Assembly (NCBI GenBank): GCA_900319405.1
Contig: ONOH01000010.1
Span: 1-57,973, forward strand
Origin: an uncultured Bacteroidales bacterium
GTDB taxonomy: Bacteria > Bacteroidota > Bacteroidia > Bacteroidales > UBA932
Direction: 5' to 3'
Length of the DNA: 57,973 nucleotides
Of this stretch, positions 1-57,973 are shown in pieces. Positions within the stretch are counted from its first letter, which is position 1. The number at the start of each line of letters is the position of its first letter. The notes under the pieces were generated by a model. That model was not told where the DNA came from. It searched no databases and worked only from the letters and a program-made list of their open reading frames with translations. The position numbers and the translations under genes were made by a program.

Positions 1-1
1 C

Positions 2-136
2 GTCAAAGTGGTTTATGGAGACAAAGTCCTGTTCGAAGGCCTTGTTCAGCGCACGCCCCGGAATATGCTCTCCACCCTCAACGCCCGTGGAGACCTTTCC
101 TACATTTTCCCCGCCGTCATTGAGGTAAAGCTGTAA
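2..136 (+). CDS. C-terminal fragment of an unidentified protein
   Basis: An open frame enters from the left edge and ends at TAA 134-136, giving the last 44 residues of a protein that closes with YIFPAVIEVKL. The fragment has alternating hydrophobic residues as expected for a beta-rich domain, but no motif that I recognise. The stop lies 13 bases before the end of the convergent thioesterase gene. Because most of the gene is outside the window, no function is proposed. Confidence is only that this is the end of a real gene, based on the open frame and codon use like the neighbouring genes. Confidence 0.55.
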   Translation, partial: VKVVYGDKVLFEGLVQRTPRNMLSTLNARGDLSYIFPAVIEVKL

Positions 137-149
137 GCGACATTATTTT

Positions 150-533
150 TCAGACTTGTGCGTAGGTTTTCTCCACGAAGCGCTCCTTGTCGATGATGAA
201 GCGTTCGTGGGTGCCTTCGCCGATCAGGCCCCGCTGGTCGTAGGCCGCGACGCGAAAGACGAGTCGCCGGCGGTCGATTTCGATGAGTTCACTGTCGCAC
301 CAGACCTTCATTCCGACGGGCGTGGCTTTCGCGTGAGAGACATTCACGTGTGTCCCTACGCTGTCCTGTCCGGGCTCCAGATAGGGGAGGATACTTTCCA
401 GACAAGTCTTCTCCATCAGGCCGATCATCATGATGGTGGCATAGACCGGGACATTCCCCGTTCCAAGGCTATCGGCGCAGTTTTCCTTCGTGGCGAAGGT
501 TTCCAGATGATTTTTAATGCCGGTTGTCAACAT
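150..533 (-). CDS. hotdog-fold thioesterase, FlK (fluoroacetyl-CoA thioesterase)-like
   Basis: From the ATG at 533 the protein has 127 residues, the usual size of a single hotdog domain. The pattern SVGTHVNVSHAKATPVGM followed by a strand-rich half ending in GEGTHERFIID is typical of the FlK-like acyl-CoA thioesterase family, whose known member hydrolyses fluoroacetyl-CoA; most relatives have unknown acyl-CoA substrates and act in the cytoplasm. A longer frame reaches back to a TTG at 602, but the extra residues are not family-like, so the ATG is preferred. The gene is convergent with the fragment at the left edge. Substrate cannot be inferred. Confidence 0.75.
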   Translation of the reverse strand: MLTTGIKNHLETFATKENCADSLGTGNVPVYATIMMIGLMEKTCLESILPYLEPGQDSVGTHVNVSHAKATPVGMKVWCDSELIEIDRRRLVFRVAAYDQRGLIGEGTHERFIIDKERFVEKTYAQV

Positions 534-845
534 AGGCGGAAGCAATGCAGAACTTGGTTCTTTTGTCACATGTATGCCGTGAAGGTACGAATTATTGTCC
601 AATAAGCCAAAAACAGCAGACGTTAAGACGTCGGGCTATTCCATAATCTGACGTGCAAAAAAACATTGGCTATCAGTCTGTTACGTGTTTTCTTCCGGAT
701 AATCATACATGGGAGAAAAACGGCAACTCGCTGATTGTCGGCGTTCTGTCAAAAACAGCTTGTAGGCATGTTTTGGTATTGGTAAAGAAGAAAACAATGA
801 AGTCGCAGAAAATGATTAAATTTGCATCGCCTAATCGGAATTTGT
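534..845. other. intergenic stretch without a supported gene
   Basis: Lower GC than the flanking genes. An 87-codon frame at 653-916 has no family resemblance and unusual composition and is not accepted. A TAAATTTG box at 817-824 matches the Bacteroidota -7 element and points towards the small frame at 846, but no TTG is seen 19-21 bases upstream. Confidence 0.5.
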
Positions 846-932
846 ATGAGCCCTCCATTAATCTGTTTATTGCTTGTAGCCATAGCTGCCGCCATAAATT
901 ACGGTATCAAGCATAAATCGAAAGACGAATAA
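846..932 (+). CDS. small single-span membrane peptide (28 aa)
   Basis: A short frame starts at ATG 846 and ends at TAA 930-932. The peptide begins MSPPLICLLLVAIAAAI, a continuous hydrophobic stretch long enough to span a membrane, followed by a charged tail ending KHKSKDE, so a cytoplasmic C-terminus is likely. A -7 type box (TAAATTTG, 817-824) lies about 20 bases upstream. Codon use is unremarkable. No family is recognised. Such one-span microproteins are common but often go unannotated; chance occurrence cannot be excluded at this length. Confidence 0.35.
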   Translation: MSPPLICLLLVAIAAAINYGIKHKSKDE

Positions 933-1112
933 ATTCGGATTTTTCGGTCTGAACACTGATTATTATTTCCATTCATACCTGGACCTCTTTTGACAGGGCT
1001 GGACAGTACTTTCTGTCAAACCGCCTGCGTATCCAGTCATTGTCAACTATACGCTGATTTATACGGTTTGCAAGAAGAGTTCAAGATTCCAGAAGATATG
1101 GATTGTACTTAT
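933..1112. other. intergenic stretch with an 8-base inverted repeat
   Basis: Contains TTTGACAG at 989-996 and its inverse CTGTCAAA at 1013-1020, a possible operator or weak stem in front of the outer-membrane protein gene. No gene or convincing promoter is seen. Confidence 0.35.
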
Positions 1113-1697
1113 ATGAAACGCTTTTTGATGATTGAGTTGGTCTTGTTGATCGGGTTCACGACATCGGCACAGACAATGGCCGATGATGCCAAGACCTGGG
1201 CCGATGGCTGGAAATATGCCTTTTCGGCCGAAGGACGACAGAATTGGAAACCGGAATTCACGGCCAGGTATTACGCCGGGTTCGTTACCGAAGGGCCGGC
1301 CATTACAGGAGGGGTGCGGATAGACGATAAGCGCACGTTCGGCCTGATGGTCTGGCAGGGTAAAACCTGGATTGACGCCGCTCCTGCCAGTGTTTATTCC
1401 CTTTCTGCCGGCCTATATATGCGAAGGTATTTCCATTTGGGGAAGAAGGATATCGTGGCGTTCTATGCGGATTTTGCCATCGGCGCCGGATATGTGTATA
1501 AGATGGATGGAGGGTATATGCACAATACCGAAACGGGAGAAACTGTCCGTACCACGAATTATGAAAAAGGACAAGCATTGTTTGCAGCCACTTTGCAGCC
1601 GGGTGTGAGATTCCGGTTCTGGCGCAATCTACACTTGTTCCTGGGGCCAACAATCTCCACTAATACAATCGGCCTGCATTTGGGTGTAGGATTCTGA
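1113..1697 (+). CDS. putative outer-membrane beta-barrel protein
   Basis: The 194-residue product starts MKRFLMIELVLLIGFTTSAQ, a signal peptide ending in the S-A-Q cleavage motif typical of Bacteroidota. The remainder shows alternating aromatic and glycine-rich segments (RYYAGFVTEG, GLYMRRYFHL, FAIGAGYVYK) and ends GPTISTNTIGLHLGVGF, with the terminal phenylalanine common in outer-membrane barrels. It resembles the small DUF-type barrels often annotated as hypothetical. The longer frame from 990 has no ATG and encodes unrelated residues before the signal peptide, so ATG 1113 is chosen. The gene is isolated and no specific role is inferred. Confidence 0.7.
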   Translation: MKRFLMIELVLLIGFTTSAQTMADDAKTWADGWKYAFSAEGRQNWKPEFTARYYAGFVTEGPAITGGVRIDDKRTFGLMVWQGKTWIDAAPASVYSLSAGLYMRRYFHLGKKDIVAFYADFAIGAGYVYKMDGGYMHNTETGETVRTTNYEKGQALFAATLQPGVRFRFWRNLHLFLGPTISTNTIGLHLGVGF

Positions 1698-1704
1698 ACA
1701 GACA

Positions 1705-1778
1705 AGAGACCAAAAAGCAGATTCTTTGGCATGTAAACCTCCCTTAGAATGACGTAGTGAAGAATCTTTTTGGTCTCT
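1705..1778. repeat. long imperfect inverted repeat containing a REP-like motif
   Basis: The arm at 1705-1726 (AGAGACCAAAAAG, two bases, GATTCTT) pairs with 1760-1778 (AAGAATC running into TTTTTGGTCTCT). The loop holds AGAATGACGTAGTGAAGAATC, a variant of the dispersed TCATTCTGAACGAAGTGAAGAATC motif also seen at 16715-16758. It follows the outer-membrane gene by a few bases, so it may also act as its terminator. Confidence 0.6.
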
Positions 1779-1942
1779 GGGGAGAGGGTAACGTTGGCGG
1801 GGTAATACTCCCAAAAACAGCAGGCGCCGAGCTATCGTAAAAAATCGGAGGCCGCAGGCCGACAGAAGCCCCTCTCCCGAGGAGAGGGGTGTGGGGAGAG
1901 GGTAACGTTGGCGGGGTAATACTCCCAAAAACAGCAGGCGCC
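1778..1942. repeat. 51-base direct repeat pair beside tRNA-Ala
   Basis: The 51 bases at 1778-1828 recur exactly at 1892-1942, separated by 63 bases that include the self-complementary segment CCCTCTCCCGAGGAGAGGGG. Each copy contains ATACTCCCAAAAACAGCAGGC (1805-1825 and 1919-1939), which is the inverse of the tRNA-Ala 3' end plus its downstream flank, apart from one inserted base. The element therefore looks derived from the tRNA 3' region. Confidence 0.75.
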
Positions 1943-1957
1943 AAGCCTGCTGTTTTT
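1927..1957 (-). terminator. intrinsic terminator downstream of tRNA-Ala
   Basis: A perfect 13-base stem (AAAAACAGCAGGC 1927-1939 with GCCTGCTGTTTTT 1945-1957) with a 5-base loop; the A and T runs give a U-tract in both directions. Confidence 0.8.
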
Positions 1958-1958
1958 G

Positions 1959-2032
1959 TGGAGTATAGGGGAGTCGAACCCCTGACCTATAGATTGCGAA
2001 CCTATCGCTCTGGCCAACTGAGCTAATACCCC
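1959..2032 (-). tRNA. tRNA-Ala (anticodon CGC)
   Basis: Read on the minus strand, a full cloverleaf is visible: acceptor GGGGTAT pairing with ATACTCC and carrying the G3-U70 wobble that identifies alanine tRNAs, D-stem GCTC/GAGC, anticodon stem ATAGG/TCTAT around loop TTCGCAA (anticodon CGC), T-arm AGGGG TTCGACT CCCCT, and an A discriminator at 1959. CCA is not encoded. A promoter (2045-2075) lies 8 bases upstream of the predicted start of the transcript leader, and a strong terminator follows. Confidence 0.95.
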
Positions 2033-2044
2033 GGAAAAGGACTG

Positions 2045-2075
2045 CAAAAATACGGGATTTCCGGCAAAGATGCAA
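2045..2075 (-). promoter_or_regulatory. tRNA-Ala promoter
   Basis: Minus strand TTG (2075-2073), 20 bases, TATTTTTG (2052-2045). The -7 box doubles as the U-tract of the phosphoglucomutase terminator. Confidence 0.75.
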
Positions 2076-2084
2076 GAAATCCCG
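2045..2084 (-). terminator. phosphoglucomutase terminator
   Basis: A 9-base stem (CGGGATTTC 2053-2061 with GAAATCCCG 2076-2084), 14-base loop, followed on the minus strand by TATTTTTG. Confidence 0.65.
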
Positions 2085-2113
2085 CTAATTTTTGCTTCTG
2101 GCTCAAATCCGGC

Positions 2114-3781
2114 TTAACTGATGAACTGCGCTTTGAGCCTTTCGATCTTTTCGGCAGCGTCGCTTCCCCTGGCACCAAAATAGAATTTGATTTTGGGTTC
2201 GGTGCCGGACGGACGCACGGAAACCACGTCTCCGGCCTGGTTGAAAAACTGCAGCACGTTGCTCTTCGGGAGTCCGGTCTCCTCGGGCTTCAGGTAGTCG
2301 ATGACCTTGGCCAGGGGGCTGCCGGCGATCTCCTTCGGAGGGGAGGTCCTGTAATCGGCCATAATCTTCTGGATTTCCTCGGCACCGCTCTTGCCCTTGC
2401 GGACAATATAGACCATTTTTTTTTCGTAGTTTCCATATTTCTTGTACACTTCCTGGAGCAGCTGCCAGAGGGTGAGGCCCTTTTCAGCGGCCCAGGCGGC
2501 ACATTCGGCCACCATAATGCCGGCCACCTGCGCGCACTTGTCGCGGACAAATTCTCCCAGGTTGAAGCCATAGCTCTCTTCGCCGCCGCAGATGAATACA
2601 CCTTTGCCTTCGTTGCGCTTGACCACCTCGGCGATGTACTTGAAGCCGGTAAGCACGTTGTAGCATTTGACTCCGAAGCTTTCGCAGATGGCGGCGATGA
2701 GTTCGGAGGTGACGATGGTCTTCACCACATAACCCTTGCCGTCCTGTAATTTGCCCAGCTCCTGCCAACGGGTGAGCACGTAATAAGTGAGGAAACTCCA
2801 GGTCTGGTTGCCGGTGAGCTGCACCATCTTGCCGCTGTCGTCACGGACGGCGATGCCCAGGCGGTCGGCGTCGGGGTCGGTGGCGAGAACGAGGTCTGCT
2901 CCCGTTTCATCGGCCTTTTTCAGGGCCATTGCCATCGCGGCGGGCTCTTCCGGATTGGGGGAGACCACTGTGGGGAAATTGCCGTCGGGGATGTCCTGCT
3001 CGGGCACGTGAATGATGTTTTTAAAGCCGATGCGGTTCAGGGCAGCGGGCATCAGGCGTACACCGCAGCCGTGCAACGGGGTATAGACAATCTTCATGTC
3101 GGCGTGCTTTTTTACGGCTTCGGGGGTGAGGGCAAGGGAGGTGATGTCGCGGAGGTAGCATTCGTCCACATCGGCTCCCATCATTTCAATGGGGGCTTTT
3201 TCCTCTCCGGGAACGGGCTGGAAGCGGACATCGGCCGGGTCTTCAATCTTGGCTACCTCGGCCACGATGTCCTTGTCCACGGGAGCGGTGATTTGCCCGC
3301 CGTCGCTCCAGAAGACCTTGTAGCCGTTGTATTCTTTGGGGTTGTGGCTGGCGGTCACCATAATGCCGGCCGTGGCTTTTTTGAGCCGGATGCTATAGCT
3401 GAGCTCCGGCGTGGGGCGCAGGTCATCGAAGAGATAGACCTTGATGCCGTTGTTGCTAAGGACTTGGGCCGATATTTCCGCAAACAGGCGCGAATTGTTG
3501 CGGCTGTCGTGGGAGATGCAGACGCTGGCGGCGCCTTCCACCTGCGCCTTGATGTAGTTGGCCAGTCCCTGGGTAGCCATTCCTACCGTGTACTTGTTCA
3601 TCCGGTTGGTGCCGGCACCCATAATGCCCCGAAGGCCGCCGGTACCGAATTCCAGATTGCGGTAAAAAGCGTCTTCCAGGCCGATGGGGTCGGTTTCCAT
3701 AAGCTGCCTGACCTGGTTTTTGGTCTCTTCGTCAAAGTTTCCCGTAAGCCAGTTCTGTGCTATTTCCTTGTAATCTTTCAT
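2114..3781 (-). CDS. phosphoglucomutase / phosphomannomutase (alpha-D-phosphohexomutase)
   Basis: The 555-residue protein interconverts hexose 1- and 6-phosphates. Visible family motifs, in order: substrate-entry region GTGGLRGIMGAGTNRMN near residue 50, the phosphoserine loop TASHNPKEYNGYK with the catalytic serine near 145, the metal-binding loop ATDPDADRLG near 300, the sugar-binding loop GGEESYGF, and the phosphate loop VRPSGTEPK near the C-terminus. Length matches the larger PgcA-type branch. It is monocistronic, with its own promoter (3820-3851) and terminator (2045-2084), and divergent from the methyltransferase gene. Sugar specificity (glucose versus mannose) cannot be settled from motifs. 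Confidence 0.93.
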   Translation of the reverse strand: MKDYKEIAQNWLTGNFDEETKNQVRQLMETDPIGLEDAFYRNLEFGTGGLRGIMGAGTNRMNKYTVGMATQGLANYIKAQVEGAASVCISHDSRNNSRLFAEISAQVLSNNGIKVYLFDDLRPTPELSYSIRLKKATAGIMVTASHNPKEYNGYKVFWSDGGQITAPVDKDIVAEVAKIEDPADVRFQPVPGEEKAPIEMMGADVDECYLRDITSLALTPEAVKKHADMKIVYTPLHGCGVRLMPAALNRIGFKNIIHVPEQDIPDGNFPTVVSPNPEEPAAMAMALKKADETGADLVLATDPDADRLGIAVRDDSGKMVQLTGNQTWSFLTYYVLTRWQELGKLQDGKGYVVKTIVTSELIAAICESFGVKCYNVLTGFKYIAEVVKRNEGKGVFICGGEESYGFNLGEFVRDKCAQVAGIMVAECAAWAAEKGLTLWQLLQEVYKKYGNYEKKMVYIVRKGKSGAEEIQKIMADYRTSPPKEIAGSPLAKVIDYLKPEETGLPKSNVLQFFNQAGDVVSVRPSGTEPKIKFYFGARGSDAAEKIERLKAQFIS

Positions 3782-3819
3782 ATGATGTTTTGTGCTTTGG
3801 TGTTTCCTGATACAACATA

Positions 3820-3851
3820 CAAATGTAAAGAATAATCCCTATTTTTGCAAA
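3820..3851. promoter_or_regulatory. overlapping divergent promoters for phosphoglucomutase and methyltransferase
   Basis: Minus strand: TTTG (3851-3848), 20 bases, TACATTTG (3827-3820), about 38 bases before the phosphoglucomutase ATG. Plus strand: TATTTTTG at 3840-3847, four bases before the methyltransferase ATG; its -33 box is not clear. Confidence 0.65.
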
Positions 3852-5165
3852 ATGGATTTTGGAGAATTCATATTGGCACACGATGCGGACGACCTGGCAC
3901 GGCTGGCCTTGGGACGCTCCCGTTTTTCGGACGATGTGGAAGATTTCGACCTGGCCCTCACCACCCTTGAGGCCCGAAGGAAACTGCGGGGGAAGGTTCC
4001 AGAATGGCTTGCCCTGCCCTCGCTCCGCTATCCCTTCCGCCTTTCGGCCGAGCAATGCTCCTCCACCGGAACTGCTCGTTACAAGGCCGCTGTCGCCCGG
4101 GCAGCCGTTGCCCGGACCGATGCGATAGACACGGCAATCGCCGATCTGACCGGTGGGCTGGGAGTGGATGCATGGGCGTTTTCACAGCGGTTCGGCCAGG
4201 TACTCTACAATGAGATGAAGCCGGAACTGGCACAGGCGGCAGGGTACAATTTCCGGGCGCTGGGCGTTGAGAATATCGTGGTGCGGAACTTTGTCCTGGG
4301 AGGTATATCACGTCCGCTGGAGCACGGGCCGTTTCCGGATGCCTGCGGAGGCGTTCCCGTCCGGGAGGTGCTGGGAGATTTCCGGCCGGATGTCCTTTAT
4401 CTGGACCCGGCAAGAAGGGCCGTGGACGGTCGGAAAGTCTTTCGGCTGGAGGACTGTCAGCCCGATGTCCTGAGTCTTCTTCCGGATCTTTTGGAAGCTT
4501 GTCCACTACTTCTTCTGAAGCTTTCGCCGATGGCGGATATTACATTGGTATGCAGGCGGTTGGCTTGCGTGAAACAAGTGCACGTCGTGGCGGTGGAAGG
4601 GGAGTGCAAGGAACTCCTGCTGCTGCTGGAAAGAGACTTTGAGGGAGAGCCCCGCCTTTTTGTCGTGGAGGATGATGCGGTACAGGAGATTCAGAATGAC
4701 GATGGCAGTGGTCAGAATGAGGAGGGTTATGGTCGGGGCGGTGTGGTCTGCCGTCAGGACAGGCTGTCCTGTCATCCTGAGGAGCGAAGCGACGAAGGAT
4801 CTTTCCTTTTCCTGCCGGGGAAGGCCCTGCTGAAGGCAGGGGCTTTCGACTGGCCCTGTCGCTATGGTCTCCGGGCCCTGGGCAGGCATACGCATCTGTA
4901 CACATCGGCCTCTGTCGTTGCCGGGCTGAGCCCCTTTGGGAAATGGTTCCGGATTCTTCAGGTGGTTCCGCTCAACAAACGTTCTTTCAAGGAGTTGGGA
5001 AAGAAGTATCCCCAGGCGGAGGTGACAGCCCGGAACATTCCGCTTTCCTCGGACCAGCTGCGGGCGCGCATCGGCTGCCGCTCGGGCGGGACCGTACAGA
5101 TCTTCGGCCTCCACGAAGACGACACCCGCTCCGCTTCCCTTTTTGTCTGTACTCGCAATCGGTAA
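3852..5165 (+). CDS. class I SAM-dependent methyltransferase with THUMP-like domain
   Basis: The 437-residue protein has a Rossmann methyltransferase core: motif I IADLTGGLGVDAWAFS near residue 95, an acidic residue in YNEMKPELAQ, and DVLYLDPARR, the [DN]PxR-type catalytic motif. The C-terminal part (THLYTS to the end) matches the THUMP-like domain attached to this family in Bacteroidota, which suggests an RNA substrate, not identified. The ATG at 3852 directly follows a -7 box, so the mRNA may be leaderless; the upstream 20 codons are not used. Residues about 280-320 (CHPEERSDEGSF) are encoded by a REP-like repeat inserted in frame. The stop lies inside the hairpin ladder. Confidence 0.85.
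   Translation: MDFGEFILAHDADDLARLALGRSRFSDDVEDFDLALTTLEARRKLRGKVPEWLALPSLRYPFRLSAEQCSSTGTARYKAAVARAAVARTDAIDTAIADLTGGLGVDAWAFSQRFGQVLYNEMKPELAQAAGYNFRALGVENIVVRNFVLGGISRPLEHGPFPDACGGVPVREVLGDFRPDVLYLDPARRAVDGRKVFRLEDCQPDVLSLLPDLLEACPLLLLKLSPMADITLVCRRLACVKQVHVVAVEGECKELLLLLERDFEGEPRLFVVEDDAVQEIQNDDGSGQNEEGYGRGGVVCRQDRLSCHPEERSDEGSFLFLPGKALLKAGAFDWPCRYGLRALGRHTHLYTSASVVAGLSPFGKWFRILQVVPLNKRSFKELGKKYPQAEVTARNIPLSSDQLRARIGCRSGGTVQIFGLHEDDTRSASLFVCTRNR
4770..4802 (+). repeat. REP-like dispersed repeat inside the methyltransferase gene
   Basis: The stretch TGTCATCCTGAGGAGCGAAG and its continuation GCGACGAAGGATCT is a widely dispersed bacterial repeat type. A second degenerate piece (TTCAGAATGACGATGG, 4691-4706) lies 64 bases upstream. 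The reading frame is kept. Confidence 0.75.
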
Positions 5166-5260
5166 ACGATTGTTAATCAGTCGTTTACCGATAATCCTCT
5201 GCGCAAAAAGTGCAGAGGATTATCCATAAAATATTGATAATCAATATTTTATGGATAATC
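5158..5260. terminator. ladder of three overlapping hairpins between convergent genes
   Basis: Hairpin 1: 12-base arms 5158-5169 and 5181-5192. Hairpin 2: 13-base arms 5190-5202 and 5212-5224. Hairpin 3: 21-base perfect arms 5218-5238 and 5240-5260 with a single-base loop. Neighbouring hairpins share the bases GATAATC/GATTATC, so adjacent stems exclude each other. Both flanking genes end inside the structure (stop codons at 5163-5165 and 5251-5249). Confidence 0.8.
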
Positions 5261-5881
5261 GTTTCGGGGACACCAGGGGGTGAGGGGGCATTGGGTGCAC
5301 TTGGGCTTACGGGCGGTGCAGATGTAACGGCCGTGGAGGATGAGCCAGTGGTGGGAAACGGCGCGTTGCTCCAGGGGAATGTGGCGCTCCAGGTCCTGTT
5401 CTACGGCATAGGGGGTGCTGCCGTCCGAGAGTCCCAGCCGGTGCGCCACGCGGAAAACGTGCGTATCCACGGCAATGACGGGCTTGTCATACACGATGGA
5501 GGCAATCACGTTGGCGGTTTTCCGGCCCACCCCGGGCAGGCGCATCAACTGGTCGATGTCCGAAGGAACAACCCCGCCGTAGTCCTGCTCCAGCATCCGG
5601 GCCATCTCGATCAGGTGCCGGGCCTTGGCGTTGGGATAGGAAACGCTTTTCACGAAAGGATAAACCTCTTCAAAGCTGGCGGTCGACAGGCTTTCCGAGG
5701 TGGGGAAGCGTTGGAAAAGGGGAGGGGTGACGATGTTCACCCGTTTGTCGGTGCACTGGGCACTGAGGATGACGGCTACCAGAAGCTCGTAGGGATTGTT
5801 GAAATGGAGTTCCGACTGGGCCACAGGCTGGTTCTGGGCAAACCAGCCGATGATGGCGTTGAAGCGTTCTTTCCGGGTCAT
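5249..5881 (-). CDS. nth: endonuclease III (base-excision DNA glycosylase/AP lyase)
   Basis: At 210 residues this is full length for Nth, which removes oxidised pyrimidines and nicks abasic sites. The helix-hairpin-helix [13 protein letters not shown] carries the catalytic lysine (K121), and the catalytic aspartate is D139 in [14 protein letters not shown]. The C-terminal iron-sulphur motif is intact (C188, C195, C198, C204; C-x6-C-x2-C-x5-C). The ATG overlaps the stop of the FtsE-like gene by four bases, indicating one leftward operon. The last six codons are encoded within a 21-base hairpin arm. Confidence 0.95.
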
Positions 5882-6570
5882 AGAACAATGTCGATGCCCT
5901 CGTCCACTACTTCATCGCAGCGCTCCGTTTCACAAGAGAAGACGCGGCCGGGGTATTTCTCGAAGATGGAACGGTTGTGGGTGACCATCACGATGGCGGT
6001 GCCTTCCCGGTTGAGGTCCATCAGGAGCTGTAGGATTTCGTCGGCTGTTTCCCCGTCCAGGTTGCCGGTGGGTTCATCGGCCAGGATGGCTTTGGGCCGA
6101 TTCAAAAGGGCACGGGCGATGGCGATGCGCTGCTGCTCGCCGCCGGAAAGCTGATGGGGCATCTTGTGGGCCTTGGTACCCATTCCTACGGCTTCCAGCA
6201 CCTCCGTGATACGGGCGTCTATTTTCCCGCGCTCTTTCCATCCGGTGGCGCGAAGCACGAACTCCAGATTGGCTTCGACGCTCCGGTCTGTCAGCAGCTG
6301 GAAATCCTGGAATACAACGCCTATGGAACGCCTCAGGAAGGGAATGTCTCGCTCCTTGATTGTTCTCAGATCGAAACCGCAAGCGCTTCCTTCCCCTTTC
6401 AGGAGTTTGTTTTCCGCGGTGATGGTGCGGATGATGGAGGTTTTTCCGGAGCCCACCTTCCCTACGATGTACACGAAGTCTCCGGGCATTATGTCCATAT
6501 CCAATCCGTAGAGGACGACGTTTTCCCCGTTGAGGATATCTGCTCCCTGAAAATGTATAAGAGGTTCCAT
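5878..6570 (-). CDS. ftsE: FtsE-like ABC transporter ATPase
   Basis: From ATG 6570 the protein has 230 residues, the size of a lone ABC ATPase. Walker A is GKVGSGKTS, the Q-loop VFQDFQLL, the signature LSGGEQQR and Walker [10 protein letters not shown], all closest to FtsE, which with FtsX controls peptidoglycan hydrolases at the septum. No ftsX is adjacent; in Bacteroidota the two genes are often apart. A longer frame begins at 6594 but its eight extra residues overlap the -7 box TATATTTG (6599-6592), so the inner ATG is chosen. The 3' end overlaps nth by four bases. Confidence 0.85.
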
Positions 6571-6591
6571 AAGAATAATTCCAAAATCATA

Positions 6592-6626
6592 CAAATATAA
6601 TCAGATTTTTTTGTAAATTTGTCAAA
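6592..6626. promoter_or_regulatory. overlapping divergent promoters for ftsE-nth and the TPR operon
   Basis: Minus strand TATATTTG (6599-6592) with TTTG at 6626-6623 (23-base spacing). Plus strand TAAATTTG at 6614-6621, 37 bases before the TPR gene ATG; its -33 is unclear. Confidence 0.55.
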
Positions 6627-6657
6627 ATGTACTTTAAGTTGGTTTAAAACATTCAGT

Positions 6658-9576
6658 ATGAAAAAACTTCTTGCGGCAAGTGCCGCTCTCATCGTTGCAT
6701 CAGGCCTTTACGCGCAGGACTGGGGACAGGTGAAAAACCTCTACCGAGCCGGCATGTATTCGGAAACCCTCCGCCTGGTGCAGGATGTACATACACCGAT
6801 GGCGGAAGGATATCGTGCGCTTTGTGCCCTCCAGCTCCGCACGGACAATGCCCACGCCCTGGCCCGCTCTTTCGTGGAGCGTTTCCACGAAAATATGCTG
6901 GTTCCGCAGGTTCGTTACCAGCTGGGACTGGATTTGTTTGATCAGGAACGCTATGAAGAGGCTCTACAGCAGTTCAACCGCGTATCCCTGACGGATATCC
7001 AGAAGTCCCAGCAGCCGGAATATTCTTACAAACTGGGATACTGCGCCTTCGCACAGGGAGAATGGGATAGGGCCAAGGGCCTTCTGAGCCGCACCCGCGG
7101 TCTTCCGTACTCGGACTATACGGCCCCCGCCTATTATACGCTGGGGTACATCAACTACGCCCAGAAGAATTTCAAGGAAGCCTCGGAATGGTTCGAACTG
7201 GCCGGAAGCGACCACCGTTTCACCACCCTGGCCAATTATTACATTCTGGAATGCCGCTTCAACGAAAAGGATTACAATTATGTGGTCCGCTTCGGTGAAG
7301 ACCTCTTTGACAAGGTTCCCGAAGACCGCCAGCCGCATATGGCCCGCATTATGAGCGAAAGCTACCTGGTGCTGGGAGATGTGGAAAAGGCCCGCACCTA
7401 TTACGAGAAAAACCTGCGGAACAAGGCCAGCCTCACCCGGAGCGACCTTTTCTACGCCGGAGAAATCAACTATCTCTTGGAGAATTGGGAAGGTGCCGTG
7501 GAGAATTTCACCCGGATGGAAAACCGGGCCGATTCCCTGGGCCAGGTGGCCAACTACCAGTTGGGCTACAGCTACATCCGTCTCAAGAACAAGGTGGATG
7601 CCATGGAAGCCTTCCGCGAGGCTTCGGAGCAGGATTTCACGCCCGATATCCAGGAAGACGCCCTGTACAACTATGCCAAGCTGGCCTTCGACCTGGGCCG
7701 GGATGCGGGACCTTTCGAGGAGTATATGCGGCGTTATGGTACCGGAAAGAAGGGAGATCAGATTTACTCTTATATGGCGATGGTTTCCCTCCAGAACCAC
7801 GATTACGAGGCGGCCGTGGCAGCCTATGACCACATCGACGAACTGGATCCCCGGATGCAGTCCAATTATATGAAGGCGTATTTCCTCCGGGCCCGGGAAC
7901 TGATGGAAAACGGCTCCTGGAGAAACGCCGTTCCGCATTTGAAGGCCGCCGCGTACTACAGCCCCAGAAGGGACGGCTTCAACCAGCTGGCCCGTTACTA
8001 CCAGGCCGAGGCTCTGTACCGGGACGAAAAATACACAGATGCCAGGACCATCCTGACAGACCTGTACAACCTGTCGGCTCTTCCCACACGCCCGGAAGGC
8101 AGCCTGCTTTCCTACCAGTTGGGATATACCTATTTCAAGGAGGCCAATTATCCGCAGGCCCTCAAATGGTTCCGCAATTACCTGGAGGGAGACGCCCGGA
8201 AAATGGGGGCCGATGCCGAAACCCGCATAGCCGACTGCTACTTCTTCAGCGGTGATTATTCCACGGCCGTGGCGGCCTATGAACGCCAGATGGCCACTTA
8301 TCCGGATCCGGAAAACCTGTATCCCCGCTACCGGGCGGGCGTAGCCTGCGGCCTTCTGGAAGACAACCACCGCAAGGTTCACTTCCTGGAAGACGTCAAA
8401 CTGGCCAGTCCCCAGGCCCCTTACTACGGGGAATCGCTTTACGAACTGGGTCGCGCCTATGTAGCCCTCAGGGACGAGGATGACGCAATCCGCGCTTTCC
8501 GTACCCTCCGCAGTACCACGTCCGACCCCGACCTGGGCACCCGGGCTCTCCTGGAGTTGGGAATGATTTCCCGCAATGCCGGCCGCAGCAACGAGGCCCT
8601 GGACTACTACAAGCAGGTGGTTTCCCAGGGAGGGGAGTACACGGAAGACGCCCTCCTGGCCATCGAAGCCATCTATCGCACGAGGGAAGACCCTGAGGCC
8701 TATCTGGATTATGTAAACGGCCTGGGCGGAGCCGCCAACCGTACGGAAGCCCAGAAGGAGGAAGTCTATTTCTCCAGCGCGGAGCAAATCTACGCTTCCG
8801 GAGACTATGCCAAGGCGCAGGGAGCCCTGAAGGCCTATCTGGCCAAATATCCGAGCGCCAGCTTCGGTGCCAAGGCCAAGTATTACCTGGCCGATTGCTA
8901 CCGCCTCACCGGGCAGCGCGAGCAGGCCGTGGACCAGTACCGGAGTGCCCTGGATGCCGGTTTGGACGGCGCCTTGTCCGAAAATGCCCTCCGGCAGACG
9001 GCCGCCCTCAGCTACGAGATGGGAAGCTATGCCAAGGCCTACGCCGCGTATCTGAAGCTGAAGGAGGTGGCCAAGTTGGACGCCCACGTGGAGAGCGCCG
9101 TCATCGGCCTTATGCGCTCCGCGTTTCGCGCCCGCCAGTGGGAGGATGCCATACGTGACGCCGCGCCCATTCTGGAGGCCGAAGACCCCGCCCTCAGGCG
9201 CGAAGCCCATTACGTCCGGGCCAAGTCTTTCCTCAGCACCAGCCGCCGTTATGAAGCCCTGGAGGAATTCAAGGCCCTGGCAGCTGAACCCTCCACCGAC
9301 GAGGGTGCAGAGGCCGCCTATATCCTCATCCAGGACCAGTACGACCGCGGTCAGTTCGAGGGCATCCAGGACCGGGTGTACAGTTTTGCCGAAAAGGCCG
9401 GAGGCCAGAATTACTGGCTGGCCAAGGCGTTCATCGTGCTGGGAGACGCTTTTGCTGAACAGGGCAACCGTGCCCAGGCCAAGGCCACCTTCGAAAGCAT
9501 CCGCTCCGGATACACTTCCACCGGTCCCCAGGACGATGTGTTGGACCAGGTGGAACTCAGACTCCGTAAACTTTAG
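6658..9576 (+). CDS. large periplasmic tetratricopeptide-repeat protein
   Basis: The 972-residue protein starts MKKLLAASAALIVASGLYAQ, a signal peptide with a typical cleavage site. The rest is almost wholly tandem helical repeats with the TPR pattern (for example YKLGYCAFAQGEWDRAKGLL, YTLGYINYAQKNFKEASEWF, YYLADCYRLTGQREQAVDQY), probably 20 or more. Such proteins act as scaffolds; the partner is not known. It is followed after 8 bases by an outer-membrane barrel gene, so the two are probably cotranscribed and may act together at the outer membrane. ATG 6658 is chosen because the signal peptide begins there. Confidence 0.85.
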   Translation: MKKLLAASAALIVASGLYAQDWGQVKNLYRAGMYSETLRLVQDVHTPMAEGYRALCALQLRTDNAHALARSFVERFHENMLVPQVRYQLGLDLFDQERYEEALQQFNRVSLTDIQKSQQPEYSYKLGYCAFAQGEWDRAKGLLSRTRGLPYSDYTAPAYYTLGYINYAQKNFKEASEWFELAGSDHRFTTLANYYILECRFNEKDYNYVVRFGEDLFDKVPEDRQPHMARIMSESYLVLGDVEKARTYYEKNLRNKASLTRSDLFYAGEINYLLENWEGAVENFTRMENRADSLGQVANYQLGYSYIRLKNKVDAMEAFREASEQDFTPDIQEDALYNYAKLAFDLGRDAGPFEEYMRRYGTGKKGDQIYSYMAMVSLQNHDYEAAVAAYDHIDELDPRMQSNYMKAYFLRARELMENGSWRNAVPHLKAAAYYSPRRDGFNQLARYYQAEALYRDEKYTDARTILTDLYNLSALPTRPEGSLLSYQLGYTYFKEANYPQALKWFRNYLEGDARKMGADAETRIADCYFFSGDYSTAVAAYERQMATYPDPENLYPRYRAGVACGLLEDNHRKVHFLEDVKLASPQAPYYGESLYELGRAYVALRDEDDAIRAFRTLRSTTSDPDLGTRALLELGMISRNAGRSNEALDYYKQVVSQGGEYTEDALLAIEAIYRTREDPEAYLDYVNGLGGAANRTEAQKEEVYFSSAEQIYASGDYAKAQGALKAYLAKYPSASFGAKAKYYLADCYRLTGQREQAVDQYRSALDAGLDGALSENALRQTAALSYEMGSYAKAYAAYLKLKEVAKLDAHVESAVIGLMRSAFRARQWEDAIRDAAPILEAEDPALRREAHYVRAKSFLSTSRRYEALEEFKALAAEPSTDEGAEAAYILIQDQYDRGQFEGIQDRVYSFAEKAGGQNYWLAKAFIVLGDAFAEQGNRAQAKATFESIRSGYTSTGPQDDVLDQVELRLRKL

Positions 9577-9584
9577 TAAAGCCT

Positions 9585-11186
9585 ATGAAAAAGATCTTCA
9601 TATCTGCCGTCCTGCTCGTTATGGGCACCGGCGCCTTTGCCCAGAACCTGAACCCCACCGTGGAAGTGACCAACATCTACGCCCGGGAGGCTACGGGCAT
9701 CGAAAAGCCTTCCCAGTTGTTGGAGATGCCTGATACGGTGCTCCACTTCAACCTGGATATGGACTATACGGTCAACAACACGCCTTACCGGGGTTCTTAT
9801 GAATTCAGGCCCTATCTGGTGCAGTTGCGTCCCCAGCCGCGTCCCTCCGACGAGGGAAAGCTGTTCGTACGGGCCGGAGCCGGCTATACCCTTCATCCGG
9901 AGGCCACCCTGGTCTGGACGCCTGTGAAAAAGAGCAATTTCCGCCTGAATCTGTTCGGGGACCATTCTTCCTATTTTGGAGATTACCGCAACATCACCTT
10001 GCAGGACCTCGCCTATCAGGCCGACGGAACCTACCGCCGCGGCAAGGAGATGCATACCGCCGTGGGGGTGGACGGTCTTTATACCTGGACCGGCGGTTCT
10101 TTTGCGGCCGATGTCCAATACCGGAACATCCTGGGAACCGATATCACGCAGGGAGACCTCTCCAATAACATTTTTCAGTTGCGCGCGGGCGTCAAGAGCG
10201 CTCCCGGCACGGCGTGGGACTATGAGGCCCATACCCGCCTTGCCAATCTCACGCAGCCCGATTTCCGGGAGTTCCACACTTTGACGGAGGGATCCGTCGG
10301 CACCCGTTTCGGTATTCACCGCATCGGTCTGGGCCTGTTTGCCGAGACGGTTTCGCAAAACGCCCATTTCGTGGGCAAGGCGGGTATGGTGCCGCATTAT
10401 TTCTTGAATACCGGTAATTTCCATATGAAGTTGGGAGTAAGGCTTTCCTTCCTTTTCCGCTCGGAAGCAACGTTCTGCCCTCATCCTTCCGGCATCGTCT
10501 TCCCGGATGTCCAGATCAGTTTCGACGCCGTCCGCGACGCGTTGGTGCTCTATGCATCGGCCACAGGCGGGGACAATATTATTTCCTACGACCGGCTGCT
10601 TTCCCAGAATGCATTTATGGGGGGATTTGTCTGGAATACGGACAATATGGTCACCCGGATCAATGCCGCCATCGGCCTACGCGGAAATATCGCCTCGCGC
10701 TTCCATTACGATGTGGCCGGCGGTTATTCGTGGAACGATAATGCCTGGACCTGGGGTGTGCTCGGAGATGTTCCGTCTGTAGGTTATGCCAGCCCCCTGC
10801 ACACGTTCTACGTGAAGGCCAATCTGGGTTGGAAGAGTGAAAACATCGACGTGGATGCCAATGTCTATTACGGCTATACTCCTCTGCCGGACCTGAAGGG
10901 CCAGACACTTTTCGCTCCGGCTCCTTTCAAGGCTCAGGCCCACGCCTTCTATATTTGGGGCGGCCGCATCAAGGGCGGCGTCACGGCAGATATCCGCTCC
11001 AAGCTCCCCGGCCGGGTCGTCATTCCCGGCTATGTGGACCTGGGGCTGCAGGCCAGCCTGCAGATGACACGTGCGCTCGGATTCTGGCTCAAGGGAGGAA
11101 ACCTCCTGAACCAGACCATCCAGCGCGTCCCGTTCTATGCCGAGAAGGGTCTTTATTTCACCGTCGGGGTCACTTTGAGCCTGTAG
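9585..11186 (+). CDS. outer-membrane beta-barrel protein (TonB-receptor-like barrel without plug)
   Basis: The 533-residue product begins with a signal peptide (MKKIFISAVLLVMGTGAFAQ). A short N-terminal region with a proline-rich segment (VQLRPQPRPSDEG) leads into a long series of alternating strands rich in Tyr, Phe and Gly, ending in KGLYFTVGVTLSL, as in porins and TonB-dependent barrels. No plug-domain motif is seen, so it is not a classical TonB-dependent receptor. It lies 8 bases after the TPR gene and is closed by a terminator at 11208-11240. Function is inferred only as outer-membrane. Confidence 0.75.
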   Translation: MKKIFISAVLLVMGTGAFAQNLNPTVEVTNIYAREATGIEKPSQLLEMPDTVLHFNLDMDYTVNNTPYRGSYEFRPYLVQLRPQPRPSDEGKLFVRAGAGYTLHPEATLVWTPVKKSNFRLNLFGDHSSYFGDYRNITLQDLAYQADGTYRRGKEMHTAVGVDGLYTWTGGSFAADVQYRNILGTDITQGDLSNNIFQLRAGVKSAPGTAWDYEAHTRLANLTQPDFREFHTLTEGSVGTRFGIHRIGLGLFAETVSQNAHFVGKAGMVPHYFLNTGNFHMKLGVRLSFLFRSEATFCPHPSGIVFPDVQISFDAVRDALVLYASATGGDNIISYDRLLSQNAFMGGFVWNTDNMVTRINAAIGLRGNIASRFHYDVAGGYSWNDNAWTWGVLGDVPSVGYASPLHTFYVKANLGWKSENIDVDANVYYGYTPLPDLKGQTLFAPAPFKAQAHAFYIWGGRIKGGVTADIRSKLPGRVVIPGYVDLGLQASLQMTRALGFWLKGGNLLNQTIQRVPFYAEKGLYFTVGVTLSL

Positions 11187-11207
11187 GGATGGCAAGCTTC
11201 GAAAACA

Positions 11208-11240
11208 GTCTCCTATCTTCGATAGGGGACTTGTTTTTTA
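11208..11240 (+). terminator. intrinsic terminator of the TPR-barrel operon
   Basis: 10-base stem (11208-11217 with 11221-11230, one G-U pair), TTC loop, then TTGTTTTTT. Confidence 0.8.
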
Positions 11241-11261
11241 TGGTAAAAATAAGTATCTTTG
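11231..11261 (+). promoter_or_regulatory. gyrB promoter
   Basis: TTG (11231-11233), exactly 20 bases, TATCTTTG (11254-11261); 36 bases before the gyrB ATG. The -33 box overlaps the T-tract of the upstream terminator. Confidence 0.85.
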
Positions 11262-11276
11262 TATGATTAAGAATAA

Positions 11277-15329
<4,053 letters not shown>

Positions 15330-15333
<4 letters not shown>

Positions 15334-15360
15334 TAGTTCGGCATATTTTTACTATCTTTG
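15330..15360 (+). promoter_or_regulatory. trigger factor promoter
   Basis: TTG (15330-15332), 20 bases, TATCTTTG (15353-15360), 37 bases before the tig ATG. The TTG overlaps the stop region of the 7TM-HD gene. Confidence 0.85.
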
Positions 15361-15397
15361 CCGCCCCTTGAAGCGAAATAAACAATAAAACCATATT

Positions 15398-16714
15398 ATG
15401 AACGTAAGCAAAACTCAACCCGATGCCCTGAACTATCAGGTTACCATCGAGATTGCCGCGGCCGATTATGCCGAGCCGCTCCGTAAACGCCTCAACGAAT
15501 ACAAGCGCCGGGCCGATGTCAAGGGCTTCCGCCCCGGAAAAGCCCCCTTGGGTCTGATTCAGCGGATGTACGGAGACCAGGCGCTCTACGAGAGCGTGAA
15601 CGGTCTGGTGTCGGACCAGCTGAACAACTTCATCCAGGAAGAGAAAATCCGCATCGTGGGAGAGCCTCTTCCTTCCGAGGATCAGCCCCAGCTGTCCTGG
15701 AAAGCCGGTGAGGACTTCACTTTCAAGTTCGACATCGCCCAGACCCCGGAACTGAATTTCACTGTGGGCAAGGAAGACAAGATTCCGTATTACGATATCA
15801 ACATCACCGTGGCGGAGAAAAAAACCACCCGTGAACAGATGCTGCAGCAGTACGGTTCCCTGCAGGAGGGCAAGAAGGCCGGAGAGAATGACTATGTCAT
15901 TGCCGATATCGCCAACGATACCCACAAGGCGGAGGGTGTTTACGTCTCTATCTCCCATGTCGCAGAGGCCGCTCGCGGAGCCTTCATCGGACGCAAAGCC
16001 GGTGATAAGTTCGAACTGGACGTTAACGCCGCATTTGAGAACGAGACCGATCGTGCCGCAATGCTGAAGCTTGAAAAATCCCAGCTGGAGGGCCTGAATC
16101 CGATGTTTACCTTTACGGTTGTGAATGTAAAAACCTATGTGGCCGCCGAGGAGAACCAGGAAACCTACGACAAGATTTTCGGGAAGGATGTAGTCACCAC
16201 TCCCGAGCAGTTCGAGCAGAAGATCGAGGAGCGCATCAAAGGCAGTCACGAGCAGGAAGCCAACTATCGCTTCGGAAGCGATGTGCGCAAGTACTTCGTC
16301 AAGAAGGCCGGCCTGGAACTCCCGGAAGCCTTCCTGAAGCGCTGGCTGATCTATGCCAATGAAGGCAAGTTTACCGCTGAGCAGGTGGAGAAGGAATTCC
16401 CCGCTTTCATCGAGGACTTCAAGTGGCAGCTGGTACGCGGCTATCTGATGAAGAAGTTCGACCTCAAGGTCACCCGCGAAGACCTGCAGGCCGCCGCCGA
16501 ATCTTACGTGGCCTACCAGTATGCCATGTACGGAATGGCCGGAGTTCCGGAGAACATCATCAAATCTTCTGCCGAGAATCTTCTCCAGGATGAAAATCAG
16601 CTGCGTCGTCTGGAAGAGCAGTGCGAGGACAACAAGGCCATCGCCCGCGTCCGCGAGGAGGTGAGCCTCCAGAACAAGAAAATCTCCCAGGACAAGTTCC
16701 GCGAGTTGAAGTAA
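15398..16714 (+). CDS. tig: trigger factor (ribosome-bound chaperone)
   Basis: The 438-residue protein has the N-terminal ribosome-binding domain with the signature region VKGFRPGKAPLGLIQRMYG near residue 50, which docks at the exit tunnel. A middle domain follows at the place of the FKBP-type isomerase; its typical motif is weak, as is common in Bacteroidota. The long helical C-terminal arms (to VSLQNKKISQDKFRELK) form the substrate cradle. It is followed by clpP and clpX, the same order as in many bacteria (tig-clpP-clpX), with REP-like sequence in the 46-base gap. Confidence 0.93.
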   Translation: MNVSKTQPDALNYQVTIEIAAADYAEPLRKRLNEYKRRADVKGFRPGKAPLGLIQRMYGDQALYESVNGLVSDQLNNFIQEEKIRIVGEPLPSEDQPQLSWKAGEDFTFKFDIAQTPELNFTVGKEDKIPYYDINITVAEKKTTREQMLQQYGSLQEGKKAGENDYVIADIANDTHKAEGVYVSISHVAEAARGAFIGRKAGDKFELDVNAAFENETDRAAMLKLEKSQLEGLNPMFTFTVVNVKTYVAAEENQETYDKIFGKDVVTTPEQFEQKIEERIKGSHEQEANYRFGSDVRKYFVKKAGLELPEAFLKRWLIYANEGKFTAEQVEKEFPAFIEDFKWQLVRGYLMKKFDLKVTREDLQAAAESYVAYQYAMYGMAGVPENIIKSSAENLLQDENQLRRLEEQCEDNKAIARVREEVSLQNKKISQDKFRELK

Positions 16715-16758
16715 TGTCATTCTGAACGCGATATGTCATTCTGAACGAAGTGAAGAAG
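16715..16758 (+). repeat. tandem REP-like motif between tig and clpP
   Basis: TGTCATTCTGAACG occurs at 16715-16728 and again at 16734, where it extends as GAACGAAGTGAAGAAG to 16758. It abuts the tig stop and ends just before the clpP ATG, so it forms the whole spacer and leaves no obvious Shine-Dalgarno. Confidence 0.75.
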
Positions 16759-16760
16759 CT

Positions 16761-17429
16761 ATGACCGATTTTGATAAATTCGCAGTGAAGGGGAGGGGCA
16801 TCAGTTCGATGACCCTTTCTCGTTACCAGTCCGTCGTGGACGGTTACATCAATCCCACCATCACCGAAGAGCGCAAACTGAACGTAGCCCAGATGGACGT
16901 GTTCAGCCGTTTGATGATGGACCGTATCATCTTCCTGGGTGTTCCCATCGACGACGATGTGGCCAATATCATCCAGGCCCAGCTCCTTTTTCTGGCGTCC
17001 AACGATTCCCACGCCGACATCACAATGTACCTGAATACCCCCGGTGGCCAGGTAACCAGCGGCCTGGGCATTTATGACACGATGCAGCTGATCCAGCCGG
17101 ACGTCGCCACCGTGTGTACCGGTATGGCCGCCAGTATGGGCGCCGTGCTTCTTTGCGCAGGAGAAAAGGGAAAGCGCAGCGCCCTGCCGCATTCCCGCGT
17201 GCTGGTTCACCAGCCGCTGGGCGGTGCCCGGGGCCAGGCGACGGAAATCCTCATCGCCGCCAAGGAGATTGAGAAAACCCGTACGGAACTGTTCAATATC
17301 ATCGCCCAGCACAGCGGCCAGCCCTTCGAGAAGGTGGCCCGGGACGGCGAGCGCGATTATTGGATGACGGCCGAGGAAGCCCTCGCCTACGGAATGGTGG
17401 ACGAAATCCTCCGTAAAAGAAATCGCTAA
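16761..17429 (+). CDS. clpP: ATP-dependent Clp protease proteolytic subunit
   Basis: The 222-residue serine protease has its catalytic triad visible: S125 in [10 protein letters not shown]150 in [11 protein letters not shown], and D199 in GERDYWM. The oxyanion region [17 protein letters not shown] is also conserved. It forms the tetradecameric chamber that works with ClpX, encoded immediately downstream; the stop TAA (17427-17429) overlaps the clpX ATG by one base, indicating translational coupling. The first 40 residues are longer than in E. coli ClpP, as usual in Bacteroidota. Confidence 0.96.
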
Positions 17430-18658
17430 TGGCCAGGAAAACCATCCGTGACGGCGGTCGTCGCTGCGTTTTCTGCGGCCGGACAGACGCTGAGGTTCCG
17501 TTCCTGCTTCAGGGACTGGATGGCTATATCTGTTCGGACTGCGCGAAACTGGCTGCCCAGTATGTCGAGGAGCTGGAGGGAGAGCACCGGCAGAAGCAGG
17601 CATCGGCCCCGAAATTGGGGAAGGCGCCTAAGCCGCAGGAAATCAAAGATTACCTGGACCAGTATGTGATTGGGCAGGACCGGGCCAAAAAGGTGCTGGC
17701 CGTGGCGGTGTACAACCACTACAAGCGGGTGAACCACAATCTGTCCGGAAAGTCCGAAACCGATGTGGAACTGGAAAAGAGCAACATCCTGCTGGTGGGA
17801 CCCACCGGTACGGGTAAAACGCTCCTGGCCCGCACCATCGCCAAGATGCTGGACGTGCCCTTCACCATTGTGGACGCCACGGCGCTCACCGAGGCGGGCT
17901 ATGTGGGAGAAGACGTAGAGAGCATCCTTACCAGACTCCTCCAGGAGGCCGATTTCGATCTTGCCAAAGCCGAGCGGGGCATTGTGTTTATCGATGAAAT
18001 CGACAAGATTGCCCGGAAGTCCGACAACCCGTCCATTACCCGAGACGTGTCCGGAGAAGGCGTGCAGCAGGCGATGCTCAAGCTCCTGGAAGGCAGCATT
18101 GTCAATGTTCCGCCCAAGGGTGGCCGCAAGCATCCGGAACAGGAGTTCATTCACGTAAATACGCAGAACATCCTCTTTATCTGCGGCGGTGCCTTCGAGG
18201 GCATCGAACGGCATATCGCCCTTAGGAAAAATACCCAGGTCATCGGCTTCGGGGCCGAGGAGAAGCAGCGCATCGACAAGGACAATCTGCTGGAATATGT
18301 GGATGCGATGGATCTTCGCGCCTACGGACTGATTCCGGAAATCGTGGGTCGTCTGCCGCTTATCACCTATCTGGACCACTTGGACCGGGACTCCCTCAAA
18401 CGCATTCTCACGGAGCCCAGGAACGCTCTCCTGCGCCAGTATGAAAAGCTTTTTGAGCTGGATGGCATCAAACTGGAAGTGGCCCCCGAGGTCTTGGATT
18501 TGATCGTTGACACCTCCATTCAGAACAAACTGGGCGCTCGTGGCCTTCGCAGCATCTGTGAAAAGATAATGGCCGACGCGATGTTCGAAGCCCCATCCAC
18601 GCGGAAGAAAGTCTTCCAGCTCACCTTGGCCTATGCCCAGTCCAAATTGGAGAAGTAA
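17429..18658 (+). CDS. clpX: ATP-dependent Clp protease ATP-binding subunit
   Basis: The 409-residue AAA+ unfoldase carries the N-terminal zinc-binding domain (C13, C16, C35, C38) that recognises adaptors. Walker A is GPTGTGKT, the pore loop GYVGED, Walker [11 protein letters not shown], and the sensor/arginine finger region [13 protein letters not shown]. It delivers substrates to ClpP, encoded upstream with a one-base overlap. Full length. The gene ends at 18658 and a degenerate REP-like piece (AGATTCTTCACTCCGTC) follows at 18670-18686. Confidence 0.97.
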
Positions 18659-18700
18659 GACTAGAGCGTAGATTCTTCACTCCGTCAAAAAAACTGCCTT

Positions 18701-20596
18701 ATGAAACATTTGCTTCTTATGGTGGCGCTTATCCTCTCTCTGGGCGCCCGTGCGCAGGTTTTCCCCGTTATTCCTGCTCCGGTTCAGCTGACGGAGACAG
18801 CGGGGACTCCCAACTTTTCCAAAGAGCTTTCCCGGAAGATTGGGAAGGCATCTTTTGCCCGCAGGACGGCTTCTTTGCCGGCTTTTGCCAGGGAGGAGGC
18901 CTACCTTCTTACGGTAACGCCCAAGGGCTACCGGATAGAGGCCAATACGGAAACAGGGTGCCTCAGGGCGCTGCAGACGCTCTCTCAGGTGGACCGCTGC
19001 TGTACCGTGTACGACTATCCCCGCTTCCCGTACCGGGGTTTTATGCTGGATATTTCCCGCCATTTCCGGAATAAGGATTTTATTCTCAAGCAGATGGAGG
19101 CCTTGGCGTCGGTAAAGCTTAATCAACTGCATCTGCACCTGACGGACGATGCCGGCTGGCGGCTCCGGATAGACCGCTATCCGCTTCTCACCTCCCGGGC
19201 AGCCTGGCGGGTGGGCGAGAGCTGGAGGCAATGGGTGGACGGTGGCCTGCGCTACGCAGAGGAGGGGAGTCCGGAGGCCTCCGGAGGCTATCTCTCCAAG
19301 GCCGATATCCGTGAAATCGTTGCTGCCGGGAAGCGCCTCGGGATGACGGTGGTTCCGGAAATCGAGATGCCGGGCCACAGTCGGGAGGTGATTTTCGCCT
19401 ATCCGGAGCTGGGCTGCAAAAACGGTTCGGAAGAGTTCTGCCCCGGGAAAGAGGTTACGTTCACTTTCCTGGAGGGGGTTCTGGAGGAGGTAATGGACTT
19501 GTTCCCCTCGGAGTTTATCCATATCGGCGGTGACGAAGCCTCCAAGCGCGACTGGAGCAGTTGTGAGGACTGTCAGGCCCGGATGAGGGCGGAGGGACTT
19601 TCCACCGTGGAGGAATTGCAGAGTTATCTGATCAGGCGAATCGAGCGATACCTGAATGCCCACGGCAGAAAACTCCTGGGCTGGGACGAGATTCTGGAAG
19701 GCGGCCTTTCCCCGAATGCCACGGTAATGAGCTGGAGGGGTATCGAGGGCGGCATCCAGGCGATGAAAGAAGGTCACGAGGCCATTATGACCCCCGGAAA
19801 CTACTGCTACATCAACAATGCACAGGATGCCCCGCTTTATGAACCCTCCGGGCAGGGCGGCTATCTCTCGCTGGATACGGTGTACGGCTATGATCCGCTT
19901 GCGGAGATTCCCGAAAATTTGCATCCGCTGCTGCTGGGTCTCCAGGCCAATCTCTGGCACGAGCACATTCCTACGCCGGAACACACGGAATATATGATGT
20001 ATCCCCGTGTGGCCGCTACGGCCGAGCGCGGCTGGTCTCCTGTGGCGCATTCCGATTTTCGCGAGAGGGTGACGGTCTGGAACGACAGACTGGCGGACAA
20101 GGGGTACAAGGTCTTCGACTTGCACCGGGAAAGGGGAGAGCGCGAGGCCTATAAGCACGGATACCATCATTTGGCCCTGGGCAAACCGGTGACTTATGCT
20201 CGGCCCTGGCATTCGAAGTATGCCGCAGCGGGCCCGGCCACCCTCACGGACGGCCTGGGCGGTGGATGGGCCTACAAGGACGACCGCTGGCAGGGGTTCC
20301 TGAGCGATGTGGACGTGACCATAGACCTGGAATCCGTGCAGGACATCCACTATGTTGGTGCTACGTTTATGTGCGTCCCCGGTCCCGGCATCTTCCTGCC
20401 CGGGAAGGTGGAAGTCTGGGTATCGGCCGACGGCAGGGACTTCTCCAAGGCCGGAGAGGCCTTCAACGAAATGAAGGATCCGGTCATCTCCTACATTCTT
20501 TACGGCGTCCCCATTTCGGAACGCGCCCGTTACATCCGCTTCTTCGCTCCTCGCTCCAAAGAGTGGCTCTTCGTGGACGAAATCGTAGTAAAATAA
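18701..20596 (+). CDS. secreted beta-N-acetylhexosaminidase (GH20)
   Basis: The 631-residue enzyme starts with a signal peptide (MKHLLLMVALILSLGARAQ). An N-terminal GH20b-like domain precedes the catalytic barrel: YRGFMLDISRHFRNKDF, LHLHLTDDAGWRL, EIEMPGHS, and the catalytic Asp-Glu pair in FIHIGGDEASKRDW near residue 277. The last 130 residues look like a discoidin/F5-8C type carbohydrate-binding domain (YVGATFMCVPGPGIFLP, ISERARYIRFFAP). It removes terminal GlcNAc or GalNAc from glycans in the periplasm or at the surface. Its 3' end overlaps the convergent PI-PLC-like gene by 67 bases. Confidence 0.93.
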   Translation: MKHLLLMVALILSLGARAQVFPVIPAPVQLTETAGTPNFSKELSRKIGKASFARRTASLPAFAREEAYLLTVTPKGYRIEANTETGCLRALQTLSQVDRCCTVYDYPRFPYRGFMLDISRHFRNKDFILKQMEALASVKLNQLHLHLTDDAGWRLRIDRYPLLTSRAAWRVGESWRQWVDGGLRYAEEGSPEASGGYLSKADIREIVAAGKRLGMTVVPEIEMPGHSREVIFAYPELGCKNGSEEFCPGKEVTFTFLEGVLEEVMDLFPSEFIHIGGDEASKRDWSSCEDCQARMRAEGLSTVEELQSYLIRRIERYLNAHGRKLLGWDEILEGGLSPNATVMSWRGIEGGIQAMKEGHEAIMTPGNYCYINNAQDAPLYEPSGQGGYLSLDTVYGYDPLAEIPENLHPLLLGLQANLWHEHIPTPEHTEYMMYPRVAATAERGWSPVAHSDFRERVTVWNDRLADKGYKVFDLHRERGEREAYKHGYHHLALGKPVTYARPWHSKYAAAGPATLTDGLGGGWAYKDDRWQGFLSDVDVTIDLESVQDIHYVGATFMCVPGPGIFLPGKVEVWVSADGRDFSKAGEAFNEMKDPVISYILYGVPISERARYIRFFAPRSKEWLFVDEIVVK

Positions 20597-21576
20597 ACCT
20601 GGTTGTTACGGATAAGGGTGCGGACGAGAAGGGCACCGGCGACGTCTTTTCCTGAAGATCGGTCTGTTCCGGCAAAGTCCATCATTACGATACCGGTGGG
20701 TTTGCCGGCGGATTGGATATACTCTGCGGCCTTCCGGTTGATGTCCCGGGCGTTGGAGCGGTAATCGGGAAGGGTGCCGATGTAGCCGGAGGTATGGTGG
20801 ATGACCAGTGGACGCTCATCCCCGGCTGCAAAACAGGAATCCAGGAGGCCCTGGACGGCCGCCCATTTGTCTTCGGCTCCATCTGGATGATAATAATCCT
20901 GAACCCACAGGGGAGAGGCGGAACCGTCCTTGCCGATGAGCGAGGCACTTTTCTGGGACGCAGCCCCGATGCTGTGCGACCATCCTTTGATGTATCCGCC
21001 CAGGGGGCCTCCCGCGTACTCGTTTCGGCTCAATACCAGAATCTTTCCCCGAAGGTCCCCAAGGGTCAGGCCGGGAGAATAATCGACAAGCTGCGGGCTG
21101 ATGCTTTGGAGGTAAGCCCCCAGGGCATCCTTCCAGCCGGGGGCGTTGCCGTCGGCTTCCTCCTCGTGGCGGATGATGACGATGGCTGCCTCGGCCGGAT
21201 GCTTTTCAAGGGCGAGAAGGAGCACCCGCATCACCTCCGGAAGGGAGATGTGGGCCGTGTACTTGCCGTGGTAGAGGCCCAGCTGCCCATCGGCCCAGGC
21301 AGGGCGAAGGTCGAATGCCCTGACTCCGCAGTTCCAGAGCCGGGCGATGTTGAGTTCCTGCGTCCTGGTCCAGGAAGTCCAGGCCGTGATGGAGGCCGAT
21401 GCCGCATCGTGGGCGCCCGGGATGGAGAGCTCCGAAAGAGGGGTGCTGTCGGGCAGGGCCCCCATCCAGCACACGGCCGAGCTTTCTCCTTCCAGGATGT
21501 CAGAGTCCAGGTCCAGCTTCACCGAACAGGCGGAGAGAAGAAGGGTCAGAAAAAAGTATAAACGCAGGTTCTTCAA
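20530..21576 (-). CDS. PI-PLC X-domain lipoprotein (phosphatidylinositol-specific phospholipase C-like)
   Basis: The 348-residue protein has a lipoprotein signal (FFLTLLLSAC, lipidated Cys near residue 17). The X-box core is visible: SIPGAHDAAS with catalytic H56, RAFDLRPAW, and GLYHGKYT with the second catalytic H103. Bacterial PI-PLCs cleave phosphatidylinositol or its glycosylated forms without calcium; the actual substrate is unknown. No in-frame ATG is available; the start used is TTG at 21576, preceded by AAGGA at a good distance and by a promoter (21603-21635). The last 22 codons are antisense to the end of the GH20 gene. Confidence 0.82.
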   Translation of the reverse strand: MKNLRLYFFLTLLLSACSVKLDLDSDILEGESSAVCWMGALPDSTPLSELSIPGAHDAASASITAWTSWTRTQELNIARLWNCGVRAFDLRPAWADGQLGLYHGKYTAHISLPEVMRVLLLALEKHPAEAAIVIIRHEEEADGNAPGWKDALGAYLQSISPQLVDYSPGLTLGDLRGKILVLSRNEYAGGPLGGYIKGWSHSIGAASQKSASLIGKDGSASPLWVQDYYHPDGAEDKWAAVQGLLDSCFAAGDERPLVIHHTSGYIGTLPDYRSNARDINRKAAEYIQSAGKPTGIVMMDFAGTDRSSGKDVAGALLVRTLIRNNQVYFTTISSTKSHSLERGAKKRM

Positions 21577-21602
21577 AACGGAAATCCTTAATTGATGCGC
21601 TG

Positions 21603-21635
21603 CAAAGATACAAAAAAGACCGGACAGCCTGACAA
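21603..21635 (-). promoter_or_regulatory. promoter of the PI-PLC-like gene
   Basis: Minus strand TTG (21635-21633), 22 bases, TATCTTTG (21610-21603), 26 bases before the TTG start. The box overlaps the left copy of the 20-base island-flanking repeat (21605-21624). Confidence 0.65.
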
Positions 21636-21729
21636 TTTATTTGCACTCCGGTAAAACATTGAATTATGAGGAAAAATGTTGCAAATCCCGATTATTCTTT
21701 GCATTTTTGCCAAGCTAAGAAAATAACAA

Positions 21730-22101
21730 ATGGCGACGAATTACATAAAAAGCGACGGTAATAAAATCGAGATATGCCTTGAGGTTCTTTTCCAAGAGGA
21801 CAAAGATGGAGTCGTTGTTTCCTTTGCTCCCGCATTAAATCTTTCGGGATGTGGAAGAAGCATACAAGAGGCGAAAGAGTCTTTTCAGATAGTCCTCCGT
21901 GAGTATATTTTATACACAAGGGAACATGGCACGCTGGAAGAAGACCTCATTCGTCATAATTGGACGAAAAGTTCAGTTATGCCTAAGACCGTGTTTACGG
22001 GACTGGAGTTAGATTCAAGCCTTTTTTTCAATGAGCAAGCCAAGCGTATCACTCGCGGGAACTTCTCAAAGTCAAACGAGAGGATTACGATTTCTTGTTA
22101 A
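21730..22101 (+). CDS. HicB-like antitoxin
   Basis: The 123-residue protein has the degenerate RNase H-like HicB fold: a first strand (IKSDGNKIEICLEVLF), then VVSFAPALNLSGCGRSIQEAKESFQIVLREYILY, the standard HicB core. The C-terminal part (from WTKS) resembles other Bacteroidota HicB-like proteins and has no clear ribbon-helix-helix DNA-binding domain. It overlaps the HicA-like gene by one base (TAATG), the usual gene pairing for translational coupling. Here the antitoxin comes first, the less common order. GC content drops sharply at this gene relative to its left neighbour, suggesting acquisition together with the CRISPR genes. Confidence 0.82.
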   Translation: MATNYIKSDGNKIEICLEVLFQEDKDGVVVSFAPALNLSGCGRSIQEAKESFQIVLREYILYTREHGTLEEDLIRHNWTKSSVMPKTVFTGLELDSSLFFNEQAKRITRGNFSKSNERITISC

Positions 22102-22355
22102 TGGGGCAACTGGACAACATATCTATTGAGGTATTTCGGCGCTTCCTTAAGTATCTTGGCTTAGAAAAAGAGTCAATAGAAGGAGGTCATGAGAAGTGGT
22201 CAAAAGACGGAATGACGAGACCAGTTATTGTCCAAACTCATATTAGCCCCGTTAGAAGAACACATATCAAGACGAATCTTGACTCCATTGGTGTCAGTGA
22301 AGACGTCCTTAAAGAATTTCTTAAAAGCAAAAAACAGAAAAAGGGCAAAAAATAG
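22101..22355 (+). CDS. HicA-like mRNA interferase toxin
   Basis: From ATG 22101 the product has 84 residues, typical for HicA, a double-stranded-RNA-binding-fold ribonuclease that cleaves mRNA when free. The catalytic histidine is H30 in ESIEGGHEKWSKDG, and the second half (RPVIVQTHISPVRRTHIKTNLDSIGVS) matches the family strand-helix. The C-terminus is lysine-rich. It is paired with the HicB-like gene and ends 27 bases before the CRISPR array. The start is fixed by the TAATG overlap; the alternative TTG two codons upstream is not needed. Confidence 0.85.
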   Translation: MGQLDNISIEVFRRFLKYLGLEKESIEGGHEKWSKDGMTRPVIVQTHISPVRRTHIKTNLDSIGVSEDVLKEFLKSKKQKKGKK

Positions 22356-22382
22356 CATTTCATTTAACATCCACTCTTTTTT

Positions 22383-23054
22383 TCGGTGATTTGCTTTCAG
22401 ATTTTGTACCTTTGACATTGCAGCAACAGTTGCTGGAGACGCTCTTCGACGCCTTCAAGGGTTGTGATTTGCTTTCAGATTTTGTACCTTTGACATTGCA
22501 GCAACAGCATACCCGAACGAGGGCTCCTATCAGTTCCTGTTGTGATTTGCTTTCAGATTTTGTACCTTTGACATTGCAGCAACAGCGAGCCCCGTTGTAC
22601 GGACGAAGAGCTGTCGGTTGTGATTTGCTTTCAGATTTTGTACCTTTGACATTGCAGCAACAGCAAATTTTGTCTATTAACAGGTACAGCAGTCTGTTGT
22701 GATTTGCTTTCAGATTTTGTACCTTTGACATTGCAGCAACAGCGCCAGATGGCGTCGCCGCTTCCTGCGTCGTGTTGTGATTTGCTTTCAGATTTTGTAC
22801 CTTTGACATTGCAGCAACAGCCCAGGTATTACTACGCCATCAGGCTTTTCGTTGTGATTTGCTTTCAGATTTTGTACCTTTGACATTGCAGCAACAGCAA
22901 ATGAGCCGCGAGGAGCAAAGCGACATTAGTTGTGATTTGCTTTCAGATTTTGTACCTTTGACATTGCAGCAACAGCTAAGTACCTTTGCAAGCGTTTGCA
23001 GCATTAGTTGTGATTTGCTTTCAGATTTTGTACCTTTGACATTGCAGCAACAGC
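22383..23054 (+). CRISPR. type II-C CRISPR array, 9 repeats and 8 spacers
   Basis: A 48-base repeat beginning GTTGTGATTTGCTTTC starts at 22383, 22461, 22539, 22617, 22696, 22774, 22851, 22929 and 23007. Spacers are 29-31 bases. Repeats are identical except the first, whose first three bases are TCG and whose last base is T. The orientation is set by the tracrRNA anti-repeat, which pairs with repeat bases 1-21, so crRNAs read left to right, towards cas2 and opposite to the cas operon. Each intact repeat contains TTG (bases 2-4), 20 bases, TACCTTTG (25-32), a complete Bacteroidota promoter. The repeat resembles those of Bacteroides II-C systems as I remember them. Confidence 0.97.
22462..22492 (+). 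promoter_or_regulatory. repeat-embedded promoter (representative, repeat 2)
   Basis: TTG 22462-22464, 20 bases, TACCTTTG 22485-22492; predicted transcript start about 4-5 bases later, in the last 12 bases of the repeat. The same element recurs in repeats 3-9. Repeat 1 keeps TACCTTTG but lost the TTG. Confidence 0.65.
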
Positions 23055-23107
23055 AAAGTCGGTGTAATTGCTTGATTTTTAGAATGTTAATGCCTATTGT
23101 CGAAAAA

Positions 23108-23137
23108 TAAAATTCAGTCAGAAAAGACTGGATTTTA
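23108..23137. terminator. bidirectional terminator between CRISPR array and cas2
   Basis: 12-base stem (TAAAATTCAGTC 23108-23119 with GACTGGATTTTA 23126-23137, one G-U pair) and AGAAAA loop. On the minus strand it is followed by TTTTATTTTTC, so it can end the cas operon; on the plus strand it could end array transcripts. Confidence 0.75.
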
Positions 23138-23169
23138 TGCTTTATAATGAGTCTTTTTCTTTTCTGTTC

Positions 23170-24430
<1,261 letters not shown>

Positions 24431-24434
<4 letters not shown>

Positions 24435-27400
24435 AGTTCGGCGATTTCTCCCAATAGGTTGACGAGGACTTTGTGGGGATTCAACTTCATAAATGCACCG
24501 ATTCGTGTTCGATAATATTTCTTGCTGGAAAGAGCTTCGGCAGAATCGTCCAAAACCGTTTCCACGTGAAATCGAAAATAATAGTCTTGGGTGGCAATTT
24601 TCTGCACTCGGTACAGGTACTTATTCAGCTGTTTATAGTCCTTCTCCCTGATGGCTCTCTGATAATCCTCCTCTGGCATACCTAGGATAAACATTTCGTT
24701 TTGTTGCAGGCTTGTTTCAAGTTTAAGACCGGCAGGAGGAAGACTGTTTAAGAAATGCTCTGGTAGATTCTTCTTGGCCATCTGATTCCAAAGCACAGCA
24801 GTATCCTCGATAATCACAGGAATTCCGTATTTTTTCCGTTCTACGGCATTCCAGAAGGAGACAACATGCTCGGATAAGTTTCCTGAAGCATCCCGATACA
24901 AGGCGATGTGGTGGTTGTTTCCCAACTTGACGAAACCTACGGGAGTGCACCCTTCGTATTTAACAGGGGCGACAGACTTTTCATTCAACTTAGTGAACAT
25001 CCTTATGCTTTTGATGGGAATAGTCCCGGCTTTATCGGCATAAAGAGGCTCTTTGAATGCTTCTTTTTCTCCAACAGCTTCAATTCGCTCGGCGACAATC
25101 TGACGGATATGCGAATCTACAATATAATCGACATCTTTCTTTTTGATATTAATAAGGGGGTAGCGGATAACGAATTCTTTCTTCCAGCAGGTGGCGTATT
25201 CCAGAGGCTTTGTCTCGTTATCTCCCAGATAAATGGGCTTCTTCTTGAGGGATTTTAGTGCGGCTTTCCAGTCCCCATTATGCTCATTGATGCGTTCTTC
25301 AACTTTCTCTTTGATATAGGGCTTGAAGATGCTTTCAGGTTTTTCGAAAATTACCTTTAAAGGAACGTTATCTTCCAGACAGGAAATGGCGCCATAGATG
25401 CTTTCTTCACTGAGGGCTCCTCTGGGAACTACAATCCCACTTTGTGCGATTGTCCGTTTCCCATTTTTATAAGTGTATCGTTTCCCGAGTGTAGATACGC
25501 GTTTCCCAGCTTTGAAAGAAACAAGAATGCCATCCACCGCTTCCATTACTTTGTCAGTCGGAAGGTGAGGGCGCTCCCTCATCCATTTCTCCAAAAGGGA
25601 ATACTTCTCCTTGACCTCATCTGTCTGGCTCTCAAGTTCACTAAACATCTTATCACGGGATGCATTGAGGTGGTTAAGGCGTTGGATGTAAGACTGTTTC
25701 GTGCTGGCGATGGTTAGGGCATCGATGGCGTGATGACGGTGATCAAGCCTTTTTGTCCATCCCTTTATACGCTTCTCCTGGTGAATCTGCCCACGATGAT
25801 CATAAGTGATGATTTCTGTTTGACCGGCAAAATCATAACGTTCAAAATTTAATTCGTGGAGGATCTTGTCGTAACCCCACTGATGCCTGATAAAATCAGT
25901 TACGCTGCCGCTTGTCGTCCATACATTTCTGCAAACTTGCTTCAGCATTTCAACGGCTTTCTTCGCGATGTATTGTGACTGCCGGAGTTGTCGTTCAATG
26001 AAGTCCACAGGGATATCATCAGCAGTTGTCATTAGTCTTTCGCGTTTGGTCTTGGAGATTTCTTTCCTCTCAAAAGCCTCCTCGATCCGTCTGGTGAAGT
26101 CTTGGAACTCATTTTGCCCTTTTTGCAGCATATAATCATAGGCCGTCCGGTTCCCTTTCTCCGCATTGCACTTACGGCAGGCGCACACCTTGTTGGAGAA
26201 GGAGTCGTCGAAAAAAAGTGAGCGGGGGATGATGTGTTCAATTTCAACATCGGCCCCTTGGAGGAATTCTTTAACGCCAACAGGCTGACCGCAATAGAAG
26301 CAAATATGCTTTGCTTCTTCCCAAAGGCGGTACTTCTGTACTCGGGTTCTCGAGGTGCGGATTCCCATCTCCCGAATACGTGCCTCAATAACCTTGTTCT
26401 CCCTTTCTCTCTTATTGTTATCGAGATAGGCATGATTGCGTTCATCGCGACTTTGTTTTAGTTCGCGAGCTAGTTCAACCCGAACCTCATCGAAACTCCC
26501 GTGTTTGTCCAGCAGAGCGTTCACGATGTTGACCATCTGATTGAGAATTTTCTCAATGACCGGCTGATGGAGATCGTTCTTCTGCAACGGCGTCATATAC
26601 GGGAGTAGTTCCCGGGCATTGTTCTCGGCTTTAGTCAGGCTATTGGAGTGGTTGATATTAATATAGTCACAGGCCTCACTGTATTTCATTCCTTTCTGAA
26701 GATAAGGAAGAATCTGCCGGATGAAACGGGCAGATTTGTTGCCGTATCCGGGCTGGACGAAATCTATCTTGGTCAGGCGCGTGATAATATTCGGGTCTTG
26801 AATCCCGAACTGATGATAAAGTGCGGCAGCCATTTCGGCTGGATCTTCTATAGAATATACGATATGCCAGAGTCGGTATAAAGGTTCTTTCTCGAATTCT
26901 GGAGTGATTTCCTGTAGGATCTCGCCTGTCTCAGTGTCGATGAAGTGTGACCCGGCACTTTTTAACTGAAAAGAGAGCAGGTCTTCGTGTCCCTGCAGTG
27001 CTTTTTTGAGTGCGACTTTAGTGATGTTACCTTGAATCCCTTTTCCGATGGCTTTGCCACCCCACCATTTCTCTTTTACGCTTAGTCCCAGAATCTTTTT
27101 GAGATCCGTTACGGTGAGTTTCTCGTTGTTGTCGAGGAAGTCAAATAATACTTGTCTCTCCTTGGCTGTAAACGGGTAGGATTCTCCATTTCGGTTTTTC
27201 AGTTCTATATTATTAACCGACTCCCAAATCTTGCAGACCTGGAAAAGAGGGGAGGAACGCGGAGCAACTTTAGGACCGGAGATGATGCTTTTCCCGTCGG
27301 CTGTTTTGTATTCTCTCAGAGAAAATTCGCAGCGGCTAATCAGGTGTTTGCAGGATTTTAGTGGCCTCTGGTAGAAAATGATCTCGTCACGCAGGCGACG

Positions 27401-28084
27401 GATAGTTTGGTCTGTCAGGAGTTTGGGGTAATAGACGCGCTGACAAGCAATAATCTGATCGAATTCTTCTTCGTATGCTTTGCGAGGAAAGACCTGATCT
27501 TTGGTGCGGAAGGTATAGAATTGACCCTTATCGGTTGTTATGGCGCTCGCGGACAATTTTTGAGCAAAAAACTGGCCGATGGTCTTTTGTTCTGCCTTGA
27601 TGGTGGCGAACCGGTCATTGATTGCCTGCACATATTCCCTTTGGCTCTTATCTTCTCCTTCGTCGTTTTTGGAATGCCGATACCCTCTCTTTTGGTTTAT
27701 ATGATAGAGAACGCGGCCAATCTCTGGCAACGATAGTTTTTTGCCAGGGGTTGCGGCGTCTGCCCTTAACTGCCATAACTTGAGTACGGGTAGTTTGATA
27801 AGAGCCTCATCTGGGAGCATCCCCAATTTTCTGAGTTCCTCGGTTAAATATTGTCTACGGAGTTGAAAGCGGTCATATCCTTTCCGGATTGTCCGTTTCT
27901 GTGTTCTTTTTTGATTCTTGGATATGGCATTGCCGGAAGAAAATTCATTCGTGTCATCCGTGCTAAGGGGAACAATGCGACTACCAATCCCCAGGATGGC
28001 TTGTGGATTTCCATCATTGTCCGTTTGGATAAGGCACCAACCTATAGAACCGACACCAAGATCAAGGCCGAGTATTTTTTTCAT
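24431..28084 (-). CDS. cas9: CRISPR-associated endonuclease Cas9, subtype II-C
   Basis: The 1217-residue RNA-guided nuclease appears intact. RuvC-I is ILGLDLGVGSIGW with catalytic D8; the arginine-rich bridge helix RKGYDRFQLRRQYL is at about 67-80; RuvC-II VRVELARELKQS is near 536; the HNH core EIEHIIPRSLFFDD has its catalytic histidine near 617, flanked by two Cys-x2-Cys pairs (CFYC near 598, CRKC near 634) that suggest a bound zinc; RuvC-III HHAIDALTIAS is near 785. Codon use and low GC contrast with the flanking housekeeping genes. The predicted mRNA leader of about 110 bases is antisense to the tracrRNA. Confidence 0.98.
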
Positions 28085-28090
28085 AGTTTT

Positions 28091-28120
28091 TTGAAAGAAA
28101 AAGAAATATTCTTATATTTG
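28091..28120 (+). promoter_or_regulatory. tracrRNA promoter
   Basis: TTG 28091-28093 (within a T run), 19 bases, TATATTTG 28113-28120. Predicted start at about 28125, one base before the anti-repeat. Confidence 0.8.
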
Positions 28121-28124
28121 CACA

Positions 28125-28199
28125 CAATCTGAAGCAAATCACAATAAGGATTATTCCGTTGTGAAAACATTCAAGGCGGGGAGTAATCTTCGCCTTTTT
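28125..28199 (+). ncRNA. tracrRNA
   Basis: The anti-repeat AATCTGAAGCAAATCACAAT at 28126-28145 is complementary to repeat bases 1-21 with one bulged repeat base and one terminal G-U pair. It is followed by a small nexus-like stem (GGATTATTCC, 28148-28157), a linker, and a terminal hairpin AAGGCG/CGCCTT with a T-tract. The roughly 75-base RNA lies divergently upstream of cas9 and would guide crRNA loading into Cas9. The compact size fits II-C tracrRNAs. Confidence 0.88.
28173..28199 (+). terminator. tracrRNA terminator hairpin
   Basis: AAGGCG (28173-28178) pairs with CGCCTT (28191-28196) around a 12-base loop, followed by TTT to 28199. Confidence 0.75.
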
Positions 28200-28200
28200 A

Positions 28201-28232
28201 CAAAAATAGTGATTTGTTTCGACCTTTACAAA
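28201..28232 (-). promoter_or_regulatory. predicted cas9 operon promoter
   Basis: Minus strand TTTG (28232-28229), exactly 20 bases, TATTTTTG (28208-28201). No other TAnnTTTG is seen on this strand between here and the cas9 ATG. Predicted start near 28196, inside the tracrRNA terminator. Confidence 0.6.
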
Positions 28233-28258
28233 TAGGTTTCTCTATTTTTCTAAGATAC

Positions 28259-28287
28259 AAAAAAGGCCGGAATTTGGGATTCCGGTC
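28259..28287 (-). terminator. terminator downstream of tRNA-Val
   Basis: 9-base stem (28265-28273 with 28279-28287, one G-U pair), 5-base loop, followed on the minus strand by six T. The stem lies partly in the right copy of the 20-base island-flanking repeat. Confidence 0.75.
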
Positions 28288-28298
28288 TTTCTCTTTTG

Positions 28299-28373
28299 TG
28301 AGGACACGCAGATTTGAACTGCGGACCTCTTGCCTGTCAAGCAAGCGCTCTAAACCAACTGAGCTATGCCCTC
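28299..28373 (-). tRNA. tRNA-Val (anticodon GAC)
   Basis: Minus strand cloverleaf: acceptor GAGGGCA with TGTCCTC, D-arm GCTC/GAGC, anticodon stem CTTGC/GCAAG around loop TTGACAG (anticodon GAC), T-arm CGCAG TTCAAAT CTGCG, A discriminator at 28299. CCA is not encoded. Its 3' end faces the CRISPR island. Confidence 0.95.
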
Positions 28374-28383
28374 AAAAGGATTG

Positions 28384-28415
28384 CAAAGATATGTAATCTT
28401 TTTGTTCTTTCCAAA
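28384..28415 (-). promoter_or_regulatory. tRNA-Val promoter
   Basis: Minus strand TTTG (28415-28412), 20 bases, TATCTTTG (28391-28384), ending 10 bases before the tRNA 5' end. Confidence 0.85.
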
Positions 28416-28465
28416 TCTTTTTTGATTTCTTCCTGCCGCTTGAGCCCCGGGGGCGGGTCCGGATT

Positions 28466-29488
28466 CTACAAGCAAACTCGCGGAGGGATTTCGCATTCCA
28501 TCTCTATGAGCCAGGATGGACGGCAGACGCGAGCTTCCAGGATAATTCTGGGGACCTTGGGAAAGCGTTGCTGCATATAGCCGTCAACCAGGGAATAATC
28601 CGAAATGTCACGCAGGTAAACAACAAAATAAGGAACCATCTCCAAGGTGGCGCCTCCTTCCCCGAGCAGCACGGAGATGTTTTCGAGGAGCCTTTCCGCC
28701 TGGGCGAGGACATCTCCCTCGTAAAGGACTTGTCCACGGCTGTCGATGCTGGCGGTCCCGCTGATAAAAACACGTCCGTCAGACAGCCGGACCCCCCTTT
28801 CGAAGGCTACGCCATAATCGTGCGTGGGGCTGAGATGCGTGAGTGCCTTCAGGTAGGTCTTGTCCGGTTCACGGATGTCAGGGCGGGTCAGAAAATCGAT
28901 TGCCACGACGGCCGCGCGTCCCTCAGTCGCACCGCCGATGCCGGTAGATGCGATATAATGCGTGTCGTGGCTGAGTCCCTCTTCGGCGAATACGTCATTG
29001 CGCGCTTGCACAAGTCCGGCATAATTGGAATCAATGTCGCGAACATATATCCACGTCCTGACGCAGTGTGTCTTCAGTTCAAGGCCCAGCGGGCGGATGA
29101 TTTCCAGGTATTTGGCGAAAAGCAGACGGGACTGGGTGTAGGAGTCCTGTCCGGCAGCTTCTTCTTCCGTCAGGCGCAGGCTATGGAAAAGGAATTTTGG
29201 TTTTTCCGCTGATGTCTGCACCAGAGCCGCGATACGACTGCCGTCGAGCGGGGGCTGCTCCACAATGGAAACCGCCGGCTTGCTGACGGAAGGGAGCCTT
29301 CCCTCCAGGGCCTCCCAAAGGGCTTTTGCCTGATTCTGCGCGTCGCTCAGGAAGAAGCGGACAAATACGGGAAAACGGCCTTGGGCAGCCTCTTTACGGA
29401 AATACTCCTCCATTCGTGAGAACAGGGAGGACAACGCATCGGGAAATGCATCTCCGGCAACGGGGCGTATGATTTCAAATCTGTCCAC
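28466..29488 (-). CDS. RidA/YjgF-family protein with chorismatase-like N-terminal half
   Basis: The 340-residue protein has two parts. The C-terminal half carries RidA-type features (LSDGRVFISGTASIDSRG, then a helix and YFVVYLRDISDY). The N-terminal half resembles the FkbO/Hyg5 chorismatase-like arrangement, with THCVRTWIYVRDIDSNYAGL and ARNDVFAEEGL. RidA proteins hydrolyse reactive enamine/imine intermediates; FkbO-type enzymes hydrolyse chorismate. Which applies here is unknown. The start is GTG 29488, four bases after a -7 box (TATCTTTG, 29500-29493), so the mRNA may be leaderless. No operon partner. Confidence 0.72.
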   Translation of the reverse strand: MDRFEIIRPVAGDAFPDALSSLFSRMEEYFRKEAAQGRFPVFVRFFLSDAQNQAKALWEALEGRLPSVSKPAVSIVEQPPLDGSRIAALVQTSAEKPKFLFHSLRLTEEEAAGQDSYTQSRLLFAKYLEIIRPLGLELKTHCVRTWIYVRDIDSNYAGLVQARNDVFAEEGLSHDTHYIASTGIGGATEGRAAVVAIDFLTRPDIREPDKTYLKALTHLSPTHDYGVAFERGVRLSDGRVFISGTASIDSRGQVLYEGDVLAQAERLLENISVLLGEGGATLEMVPYFVVYLRDISDYSLVDGYMQQRFPKVPRIILEARVCRPSWLIEMECEIPPRVCL

Positions 29489-29492
29489 GGAG

Positions 29493-29500
29493 CAAAGATA
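29493..29500 (-). promoter_or_regulatory. -7 box of a predicted leaderless transcript (RidA-like gene)
   Basis: TATCTTTG on the minus strand ending four bases before the GTG start. No clear -33 box. Confidence 0.5.
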
Positions 29501-29554
29501 CGAAAAAAAGTTCTCATCGAAGTCCCGACCGCCGGAAATGCCGGAACGGATAGG

Positions 29555-31510
29555 CTACAGGTAGTCTTCGAAATACTGCGTAACCTTGTCCATCAGGTGG
29601 ATGCGGTTGCGTCCGGAGACGTTGTGCTTGGCTACGGGGTAGGGGAAGTAATCGACCGGGATTTCCAGGTCGATGCACTGCTGGATGAAGCTGAGGCTGT
29701 GCTGCCATACCACGACATCGTCAATGGCGCCCTGGCAGATGAGGAGTTTTCCCTTGAGGTCCTTGGCCTTGTTCACCAGGGAGGTGAGCTCGAAGCCTTC
29801 GGGGTTGGTCTCGGGATTGTCCATATAACGCTCTCCGTACATGATTTCGTACCACTTCCAGTCGATGACCGGCCCGCCGGCGACGCCTGCCTTGAAAACG
29901 TCGGGATAGTGGGTGAGGAGGGAAATGGTCATATAACCGCCGTAGCTCCAGCCGTGTACGCCGATGCGTTCGCTGTCCACATAGGGGAGGCTCCGGAGCC
30001 GGTCGATGCCTATCATCTGGTCTTTCATCTCTTCCTGCCCGCAGCGGCGGTTGATGGCCTTTTCAAAGGCGGAACCCCGGTTCGGTGTGCCCCTGTTGTC
30101 CTGCACATAGACCAGATAGCCTTTCTGTGCCATGAGCATTTCCCACATCCGGATTTGTCCAAGCCAGGTATCCTGCACCAGCTGGCTGTGCGGCCCTCCA
30201 TAGACATAGAGGATGAGCGGATATTTCCTGGAAGGATCGAAATCCTTGGGGTAAATGAGCCGATAGTAGTTGCGGAACTGCCCGTCGGCGCTGGGAACGG
30301 TTCCCAGTTCCACCTGGCAGGAGGCGTATCCCTCCAGCGGATCCGGGCCCTCGAAATGGAGCTCATTCACTTTTCCGTCCGTGGAACGCCGATAGACCCG
30401 GATGGGCGTGGAGGTGTTGGACCATGCATCCAGCATCCAGCGGCAGTCGGGCGTGAGTTGGATGCGGTGCCAGCCTCGGCCGGCCGTCAGTTGCACGGGT
30501 TTGCCGATCCCGGCCTTTTTCACGCTATTCCTGCGGGGGAGTTTCAGGCCTATTTTGAACAGGTGATTCTCCACGGGAGAAACCTCCGCCGAGGTGTAAA
30601 AGACCTGTGTTCCGTCGTTGTCCACATAGGCCACATCGGCATCCACGGCCGTCAGGCGGCGGATAGTTCCCAGGGTGTCCACCAGGTAGAGGTTGCGGTA
30701 GCCGTCCCGGTTGTCGGTGCGGTAGAGGAACAGGTCCGTTCTTCCCTTGAGGAAATGGATGGGGTCCTGCGGTTCCACCCAGGCTTCGTTGTCTTCGGTC
30801 AGAAGGGTGCGCACGTAACTGCCGTCACAGGAGCGGTACTGGTTCAGTTTCAGGTGATGCTGGCTGCGGTCCAATACCTGGGCAAAGACGTAGCGGCTGT
30901 CGGGGCTCCAGCTGATATTGGTGATGTAACGTTCTGTGGTAAAATCGTTTACCTGAAGATAGACCGTGCTGCAACTGGCAAAATCATATATCCCAACGGC
31001 AATTTCTTCGCTGGGCATTCCATTCATCGGATACTTGATTTGCCGGAGCTCTCCGGTGCGGGTGCGGATGTCCAGCAGCGGGAACCAGCTCACCTTGCTC
31101 TGGTCTTTCCGGTAGAAGGCCACCTTGGAACTGTCCGGACTCATATACCAGCCGGCGTCGATACCGAACTCGTTCCGGCTCACGCTTTCTCCGAAAACCA
31201 GATTGGGCCCGTCGGAGGGGGCGATGACAAAGCTTTCTCCCTTTTCATTGTCCCGGGCCATCAGGCTGCCGCGCTCCTGAAACAGGGTATAGCGCTCCTG
31301 CGGCCTGACTGCGGGCTTGTCGCCAATGCTACCATCGGCCTGCAGGAAAAGGCGGGGCATCCGGGAATAGCCTGCACCCTTGTAGATGGCTTCTTCCATC
31401 GTGAGGTCCTTCCCTTCGTGGGCGGGACGGGTATCGATGACGACATTTTGGGAATAGGCGATGCCGCAGGCGAGAAGGACGCTTGCAGCGGCGAGGAAAG
31501 GTTTTATCAT
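29555..31510 (-). CDS. S9-family prolyl oligopeptidase / dipeptidyl peptidase IV-like
   Basis: The 651-residue secreted peptidase begins with a signal peptide (FLAAASVLLACGIAYSQ). An N-terminal beta-propeller (repeated SPDSRYVFAQ, DNDGTQVFYTS type blades) precedes an alpha/beta hydrolase domain with DNRGTPNRGSAFE, the nucleophile elbow GWSYGGYMT near residue 520, an aspartate in GAIDDVV and a histidine in AKHNVSGRNR. DPP IV removes X-Pro dipeptides. It is shorter than typical DPP IV (about 720-750), mainly in the propeller. The gene follows the small membrane protein after 3 bases, so they are probably cotranscribed. Confidence 0.88.
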   Translation of the reverse strand: MIKPFLAAASVLLACGIAYSQNVVIDTRPAHEGKDLTMEEAIYKGAGYSRMPRLFLQADGSIGDKPAVRPQERYTLFQERGSLMARDNEKGESFVIAPSDGPNLVFGESVSRNEFGIDAGWYMSPDSSKVAFYRKDQSKVSWFPLLDIRTRTGELRQIKYPMNGMPSEEIAVGIYDFASCSTVYLQVNDFTTERYITNISWSPDSRYVFAQVLDRSQHHLKLNQYRSCDGSYVRTLLTEDNEAWVEPQDPIHFLKGRTDLFLYRTDNRDGYRNLYLVDTLGTIRRLTAVDADVAYVDNDGTQVFYTSAEVSPVENHLFKIGLKLPRRNSVKKAGIGKPVQLTAGRGWHRIQLTPDCRWMLDAWSNTSTPIRVYRRSTDGKVNELHFEGPDPLEGYASCQVELGTVPSADGQFRNYYRLIYPKDFDPSRKYPLILYVYGGPHSQLVQDTWLGQIRMWEMLMAQKGYLVYVQDNRGTPNRGSAFEKAINRRCGQEEMKDQMIGIDRLRSLPYVDSERIGVHGWSYGGYMTISLLTHYPDVFKAGVAGGPVIDWKWYEIMYGERYMDNPETNPEGFELTSLVNKAKDLKGKLLICQGAIDDVVVWQHSLSFIQQCIDLEIPVDYFPYPVAKHNVSGRNRIHLMDKVTQYFEDYL

Positions 31511-31513
31511 GAC

Positions 31514-31936
31514 TTAAAGGAAAAAGGGATCTTCGTTACGGTAATGGGTGGAGCCGACGGGGTCTTCTTCAACCCTGTCCACGATGGCCCTTTCGTAGCC
31601 GCGCCAGGGGAGGGCGCCCTTGAACTCCTTGTAGTGGACCGTGACGCGGAGGCCGGTCATCTGGGAGAGTTTTTCGGCCACTTCTTTATCGGCCACGGAG
31701 AATTTGAAAGTTTTGGACTGGACCGTTCCGGAGGCGTTCTTGCTGCCGTAGCCGGTGAGAATCATCTCTCCTTCATAGGTTTTGAAAACGTAGCCCGTGA
31801 GGGTGAGCGAGTTCAGTTCTCCGGTTTTGGTCCCGTCGGAGAATACCCAGAGGTACTTGAAATACCCCACTCCTGCGAGGGCGGCCAAAACAACGAGGGT
31901 GATAATCCACCCGAAGGGTTTACCAGGTCTGGACAT
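31514..31936 (-). CDS. membrane-anchored protein of unknown function
   Basis: The 140-residue product has one N-terminal membrane segment (FGWIITLVVLAALAGVGYF) after a short basic start, then a beta-rich soluble domain with LTGYVFKTYEGEMILTGYGS, and a helix (ADKEVAEKLSQM). This arrangement matches a small protein seen in many Bacteroidota and sometimes mislabelled in annotation. No catalytic residues are evident. It is the first gene of a unit with the S9 peptidase and has a -7 box (TATATTTG, 31967-31960) 23 bases upstream of the ATG. Confidence 0.7.
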   Translation of the reverse strand: MSRPGKPFGWIITLVVLAALAGVGYFKYLWVFSDGTKTGELNSLTLTGYVFKTYEGEMILTGYGSKNASGTVQSKTFKFSVADKEVAEKLSQMTGLRVTVHYKEFKGALPWRGYERAIVDRVEEDPVGSTHYRNEDPFFL

Positions 31937-31982
31937 AGTAAGTTTCTGTTATGGTATTGCAAATATAGGCAAAAAAGATGAA

Positions 31983-32918
31983 TCAGAACAGGCCGGCCAA
32001 TTCTTCCGGGGTGACGCCGTCGAAATAGTCGGCAACGGACATCCGGAGCAGCGCCTCCGGTTTTTGGCCGATAAGGGCGGCCGCCAGCTGCTCAGCCGGA
32101 CGGTTCCCCAAAAAGTCCCCGCCAAAGATCAGGCTCTCGAAAACGCCGTGCCGGAGGGTATATTGTACCTGGATGGTTCCACAGGCGAATTTGCGGCCGG
32201 CGGCAAAGCTGGCGGAAGGGGAGCGGCCGAAATTCCATTCCCAGCTGCGGAACTTTCCATCGGCCATTTGGTCGATGTTTCGGATCTGCTCCGGAGTGAG
32301 CCGGATTTCCGGGCTGTCTCCGGCCAGTTTCTCCTGCAGGGCGTCCTGAAAGGCCCGAAGGTCGTGGAAGCGGGGCAGATAATCCTTGAGGTTGGCAACG
32401 CGGCTTCGGACCGATGCAATGCCGGCTGCCTGCAGTTTGCTGCCGGGGACGGCCAGGGCCCTGGTGAGGGTTTCCAGGTTCACGTCCCACATCAGGGTGC
32501 CATGAATCATCATCCGGTCCCTGCTCAGTCGCTTGGCATAGCCGGAGCATTTGCGGCCGTCCACGAGGATGTCGTTCCTGCCCGACCTCTGGGCGTCAAC
32601 CCCCAGGCTTTGCAGCGTTTCGGCCATCAGCCCGTAGGCGTTTTCCATATCGGCCAGGGGACCGGCGATGCTGTAATTGAGGTTTCCCAGGTCGTGATAG
32701 ACGGCGCCGCCTCCGGTGACTCTCCGCGCCAGGGTAATGTCCCGGCTCTCCAGATATTTCAGATCCACCTCGGCATACGGGCTCTGGTTAAGGCCGATGA
32801 TGACCGAGGGCCGATTCTGCCACAGGCAGAAAACCTGCTCCCGGAGGCTCTCCAGGAGGAATTCGTCGTGCGCCATATTCCAGTGCGGATCGGTGCAGGA
32901 ATTGATGAGATAATTCAT
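31983..32918 (-). CDS. lplA: lipoate-protein ligase A
   Basis: From ATG 32918 the enzyme has 311 residues. The ligase fold is visible: NMAHDEFLLESL, PSVIIGLNQSP, the lipoate-binding glycine loop RRVTGGGAVYHDLGNLNYS, and the catalytic lysine region GRKCSGYAKR, followed by the C-terminal accessory domain. It activates lipoate with ATP and attaches it to 2-oxoacid dehydrogenase and GcvH lysines. A much longer frame extends upstream to 33245 but is antisense to the SGNH hydrolase gene. The ATG lies four bases after a -7 box (TACTTTTG, 32930-32923), so the mRNA is probably leaderless. Confidence 0.92.
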   Translation of the reverse strand: MNYLINSCTDPHWNMAHDEFLLESLREQVFCLWQNRPSVIIGLNQSPYAEVDLKYLESRDITLARRVTGGGAVYHDLGNLNYSIAGPLADMENAYGLMAETLQSLGVDAQRSGRNDILVDGRKCSGYAKRLSRDRMMIHGTLMWDVNLETLTRALAVPGSKLQAAGIASVRSRVANLKDYLPRFHDLRAFQDALQEKLAGDSPEIRLTPEQIRNIDQMADGKFRSWEWNFGRSPSASFAAGRKFACGTIQVQYTLRHGVFESLIFGGDFLGNRPAEQLAAALIGQKPEALLRMSVADYFDGVTPEELAGLF

Positions 32919-32922
32919 GCCC

Positions 32923-32950
32923 CAAAAGTACGAAAAAATACTTATATTTG
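32923..32950. promoter_or_regulatory. divergent -7 boxes for lplA and the SGNH hydrolase
   Basis: Minus strand TACTTTTG (32930-32923), four bases before the lplA ATG; plus strand TATATTTG (32943-32950), 16 bases before the hydrolase ATG. -33 boxes are unclear. Confidence 0.5.
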
Positions 32951-32966
32951 AAGAAATTTGAGTTTT

Positions 32967-33632
32967 ATGAAACGTTTCCTGTCTGTTTTTGCCGCCTTTG
33001 CAGGGCTGTTCGCCGCCCAGGCCCAGAATGTGGCCCACCTCTCCCGTTATGCCGCCGCCAATGAGGCGCTTCCCCCTGTCTGCTGCACCCCCCGTATCGT
33101 GCTGTATGGAGATTCCATTACCGACGGCTGGGCCTCCCAGCGTCCGGACTTCTTTGCGCAGAACGGTTTTGTCGGGCGGGGAATCAGCGGGGAAGAGACC
33201 GCCCAGATGCTGCTTAGATTCCGGCAGGATGTCCTGGACATTCACGCTTCCGCTTTCGTGCTCCTGGGCGGAATCAACGACATTGCCCAGAATATGGGAG
33301 ACCCGTATGTGGAAGACCTTACATACGCAAATATCCTCAGTATGATAGACCTTGCCTGGCAGAACGGAGTGCGCCCGGTCATCTGCGCCCTACTTCCCTC
33401 CTATTCGCTGCGCTGGCGGCCGGAAATCACCGACACTTTCGAGAAGGTGCAGTCCCTCAACGCCCGCCTCAGGGCTTATTGCGAGCGGCACGGCATCACC
33501 TTCATCGATTATGCCGAGGTCCTGGCGGGCCCCGACGGAAAAATCCTTCCCGAGTTCTCCGGCGATACCGTCCATCCCAACGCCGCCGGGTACGCCCGGA
33601 TGGAACAACTGCTTTTGGACAAGCTCCGTTAG
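32967..33632 (+). CDS. secreted SGNH/GDSL-type hydrolase
   Basis: The 221-residue protein has a signal peptide (MKRFLSVFAAFAGLFAAQAQ) and all four SGNH blocks: GDSITDG with the nucleophile S50, a glycine in GRGISGEET, GGIND with the oxyanion Asn, and DTVHPN with the catalytic Asp and His. It resembles acyl-esterases and platelet-activating-factor acetylhydrolase-like enzymes that deacetylate glycans or lipids. The start ATG 32967 begins the signal peptide; three codons upstream in frame are not needed. Not in an operon with its neighbours. Confidence 0.9.
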   Translation: MKRFLSVFAAFAGLFAAQAQNVAHLSRYAAANEALPPVCCTPRIVLYGDSITDGWASQRPDFFAQNGFVGRGISGEETAQMLLRFRQDVLDIHASAFVLLGGINDIAQNMGDPYVEDLTYANILSMIDLAWQNGVRPVICALLPSYSLRWRPEITDTFEKVQSLNARLRAYCERHGITFIDYAEVLAGPDGKILPEFSGDTVHPNAAGYARMEQLLLDKLR

Positions 33633-33704
33633 ACTGTCTGCGGGGCGATGGGGCCGTTTCCACCCCATGGCCTGCCGCTTATGGTGGAATTCGGGGATTT
33701 TGCG

Positions 33705-33712
33705 TACCTTTG
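33705..33712 (+). promoter_or_regulatory. -7 box of a predicted leaderless transcript (mnmA)
   Basis: TACCTTTG ending four bases before the mnmA ATG. Confidence 0.5.
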
Positions 33713-33716
33713 CAAG

Positions 33717-35120
33717 ATGGACAAAAGCAAAATCAAGGTTTGCGTAGGGCTTTCCGGTGGGGTGGACTCGTCGGTGGCCGCATACCTTCTCAAACGGGAG
33801 GGCTACGATGTCTTTGCAATGTTTATGCAAAACTGGCACGATGCCGAAAGCACCCTTCATGGGGACTGCGAGTGGGAGGAAGATCGCTTCGTGGCGGAAA
33901 TGGTGGCCCGGAAGATAGGCATTCCCTTCTATTTCGTGGATTTGTCCGGACAATATCGTCAGCGCGTGGTGGACTATATGTTTGACGAATACGCCAAGGG
34001 CCGGACTCCCAATCCGGACGTGCTGTGCAACCGGGAAATCAAGTTCGACGCCTTCCTTCAGCTGGCTCGGAAGTACGGGGCCGATTACGTGGCCACCGGG
34101 CATTATTGCCGGAGGGAGATCCTTCGCTGCGTACAGGATGACAGGGAGATTTATCGTATCCTGGAGGGGGCGGACCCGAACAAGGACCAGACGTATTTCC
34201 TTTGCCAGCTCACCCAGGAGCAGCTTTCCAAGGCCCTTTTCCCCATCGGGGACATCTCCAAGCCGGAGGTCCGGCGCATTGCCAGGGAGGCGGACCTGCC
34301 ATCGGCCGAGAAGAAAGACTCCCAGGGGCTCTGCTTTGTGGGGAAGGTGGATCTTCCGACCTTTCTGAAGCAGAAACTGGCTTCGGTGGAAGGAGACGTG
34401 GTGGAGGTGTACGACGCCTATTACACCGCCGACCCCCTGTACAACTGGCAGCAAAACACGCTCTCCGGGCTCCTGAAGGCCGATGCCGTCCTGGAAAGAA
34501 CTGTCCGCTACGCTCCGGAAGAGAAGGTCCTGACTTCGGACGGCCGGCCCCTCGGCGAAAGTCCGTTCGAGGAGGCAAAGCTATCGGCCTTGACGGATGA
34601 GGAATTGACGCGGCTGGCAATGCCCCTCCGCTACGATATCCGCTTTGAGACCGAAACCTACCGGAGCGGCAGGCGTCACATCAAGAAAACGCGGTACAAA
34701 GAGAACCCTTTCGGGAAAATCGTGGGAACGCATGAGGGCGCGCAGTTCTATACCATCGGCCAGCGGAAGGGACTGGGCGTCGGCGGCCATACGGAACCGG
34801 TTTTCGTCATTGCCACCGATACCGAAGTCAACCGCGTTTATGTGGGGGAAGGGCACGCCCACAAAGGCTTGAGCCGATTCTGCCTCCGGGTAGTCCCCGG
34901 GGAAATCCATTGGATCAGGCCCGACCTTGTCATGCAGCCCGGAGAAATGAGACGCTACCGCGTGCGCATCCGCTACCGCCAGCCGCTCCAAAGCACAACG
35001 CTCATCCGCCGCGAAAGCGGGCTGTACATCCTGTTCGACGCTCCCCAGCGGGGGATTTCCCCCGGCCAGTTCGCCGTCTGGTATGACGGCGAGGAGATGC
35101 TGGGATCGGGAGTGATTTAG
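33717..35120 (+). CDS. mnmA: tRNA-specific 2-thiouridylase
   Basis: The enzyme thiolates U34 of tRNAs for Lys, Glu and Gln. Visible are the PP-loop GLSGGVDSSVA near residue 12, the catalytic cysteine C104 in PNPDVLCNREIKF, the persulphide cysteine C206 in DSQGLCFVGK, and YTIGQRKGLGVGG in the central domain. At 467 residues it is about 100 longer than E. coli MnmA; the extra lies at about 220-340, between the adenylation and central domains. Residues 133-145 (REILRCVQDDREI) come from a REP-like insert. ATG 33717 lies four bases after a -7 box. Confidence 0.95.
   Translation: MDKSKIKVCVGLSGGVDSSVAAYLLKREGYDVFAMFMQNWHDAESTLHGDCEWEEDRFVAEMVARKIGIPFYFVDLSGQYRQRVVDYMFDEYAKGRTPNPDVLCNREIKFDAFLQLARKYGADYVATGHYCRREILRCVQDDREIYRILEGADPNKDQTYFLCQLTQEQLSKALFPIGDISKPEVRRIAREADLPSAEKKDSQGLCFVGKVDLPTFLKQKLASVEGDVVEVYDAYYTADPLYNWQQNTLSGLLKADAVLERTVRYAPEEKVLTSDGRPLGESPFEEAKLSALTDEELTRLAMPLRYDIRFETETYRSGRRHIKKTRYKENPFGKIVGTHEGAQFYTIGQRKGLGVGGHTEPVFVIATDTEVNRVYVGEGHAHKGLSRFCLRVVPGEIHWIRPDLVMQPGEMRRYRVRIRYRQPLQSTTLIRRESGLYILFDAPQRGISPGQFAVWYDGEEMLGSGVI
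34117..34144 (-). repeat. REP-like dispersed repeat inside mnmA
   Basis: Read on the minus strand it is CTGTCATCCTG, six bases, GCGAAGGATCT, the same type as 4770-4802. It adds about 12 codons in frame. Confidence 0.7.
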
Positions 35121-35156
35121 CGTGCCTGTTTTGTAAGAATCCGTAAATATGTCTTT

Positions 35157-36938
35157 GTGGCAAGTTATCTGCAAATAGAGAACATTTCCAAGAGTTACGG
35201 CCCCAAGGTGCTGTTTCGGAACATCGGCTTCAATATCAATGAAGGCGACAAGGTGGCGTTGATTGCCCCCAACGGGACGGGCAAAACGTCGCTGCTGAAG
35301 ATTCTGGCCGGGGCCGATGCCTCCGACAGCGGCGGCAAGGTCCTGTTCCTCAAGGATATCCGCATCGCTTTTTTGGAGCAGGAGTACCGCTACGACCCGG
35401 AGAAATCCATTTTCCGGCAGATAATGGACAGCTCTCAGGACTGGACCCGGGACCTGGATTCGGACCATCTGTGGCAGTATGAGCTGCGGGTCACTCAGCT
35501 TCTCTCCCAGTTTGGCCTGACAGACCCGGACAAGCTGATGAAAGACCTATCCGGCGGGGAAGTGAAGCGGGTGGCGCTTACCAGGATGCTTTCCGGCGAG
35601 GCCGATTTCTACATCATGGATGAGCCCACCAACCACCTGGACATCGATGCCATCGAGTTTCTGGAAAGCCACCTCAAACACAGGCGCTGCACCCTTTTTA
35701 TGGTCACGCACGACCGCTACTTCCTGGACCGGGTGTGCAATACGGTGATGGAGATGGACCGGGGGAATATCTATATCTATCGGGGCGACTATATGAATTT
35801 CCTGGAGAAGCGCCAGGAGCGGATAGACAATTTCAATGCCGAGACCGAACGGGTGCGGAACCTCTATCGCCGGGAACTGGAATGGATGCACGCCACCCCC
35901 TGTGCCCGCACCGGAAAAGCCAAATACCGCAAGCAGGCTTTCTGGGACATCAAAGACCGGGCCCAGGATTCGTATATCCAGCAGAAGGTGGACCTGTCGG
36001 AAACAAAAGCCGCCGGCACCTATCTGGGCAATAAAGTCATCAACTGCCGGGACGTGAGTTTCCGCTGGAATGAAAAATACTACCTGAAGCATTTCACCTA
36101 CAATTTCCAGCGGTACGAAAGAGTGGGAATCGTGGGACGGAACGCCACCGGGAAAACCACCTTTCTGAATCTTATCACGGGTGGCTGGAGGCCGGAAATG
36201 GGCGGTGTGGTGGAAGGGGTGATTGACCGGGGAGAATCCCTGAAGATAGGCTATTACCACCAGCGCGGGATGCAGTTCAAACCGGGCCAGACGGTACTGG
36301 AGACGGTAAACGACACCCACCTTCTGAACCGCTTCCTGTTTCCGCACGATATGCTGCAAAACCCGGTGGAACGCCTTTCCGGCGGGGAGAGAAGGCGCCT
36401 TTACCTTCTGACCATCCTGATGAAGCAGCCCAATTTCCTCATCCTGGATGAACCCACCAACGACCTGGATATCGTTACGCTGGAAATCCTGGAAGAATAC
36501 CTGCTGGAGTTCAAGGGCTCCCTGATCATCGTTTCCCACGACCGCCACTTCCTGGACCGTCTGGTGGACCACCTTTTCGTGTTCTGCGGAGACGGCATAG
36601 TGAAGGATTTCGTGGGGAATTATACCGAGTACCGCAGTTTCATCAAAGACTTTGAAGCCGGGCAGAAAAAGTCCGAAGAAAAGCAGCCGCCCGCAAAGCT
36701 TCATGTCCCGAAGACAGCGGCAAAGCGCAAGCTGAGCTGGAAGGAGCAGCAGGAGTTGAAAGCGCTGGAGGATCGCCTTCCCGCCCTGGAAGCGGAGAAA
36801 TTGCATCTGGAGGAGCAGCTTTCTTCCGGTATGCTGGATGCGGCGAGCTTGCAGGAAGCCGCAACCCGTTACGGGGAACTTCAGCGGGAGTTGGACCAGG
36901 CGGAAATGCGCTGGCTGGAACTTTCGGAAATCAATTAG
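35157..36938 (+). CDS. ABC-F family ATPase (Uup-like)
   Basis: The 593-residue protein has two ABC domains and no membrane segments. Domain 1: Walker A APNGTGKTS, signature LSGGEVKRVAL, Walker B FYIMDEPTNHLD. Domain 2: GRNATGKTT, LSGGERRRLYL, FLILDEPTNDLD. The inter-domain linker is rich in charged helix, and the C-terminal 70 residues form a charged coiled coil (SWKEQQELKALEDRLPALEA), as in Uup. ABC-F proteins act on ribosomes or, for Uup, in DNA-related roles; which is true here is unknown. The start is GTG 35157. The 3' end overlaps the convergent phytase-like gene by 8 bases. Confidence 0.88.
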   Translation: MASYLQIENISKSYGPKVLFRNIGFNINEGDKVALIAPNGTGKTSLLKILAGADASDSGGKVLFLKDIRIAFLEQEYRYDPEKSIFRQIMDSSQDWTRDLDSDHLWQYELRVTQLLSQFGLTDPDKLMKDLSGGEVKRVALTRMLSGEADFYIMDEPTNHLDIDAIEFLESHLKHRRCTLFMVTHDRYFLDRVCNTVMEMDRGNIYIYRGDYMNFLEKRQERIDNFNAETERVRNLYRRELEWMHATPCARTGKAKYRKQAFWDIKDRAQDSYIQQKVDLSETKAAGTYLGNKVINCRDVSFRWNEKYYLKHFTYNFQRYERVGIVGRNATGKTTFLNLITGGWRPEMGGVVEGVIDRGESLKIGYYHQRGMQFKPGQTVLETVNDTHLLNRFLFPHDMLQNPVERLSGGERRRLYLLTILMKQPNFLILDEPTNDLDIVTLEILEEYLLEFKGSLIIVSHDRHFLDRLVDHLFVFCGDGIVKDFVGNYTEYRSFIKDFEAGQKKSEEKQPPAKLHVPKTAAKRKLSWKEQQELKALEDRLPALEAEKLHLEEQLSSGMLDAASLQEAATRYGELQRELDQAEMRWLELSEIN

Positions 36939-37890
36939 GGGTCAGTTTAAGGGTCAGTACCTGGATGTATTCTCCGGTGAGACCTTGTCCGCCGTCCTGG
37001 GAATCGGCCAGGAGCAGAAGGGTCTGCCTTCCGTCCGGAAGAACGGGTCCCAGGCACATTCCCTCGTAATTGGCCAGATTTATGAAAGAGGTGTGGAAGC
37101 GTGTGAGCAGCGTTTTTTCCAGCACCTCTCCGTCGTCTTTCAGCGGGTCAACCACAAAAAGGCTGGTGCAGGTGAAAGCCTGGATCATATCCAGAAGACG
37201 CCCCCGCGGCACATACACTTCCCGTTCCAGCACCAGCAGGCGGCCGTCCGGCAGGGCGGTAAGGGCCGATATCCCGTGAACATAGGCCTGGGCGCGTGCC
37301 GACTCGGCGGCGGGGACGGCAGGCTCATCGGCCCGGTAGTACCACGTTTTTCCGGCCTTCAGCGTGGACAGATGGAAACTTTGCAGGCGATGCAGCGTTT
37401 CGGAGGGAAGGGGAGCCTCGGTGGTGGTCCAAAACCGGCCTTCCCGATAGGCGAGCGCCTCGAATCCGGCGTTTCGCCCGGGTGAGAGGAAAGGGGCGGG
37501 CACCTGGAGCCTCCGTCCCGTGGGCTGCCCGTTCAGGTAGTACTCCCGGATGCTCTGGTCGCCTTCGGACGAAACAAAAAGCGTCTGGGTTTCAGGCACA
37601 TACACGACATCTTCGTTGTCCCGTCCCAGGGGGCCGCCGGCGTCGGTCTCAAAGGCCGATACCGGGCCGAGCGTGCCGTCTTCATTGAAGCCGATCGTAA
37701 AAAAGAACAGCCCGCCTCCCGCCGCCTTGTCGTGGACGACGGCATAGATGTCCTCGCTCACGTGGGAGATGCCGGAGTATTGTCCCGGGGGAATGTCCAG
37801 CCTTTTGAGCTGAAAGAGTTCTGCGGAAAGGGGCTGCGCCTGAATGGACAGGCCCATAAAGAACAGCAGGAGAACAAGCCGATTTTTCAT
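36931..37890 (-). CDS. secreted phytase-like / esterase-like beta-propeller protein
   Basis: From ATG 37890 the protein has 319 residues with a signal peptide (MKNRLVLLLFFMGLSIQAQ). The sequence matches the esterase-like phytase family of propellers: SGISHVSEDIYAVVHDKA, GRDNEDVVYVPETQTLFVSSEGDQSIREY, NAGFEALAYREGRFWTTTEAP and INLANYEGMCLGP. Enzymatic activity is largely unproven in this family. A -7 box (TATTTTTG, 37903-37896) ends five bases before the ATG. It is monocistronic and converges on the ABC-F gene with an 8-base overlap. Confidence 0.78.
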   Translation of the reverse strand: MKNRLVLLLFFMGLSIQAQPLSAELFQLKRLDIPPGQYSGISHVSEDIYAVVHDKAAGGGLFFFTIGFNEDGTLGPVSAFETDAGGPLGRDNEDVVYVPETQTLFVSSEGDQSIREYYLNGQPTGRRLQVPAPFLSPGRNAGFEALAYREGRFWTTTEAPLPSETLHRLQSFHLSTLKAGKTWYYRADEPAVPAAESARAQAYVHGISALTALPDGRLLVLEREVYVPRGRLLDMIQAFTCTSLFVVDPLKDDGEVLEKTLLTRFHTSFINLANYEGMCLGPVLPDGRQTLLLLADSQDGGQGLTGEYIQVLTLKLTPN

Positions 37891-37895
37891 CGGCA

Positions 37896-37903
37896 CAAAA
37901 ATA
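37896..37903 (-). promoter_or_regulatory. -7 box of a predicted leaderless transcript (phytase-like gene)
   Basis: TATTTTTG on the minus strand, five bases before the ATG. Confidence 0.45.
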
Positions 37904-37910
37904 GCATTTT

Positions 37911-37944
37911 TTGCGTGATATTCCGCATAGTTTTGTTATCTTTG
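37911..37944 (+). promoter_or_regulatory. recA promoter
   Basis: TTG 37911-37913, 23 bases, TATCTTTG 37937-37944; about 45 bases of leader. No obvious LexA-type palindrome is seen. Confidence 0.6.
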
Positions 37945-37993
37945 TAAATGCGGTTCAGGATGCCCGCAAGTATAACATCTAAAGGTATTAAGT

Positions 37994-39019
37994 ATGGCAA
38001 AAGAAGCAGAAGGAGCCCAAGCGAACGCCGCCAGACTGAAGGCGCTCCAGGCAACAATCGACAAGATTGAAAAAGATTACGGAAAAGGCACCATCATGAA
38101 ACTGGGAGACCAGCCGGAATGGGACGCCTCCCAGGTTATTCCCAGCGGTTCCATTGCGCTGGACCACGCCCTGGGCATCGGCGGTTATCCCAAAGGCCGC
38201 ATCATCGAGATTTACGGTCCGGAATCCTCCGGTAAGACCACCCTCGCCATCCACGCGGTCGCCCAGGCCCAGAAGGCCGGCGGCATCGCCGCCATCATCG
38301 ATGCGGAACACGCCTTTGACCGCACCTACGCCAAGGCGCTGGGCATCGATCTGGACACCCTCCTCATCTCCCAGCCGGACAACGGGGAACAGGCCCTGGA
38401 AATTGCGGACAACCTCATCCGGAGCGGCGCCGTGGACATCATCGTGATAGACTCGGTGGCCGCCCTCACTCCCCGGGCAGAGATTGAAGGGGAGATGGGA
38501 GACAACAAAGTGGGTCTCCAGGCCCGCCTGATGTCCCAGGCCCTCAGAAAACTCACCGCCAACATTTCCCGCACGGGAACGTGCTGCATTTTCATCAACC
38601 AGCTCCGCGAAAAGATAGGCGTGATGTTCGGAAATCCCGAAACCACTACCGGAGGCAATGCCCTCAAGTTCTATGCTTCCGTACGGCTGGATATCCGTCG
38701 TACCACCCAGATCAAGGACGGGGACGACGCCCTGGGAAACCACGTGAAGGTGAAGGTGGTCAAGAACAAAATGGCCCCGCCTTTCCGGAAGGCGGAATTC
38801 GACATCGTTTTCGGGGAAGGCATTTCCCGCAGCGGTGAAATCGTGGACCTGGGCGTGGACCTTGGGATTATCCAGAAGTCCGGTTCCTGGTTCAGCTACA
38901 ACGAAAGCAAACTGGCCCAGGGCCGGGAAGCGGTGAAAAAGCTCCTCCAGGACAATCCCGAGCTGGCCGAGGAAATAGAGGCCAAAATCCGGGAAGCGAT
39001 GAAAGGCGTCCAGGACTAG
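37994..39019 (+). CDS. recA: recombinase RecA
   Basis: The 341-residue protein forms ATP-dependent filaments on single-stranded DNA for homologous recombination. Walker A is GPESSGKTT (K81), followed by IIDAEHAFD, Walker [23 protein letters not shown], loop L1/L2 residues and the [21 protein letters not shown] block. The C-terminus is short and acidic-to-mixed. Full length. It has its own promoter; the region shows no clear SOS operator. Its stop (39017-39019) overlaps the stop of the convergent ComEA-like gene by four bases. Confidence 0.97.
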
Positions 39020-39894
39020 TCCAGCCTGCACAGGGAAAGCCGGTCGGCGTGCTCTTCTGAGAGGACGCCGGCTTTTTTCAGTTCCTCCAGCGTCCAGGCT
39101 TCCCGGGGCTGGTGCTCCCGGTACAGGACAATGCTGTGGGCCTCGGCCCTGGAGATGTGCGGATGGCGGGCCAGATCGGCCTCTGGAAGTGTCCAGAGGG
39201 CAAAGGGCTTCGCCTCCGAGCAATAGACCAGGTCCATCAGTCCCTCGTATTTCTCCTTGTCGAAACGATAAATTTCCAGCAGTTGCTCCGGGCGGGAGTA
39301 GCCGCCCAGCCTTTCCCGGTAGGCGACGATTTTCCCGGCAAAGTACGGGCCGATGCCCGGAAGGTCCAGAAGGGCGGTGCTGTCGGCCCGGTTCAGGTCC
39401 AGCCGGGGGATGTGGATATAGGGCTCCAGGCGTGCGTAAACGCTGTCGGCCACCACAAAACTTTTGGAAAAATCCTCTTTCCGGCGGAACTTTCCGCCCT
39501 TTTGCCGATAATGGTCGATGGCCTGCGCCTGTTTGGGGCTGAAGCCGAGGCGGCAGAGATCCTCCACTGAGACGGTATTGGGATTGAATCGGAACGATTC
39601 CACCCGTCGGGTGGATTCCCGAACGGCCGCAGCCGCCTTCGAATGGGGGGCGTTTCGACGGACGACGGAGGATGGCGCCACGTCGGCGGCCGCTCCGAAA
39701 AGGCTGTCTCCTTTTGCCGTGGGCACATAGACGTAAACCGTATCGGGACGGTCCCGGTTGGCGGCGATGCGGAGGCTTGCGGCCTTGTGGATAAAAACGG
39801 CGGTCTGGTAGCCGATAATGAGAAAAACCAGGGCGATTGCCCCTGTGACAAAACTGCCGTTAAGGCTCTTGGATTTGTTCTTCCCCTCTTTCAT
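39016..39894 (-). CDS. ComEA-like helix-hairpin-helix protein
   Basis: The 292-residue protein has a short cytoplasmic start, one membrane span ([20 protein letters not shown]) and an extracytoplasmic region with repeated helix-hairpin-helix units, e.g. [49 protein letters not shown] split over about 170-215, and [19 protein letters not shown]. This is the Bacteroidota ComEA-like family, thought to bind DNA, possibly in uptake; a competence role is not shown. ATG 39894 is chosen as upstream residues are antisense-like and lack family character. It overlaps rsmI by 35 bases, so translation is probably coupled. Confidence 0.8.
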
Positions 39895-40615
39895 AACGCT
39901 TCTTTTTTTCGAGTTTGACAGCCGGTGCGCCGGCCACGACAAGAACGATTTCTCCCTTGGGCTCGTGTTCCCGGAACCAGGTGGCCAACCCCTGCAGGGT
40001 GCCCCTGTGGTGCTGCTCGTGCAGCTTGGAGATTTCCCTGGCTACGGAACAGGGCCGGTCCGGGCCGAAAAAGTCGGATAGCTGTTCCAACGTTTTCACC
40101 AGACGGTATGGAGACTCATAGAACACCATGGTGCGGGGTTCCGTGGCCAGTGCTTGCAGCAAGGTCTGCCGACCCTTTTTCTGCGGCAGGAAGCCTTCGA
40201 AGGCAAAACGGTCGCAGGGGAGTCCGCTGGAGACGATGGCGGGGATGCAGGCGGTGGCGCCCGGGAGGGTCTGCACCTCGATGCCTTCCTCGGCGCAGCT
40301 GCGGGCCAGGAGGAATCCCGGGTCCGAGATGCCCGGTGTGCCGGCATCCGAAATGAGGGCTACGTTGAGCCCGCCCAGGATGCGTTCCTTGACCAGCTGC
40401 ACCGTCTGGTGCTCGTTGAATTTGTGGTGACTCCGGAGCGGACGGTGGATGTCGTAGTGCTTCAGGAGGATGGACGAGGTGCGGGTGTCTTCGGCCAGGA
40501 TGATATCGGCCTCCCTGAGCACCCGAATGGCGCGCAGGGTCATATCTTCCAGGTTTCCTACGGGGGTGGGAACGATATACAGTTTTCCGCAGCCCTCTGT
40601 TTGACTTTTTTCCAT
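39860..40615 (-). CDS. rsmI: 16S rRNA 2'-O-ribose C1402 methyltransferase
   Basis: The 251-residue enzyme methylates the ribose of C1402 in 16S rRNA. It shows the tetrapyrrole-methylase-like fold: LYIVPTPVGNLEDMTLRAI, AEDTRTSSILLKHY, ALISDAGTPGISDPG, LPGATACIPAIVSSGLP and FEGFLP. The start ATG 40615 is close to the divergent tdk promoter. The C-terminal 12 codons overlap the ComEA-like gene. The C-terminal tail is lysine and arginine rich. Confidence 0.95.
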   Translation of the reverse strand: MEKSQTEGCGKLYIVPTPVGNLEDMTLRAIRVLREADIILAEDTRTSSILLKHYDIHRPLRSHHKFNEHQTVQLVKERILGGLNVALISDAGTPGISDPGFLLARSCAEEGIEVQTLPGATACIPAIVSSGLPCDRFAFEGFLPQKKGRQTLLQALATEPRTMVFYESPYRLVKTLEQLSDFFGPDRPCSVAREISKLHEQHHRGTLQGLATWFREHEPKGEIVLVVAGAPAVKLEKKKRYERGEEQIQEP

Positions 40616-40630
40616 AAAGTGTTATCTTTG
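40601..40630 (+). promoter_or_regulatory. tdk promoter
   Basis: TTG 40601-40603, 19 bases, TATCTTTG 40623-40630; 29 bases before the ATG. The -33 box lies within the first codons of rsmI on the other strand. Confidence 0.8.
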
Positions 40631-40659
40631 CACTAAGTCAACCTAACAAAGTTAAGGAA

Positions 40660-41235
40660 ATGTTTTTGGAAAATGCAAAAAAATCGGGCTGTATCGAAGT
40701 GATATGCGGTTCAATGTTCTCCGGAAAGACGGAAGAGCTCATCCGCCGGCTCAGGAGGGCCCAGTTTGCCCAGCAGAAGATAGCTACGTTCAAGCCTACC
40801 GTAGATAAGCGCTATTCTGAGCTGGACGTGGTCTCGCACGATTCCCACAGCATTTCCTGCACCCCCGTCAAGTCGCCTTCCCGGATGCTTCAGATTGATG
40901 AAGACGTGCAGGTGGTCGGCATTGACGAAGCCCAGTTTTTCGATGACAGCCTCATCGATGTGTGCCAGCAGCTGGCCAACCGCGGGGTCCGCGTCATCAT
41001 CGCCGGCCTGGACACGGACTACCTGGGCAAACCTTTCGGCCCTATGCCGGGCCTGATGGCCATTGCCGAAGATGTCCAGAAGGTGCACGCCATCTGCCTG
41101 GGCTGCGGCGCGCTGGCCAACCATTCCCACCGCCTTTCCCGAAGCAAGAAACTGGTTGTTCTGGGAGAAAAGGACACCTACGAGCCCCTGTGCCGCGAGT
41201 GCTACCAGAAAGCCATCCGGGAAGACGGGGAGTAA
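40660..41235 (+). CDS. tdk: thymidine kinase
   Basis: The 191-residue type II thymidine kinase phosphorylates thymidine in the salvage pathway. Walker A is GSMFSGKTEELIRR near residue 17, the catalytic glutamate is in VVGIDEAQFF near 90, the lasso region FGPMPGLMAIAE follows, and four cysteines in CLGCG and CREC bind zinc. Full length. rlmN follows after 10 bases and then the patatin gene with a four-base overlap, so tdk probably leads a tdk-rlmN-patatin-recX unit. Confidence 0.96.
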   Translation: MFLENAKKSGCIEVICGSMFSGKTEELIRRLRRAQFAQQKIATFKPTVDKRYSELDVVSHDSHSISCTPVKSPSRMLQIDEDVQVVGIDEAQFFDDSLIDVCQQLANRGVRVIIAGLDTDYLGKPFGPMPGLMAIAEDVQKVHAICLGCGALANHSHRLSRSKKLVVLGEKDTYEPLCRECYQKAIREDGE

Positions 41236-41245
41236 ACCCGCCCGT

Positions 41246-42271
41246 ATGAGAGAAAAGCTGTTGGGGAAAAGCCCCGAAGAATTGAAGACGATTGCCCTTG
41301 AGGCCGGCTTGCCCGCTTTTGCGGGGAAGCAGATGGCCCAATGGCTGTACCGGAAGCGGGTTTCCGATATCTCCGAAATGACCAATCTCTCCCGGCAGGG
41401 CAGGGAAGTCCTCTCCGGGAAGTACGAGGTGGGCCTTGCGCTTCCGCTGGATGTGCAGACATCGGCCGACGGTACCCGGAAATACCTCTTCCCGGTGGAC
41501 GGGGACGCCGCCAATGCGGTGGAGACGGTGATGATTCCGGATCAGGACCGCAAAACCCTCTGCGTCAGTTCCCAGGCCGGCTGCAAGATGTCCTGCCGCT
41601 TCTGTATGACGGGCCGCCAGGGCTTCCACGGCCAATTGACGGCGGCCGGCATCCTCTCCCAGTTTTTCGGGATAGAAGAAGCCGGAGAACTCTCCAATGC
41701 TGTTTTTATGGGTATGGGAGAACCCTTGGACAACTGGGAGGAAGTAAAGCGGGTCATCGAGGTGCTGACGGCCGACTGGGGTCTGTCATGGAGTCCCAAA
41801 CGTGTGACCCTGAGCACCATCGGCGTCCTGCCGGAGCTGCGAAGGTTTCTGGACGAGTGCAAGTGCCACCTGGCGGTGAGCCTTCACAATCCCTTCCCTG
41901 AGGAGCGTCTGCAGCTGATGCCCGTCCAGAAAGCCTGGCCCCTGGAAGAAGTCATCGGCCTTTTGAGGAAATACGATTTTTCGGGGCAGCGGCGCGTGAG
42001 TTTCGAATACACCGTCTTTGACGGCTGGAACAATACTAAACGGCACGCTGACGGTCTCCTGCGGCTACTCAAGGGCTTGGAGTGCCGCGTGAACCTTATC
42101 CGCTTTCATCGCATCCCGGATTTCCCCTTCGGGCCGGCTCCCCTGGAGCAGATGGAAGCGTTCCGGGACCGACTCAGCCGGGGCGGAATCACGGCCACCA
42201 TCCGTGCATCCCGTGGGGAAGATATTTTTGCAGCCTGCGGCCTCCTGGCCGGTAAACACAACAGCCTATGA
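41246..42271 (+). CDS. rlmN: dual-specificity 23S rRNA A2503 / tRNA A37 C2-methyltransferase
   Basis: From ATG 41246 the radical-SAM enzyme has 341 residues. The iron-sulphur motif is C113, C117, C120 (CKMSCRFC), after CVSSQAG; the MGMGEPLDNW and STIGVLPEL motifs are present and a C-terminal cysteine in FAACGLLAG is the likely methyl-carrying residue. It methylates C2 of A2503 in 23S rRNA. The protein frame continues upstream into tdk, but this ATG is the family start. The stop overlaps the start of the patatin gene by four bases. Confidence 0.95.
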   Translation: MREKLLGKSPEELKTIALEAGLPAFAGKQMAQWLYRKRVSDISEMTNLSRQGREVLSGKYEVGLALPLDVQTSADGTRKYLFPVDGDAANAVETVMIPDQDRKTLCVSSQAGCKMSCRFCMTGRQGFHGQLTAAGILSQFFGIEEAGELSNAVFMGMGEPLDNWEEVKRVIEVLTADWGLSWSPKRVTLSTIGVLPELRRFLDECKCHLAVSLHNPFPEERLQLMPVQKAWPLEEVIGLLRKYDFSGQRRVSFEYTVFDGWNNTKRHADGLLRLLKGLECRVNLIRFHRIPDFPFGPAPLEQMEAFRDRLSRGGITATIRASRGEDIFAACGLLAGKHNSL

Positions 42272-44688
42272 AGAAGATTGTCCTTTTTTTGAGTCTGATC
42301 CTTCTGGCCGGCGCCTCCTTGTCGGCCCAGACGGTAAGTGAGCCCGAGTCCTCCTCCTTCGGCCTGGATGAGAAGGATGCCGCCGCCGTCCGGAAAATCC
42401 GTTACCGGATGGCCCAGATCCGGAAGTCCCGGCCTACGGTAGCGCTGGTCCTTTCCGGCGGCGGTGCCAAGGGCGCGGCCACGGTGGGTGTTCTCAAATA
42501 CCTGGAGCAGTACGATTTCCCGGTGGATATGGTGGTGGGAACCAGTATCGGCGGCCTGGTGGGCGGTATGTACGCCCTGGGCTACAAGGCCGACTACCTG
42601 GACTCCCTGTTCCGGAATATGGACTGGAGCGTGGCCCTCAGCGACAAAGTGGACAAATCCTACATTCCCTATTCCCGTATCCGCTACAAGGAGAAGTACC
42701 TGTTGTCGTTTCCTTTCTATTATAAAGAGGACGATTACAAGAATTTCCTCCAGGGAGACATGCCCTTCGCCGCCGGCCGTTCCCGTGAAATCCGTCTGGG
42801 GGCCGACGAGGAACAGGATTTCAGCAGCCTGGCCCGGAACAGCCTGATGGGAAGCCTTCCCTCGGGTTTTGTCTTCGGCCAGAATGTGAACCAGATCATC
42901 ACCTCCCGCACGGTGGGCTATAGCGATTCCACGGACTTTTTCAAAATGCCCATCCCCTTTGCCTGCGTGGCTACCGATATGGCTTCGGGCCGGGCCAAGA
43001 TCTGGCACGAGGGCTCCCTGAACCTGGCTCTGCGCTCCACGATGTCCATTCCGGGCCTCTTCGCTCCGGTGCGCACCGGGGGGATGGTGCTGGTGGACGG
43101 CGGTATGCGCAACAATTTCCCGGTGAACATCGCCCGCCAGATGGGGGCGGACATCGTTATTGGTGTGGATTTGTCGGACAGCACGCCCGGGGCCAATGAA
43201 ATCCAGAACCTCGGAGACATCCTGATGTCCACGATGAACCTTTTTGACGACGATGCGTTCAGCCTCAATGTCAAAAACGTGGATGTGCGTATCCATCCGG
43301 ACCTGGACGGCTACAATATGCTCAGCTTCAACCGTACGGCCGTGGATACGATGTATGCCCGCGGTTACAAGGCAGCCCAGGCGATGAAGCCCCAGCTGGA
43401 CGCCGTCCGGCACCGTCTGGGCAAGGCCCGCTTCCGCCTGAACGGCAATCCTGCGGTGGATCTGGAAAAGCGTCCGGTGATTATCGAGGATATCGAAATC
43501 GTGGGCGTAGGTGAGAAGGAGGCAGATTATATCCGTTCCAAGATGTATATCAAGCCGGGTTCCATTGCCGACAAGCAACTTATCGAAAAGGAGATTGCTG
43601 CCATTTTCGGCAAGGGATCCTACGATTATGTCACCTATGAGCTCCGCGGCAAGGAGGAACCTTATCGGCTCAGAGTCCTCTGCAAACGCGGCCCTATGCA
43701 CCAGATTGGCTTCGGCGCCCGCATCGACACGGAAGACATCGTATCCCTGCTTCTCAATGTGGGATTCAACACCAACGCGATGCAGGGACATTCGCTGGAC
43801 CTGACGGGACGCATCAGTATGAATCCCTATCTGGATGCGCGTTATTCCTATAACGCTCCCAATTTCTCCACTTTCAATGTCCGCGCCACCATTCAGTACT
43901 CCGGTTCCACCACTTTTCTGAACGGTCAGGCCGGCTATCTGAATCTGGCGATGCTGCAGTCGGTCCAGGAGCTGTATTTCTCCAATATGCACTGGTCCTT
44001 CTTCGATGTGAAGCTGGGCGTCAGGAACCAGTTCTTCAGCCTGATGAACATTGCAACTTCCACAGAATCCGGGGTGGATCAGACCTACCGTCAACGCTTC
44101 AATATGAATTTCCCCGGCGTATTTGCCGACGGCCGCGTCGAAACCCTGGACGACGATTATTTCCCTACCCGGGGCGTATCGGCCGGTGTCAACGCCGAAC
44201 TGACCACCGATTTGCTTTTTGCCGGAGCCGGCCAGTCAACCCTCTATGGGATCGTGGGGTCGGACGGACGCTTCCCTTTGTCGGCGGGACGACTGACCTT
44301 TATTCCGCAGTACCATTTCCGTCTGGTCTTCGGCAATGCGCCGCCGGCTCCCATTGCCAATGTGCTGGGAGGAGACATGCGGGGCCGCTACCTGGAGCAG
44401 CAGATTCCTTTTGTGGGCCTGAACGATATGGCCATCCTGCACAACCATCTCCTGATGGGCCGCCTGGATGTGCGTTACAAACTGTTCAAGAACAGCTATG
44501 TGTCCCTGATGGGAAATGCGGCCTATGATTTCTCGGCTTTCAATAAAATCGGGGAGGGCAGCTTGATCGGCGGCGTTGGCCTGGGATATGCTTACGACTC
44601 CATCGCCGGTCCGCTGAAAGCGCAGCTGCACTGGTCTTCCCTGACCAAACAGGTGGGCGTGTACCTCTCGTTCGGCTATAATTTCTAG
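42268..44688 (+). CDS. patatin-like phospholipase fused to an outer-membrane barrel
   Basis: The 806-residue protein has a signal peptide (KKIVLFLSLILLAGASLSAQ), a patatin domain (about 55-400) with oxyanion glycine motif SGGGAKGAA, nucleophile GTSIGG (S93) and catalytic Asp in VDGGMRNN near 276, then a POTRA-like segment (RPVIIEDIEIVGVGEKEADY) and a C-terminal BamA/Omp85-type barrel ending VGVYLSFGYNF. This domain order matches type Vd (PlpD-like) autotransporters, in which the barrel may present the lipase outside. Catalytic residues are intact. It overlaps rlmN by four bases. Confidence 0.88.
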   Translation: MKKIVLFLSLILLAGASLSAQTVSEPESSSFGLDEKDAAAVRKIRYRMAQIRKSRPTVALVLSGGGAKGAATVGVLKYLEQYDFPVDMVVGTSIGGLVGGMYALGYKADYLDSLFRNMDWSVALSDKVDKSYIPYSRIRYKEKYLLSFPFYYKEDDYKNFLQGDMPFAAGRSREIRLGADEEQDFSSLARNSLMGSLPSGFVFGQNVNQIITSRTVGYSDSTDFFKMPIPFACVATDMASGRAKIWHEGSLNLALRSTMSIPGLFAPVRTGGMVLVDGGMRNNFPVNIARQMGADIVIGVDLSDSTPGANEIQNLGDILMSTMNLFDDDAFSLNVKNVDVRIHPDLDGYNMLSFNRTAVDTMYARGYKAAQAMKPQLDAVRHRLGKARFRLNGNPAVDLEKRPVIIEDIEIVGVGEKEADYIRSKMYIKPGSIADKQLIEKEIAAIFGKGSYDYVTYELRGKEEPYRLRVLCKRGPMHQIGFGARIDTEDIVSLLLNVGFNTNAMQGHSLDLTGRISMNPYLDARYSYNAPNFSTFNVRATIQYSGSTTFLNGQAGYLNLAMLQSVQELYFSNMHWSFFDVKLGVRNQFFSLMNIATSTESGVDQTYRQRFNMNFPGVFADGRVETLDDDYFPTRGVSAGVNAELTTDLLFAGAGQSTLYGIVGSDGRFPLSAGRLTFIPQYHFRLVFGNAPPAPIANVLGGDMRGRYLEQQIPFVGLNDMAILHNHLLMGRLDVRYKLFKNSYVSLMGNAAYDFSAFNKIGEGSLIGGVGLGYAYDSIAGPLKAQLHWSSLTKQVGVYLSFGYNF

Positions 44689-44692
44689 GCCG

Positions 44693-45154
44693 ATGGACTC
44701 CCAGGACTATCCCCGCTGCCTTTCCCGCCTGCAAAAGCTCTGTTCCAAAGCGGAGTATTGCTCCTCGGATGTGTACAGGAAGGCCCTCAAGGCCCTGGAA
44801 GGAGATGCCGAGGCGGCTTCCCGGATGGTGGCTTCCCTGGTGGAGGACCGCTATGTGGACGATGCCCGTTATGCGGAGGCTTTTGCCCGGGAGAAGGCTG
44901 GGCTGCAGGGCTGGGGCCCTGTTAAAATCCGTTTCCAGTTGCGTGCCAAGGGCATCTCCGAGGAGGCGATCGGCGCTGCCCTCGGAGAAGTGGAACCCGA
45001 AAAGGCGGCCCAAAAGCTGGAGCGGCTCCTTGCTGCCAAAGCCCGCACCCTGGAAGGAGACCCCCGTTTCCGCCTCAAGATGCTGAAATTTGGCCTCTCC
45101 CGCGGCTACGAATACGATACCGTGGAAGAAGTCCTGAATAGAATTAAACACTGA
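44693..45154 (+). CDS. recX: regulatory protein RecX
   Basis: The 153-residue protein resembles RecX, the small helical-repeat modulator that caps or disassembles RecA filaments. Visible repeats: RCLSRLQKLCSKAEYCSSDVY, then VASLVEDRYVDDARYAEAFAREKAG and QGWGPVKIRFQLRAKGISEEAIGAAL split over residues 45-105. recA itself is 6 kb away on the same strand, not adjacent. The gene starts 5 bases after the patatin gene and ends 6 bases before uxaC, so it may be cotranscribed with either. Confidence 0.85.
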   Translation: MDSQDYPRCLSRLQKLCSKAEYCSSDVYRKALKALEGDAEAASRMVASLVEDRYVDDARYAEAFAREKAGLQGWGPVKIRFQLRAKGISEEAIGAALGEVEPEKAAQKLERLLAAKARTLEGDPRFRLKMLKFGLSRGYEYDTVEEVLNRIKH

Positions 45155-45159
45155 AATAT

Positions 45160-46575
45160 ATGAACTTCATCACCCCCGACTTTATGCTCCAGACGGAGAC
45201 GGCGAAGATGCTGTACCACCAGCACGCCGAGAAGATGCCCATCATTGACTATCATTGCCACCTGGTGCCGCAGTGGATTGCAGAGAACATCCAGTTCCGC
45301 GACATCACCCAGCTCTGGCTGGTGGACAAGAACTACGGAGACCACTACAAATGGCGCGCTATGCGGGCCAACGGCGTTTCCGAGGACTATCTTACCGGCG
45401 GAAAGCGCAGTGCCTGGGAAACTTTCCAGAAATGGGCCGAGACGGTACCCTACACGATGCGCAACCCACTCTACCACTGGACGCACCTGGAACTGAACCG
45501 GGTGTTCGGGATTGACAAGCTCCTTTGCCCCGACACGGCGCGGGAGATTTTCGAGGAGTGCAACGCCAAACTGGCCACGCCCGAATTCCGCGGCCAGGCC
45601 CTCATCAAAAAGTTCAATGTAGAGGTGGTGTGCACCACCGACGATCCGGCCGACGACCTGCGCTGGCACAAAATGATAGCCGAGCATCCCTTCGGCGTCA
45701 AGGTCATTCCTGCCTGGAGACCCGACTGCGCAATGGCCATCGAACGTCCCCAGACCTACATTGCTTACCTCCAGCGCCTGGGAGAGGCCGCCGATATGGA
45801 AATCAACTCCTATGCAAGCCTTTGCGAGGCCCTGAAAAAGCGCCACGACTATTTTGCCGCCCACGGCTGCAAGCTCTCCGACCACGGTCTGGAGAACTTC
45901 TATAGTACCGACTACAAGGACATTGAGATTGAACTCATCTTCAAGAAAGTGCTGATGGGCATTGCCCCGAATGCCAAAGAACTTGAAAAGTTCCGCAGCG
46001 CCTTCCTGCACGACCAGGCTGTGATGGATGCCGAGGCTGGCTGGGCCCAGCAGTTCCATATCGGCGCCATCCGGAACAACAATACCAAGATGTTTGCCGA
46101 GGTGGGGGCCGATACAGGATACGATGCCATCCACGATCTGGATATCGCCACGTCCGGCCATCGCTTCTTCGACCGGCTCACCCAGGAAGGCAAGTTGGCC
46201 AAGACCATCCTCTATTGCCTGAATCCAAAGGACAATGCGGTGATGATGACGATGGCTTATACTTTCAATGACGGAACCGTTCCGGGTAAGATGCAGTTCG
46301 GCAGCGGTTGGTGGTTCCTGGACCAGGAAGTGGGAATGCGCCGCCAGATGGAAACCCTCAGCAACCTGGGCCTGATCTCCCGTTTTGTGGGAATGCTCAC
46401 GGACAGCCGCAGCTTCATCTCCTATCCCCGCCATGAGTACTTCCGCCGCATCCTCTGCGACATCTTCGGAAAGGACCTGGAGAGAGGAAAGCTGCCTCTG
46501 TCCGAGATAGAATTCATCGGGCAGATGATTGAAGACATCAGCTACAACAACGCCAGGAATTATTTCTGTTTCTAA
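45160..46575 (+). CDS. uxaC: glucuronate / galacturonate isomerase
   Basis: The 471-residue amidohydrolase-fold enzyme converts D-glucuronate to D-fructuronate and D-galacturonate to D-tagaturonate, the first intracellular step of hexuronate breakdown. Metal ligands are expected in PIIDYHCHLVPQW near residue 28; other conserved blocks are VVCTTDDPADDLRWH, FHIGAIRNNNTKMF and DSRSFISYPRHEYFRRI. Full length. First gene of a six-gene hexuronate operon; its stop overlaps the uxaA ATG (TAATG). No regulator gene is in the operon. Confidence 0.96.
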   Translation: MNFITPDFMLQTETAKMLYHQHAEKMPIIDYHCHLVPQWIAENIQFRDITQLWLVDKNYGDHYKWRAMRANGVSEDYLTGGKRSAWETFQKWAETVPYTMRNPLYHWTHLELNRVFGIDKLLCPDTAREIFEECNAKLATPEFRGQALIKKFNVEVVCTTDDPADDLRWHKMIAEHPFGVKVIPAWRPDCAMAIERPQTYIAYLQRLGEAADMEINSYASLCEALKKRHDYFAAHGCKLSDHGLENFYSTDYKDIEIELIFKKVLMGIAPNAKELEKFRSAFLHDQAVMDAEAGWAQQFHIGAIRNNNTKMFAEVGADTGYDAIHDLDIATSGHRFFDRLTQEGKLAKTILYCLNPKDNAVMMTMAYTFNDGTVPGKMQFGSGWWFLDQEVGMRRQMETLSNLGLISRFVGMLTDSRSFISYPRHEYFRRILCDIFGKDLERGKLPLSEIEFIGQMIEDISYNNARNYFCF

Positions 46576-48122
46576 TGAGATACGTCAGGATCAATCCGGC
46601 CGACAACGTGGCAGTGGCGCTCCAGGATCTCTCTAAGGGGGAACTGGTGGAAGGCGTGCGTTTGCAAACGGACATTCCCCGCGGCCACAAGATTCTTCTC
46701 AGGAGCCTCAGGGCAGGGGAGAATGTCATCAAGTACGGCTTTCCCATCGGCCACGTGACCCGGGAGGCCGATGCCGGCACCCTGGTGGACCATTCCTGCA
46801 TCAAAACCAATCTGGAAGGCCTTCTGGCCTATGATTATAATCCTTCCCTGGTGGAGATTCCGGAAATTGCTCCCAAGCGCACGTTCAAGGGCTTCAAAAG
46901 GGCCGACGGCCAGGTGGGCATCCGCAACCAGATCTGGGTCATCCCCACGGTGGGCTGCGTGAACGGCGTCTGCGAGCAGATGGTCGCCCGTTTCAAGACC
47001 GAACTTGAAGAAGAACTCGGAGCGAAGCGGCACAGGGGGGCTGGGGGATTAGGTCCCCAGTCAGTCGAAGATTGTTGTGCACCGATGGCATCGGTAGATG
47101 CTATCGTGTGCTTCCCTCACAATTACGGCTGTTCCCAGCTGGGAGACGACCACGAGAATACCCGCAGGGTGCTTGCCGATATGGTGCACCACCCCAATGC
47201 CGGCGGCGTGCTGGTGGTGAGCCTGGGTTGTGAAAACAACCAGCTGGATGCTTTCCGCGAATTGGTGGGCCCGGTGGACGAAACCCGCGTGAAGATGTTC
47301 GTCTGCCAGAAGGTGGACGACGAGATTCAGTACGGCGTGGAACGCCTTCGGGAAATCTATGCCGCCTGCCGGCAGGACAAGCGTACGGAGGTTCCCGTCA
47401 GCGAACTGCGGGTGGGGCTCAAATGCGGTGGGTCCGACGGCCTTTCCGGCATTACGGCCAACCCGCTTCTGGGGGTTTTCTCCGATTGGATTGTCGCCCA
47501 GTGCGGCACCACGGTGCTCACCGAGGTGCCCGAAATGTTCGGGGCCGAGACCATCCTGATGAACCGTTGCCAGGACCGTTCCACCTTTGAGAAGAGCGTT
47601 CAGCTGATCAACGATTTCAAGGAATATTTCATCCGGCAGGGGATGCCGGTGTACGAGAATCCGTCTCCCGGCAACAAGGCCGGCGGCATCTCCACCCTGG
47701 AGGAAAAGTCGCTCGGCTGTACGCAGAAATGCGGAAAGAGCATTGTCCGGGGGGTGTTAAAGTATGCCGAACCCCTTCGTGTCCGGGGCTTGAATCTTCT
47801 GTCGGCCCCCGGCAACGACCTGGTGGCCTCGACGGCCCTTGGTGCCAGCGGCTGCCAGATGGTCCTTTTCACCACCGGCCGCGGAACGCCCTTCGGCAGT
47901 TTCGTGCCCACGATGAAGATTTCCACCAATACCGCGCTCAGTGAGGCCAAACCCTCCTGGATAGACTTCAACGCCGGCGTGCTGGCCCAGGGAGAGCGGA
48001 TGGAGGAGGTTTCGGCCCGTTTTATCGACTATGTACTGTCCGTCGCTTCGGGCGAGGCCGTCAATAATGAAAAGCACGGCATCCGCGAAATCGCCATTTT
48101 CAAACAAGGAGTGACATTATAA
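46575..48122 (+). CDS. uxaA: altronate dehydratase
   Basis: The 515-residue enzyme dehydrates D-altronate to 2-keto-3-deoxygluconate. The N-terminal SAF-type domain (ARGHKILLR type: IPRGHKILLRSLRAGENVIK) is followed by the catalytic part with FPHNYGCSQLGDDHENT, GLKCGGSDGLSGITANP, and the C-terminal cysteines in SLGCTQKCGKS. Residues about 148-164 (LGAKRHRGAGGLGPQSV) look like an insertion: the DNA has a REP-like stretch and a 6-base stem. The stop overlaps nothing; uxaB follows after 9 bases. Confidence 0.94.
   Translation: MRYVRINPADNVAVALQDLSKGELVEGVRLQTDIPRGHKILLRSLRAGENVIKYGFPIGHVTREADAGTLVDHSCIKTNLEGLLAYDYNPSLVEIPEIAPKRTFKGFKRADGQVGIRNQIWVIPTVGCVNGVCEQMVARFKTELEEELGAKRHRGAGGLGPQSVEDCCAPMASVDAIVCFPHNYGCSQLGDDHENTRRVLADMVHHPNAGGVLVVSLGCENNQLDAFRELVGPVDETRVKMFVCQKVDDEIQYGVERLREIYAACRQDKRTEVPVSELRVGLKCGGSDGLSGITANPLLGVFSDWIVAQCGTTVLTEVPEMFGAETILMNRCQDRSTFEKSVQLINDFKEYFIRQGMPVYENPSPGNKAGGISTLEEKSLGCTQKCGKSIVRGVLKYAEPLRVRGLNLLSAPGNDLVASTALGASGCQMVLFTTGRGTPFGSFVPTMKISTNTALSEAKPSWIDFNAGVLAQGERMEEVSARFIDYVLSVASGEAVNNEKHGIREIAIFKQGVTL
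47019..47060 (+). repeat. insert with REP-like and stem-loop sequence in uxaA
   Basis: GGAGCGAAGCGG (47019-47030) resembles the dispersed repeat core; CTGGGG (47041-47046) and CCCCAG (47055-47060) form a stem with an 8-base loop. The frame is preserved. Confidence 0.5.
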
Positions 48123-48131
48123 AACACAGAG

Positions 48132-49577
48132 ATGGAACGACTAAACAGAAAGTCTGCACCGCAGGCAAAAACATACACCGAGAAGGTGATCCAGTTTGGC
48201 GAGGGAAACTTCCTCCGCGCATTTGTCGAGTGGATTATCTGGAAAACCAACCAAAAGACCGCTTTTAACGGCTCCGTGGTGGTGGTCCAGCCCATCGAGA
48301 AGGGAATGGTATCCTGGCTGAACGAACAGGAGGGCCTGTATCACCTGAACCTGCAGGGTCTGCAGAACGGCGAGCCCGTGAACAGTCTGGACCTGATTGA
48401 CGTCATCTCCCGCGGCCTGAATCCGTACGAGGATTTCGCCGCCTACCTGGCCCTGGCCGAGCAGCCGGAAATCCGTTTCGTAATTTCCAACACCACCGAG
48501 GCCGGCATCGCCTTCGACCCGGCCTGCAAACTGGAAGACAAGCCGGCCAGCTCCTACCCCGGAAAACTCACCCAGTTGCTGTACCATCGCTGGAAGCATT
48601 ATAATGGCGCCCGGGACAAGGGCCTGATTGTTTTCCCCTGCGAGCTCATTTTCGAAAATGGCAAGCAACTGAAAGCCTGCATCCGCCAGTATATCGACCT
48701 GTGGAAGCTGGAACCGGAGTTCGGTGCCTGGTTCGAGGAGGCCTGCGGCGTGTACAGCACCCTGGTGGACCGTATCGTCCCCGGCTATCCGCGCGACACG
48801 GCTGCCGAGCTGTGCGATCGTGCCGGTTATGAAGACCGCCTGCTGGACAAGGCCGAAATCTTCCATCTCTGGGTGATCGAGGCTCCGAAGGAGGTGGCTG
48901 CCGAATTTCCTGCCGACCAGGCCGGCCTGCACGTGCTGTTCGTCCCTTCCGAGGCCCCTTACCACGAGCGGAAGGTGACCCTCCTGAACGGTCCCCATAC
49001 TGTCCTGAGCCCCGTAGGCTACTTGAGCGGCCTGAACACTGTAAAGGAATGCTGCGAAGATCCAGAGATTGGCGTTTTTGTGAAAAAGGTGATGTACGAT
49101 GAACTGCTGCCCACCCTGAACCTTCCCGAGGAAGAGCTCCTGCAGTTTGCCGGAGACGTGGTGGAGCGTTTCCGAAACCCCTTCGTCAAGCATTTTGTAA
49201 CATCCATCATGCTCAACTCCTTCCCCAAGTTCAGGACCCGCGACCTGCCCGGTCTCAAGACCTACCTGGAGCGCAGGGGAGCGCTGCCGCAGGGCATTGT
49301 CCTGGGTCTTGCGGCCATCTGCACTTACTACAAGGGCGGCAAGCGCGGCCAGGACGAGATTGTCCCCAATGACGCCCCCCGGATCATGGACCTGTTGAAG
49401 AAGCTCTGGGCCACCTCGGACGTGGCGCAGGTGGCCAGGGGCGTGCTGGCCGATGAATTCATTTGGGGAGAAGACCTCAACGCCGTTCCTGGCCTGACCG
49501 ATCTCCTGTGCAAAGATCTTGCCCTCATCCAGGAAAAAGGTATGCGTGAAACCGTCAAATCCATTCTTAGCCTATGA
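48132..49577 (+). CDS. uxaB: tagaturonate reductase (altronate oxidoreductase)
   Basis: The 481-residue NADH-dependent enzyme of the mannitol dehydrogenase family reduces D-tagaturonate to D-altronate. The N-terminal dinucleotide-binding motif is VIQFGEGNFLRAFVEW, followed by FVISNTTEAGI, FPCELIFENG, VDRIVPGYPRD and the catalytic helix region KVTLLNGPHTVLSPVGYLSG. It sits between uxaA and exuT; its stop TGA overlaps the exuT ATG by four bases. A fructuronate reductase (uxuB) would look related, but the uxaA partner favours uxaB. Confidence 0.93.
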   Translation: MERLNRKSAPQAKTYTEKVIQFGEGNFLRAFVEWIIWKTNQKTAFNGSVVVVQPIEKGMVSWLNEQEGLYHLNLQGLQNGEPVNSLDLIDVISRGLNPYEDFAAYLALAEQPEIRFVISNTTEAGIAFDPACKLEDKPASSYPGKLTQLLYHRWKHYNGARDKGLIVFPCELIFENGKQLKACIRQYIDLWKLEPEFGAWFEEACGVYSTLVDRIVPGYPRDTAAELCDRAGYEDRLLDKAEIFHLWVIEAPKEVAAEFPADQAGLHVLFVPSEAPYHERKVTLLNGPHTVLSPVGYLSGLNTVKECCEDPEIGVFVKKVMYDELLPTLNLPEEELLQFAGDVVERFRNPFVKHFVTSIMLNSFPKFRTRDLPGLKTYLERRGALPQGIVLGLAAICTYYKGGKRGQDEIVPNDAPRIMDLLKKLWATSDVAQVARGVLADEFIWGEDLNAVPGLTDLLCKDLALIQEKGMRETVKSILSL

Positions 49578-51022
49578 GTACACAGAAAAAATTAATGACC
49601 AACTGGCGCTGGTGGATCTGCAGCCTGCTGTTTGTGGCTACCACCGTGAACTACCTGGACCGCCAGGTGCTTTCCCTTACCTACAAGGAGTTCATCGCCC
49701 CCGAGTTTCACTGGACTGATGCCGATTACGGTACCATCACCTCCCTTTTCTCCATCTTTTATGCCGTTGCCTGCCTGTTTGCCGGCAAATTCGTGGACTG
49801 GATGGGTACCAAGAAGGGATTTCTCATCGCCATCGGCGTATGGTCCCTGGGTGCCGTGATGCACGCCGGCTGCGGTGTGGCTACTACCTGGTTCGTGGAC
49901 GGGGTCGATTCCGTAGCGGCACTCCGGGCGGTGGAGGCTGGGTCCCATGCGGCCCTGGCCATTTCCACGGTCAGCGTCTATCTGTTCCTGCTGTGCCGGG
50001 GTATCCTGGCCTTGGGAGAGAGCGGCAACTTCCCGGCCGCCATCAAGACTACGGCCGAATACTTTCCCAAGAAAGACCGCGCTTTCGCCACATCCATTTT
50101 CAACGCGGGCGCATCCGTGGGCGCGTTGTCCGCACCCTTGCTGATTCCGCCGCTGGCCAAGCATCTCGGCTGGGAGATGGCTTTCATCATCATCGGCGCC
50201 CTGGGCTTTATCTGGATGTTCTTCTGGCAGTTTATGTATGACAAGCCCGAAAAGAGCAAGCATGTGAACGAGGCCGAACTGGAGTACATTCATCAGGACG
50301 ATGCGTTCGACGCCGCTGCCAAGACTTCTTCGGACGATGAGAATTCCATCCCTTTCATCCGCTGCTTCCGCTACAGGCAGACATGGAGCTTCATCGTGGG
50401 CAAATTCCTTACCGACGGTGTCTGGTGGTTCTTCCTTTTCTGGGCTCCCGCCTATTTTCATGACCATTTCAATGCGCCGGCCAGTTCTCCGCTGGGCCAG
50501 GGCCTCATTTTCACCCTGTACGCCATCGTTACGGTGGTTTCCCTGTTCGGTGGTTATCTGCCCAAACTTTTTGTGGAGAAGAGAGGAATGGATCCGTATG
50601 CCGGCCGCATGCTCGCAATGCTTATTTTCGCCTTCTTCCCGCTGGTGGCCCTGGCTGCTCAGCCGATGGGTGCCCGCAGTCCCTGGTGGCCGGCCGTCCT
50701 CATCGGCATTGCGGCCGCCGGACATCAGGCCTGGAGTGCCAATATCTTCTCCACCGTTGGTGATATGTTTCCCAAGAGCACCATCGCTTCCGTGACGGGA
50801 ATCGGAGCCATGGCTGGCGGCATTGGCTCCATGATTATCCAGAAGGTGGCCGGAAACCTCTTCACCTATGCGGCGGAGCAGGGTGCCGCCTTCCATTTTC
50901 TTGGCTTCGAGGGCAAGCCGGCCGGATACTTTATCATGTTCTGCTACTGCGGCCTGGCCTACCTGATCGGCTGGGTTATCATGAAATCCCTTGTTCCCAA
51001 GTATAAGCATGTAGAGGTATAA
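49574..51022 (+). CDS. exuT: hexuronate transporter, MFS family (ExuT-like)
   Basis: The 482-residue inner-membrane symporter has about 12 hydrophobic spans. The anion:cation symporter signature VNYLDRQVLSLTYKEF occurs near residue 25, as in ExuT, with GKFVDWMGTKKGF between spans 2 and 3 and LALGESGNFPAAIKTTAEYFP near 145. The operon context (uxaC, uxaA, uxaB, kdgK, eda) makes uptake of glucuronate or galacturonate the likely role. It follows uxaB with a four-base overlap; kdgK follows after 12 bases. Confidence 0.92.
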   Translation: MSTQKKLMTNWRWWICSLLFVATTVNYLDRQVLSLTYKEFIAPEFHWTDADYGTITSLFSIFYAVACLFAGKFVDWMGTKKGFLIAIGVWSLGAVMHAGCGVATTWFVDGVDSVAALRAVEAGSHAALAISTVSVYLFLLCRGILALGESGNFPAAIKTTAEYFPKKDRAFATSIFNAGASVGALSAPLLIPPLAKHLGWEMAFIIIGALGFIWMFFWQFMYDKPEKSKHVNEAELEYIHQDDAFDAAAKTSSDDENSIPFIRCFRYRQTWSFIVGKFLTDGVWWFFLFWAPAYFHDHFNAPASSPLGQGLIFTLYAIVTVVSLFGGYLPKLFVEKRGMDPYAGRMLAMLIFAFFPLVALAAQPMGARSPWWPAVLIGIAAAGHQAWSANIFSTVGDMFPKSTIASVTGIGAMAGGIGSMIIQKVAGNLFTYAAEQGAAFHFLGFEGKPAGYFIMFCYCGLAYLIGWVIMKSLVPKYKHVEV

Positions 51023-51034
51023 AGGACGGCAAAT

Positions 51035-52072
51035 ATGGCAAAAGTAGTAAGCTTCGGCGAAGTGATGCTTCGCCTTTCGACCCCGGGATACCAGCGTTTT
51101 TCCCAGGCTCACCAATTTGATGCAAGCTTTGGCGGCGGGGAGGCTAACGTGGCCGTTTCACTGGCCAACTACGGCGTGGACGCCCATTTTGTGACCCGCC
51201 TTCCCCAAAACGACATTGCCGATATGTGCACGGCCGAGCTCAGGGGTCTCGGCGTAAACCTGGATGGCGTGGTGTACGGGGGAGACCGCGTAGGTATCTA
51301 TTACTTGGAAACCGGAGCAGTGGCCCGAGGTTCCAAGGTTGTGTATGACCGCGCCCATTCCGCCATCTCCGAAATCAAGCCCGGGATGGTGGACTGGTAC
51401 AAGGTATTGGACGGAGCCGATTGGTTCCACTGGACCGGCATTACCCCCGCCCTTAGCCAGGGGGCGGCCGATGCCTGCCTGGAGGCTATCGGAGTGGCCA
51501 ATGAACTGGGCGTGAAAGTCTCCTGCGACCTGAACTACCGAAAGAAACTCTGGAAATATGGCAAAACTGCTGCAGAGGTAATGCCCGCCCTGGTGGCCGG
51601 CTGCGACCTTATCCTGGGCAACGAGGAAGATGCCGAGAAGGAGTTCGGCATTAAACCGGAAGGCTTCGATGCCGAGAAGACCGGCGGCGAGATTGACCAG
51701 AGCATCTTCGTGAGCGTGGCAGAGCAGTTGATGAAAAAATTCCCGAAGTGCAAGAAGGTGGCCATCACCCTGCGGGGTTCCATCAACGCCAACCACAACA
51801 CCTGGGGCGGCGTCCTTTACGATGGTAAAACCCTCTGGCAGAGCCGTCGCTACGACATTACCCACATCGTTGACCGTGTGGGCGGCGGCGATTCCTTTAT
51901 GGGTGGCCTCCTGTACGGCCTCATTGCCTACAATACCGATCAGGAAGCCATCGAGTTCGCTGCGGCAGCCTCCTGCCTCAAGCACACCATCCCGGGCGAC
52001 TACAACCGTGTGACGGTTTCTGAAGTGGAAGCTTTAATCAAAGGCGGCGGTTCCGGCCGTGTATCCCGTTAA
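51035..52072 (+). CDS. kdgK: 2-keto-3-deoxygluconate kinase
   Basis: The 345-residue PfkB-family sugar kinase phosphorylates KDG to KDPG. Motifs: FGEVMLRLSTPGYQRF at the start, the N-terminal glycine pair FGGGEANVAVSLA, and the C-terminal signature VDRVGGGDSFMGGLLYG with the catalytic aspartate near 286. Size fits KdgK. It lies just before eda (3-base gap), so the two last steps of the pathway are coupled. Confidence 0.93.
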   Translation: MAKVVSFGEVMLRLSTPGYQRFSQAHQFDASFGGGEANVAVSLANYGVDAHFVTRLPQNDIADMCTAELRGLGVNLDGVVYGGDRVGIYYLETGAVARGSKVVYDRAHSAISEIKPGMVDWYKVLDGADWFHWTGITPALSQGAADACLEAIGVANELGVKVSCDLNYRKKLWKYGKTAAEVMPALVAGCDLILGNEEDAEKEFGIKPEGFDAEKTGGEIDQSIFVSVAEQLMKKFPKCKKVAITLRGSINANHNTWGGVLYDGKTLWQSRRYDITHIVDRVGGGDSFMGGLLYGLIAYNTDQEAIEFAAAASCLKHTIPGDYNRVTVSEVEALIKGGGSGRVSR

Positions 52073-52075
52073 ATT

Positions 52076-52738
52076 ATGGCAAAATTCAATAAAATCGACA
52101 CAATCAACATCATCCGCAATACCGGTATCGTTCCGGTGTTTTACAACAAGGATGCGGAACTCTCCAAGAAGGTGGTGAAGGCCTGCTATGACGGCGGCAT
52201 CCGTTCCTTCGAATTCACCAACCGGGGAGACGGAGCCCACAAGGTATTTGAAGCCCTGGTGGACTTCGTACGCGGGGAATGCCCCGAGATGGCCCTGGGT
52301 GCCGGTACCATCCTGGATGCGCCCACAGCCGTCCTTTATATGCAGATGGGGGCAGATTTCCTGGTATCCCCCTGCATGGTGGAAGAAGTGGTGACGGTGG
52401 CCAACCGGCGTGGCGTTCCGTACAGTCCCGGCTGCGGAAGCGTTACCGAGATCGTGAAAGCGATGGAACTAGGTTGCGACATGGTGAAGGTGTTCCCGGC
52501 CGGCAACGTGGGCGGCCCTTCTTTCGTGAAGAACATCCTGGGCCCGCTGCCCTGGGCCATGGTGATGTGCACCGGCGCTGTGGAACCCACGGAAGAGAAT
52601 CTCACGGCCTGGGGAAAGAGCGGTGTCACCGCCGTGGGAATGGGTTCCAAACTCTTCCCCAAGGATGTCATTGCCGCCGGAGACTGGAAAACCATCTCCG
52701 ACCTCTGCGCCAGGTCCCTGGCCTGGTTTAAAAAATAA
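52076..52738 (+). CDS. eda: KHG/KDPG aldolase
   Basis: The 220-residue class I aldolase splits KDPG into pyruvate and glyceraldehyde 3-phosphate. The Schiff-base lysine is in DMVKVFPAGNVGGPSFVK near residue 138; the conserved GTIL (GAGTILDAPTAV), SPCMVEEV and SPGCGSVTEI segments are present. Last gene of the hexuronate operon. No hairpin terminator is seen after its stop; instead the rnpB -7 box starts 5 bases later, so readthrough into rnpB is possible. Confidence 0.94.
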   Translation: MAKFNKIDTINIIRNTGIVPVFYNKDAELSKKVVKACYDGGIRSFEFTNRGDGAHKVFEALVDFVRGECPEMALGAGTILDAPTAVLYMQMGADFLVSPCMVEEVVTVANRRGVPYSPGCGSVTEIVKAMELGCDMVKVFPAGNVGGPSFVKNILGPLPWAMVMCTGAVEPTEENLTAWGKSGVTAVGMGSKLFPKDVIAAGDWKTISDLCARSLAWFKK

Positions 52739-52742
52739 TTTG

Positions 52743-52750
52743 TACCTTTG
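52743..52750 (+). promoter_or_regulatory. -7 box of the rnpB promoter
   Basis: TACCTTTG ending four bases before the predicted 5' end of RNase P RNA; -33 is weak and would lie within the last eda codons. Confidence 0.6.
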
Positions 52751-52754
52751 CACG

Positions 52755-53079
52755 CTTGGTGGGACGATCTGTCGCGGCCGAAAGGCTGAGGAAAGTCCGC
52801 ACAGGGAAGGGCACCCGGCTGTGGAAAGCACAGTGGGGAGTAATCTTCAAGCAGCGTAACAGAAAAGTACCGCCGGAGTTTTTCTTTTTTTTCTCCGGTA
52901 AGGGTGAAAACGCGGGGTAAGAGCCCACGACGCCGTCTGGCGACAGCCGGCGGGTACGCTGCCCGGGCCTGCAAGACCAAATATACCGGCAGTCGAGGGC
53001 GGCCCGCCTGATGCCGGGGGGTAGGTTGCGAAGATAAATGACAGATTTAAAAACAGAAAGCGGCTTACGGCCCCACCAT
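52755..53079 (+). ncRNA. rnpB: RNase P RNA (catalytic subunit)
   Basis: The hallmark CTGAGGAAAGTCC lies at 52787-52799 and the 3' signature ACAGAAAGCGGCTTAC at 53053-53068; both belong to the conserved core of bacterial RNase P RNA. The ends pair as helix P1 (GGTGGG 52758-52763 with CCCACC 53072-53077). Length of about 325 bases is normal for Bacteroidota. It trims 5' leaders from tRNA precursors. A strong terminator follows. It is placed directly downstream of the hexuronate operon. Confidence 0.95.
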
Positions 53080-53087
53080 CCTTTAAG

Positions 53088-53122
53088 GAGGCGACTCACA
53101 AGTTTGAGCCGCCTCTTTTTTC
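53088..53122 (+). terminator. rnpB terminator
   Basis: GAGGCG with CGCCTC, extended by CTCA with TGAG, then TTTTTT; it also abuts the stop of the convergent phosphatase gene. Confidence 0.8.
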
Positions 53123-53123
53123 T

Positions 53124-53573
53124 TTAGCCCAGCATTGCTTCGCAGGCTTGCAGGACGTCCTGGAAAGTTTGCTCGAAGTCTCCGGTGTACCACGGATCGG
53201 CCACATCGCGGCTGCTGCCGGTGAAGGACATCATCAGCCGGATTTTTCCTTCCGGGTCTTCGGGGATGATGCGGCGGATCCACCTCAGGTTGGAGGCGTC
53301 CATACAGATGAGGAGATCGAAGCGCTCGTAATCGGCCCGGATTACCTGACGGGCGCGTTTTTCGGGGTCGAAGGCCACGCCGTGCTGGCTGAGGCAGCGC
53401 CTGGCCGGCGGATAGATGGGGTTGCCGATTTCTTCCGTGGAGACGGCAGCAGATTCAATATGATACCGGCTCTCAAGTCCTTTGGCTTTGACAAGGGCCT
53501 TGAGGATGAACTCGGCCATCGGGCTCCTGCAGATGTTCCCGTGACAGACAAACAAAATATTCTTCATAATCAT
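53124..53573 (-). CDS. low-molecular-weight protein-tyrosine phosphatase
   Basis: The 149-residue protein has the P-loop VCHGNICRSP with nucleophile C10 and R16, and the acid loop DPWYTGDFEQTF near 126. Length is typical. It dephosphorylates tyrosine-phosphorylated proteins, in many bacteria those controlling polysaccharide export; no such genes are nearby. The ATG overlaps the stop of the upstream lipoprotein gene (TAATG), so translation is probably coupled; a second ATG lies two codons in. Last gene of the pgi-led leftward operon. Confidence 0.93.
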   Translation of the reverse strand: MIMKNILFVCHGNICRSPMAEFILKALVKAKGLESRYHIESAAVSTEEIGNPIYPPARRCLSQHGVAFDPEKRARQVIRADYERFDLLICMDASNLRWIRRIIPEDPEGKIRLMMSFTGSSRDVADPWYTGDFEQTFQDVLQACEAMLG

Positions 53574-54385
53574 TAATCAATTCCGCAGGGTCTCAGCCCT
53601 TCTACAACTTCCACCTCTCCGGGACCGTGCCAGATGAAACGGAGCTGCATGGGAAGGGTGGTGAATTCATCGTTCTCGCAGCCGGCGATGACCAGGGTGT
53701 ACTCCGTTCCCGGTGTCAGCGTATCGTCCTGGTTGAGATTCCAGAAGTCGGGCCCTTTGGACAACTCGCCATCGAGGAATCCGTATTCGCTGTACATCTC
53801 CACCAACTTGTATAGATACTCCTGCGGAAAGAAATATTTGTCGCTGATGGTCTCGGAATTCTCGTAGTCCCAGAAATAGCTGAGGCTGTTGTCGGAGGGT
53901 GTGATGTGGATTATGCTTTCTTCGAAACTCACCTCAAAGCCAAGTGCTCTTTGGGGAATGGGACGGGTATGGTAAAAGACTTCTATGGGCTCCCCGATCA
54001 GCTCGTGGGTCCTGGGGTGTATCTGGAACAGGATGAAGCGGTAGTCGGAGTCGGCACTGATGCTTGAAATGGAAAACTGACGGCTGCCCCGGTAGCAAAA
54101 AATGTCGGTAAAGCCGCCCCTATCGTAATAGGGGAGCGTTTCTTCCCAAAAACGGACGTGGTAGGCAATGGCCTCTCTGGCGGGAGACGAATAGTGCTTC
54201 TCCTGAGGGCTTAACTGCAGATACGAGTAATAGGCCTTGATATTCATGGCCCCGACGGTGATGCGGACGCGGGAACCGCCCAAATAAGTGAGTTCCACCC
54301 GGAATTCACTTTCCGTAACGCTCCTGTCTTTGGAGCAGGAAAGCAGCAGGATTCCCAGACAGAATATGGTCAAAAAGCGCTTCAT
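53573..54385 (-). CDS. lipoprotein of unknown function
   Basis: The 270-residue product has a lipoprotein signal (MKRFLTIFCLGILLLSC, Cys17). The mature part is rich in beta-strand residues and aromatic residues, with FRVELTYLGGSRVRITVGAMN near the start and TPGTEYTLVIAGCEND near the end, suggesting one or two fibronectin-like or similar sandwich domains. I do not recognise a family. It starts directly after the stop of the hydrolase gene and overlaps the phosphatase start. Confidence 0.7.
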   Translation of the reverse strand: MKRFLTIFCLGILLLSCSKDRSVTESEFRVELTYLGGSRVRITVGAMNIKAYYSYLQLSPQEKHYSSPAREAIAYHVRFWEETLPYYDRGGFTDIFCYRGSRQFSISSISADSDYRFILFQIHPRTHELIGEPIEVFYHTRPIPQRALGFEVSFEESIIHITPSDNSLSYFWDYENSETISDKYFFPQEYLYKLVEMYSEYGFLDGELSKGPDFWNLNQDDTLTPGTEYTLVIAGCENDEFTTLPMQLRFIWHGPGEVEVVEGLRPCGID

Positions 54386-55603
54386 TTACAATTGCTTATA
54401 GATACTCAATATAAAACGGACGGCTCCCATGCTGTGTTTTCCGTATTCGCCGAAGTCATAGGAGATGTTGTGTCCCTTGAAAAACTCTTCCGCCTTCTGG
54501 CCGTTCACGAAGGGGACGGTGGTGTCTTCCGTACTGTGAAAAAAATGGATGGGATGCCGGGGAATGAAATGGAGAACCGAATTCAGCATCAGCGCCTTGT
54601 ACAACCTGGCGGTTTCCGGGTTCTTTTTGTCTCGTCCGACATCGGTCATCAGGTCGCTCACGGAGCGGGCGTTCATCATAATGTTGATCTGCTTGACCGT
54701 GTAATTCTTGGAGTTGATCCAATCGTTATAGTTCTGCAGAAGGACGGGCTTGAAAAATTGGGAAATGTCCAGTCCCAGCTTGTCTCCCTCGTTGATTCCC
54801 TGGACAATCATCGGGATGGCGCAGGGGATGCCCGTGAGGTCTTCCAGCATGGAAACGTCGAAGGTGGCGGCCAGGTCATAGGGGCCTCCGCCCGCGTAAA
54901 CCTCCTTGATGGGAAGAAGGTCCTCGAACTCGTCCTGGATGATATCCATCACGCCCAGGGTAGTGGAGCCGCCCTGGGAATAGCCCAACAGGATCACCTC
55001 TTCGCTTTCCGGTTTCCGGCCGATGTGCTCCAGATAAGGCTTCACGGCCAGGGCCATATCCACCACGCTGCGTGCGGTGCTTTCCACATGCATATACGGA
55101 TGGATGCGGTCCCGGGTGACCCCGAAGCCGATATAATCGGCAATGACCACCGCATAGCCCTTGCCGGCCAGGATGCCTTCCAGCGGAAAGCTTTCCGACG
55201 GGCATTCATAATTGGCCCCGATGGTGAAGTGGCTCACGATGAGCATATTCTTGATTTTCCCCCTGGCGGGCAGCAGCAACTTTCCGGAAAGGGTGAGGGG
55301 AGAGCCGTCCAAATCGTGTCCGGCATAGGTTCCGGCTATGTGAATGAGCCGGTTGCTTTGGATGTTGCCCAAAAGCTCTTTTGCAATGTCGATGGCGGCG
55401 ACGGAGGCCAGTTTGGTATCTTCGCCGTCTCCCGCTTCCATAAAGCGGATGTCGGGGTTGAGATTGCCGTCCGAAACGATTTCGCCACTGGTCACCTTGG
55501 TGACGTGGAAGGTCTCAAAGTCCGCGATTTCCACCTCCGGGTGCCGGCAGCTTGCCAGAGCCAGGGCAGTCAGTCCGATATAAAGGAAAAGTCTTTTCAC
55601 CAT
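54386..55603 (-). CDS. alpha/beta-hydrolase lipoprotein
   Basis: From ATG 55603 the 405-residue protein has a lipoprotein signal (LFLYIGLTALALASC). The hydrolase domain shows a strand followed by SHFTIGANYECPSE, IADYIGFGVTRD, the nucleophile elbow GYSQGGSTTLG, an acidic residue in HSTEDTTVPF and a histidine in GKHSMGAV, a complete Ser-Asp-His set. Such secreted lipase-like proteins cleave esters or peptides; the substrate is unknown. The start one base after the upstream stop codon suggests coupling. The extra seven codons upstream (MLITDGS) overlap the previous gene. Confidence 0.8.
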   Translation of the reverse strand: MVKRLFLYIGLTALALASCRHPEVEIADFETFHVTKVTSGEIVSDGNLNPDIRFMEAGDGEDTKLASVAAIDIAKELLGNIQSNRLIHIAGTYAGHDLDGSPLTLSGKLLLPARGKIKNMLIVSHFTIGANYECPSESFPLEGILAGKGYAVVIADYIGFGVTRDRIHPYMHVESTARSVVDMALAVKPYLEHIGRKPESEEVILLGYSQGGSTTLGVMDIIQDEFEDLLPIKEVYAGGGPYDLAATFDVSMLEDLTGIPCAIPMIVQGINEGDKLGLDISQFFKPVLLQNYNDWINSKNYTVKQINIMMNARSVSDLMTDVGRDKKNPETARLYKALMLNSVLHFIPRHPIHFFHSTEDTTVPFVNGQKAEEFFKGHNISYDFGEYGKHSMGAVRFILSIYKQL

Positions 55604-55604
55604 G

Positions 55605-56243
55605 CTACCATCTGTAATAAGCACCGAACGAAAGGAGGCGGGATCCCGCCTGGAAGATGTGAAAGATGTCGGTCATCGAATTGAGCATTCCGAGTTCCGC
55701 GTTTCCGCCCCAGTGCCCTTTCCCGACTTCCACCCCTATCCAGTTCAGGTTGAGGGCGATGCCTGCCTTGAACTGTTTCTGGTTGTCAAAGGTAAACAAG
55801 GCGCCCGCCCCCAGTCCCGAGTAGAGGCGGACCATCGGCCGGTCCAGGTAGGTGAAACGGACGGTGGGCATCAGCACGATATCCCAGTTGTGCACCGGAA
55901 CTTCCGCTTTTATCAGATTGTGGTAGCGGTCGAAGTTGCCCTCCTTCCAGAAGATGCCTTCCGCATCGGCCTGGATGCCTACGCTCACTACCCTGGTAAG
56001 GCGTCGGAGATATTCGGCGTAGAAATGACCGGTGTAGCCGAAATCGTATTTCTCCATCCGGGAAAAGGAAGGCGGAAGTGACTCCGGGGAGGGGTAGGTC
56101 CCGCGGGGATTGGCGTGGAAAACGAGTGTTTCGAAAAGCATGTCTCCCCAGCCGAAGCGGAAAGTGTGTTTTTCCCCGGGCGGCTGCGTCGCAAAAGCGG
56201 GCACGGCCACACACAGAAGCAGGAAGGCGAGTAACTTGCGCAT
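55605..56243 (-). CDS. putative outer-membrane beta-barrel protein
   Basis: From ATG 56243 the product has 212 residues with a signal peptide (MRKLLAFLLLCVAVPAFA). The mature part alternates hydrophobic and polar residues in short strands (FGYTGHFYAEYLRRL, VVSVGIQADAEGIFW, VRLYSGLGAGALFTF) and ends SFGAYYRW with a terminal aromatic residue, consistent with an 8-10 strand barrel. It starts 2 bases after pgi, in the same operon, and is followed by two lipoprotein genes. No specific function is proposed. Confidence 0.75.
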   Translation of the reverse strand: MRKLLAFLLLCVAVPAFATQPPGEKHTFRFGWGDMLFETLVFHANPRGTYPSPESLPPSFSRMEKYDFGYTGHFYAEYLRRLTRVVSVGIQADAEGIFWKEGNFDRYHNLIKAEVPVHNWDIVLMPTVRFTYLDRPMVRLYSGLGAGALFTFDNQKQFKAGIALNLNWIGVEVGKGHWGGNAELGMLNSMTDIFHIFQAGSRLLSFGAYYRW

Positions 56244-56245
56244 TT

Positions 56246-57586
56246 TTATTGAATCCTGGCCCGGATGGCCCGGGTGGCCTCTTCGTAACCGGGTTTTTCC
56301 AGCAGGGCAAACATATTCTTCTTGTAAGCCTCTACGCCGGGCTGGTTGAAGGGATTCACCCCCAGGGTGTAGGCGCTGATGCCGCAGGCAAACTCGAAGA
56401 AGTAAAGGAGAGCGCCCAGATGCTGTGCATCCAGGGTTTCGATGGACACGGTCATCTGGGGAACTCCGCCGTCGATGTGGGCCAGGCGGGTACCCAGTTC
56501 GGCCATGTGGTTGCAATGCTCCACGTGTTTTCCGGCGAGGAAGTTGAGCTGGTCCAGGTTCTGCGGATCGGGGCCGATGACCATGCTTCGCCGGGCCTTT
56601 TCCACGTGAAGGACGGTCTCGAACAGGATGCGGGTGCCTTCCTGGATGAACTGGCCCATGGAGTGGAGGTCGGCCGTGTTGTTCACGCTGGCGGGGAAGA
56701 TGCCGGTGCCGTCCTTCCCCTCGGATTCACCGTATAGCTGTTTCCACCATTCGGCCACGTAGGTGAGTTTGGGATTGTAGTTGACCAGGATTTCCGTTGT
56801 CTTCCCATATTCGGAGAACAGGAGGTTTCGCATGGCAGCGTAGACCACGGCGGGGTTTTCGGCCGATTTCACCGCGAGGGAACTTTCGGCCTTGCGGGCG
56901 CCTTCCACCAGGGCGTTGATGTCCATTCCGGCGGCGGCGATGGGCAGAAGGCCTACCGGCGTGAGGACGGAGAACCGGCCGCCCACGTTGTCAGGAACGA
57001 CGAAGGTCTTGTAGCCTTCTTGGTTGGAGAGGGTCTTGAGGGCGCCCTTCTTCGCGTCAGTGATGGCTACGATGCGCTGGGTAGCGTCCGTTTTACCGTA
57101 GCGCTCTTCGATAAACTGTTTCACGATGCGGAAGGCAACGGCCGGCTCCGTGGTGGTGCCGCTCTTGGAAATGACGATGCAGGCCACGTTGCGCTCGGCG
57201 GCCAGGTCCATGAGTTCGGCCAGGTATTCCTCGGAAAGGTTGTTGCCGGCAAAGACCACCTCGGCGGCGTCTTTTCTCTTGAGCTGCTTGGCAAAGTTGT
57301 GGCTCAGGGCCTCCATTACGCACTTGGCGCCCAGGTAGCTGCCGCCGATGCCGATGGCAATCACCAGGTCCACGCCTTTGCGGGCCCATTTGTCGCGGAT
57401 GGCTTCGTATTCGGACAGTTCACGGTCCGTAATCTGGCGGGGGAGTTTCTTCCAGCCCAGGAAATCGTTGCCGGCGCCGGTCTCGTCCTTGAGAACATCG
57501 AAGGCATCCAGGGCCTTGGCTACATAAGCTTCATACTTGGCGGAATCTACAAAAGACTCGCAGCCTTTGGTTTCTACTCTGATCAT
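56246..57586 (-). CDS. pgi: glucose-6-phosphate isomerase
   Basis: From ATG 57586 the 446-residue enzyme interconverts glucose 6-phosphate and fructose 6-phosphate. Visible are the sugar-phosphate motif AIGIGGSYLGAK, the SKSGTTTEPA loop, the catalytic region YVAEWWKQLYGESEGKDG and the C-terminal signature GVNPFNQPGVEAYKKN. Size matches the shorter bacterial form. First gene of a leftward five-gene unit (pgi, barrel, hydrolase, lipoprotein, phosphatase); -7 box TACATTTG lies at 57624-57617. Confidence 0.96.
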   Translation of the reverse strand: MIRVETKGCESFVDSAKYEAYVAKALDAFDVLKDETGAGNDFLGWKKLPRQITDRELSEYEAIRDKWARKGVDLVIAIGIGGSYLGAKCVMEALSHNFAKQLKRKDAAEVVFAGNNLSEEYLAELMDLAAERNVACIVISKSGTTTEPAVAFRIVKQFIEERYGKTDATQRIVAITDAKKGALKTLSNQEGYKTFVVPDNVGGRFSVLTPVGLLPIAAAGMDINALVEGARKAESSLAVKSAENPAVVYAAMRNLLFSEYGKTTEILVNYNPKLTYVAEWWKQLYGESEGKDGTGIFPASVNNTADLHSMGQFIQEGTRILFETVLHVEKARRSMVIGPDPQNLDQLNFLAGKHVEHCNHMAELGTRLAHIDGGVPQMTVSIETLDAQHLGALLYFFEFACGISAYTLGVNPFNQPGVEAYKKNMFALLEKPGYEEATRAIRARIQ

Positions 57587-57646
57587 ATAGGATTCTTTGT
57601 TTTGTTTCTCAATTCGCAAATGTACGCATTTTCCGCAAATAATCCT

Positions 57647-57654
57647 TATCTTTG
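57647..57654 (+). promoter_or_regulatory. -7 box of a predicted leaderless transcript (FGE-like gene)
   Basis: TATCTTTG ending four bases before the ATG at 57659. Confidence 0.5.
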
Positions 57655-57658
57655 AGCT

Positions 57659-57973
57659 ATGAATGCTATGCTTACCGTTCTTTTGAGTCTTTTATGGACC
57701 CTTCAGCTGCCCCTTCCCAAGATGGTGGAGATTCCCGGAGGGCGTTCCTACATGGGCACCCTGAATCCTTCTGTGGAAAACAGGGATGAAACGTATCGGG
57801 AGGTGTGCCTTCCGGCCTTTCTGATGAGCGAGACGGAGATTACCAACGCTCAGTATGAGGCCTTTGACCCTGCTCACAAGGCCCTTCGTGGGTACAAAGG
57901 TTTTTCGAACGATGACGATGAGGCTGTGGTGATGGTGAGCTGGGAGGATGCCCAGGCCTATTGCCGATGGCTT
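57659..57973 (+). CDS. formylglycine-generating-enzyme / SUMF1-like protein (partial)
   Basis: The first 105 residues of a protein that runs off the right edge. After a short hydrophobic N-terminus (MLTVLLSLLWTLQL, a likely signal peptide) comes the typical FGE-sulfatase opening: MVEIPGGRSYMG, then the conserved FLMSETEITNAQYEAF and VVMVSWEDAQAYCRWL. True FGEs convert a cysteine in sulfatases to formylglycine; many Bacteroidota relatives are not enzymes but act in surface or gliding systems. The catalytic cysteines would lie beyond the window, so function is undecided. Confidence 0.88.
   Translation, partial: MNAMLTVLLSLLWTLQLPLPKMVEIPGGRSYMGTLNPSVENRDETYREVCLPAFLMSETEITNAQYEAFDPAHKALRGYKGFSNDDDEAVVMVSWEDAQAYCRWL

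What the first reader, a model, noticed from the sequence alone, without database searches (positions are those of the whole stretch)
22383..23054. Every intact CRISPR repeat carries a complete Bacteroidota promoter
Seen: repeat bases 2-4 are TTG and 25-32 are TACCTTTG, with exactly 20 bases between. The same spacing and -7 sequence class is found upstream of gyrB, tig, tRNA-Val and tRNA-Ala in this window. Known: Neisseria and Campylobacter type II-C repeats contain promoters, so crRNAs arise without processing by RNase III. Inference: this Bacteroidota array does the same with the phylum-specific promoter, starting transcripts in the last 12 bases of each repeat. The Bacteroides II-C repeat I remember also has TATCTTTG in its core, so it may be a general property.
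Basis: partly seen in the sequence, partly recalled or inferred. Interest (0 to 1): 0.8.

Follow-up and report, generated by a model that had tools for sequence, protein, structure and literature searches.

The report
Promoter inside every CRISPR repeat
In this bacterium and most of its sampled relatives, the repeated unit of the CRISPR immune memory carries what looks like the group's own start signal for RNA synthesis, so each memory could be switched on separately; this was known in two distant bacteria with a different signal and is not yet shown by RNA data here.

Summary
All nine repeats (48 nt, 22383-23054, +) carry TACCTTTG at bases 25-32. Eight carry TTG at 2-4, 20 nt upstream; the decayed first copy has lost it. 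The quoted gyrB, tig and tRNA promoters also have N20.

Among 111 type II arrays (window included), those of the window's class whose repeat runs against cas9 carry TTG-N18-21-TAnnTTTG in 51 of 79, against 0 of 10 arrays running with cas9 and 2 of 22 from other classes of the phylum. Eight arrays of other phyla lack TAnnTTTG; all end in TAnnnT, like a sigma70 -10. On the Cas9 tree the box changes as a promoter should: TA and TT nearly fixed, the two free bases variable. tracrRNA pairing does not explain it.

Best reading: repeat-embedded promoters as in Campylobacter, rewritten for the Bacteroidota sigma factor, starting transcripts 12 nt before each spacer. There are no RNA data, 23 of 79 arrays lack an exact box, and the RNase III clause is not supported. 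Repeat promoters were proposed before for two Flavobacterium species, from the TTG alone.

The parts
22383..23054 (+). type II CRISPR array, 9 repeats of 48 nt and 8 spacers; repeat runs opposite to the cas genes
22383..22430 (+). leader-distal first repeat, decayed at bases 1-3: -7 box TACCTTTG (22407-22414) kept, -33 TTG lost
22461..22508 (+). first intact repeat; the other intact copies start at 22539, 22617, 22696, 22774, 22851, 22929, 23007
22462..22464 (+). -33 TTG of the repeat starting 22461 (repeat bases 2-4)
22485..22492 (+). -7 box TACCTTTG of the repeat starting 22461 (repeat bases 25-32)
22497..22497 (+). predicted transcript start (repeat base 37), 12 nt before spacer 2; assumes -7 box at -12 to -5 (PMC9723704, passages)
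   Evidence: inference
23055..23169 (.). leader side: DNA between last repeat and cas2, where new spacers enter in R. anatipestifer II-C
   Evidence: insertion side from PMC6008519 (passages), inference here
23170..23547 (-). cas2
   Evidence: TIGR01573
23499..24434 (-). cas1
   Evidence: TIGR03639
24431..28084 (-). cas9, 1217 aa
   Evidence: (TIGR01865)
28091..28120 (+). tracrRNA promoter TTG-N19-TATATTTG; predicted start 28125
28125..28199 (+). predicted tracrRNA: anti-repeat 28125-28144, then tail ending in GGCGGGGAGTAATCTTCGCC-TTTTT
   Evidence: (sequence); ends are inference
28201..28231 (-). probable cas operon promoter TTG-N20-TATTTTTG, predicted start 28196, overlapping the tracrRNA gene end
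   Evidence: role is inference
11231..11261 (+). comparison promoter of gyrB, TTG-N20-TATCTTTG
15330..15360 (+). comparison promoter of tig, TTG-N20-TATCTTTG
28384..28414 (-). comparison promoter of tRNA-Val, TTG-N20-TATCTTTG
2045..2075 (-). comparison promoter of tRNA-Ala, TTG-N20-TATTTTTG

Best explanation
Each repeat is at once crRNA handle, integration unit and promoter. The primary Bacteroidota sigma factor reads TTG (bases 2-4, -33) and TACCTTTG (bases 25-32, -7) and starts RNA at about base 37. Each primary transcript then has 12 nt of repeat, the 30-nt spacer and the 5' half of the next repeat. A tracrRNA transcribed from its own promoter of the same kind pairs with repeat bases 2 to about 25; RNase III or another nuclease makes the 3' end and the 5' tag is probably trimmed. 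Shown here by sequence: motif, spacing, conservation pattern, phyletic limits, array direction and position of the anti-repeat. Inferred: transcript starts, trimming and RNase III. Further inference: because new spacers are expected to enter at the 3' end, read-through from all upstream repeats should favour the newest spacers.
For: (1) Enrichment: 51 of 79 with TTG-N18-21-TAnnTTTG, 56 of 79 with TAnnTTTG at any spacing, 0 of 79 on the reverse strand; shuffle expectation 0.20 against 31 for N19-21; reversed-repeat control 5 of 79 against 51. (2) Spacing fits the hosts: in about 1.7 Mb of non-array DNA of the class loci and window, TTG-Nk-TAnnTTTG counts are 59, 94 and 97 at k=18, 19, 20 against 41 per spacing, after removing repeat-like matches. 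Repeats: 20, 21 and 7 at k=18, 19, 20. (3) Fewest changes per column on the Cas9 tree: T6 A4 n13 n19 T1 T2 T15 G13, next three columns 25, 37, 33; similar on the Cas1 tree. (4) tracrRNA pairing overlaps the 8-nt box by 0-3 nt in 38 of 41 loci, at most 5. (5) Arrays oriented with cas9: box in 0 of 10 repeats, but TAnnTTTG in the 150 nt before the array in 7 of 10; class arrays against cas9: 11 of 61; random DNA 7%. (6) Other phyla: 0 of 8 with TAnnTTTG, 8 of 8 ending TAnnnT (counted by eye), against 4 of 79 ending so in the class's against-cas9 arrays. (7) Predicted start to spacer is 12 nt in 37 of 56, 13 in 8, 8-11 in 11. (8) The leader-distal repeat decays in its 5' half (372 mismatches) and keeps the half with the box (49), 69 arrays (one of them partly masked N). 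(9) A strict external promoter is rare upstream: 4 of 76 against-cas9 arrays.
Against: No transcript data. 23 of 79 class arrays lack an exact TAnnTTTG (e.g. TATCTTAG, TATTTTTA), and single-mismatch boxes show no clear enrichment in host DNA (ratios 0.89-1.16). Many repeats use N18, only mildly favoured by hosts; N22 is as mildly raised (57). In the 10 leaders of arrays running with cas9 no TTG stands at N18-20 (0 of 10), so the leader box is only half a promoter. Lost TTGs of decayed first repeats are not clearly replaced (4 of 22 against about 2 expected). Decay of the 5' half is also seen in out-of-class arrays (63 against 8 mismatches in 15). Out-of-class hosts with raised TTG-N19-TAnnTTTG counts have repeats without the box at promoter spacing (G385, G267, G349, G023). 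Agreement of the two free bases with host preference is weak once leaked repeats are removed (rho 0.47, p 0.06, or 0.58, p 0.02). The R. anatipestifer authors reported no promoter in their 47-nt repeat. Orientation changed only 3 times on each tree, so that contrast rests on few events.
Confidence: 0.82

Rival explanations
1. The box is kept for Cas1-Cas2 integration or another DNA-binding role, not for transcription.
For: The box usually lies 16 nt from the repeat's 3' end (37 of 56), as a ruler element might. The 3' half is kept in first repeats also in arrays without the box.
Against: A fixed-sequence protein site would not be expected to leave exactly the two sigma-free bases variable. The 10 arrays running with cas9 lack it although cas1 and cas2 lie beside them. 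Eight arrays of other phyla show a sigma70-like -10 at the repeat end instead.
Confidence: 0.08
2. One external promoter or read-through drives the array; the box is an inherited relic or chance.
For: Two ORFs (21730-22101, 22095-22355) run toward the array on the same strand and end 27 nt before it. F. columnare RNA-seq had only eight reads on the array (PMC8092290, passages).
Against: A strict promoter within 160 nt upstream in only 4 of 76 against-cas9 arrays of all sampled lineages of the phylum. The box is slow-evolving next to fast-evolving neighbours, which a relic would not be.
Confidence: 0.07
3. The box is conserved because the RNA segment pairs with tracrRNA or folds.
For: Repeat and tracrRNA must match in the repeat's 5' half (general knowledge of type II systems).
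Against: Complementarity ends at repeat base 24.5 in the median of 58 loci; 38 of 41 loci with the box overlap it by 0-3 nt only. Predicted tracrRNA starts lie within 4 nt of the anti-repeat start in 44 of 44 loci with a box there, so the primary tracrRNA would not reach further. RNA folding of the segment was not tested.
Confidence: 0.03

Closest known systems
Type II-C array of Campylobacter jejuni (Dugar 2013, PMC3656092, passages) and Neisseria meningitidis (Zhang 2013, recalled; paper not held)
   Same: cas9-cas1-cas2; promoter element in the 3' part of each repeat, so that each spacer is transcribed separately
   Different: In C. jejuni an extended -10 (GGTAAAAT) forms the last bases of the repeat and RNA starts at position five of the spacer. 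Here the box is TAnnTTTG at bases 25-32 of a longer repeat, and the predicted start is 12 nt before the spacer.
Flavobacterium columnare II-C array (Hoikkala 2021, PMC8092290) and F. psychrophilum CN46 (Li 2023, PMC10309648), passages of both
   Same: Same phylum; authors proposed repeat-encoded promoters from the TTG 33-35 bp before each spacer; F. columnare transcripts run toward the leader
   Different: In the passages read the -7 box was not reported in the repeat; TAnnTTTG was noted in F. psychrophilum only for cas9.
Riemerella anatipestifer CRISPR1 (Wang 2016, PMC5006608, passages)
   Same: II-C, 47-nt repeat beginning GTTG, leader beside cas2
   Different: The authors state that no potential promoters were found in the repeats; the predictor named for the leaders was a general one. 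The repeat sequence is not in the text I could search, so I could not re-test it.

Membership tests
Type II-C CRISPR-Cas | cas9, cas1 and cas2 only, with type II Cas1 | tested here: met
   TIGR01865, TIGR03639, TIGR01573 over cut-off; of the neighbours, the two ORFs before the array have no family match; ORFs upstream of cas9 beyond the tRNA were not searched for csn2 or cas4
Type II-C CRISPR-Cas | tracrRNA with anti-repeat near the cas genes | tested here: met
   anti-repeat at 28125-28144, + strand
Type II-C CRISPR-Cas | Cas9 falls in the II-C clade | not tested
   no reference II-A or II-B Cas9 was placed on the tree
Repeat-embedded crRNA promoters (Campylobacter/Neisseria kind) | promoter element of the host's main sigma factor within every repeat | tested here: met
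   -7 box in 9 of 9 repeats, -33 in 8 of 9; by sequence only
Repeat-embedded crRNA promoters (Campylobacter/Neisseria kind) | array runs against the cas operon, toward the leader | tested here: met
   which end acquires spacers was not observed here
Repeat-embedded crRNA promoters (Campylobacter/Neisseria kind) | a transcript start at every repeat or spacer | not testable with these tools
   needs 5'-end RNA data
Repeat-embedded crRNA promoters (Campylobacter/Neisseria kind) | RNase III not required (Neisseria only) | not testable with these tools
   C. jejuni needs it for the 3' end
Bacteroidota primary sigma promoter | TAnnTTTG with TTG at the host's spacing | tested here: met
   window N20; host peak N18-20

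The most novel reading that the evidence does not exclude
II-C repeats are written in the sigma-factor dialect of their host phylum. A TAnnTTTG box with a start 12 nt before the spacer in Bacteroidia, and a sigma70 -10 at the repeat end elsewhere, are two solutions to one design. The extra ~11 nt of the Bacteroidia repeat would be the room this promoter needs. The dialect would then limit transfer of II-C arrays between phyla, and promoters in every repeat of an array that grows at its 3' end would give the newest spacers the most transcription.
Probability: 0.45. Interest if true: 0.75.

Novelty: new variant of a known kind. Interest (0 to 1): 0.6.

Why it matters
It would extend individually promoted crRNAs from two well-studied examples to most sampled II-C-like arrays of a major gut and environmental group. 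It predicts exact RNA 5' ends that existing 5'-end data sets could check at once. It offers a reason why these repeats are 45-49 nt rather than 36 nt, and it questions the view (R. anatipestifer) that such repeats hold no promoter. It also suggests the sigma factor as a barrier to moving II-C arrays between phyla.

Tried and rejected
Host dialect from whole-genome counts: TTG-N19-TAnnTTTG exceeds its mirrored control in 12 of 12 class genomes and in 14 of 21 out-of-class genomes (both strands summed), but array copies inflate some counts and the link to the repeat type is loose. A sigma70 pattern (TTGACA-N17-TAnnnT) gave no usable signal in 33 genomes, so I make no claim from it.

Host preference at the two free bases: first result rho 0.54-0.60 with TC best. 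I then found that 84 repeat-like matches had leaked through the array mask; without them TA is best and the correlation is weaker. The corrected numbers are used. The pooled spacing profile has the same leak and is replaced; the window profile was masked separately over 22201-23200 and agrees. The single-mismatch ratios were not recomputed.

Replacement of a lost -33 TTG in decayed first repeats: 4 of 22 against about 2 expected (one of the 22, L078, is masked N), not used. In decayed first repeats whose consensus has the box, it is kept exactly in 18 of 25. The mirror test in arrays running with cas9 (7 arrays, 0 mismatches in the 5' half and 10 in the 3' half) rests mainly on one array, L084.

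Spacer targets: eight scans of viral contigs, one per spacer, each with a 23- or 24-nt part; only spacer 7 hit, with a full 30-nt match in the surrounding sequence. One target gives no PAM.

Rows dropped: 31 of 140 fetched regions had no array by my finder. I took 100 of the 149 genomes with Cas9 of the order draw and 40 of the 65 over cut-off of the phylum draw. Six of the 14 non-Bacteroidota plasmid loci had no array; of 56 plasmid records matched I fetched 17. Group names such as class Bacteroidia are inferred: the genome tool gives kinship without names, and the nearest named relative is a Bacteroidales MAG (a single-protein scan that found one locus).

Full report
What is there. The window holds a type II CRISPR locus. 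cas9 (24431-28084), cas1 (23499-24434) and cas2 (23170-23547) are on the - strand. Beyond cas2 lies an array of nine repeats on the + strand (22383-23054), so the repeat runs against the cas genes. The repeat is best read as 48 nt with 29-31 nt spacers. A tracrRNA gene lies just upstream of cas9 on the + strand, with its own promoter TTG-N19-TATATTTG and a predicted start at 28125, at the edge of the anti-repeat.

The observation. TACCTTTG stands at repeat bases 25-32 in 9 of 9 copies and TTG at 2-4 in 8 of 9, with exactly 20 bases between. The first copy, farthest from cas2, is changed in its first three bases. In the window outside the array the match count peaks at N20 (6, against 0-2 at each other spacing from 10 to 32).

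Is it chance? Shuffling the repeat after base 11 gives 0.20 expected matches (N19-21) among 79 repeats; 31 were found. Reversing bases 5 to end gives 5 of 79 at N18-21, against 51.

The comparison set. Cas9 (TIGR01865) was sought in 395 genomes of the phylum (65 over cut-off) and 393 of the order (149). An array was found and Cas9 located in 111 loci, window included. 89 loci are of this class and 22 of other classes of the phylum.

Two kinds of array. In 79 of the 89 class members the repeat runs against cas9, in 10 it runs with it. Of the 79, 56 carry TAnnTTTG, 51 of them with TTG 18-21 bases upstream and 48 with 18-20; none has it on the other strand. Of the 10, none has it (Fisher p 2e-5). 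Instead 7 of these 10 have TAnnTTTG in the 150 nt before the first repeat, against 11 of 61 in the first group and 7% of random stretches (p 0.002). None of those 10 leaders has a TTG at N18-20, however. So the box tends to be in the repeat where the array runs toward the leader, and before the array where it runs away from it. These tests treat loci as independent; on the Cas9 and Cas1 trees orientation changed 3 times and the box 22 and 19 times, so the orientation contrast rests on few events.

Promoter-like change. In the alignment of the 79 repeats the box lies in ungapped columns. Fewest changes on the Cas9 tree are 6, 4, 13, 19, 1, 2, 15, 13 for T, A, n, n, T, T, T, G; the next three columns have 25, 37 and 33. 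TA and the first two T are nearly fixed while the two bases that the consensus leaves free vary. The last T and G are less constant than the consensus would suggest. The TTG has 0-2 changes per base, but the 111 repeats begin GTTG or GCTG with or without the box, so this is weak evidence.

Spacing. Measured without the arrays and without repeat-like matches, TTG-Nk-TAnnTTTG in the class's own DNA is raised at k = 19 (94) and 20 (97), mildly at 18 (59) and 22 (57), against 41 per spacing. Repeats use 18 (20), 19 (21), 20 (7), 21 (3), 22 (3) and 23 (1). The fit is good but repeats lean to the short side.

Not tracrRNA. Of 73 class against-cas9 loci with an anti-repeat candidate, 58 have it beside cas9 on the opposite strand. 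There complementarity ends at repeat base 24.5 in the median; where the repeat has the box it overlaps it by 0-3 nt in 38 of 41 and by at most 5. 44 of the 58 have TAnnTTTG upstream, 28 of these with TTG at N18-21, and predicted starts within 4 nt of the anti-repeat in all 44.

Geometry. Taking the -7 box at -12 to -5 (PMC9723704, passages), the predicted start is 12 nt before the spacer in 37 of 56 repeats, 13 in 8, 8-11 in 11. Repeat lengths of 46, 47 and 48 thus differ mainly between -33 and -7.

Ends of the arrays. In 69 class arrays the repeat farthest from the leader has 372 mismatches in its 5' half and 49 in its 3' half (one copy, L078, is partly masked N and counted). Where the consensus has the box, 18 of 25 decayed copies keep it exactly. 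The decayed copy loses the tracrRNA handle, which it does not need, and keeps the half that would start the first spacer. The same is true of out-of-class arrays (63 against 8 in 15 arrays), so this supports promoters in repeats generally, or simple decay of the outer half. A strict promoter before the first repeat exists in 4 of 76 against-cas9 arrays of the whole set.

Other lineages. Outside the class 2 of 22 have TTG-N18-21-TAnnTTTG and 6 of 22 TAnnTTTG at any place. Of 15 repeats of 36 nt there, 7 end in TAnnnT, against 4 of 79 in the class's against-cas9 arrays. Of 17 named plasmid loci, 11 had an array. Three are Bacteroidota: Prevotella nigrescens and Phocaeicola massiliensis have TATCTTTG at base 24, Persicobacter has only TACCTTTC. 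Eight are of other phyla (Alpha- and Betaproteobacteria, Bdellovibrionota, Clostridia, Fusobacteria): 0 have TAnnTTTG on either strand, and 8 of 8 end in TAnnnT (counted by eye), e.g. TACAAT and TATAAT. This matches the C. jejuni repeat end GGTAAAAT (PMC3656092, passages).

What does not fit. 23 of 79 class arrays lack an exact box. Single-mismatch boxes are not clearly enriched in host DNA (0.89-1.16). Some out-of-class hosts with raised TTG-N19-TAnnTTTG counts have repeats without the box at promoter spacing (G385, G267, G349, G023). Free-base preference agrees only weakly with the hosts. There is no RNA evidence here.

Mechanism. Most likely each repeat starts its own transcript at base 37; tracrRNA pairs with the handle of the next repeat; a nuclease makes the 3' end.

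Literature. Searches found repeat-encoded promoters proposed for F. columnare (PMC8092290; TTG only, eight array reads) and F. psychrophilum (PMC10309648; TTG in the repeat, TAnnTTTG named for cas9), read as passages, and a statement that R. anatipestifer repeats have none (PMC5006608, passages). In those searches I found no report of TAnnTTTG within II-C repeats; subscription papers were not searchable.

After checking against the calls, some facts were mended (plasmid loci without array, distance of the upstream ORFs, leader result, host DNA amount); none required a change of odds.

Noticed in passing
window 21730-22355 (+): Two small overlapping ORFs ending 27 nt before the array on the same strand; they look like a HicB/HicA toxin-antitoxin pair (recalled likeness; no Pfam, NCBIfam or PADLOC match). 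Read-through into the array is possible.
   Followed up: partly
window 22977-23006 (spacer 8): The leader-side, presumably newest spacer contains TACCTTTG itself, with a TTG 20 nt upstream inside the repeat: a second promoter-like site by chance or from a targeted promoter.
   Followed up: no
L197 8814-8843; window 22899-22928 (spacer 7): Spacer 7 matches a viral contig (IMGVR_UViG_3300028805_002217) over all 30 nt, followed by AGGACGTGGG.
   Followed up: partly
window 28191-28231: The probable cas9 promoter (- strand, start 28196) overlaps the 3' end and terminator of the tracrRNA gene on the other strand.
   Followed up: no
L082-L085, L087, L092, L096, L100, L135, L152: A second type II group in the same class with 36-37 nt repeats (GTTGTGGTTTGAT... 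in 7 of 10) that run with cas9 and have TAnnTTTG about 90-130 nt before the array in 7 of 10.
   Followed up: partly
L067, L071, L120, L138: Four repeats have CGATCTTTGACA near the 3' end and no exact box at the usual place; whether this is a shifted, altered promoter is open.
   Followed up: no
G000:C41:9502-9837: A second, short HNH-like Cas9 match in the window's genome (275-aa frame, below cut-off).
   Followed up: no
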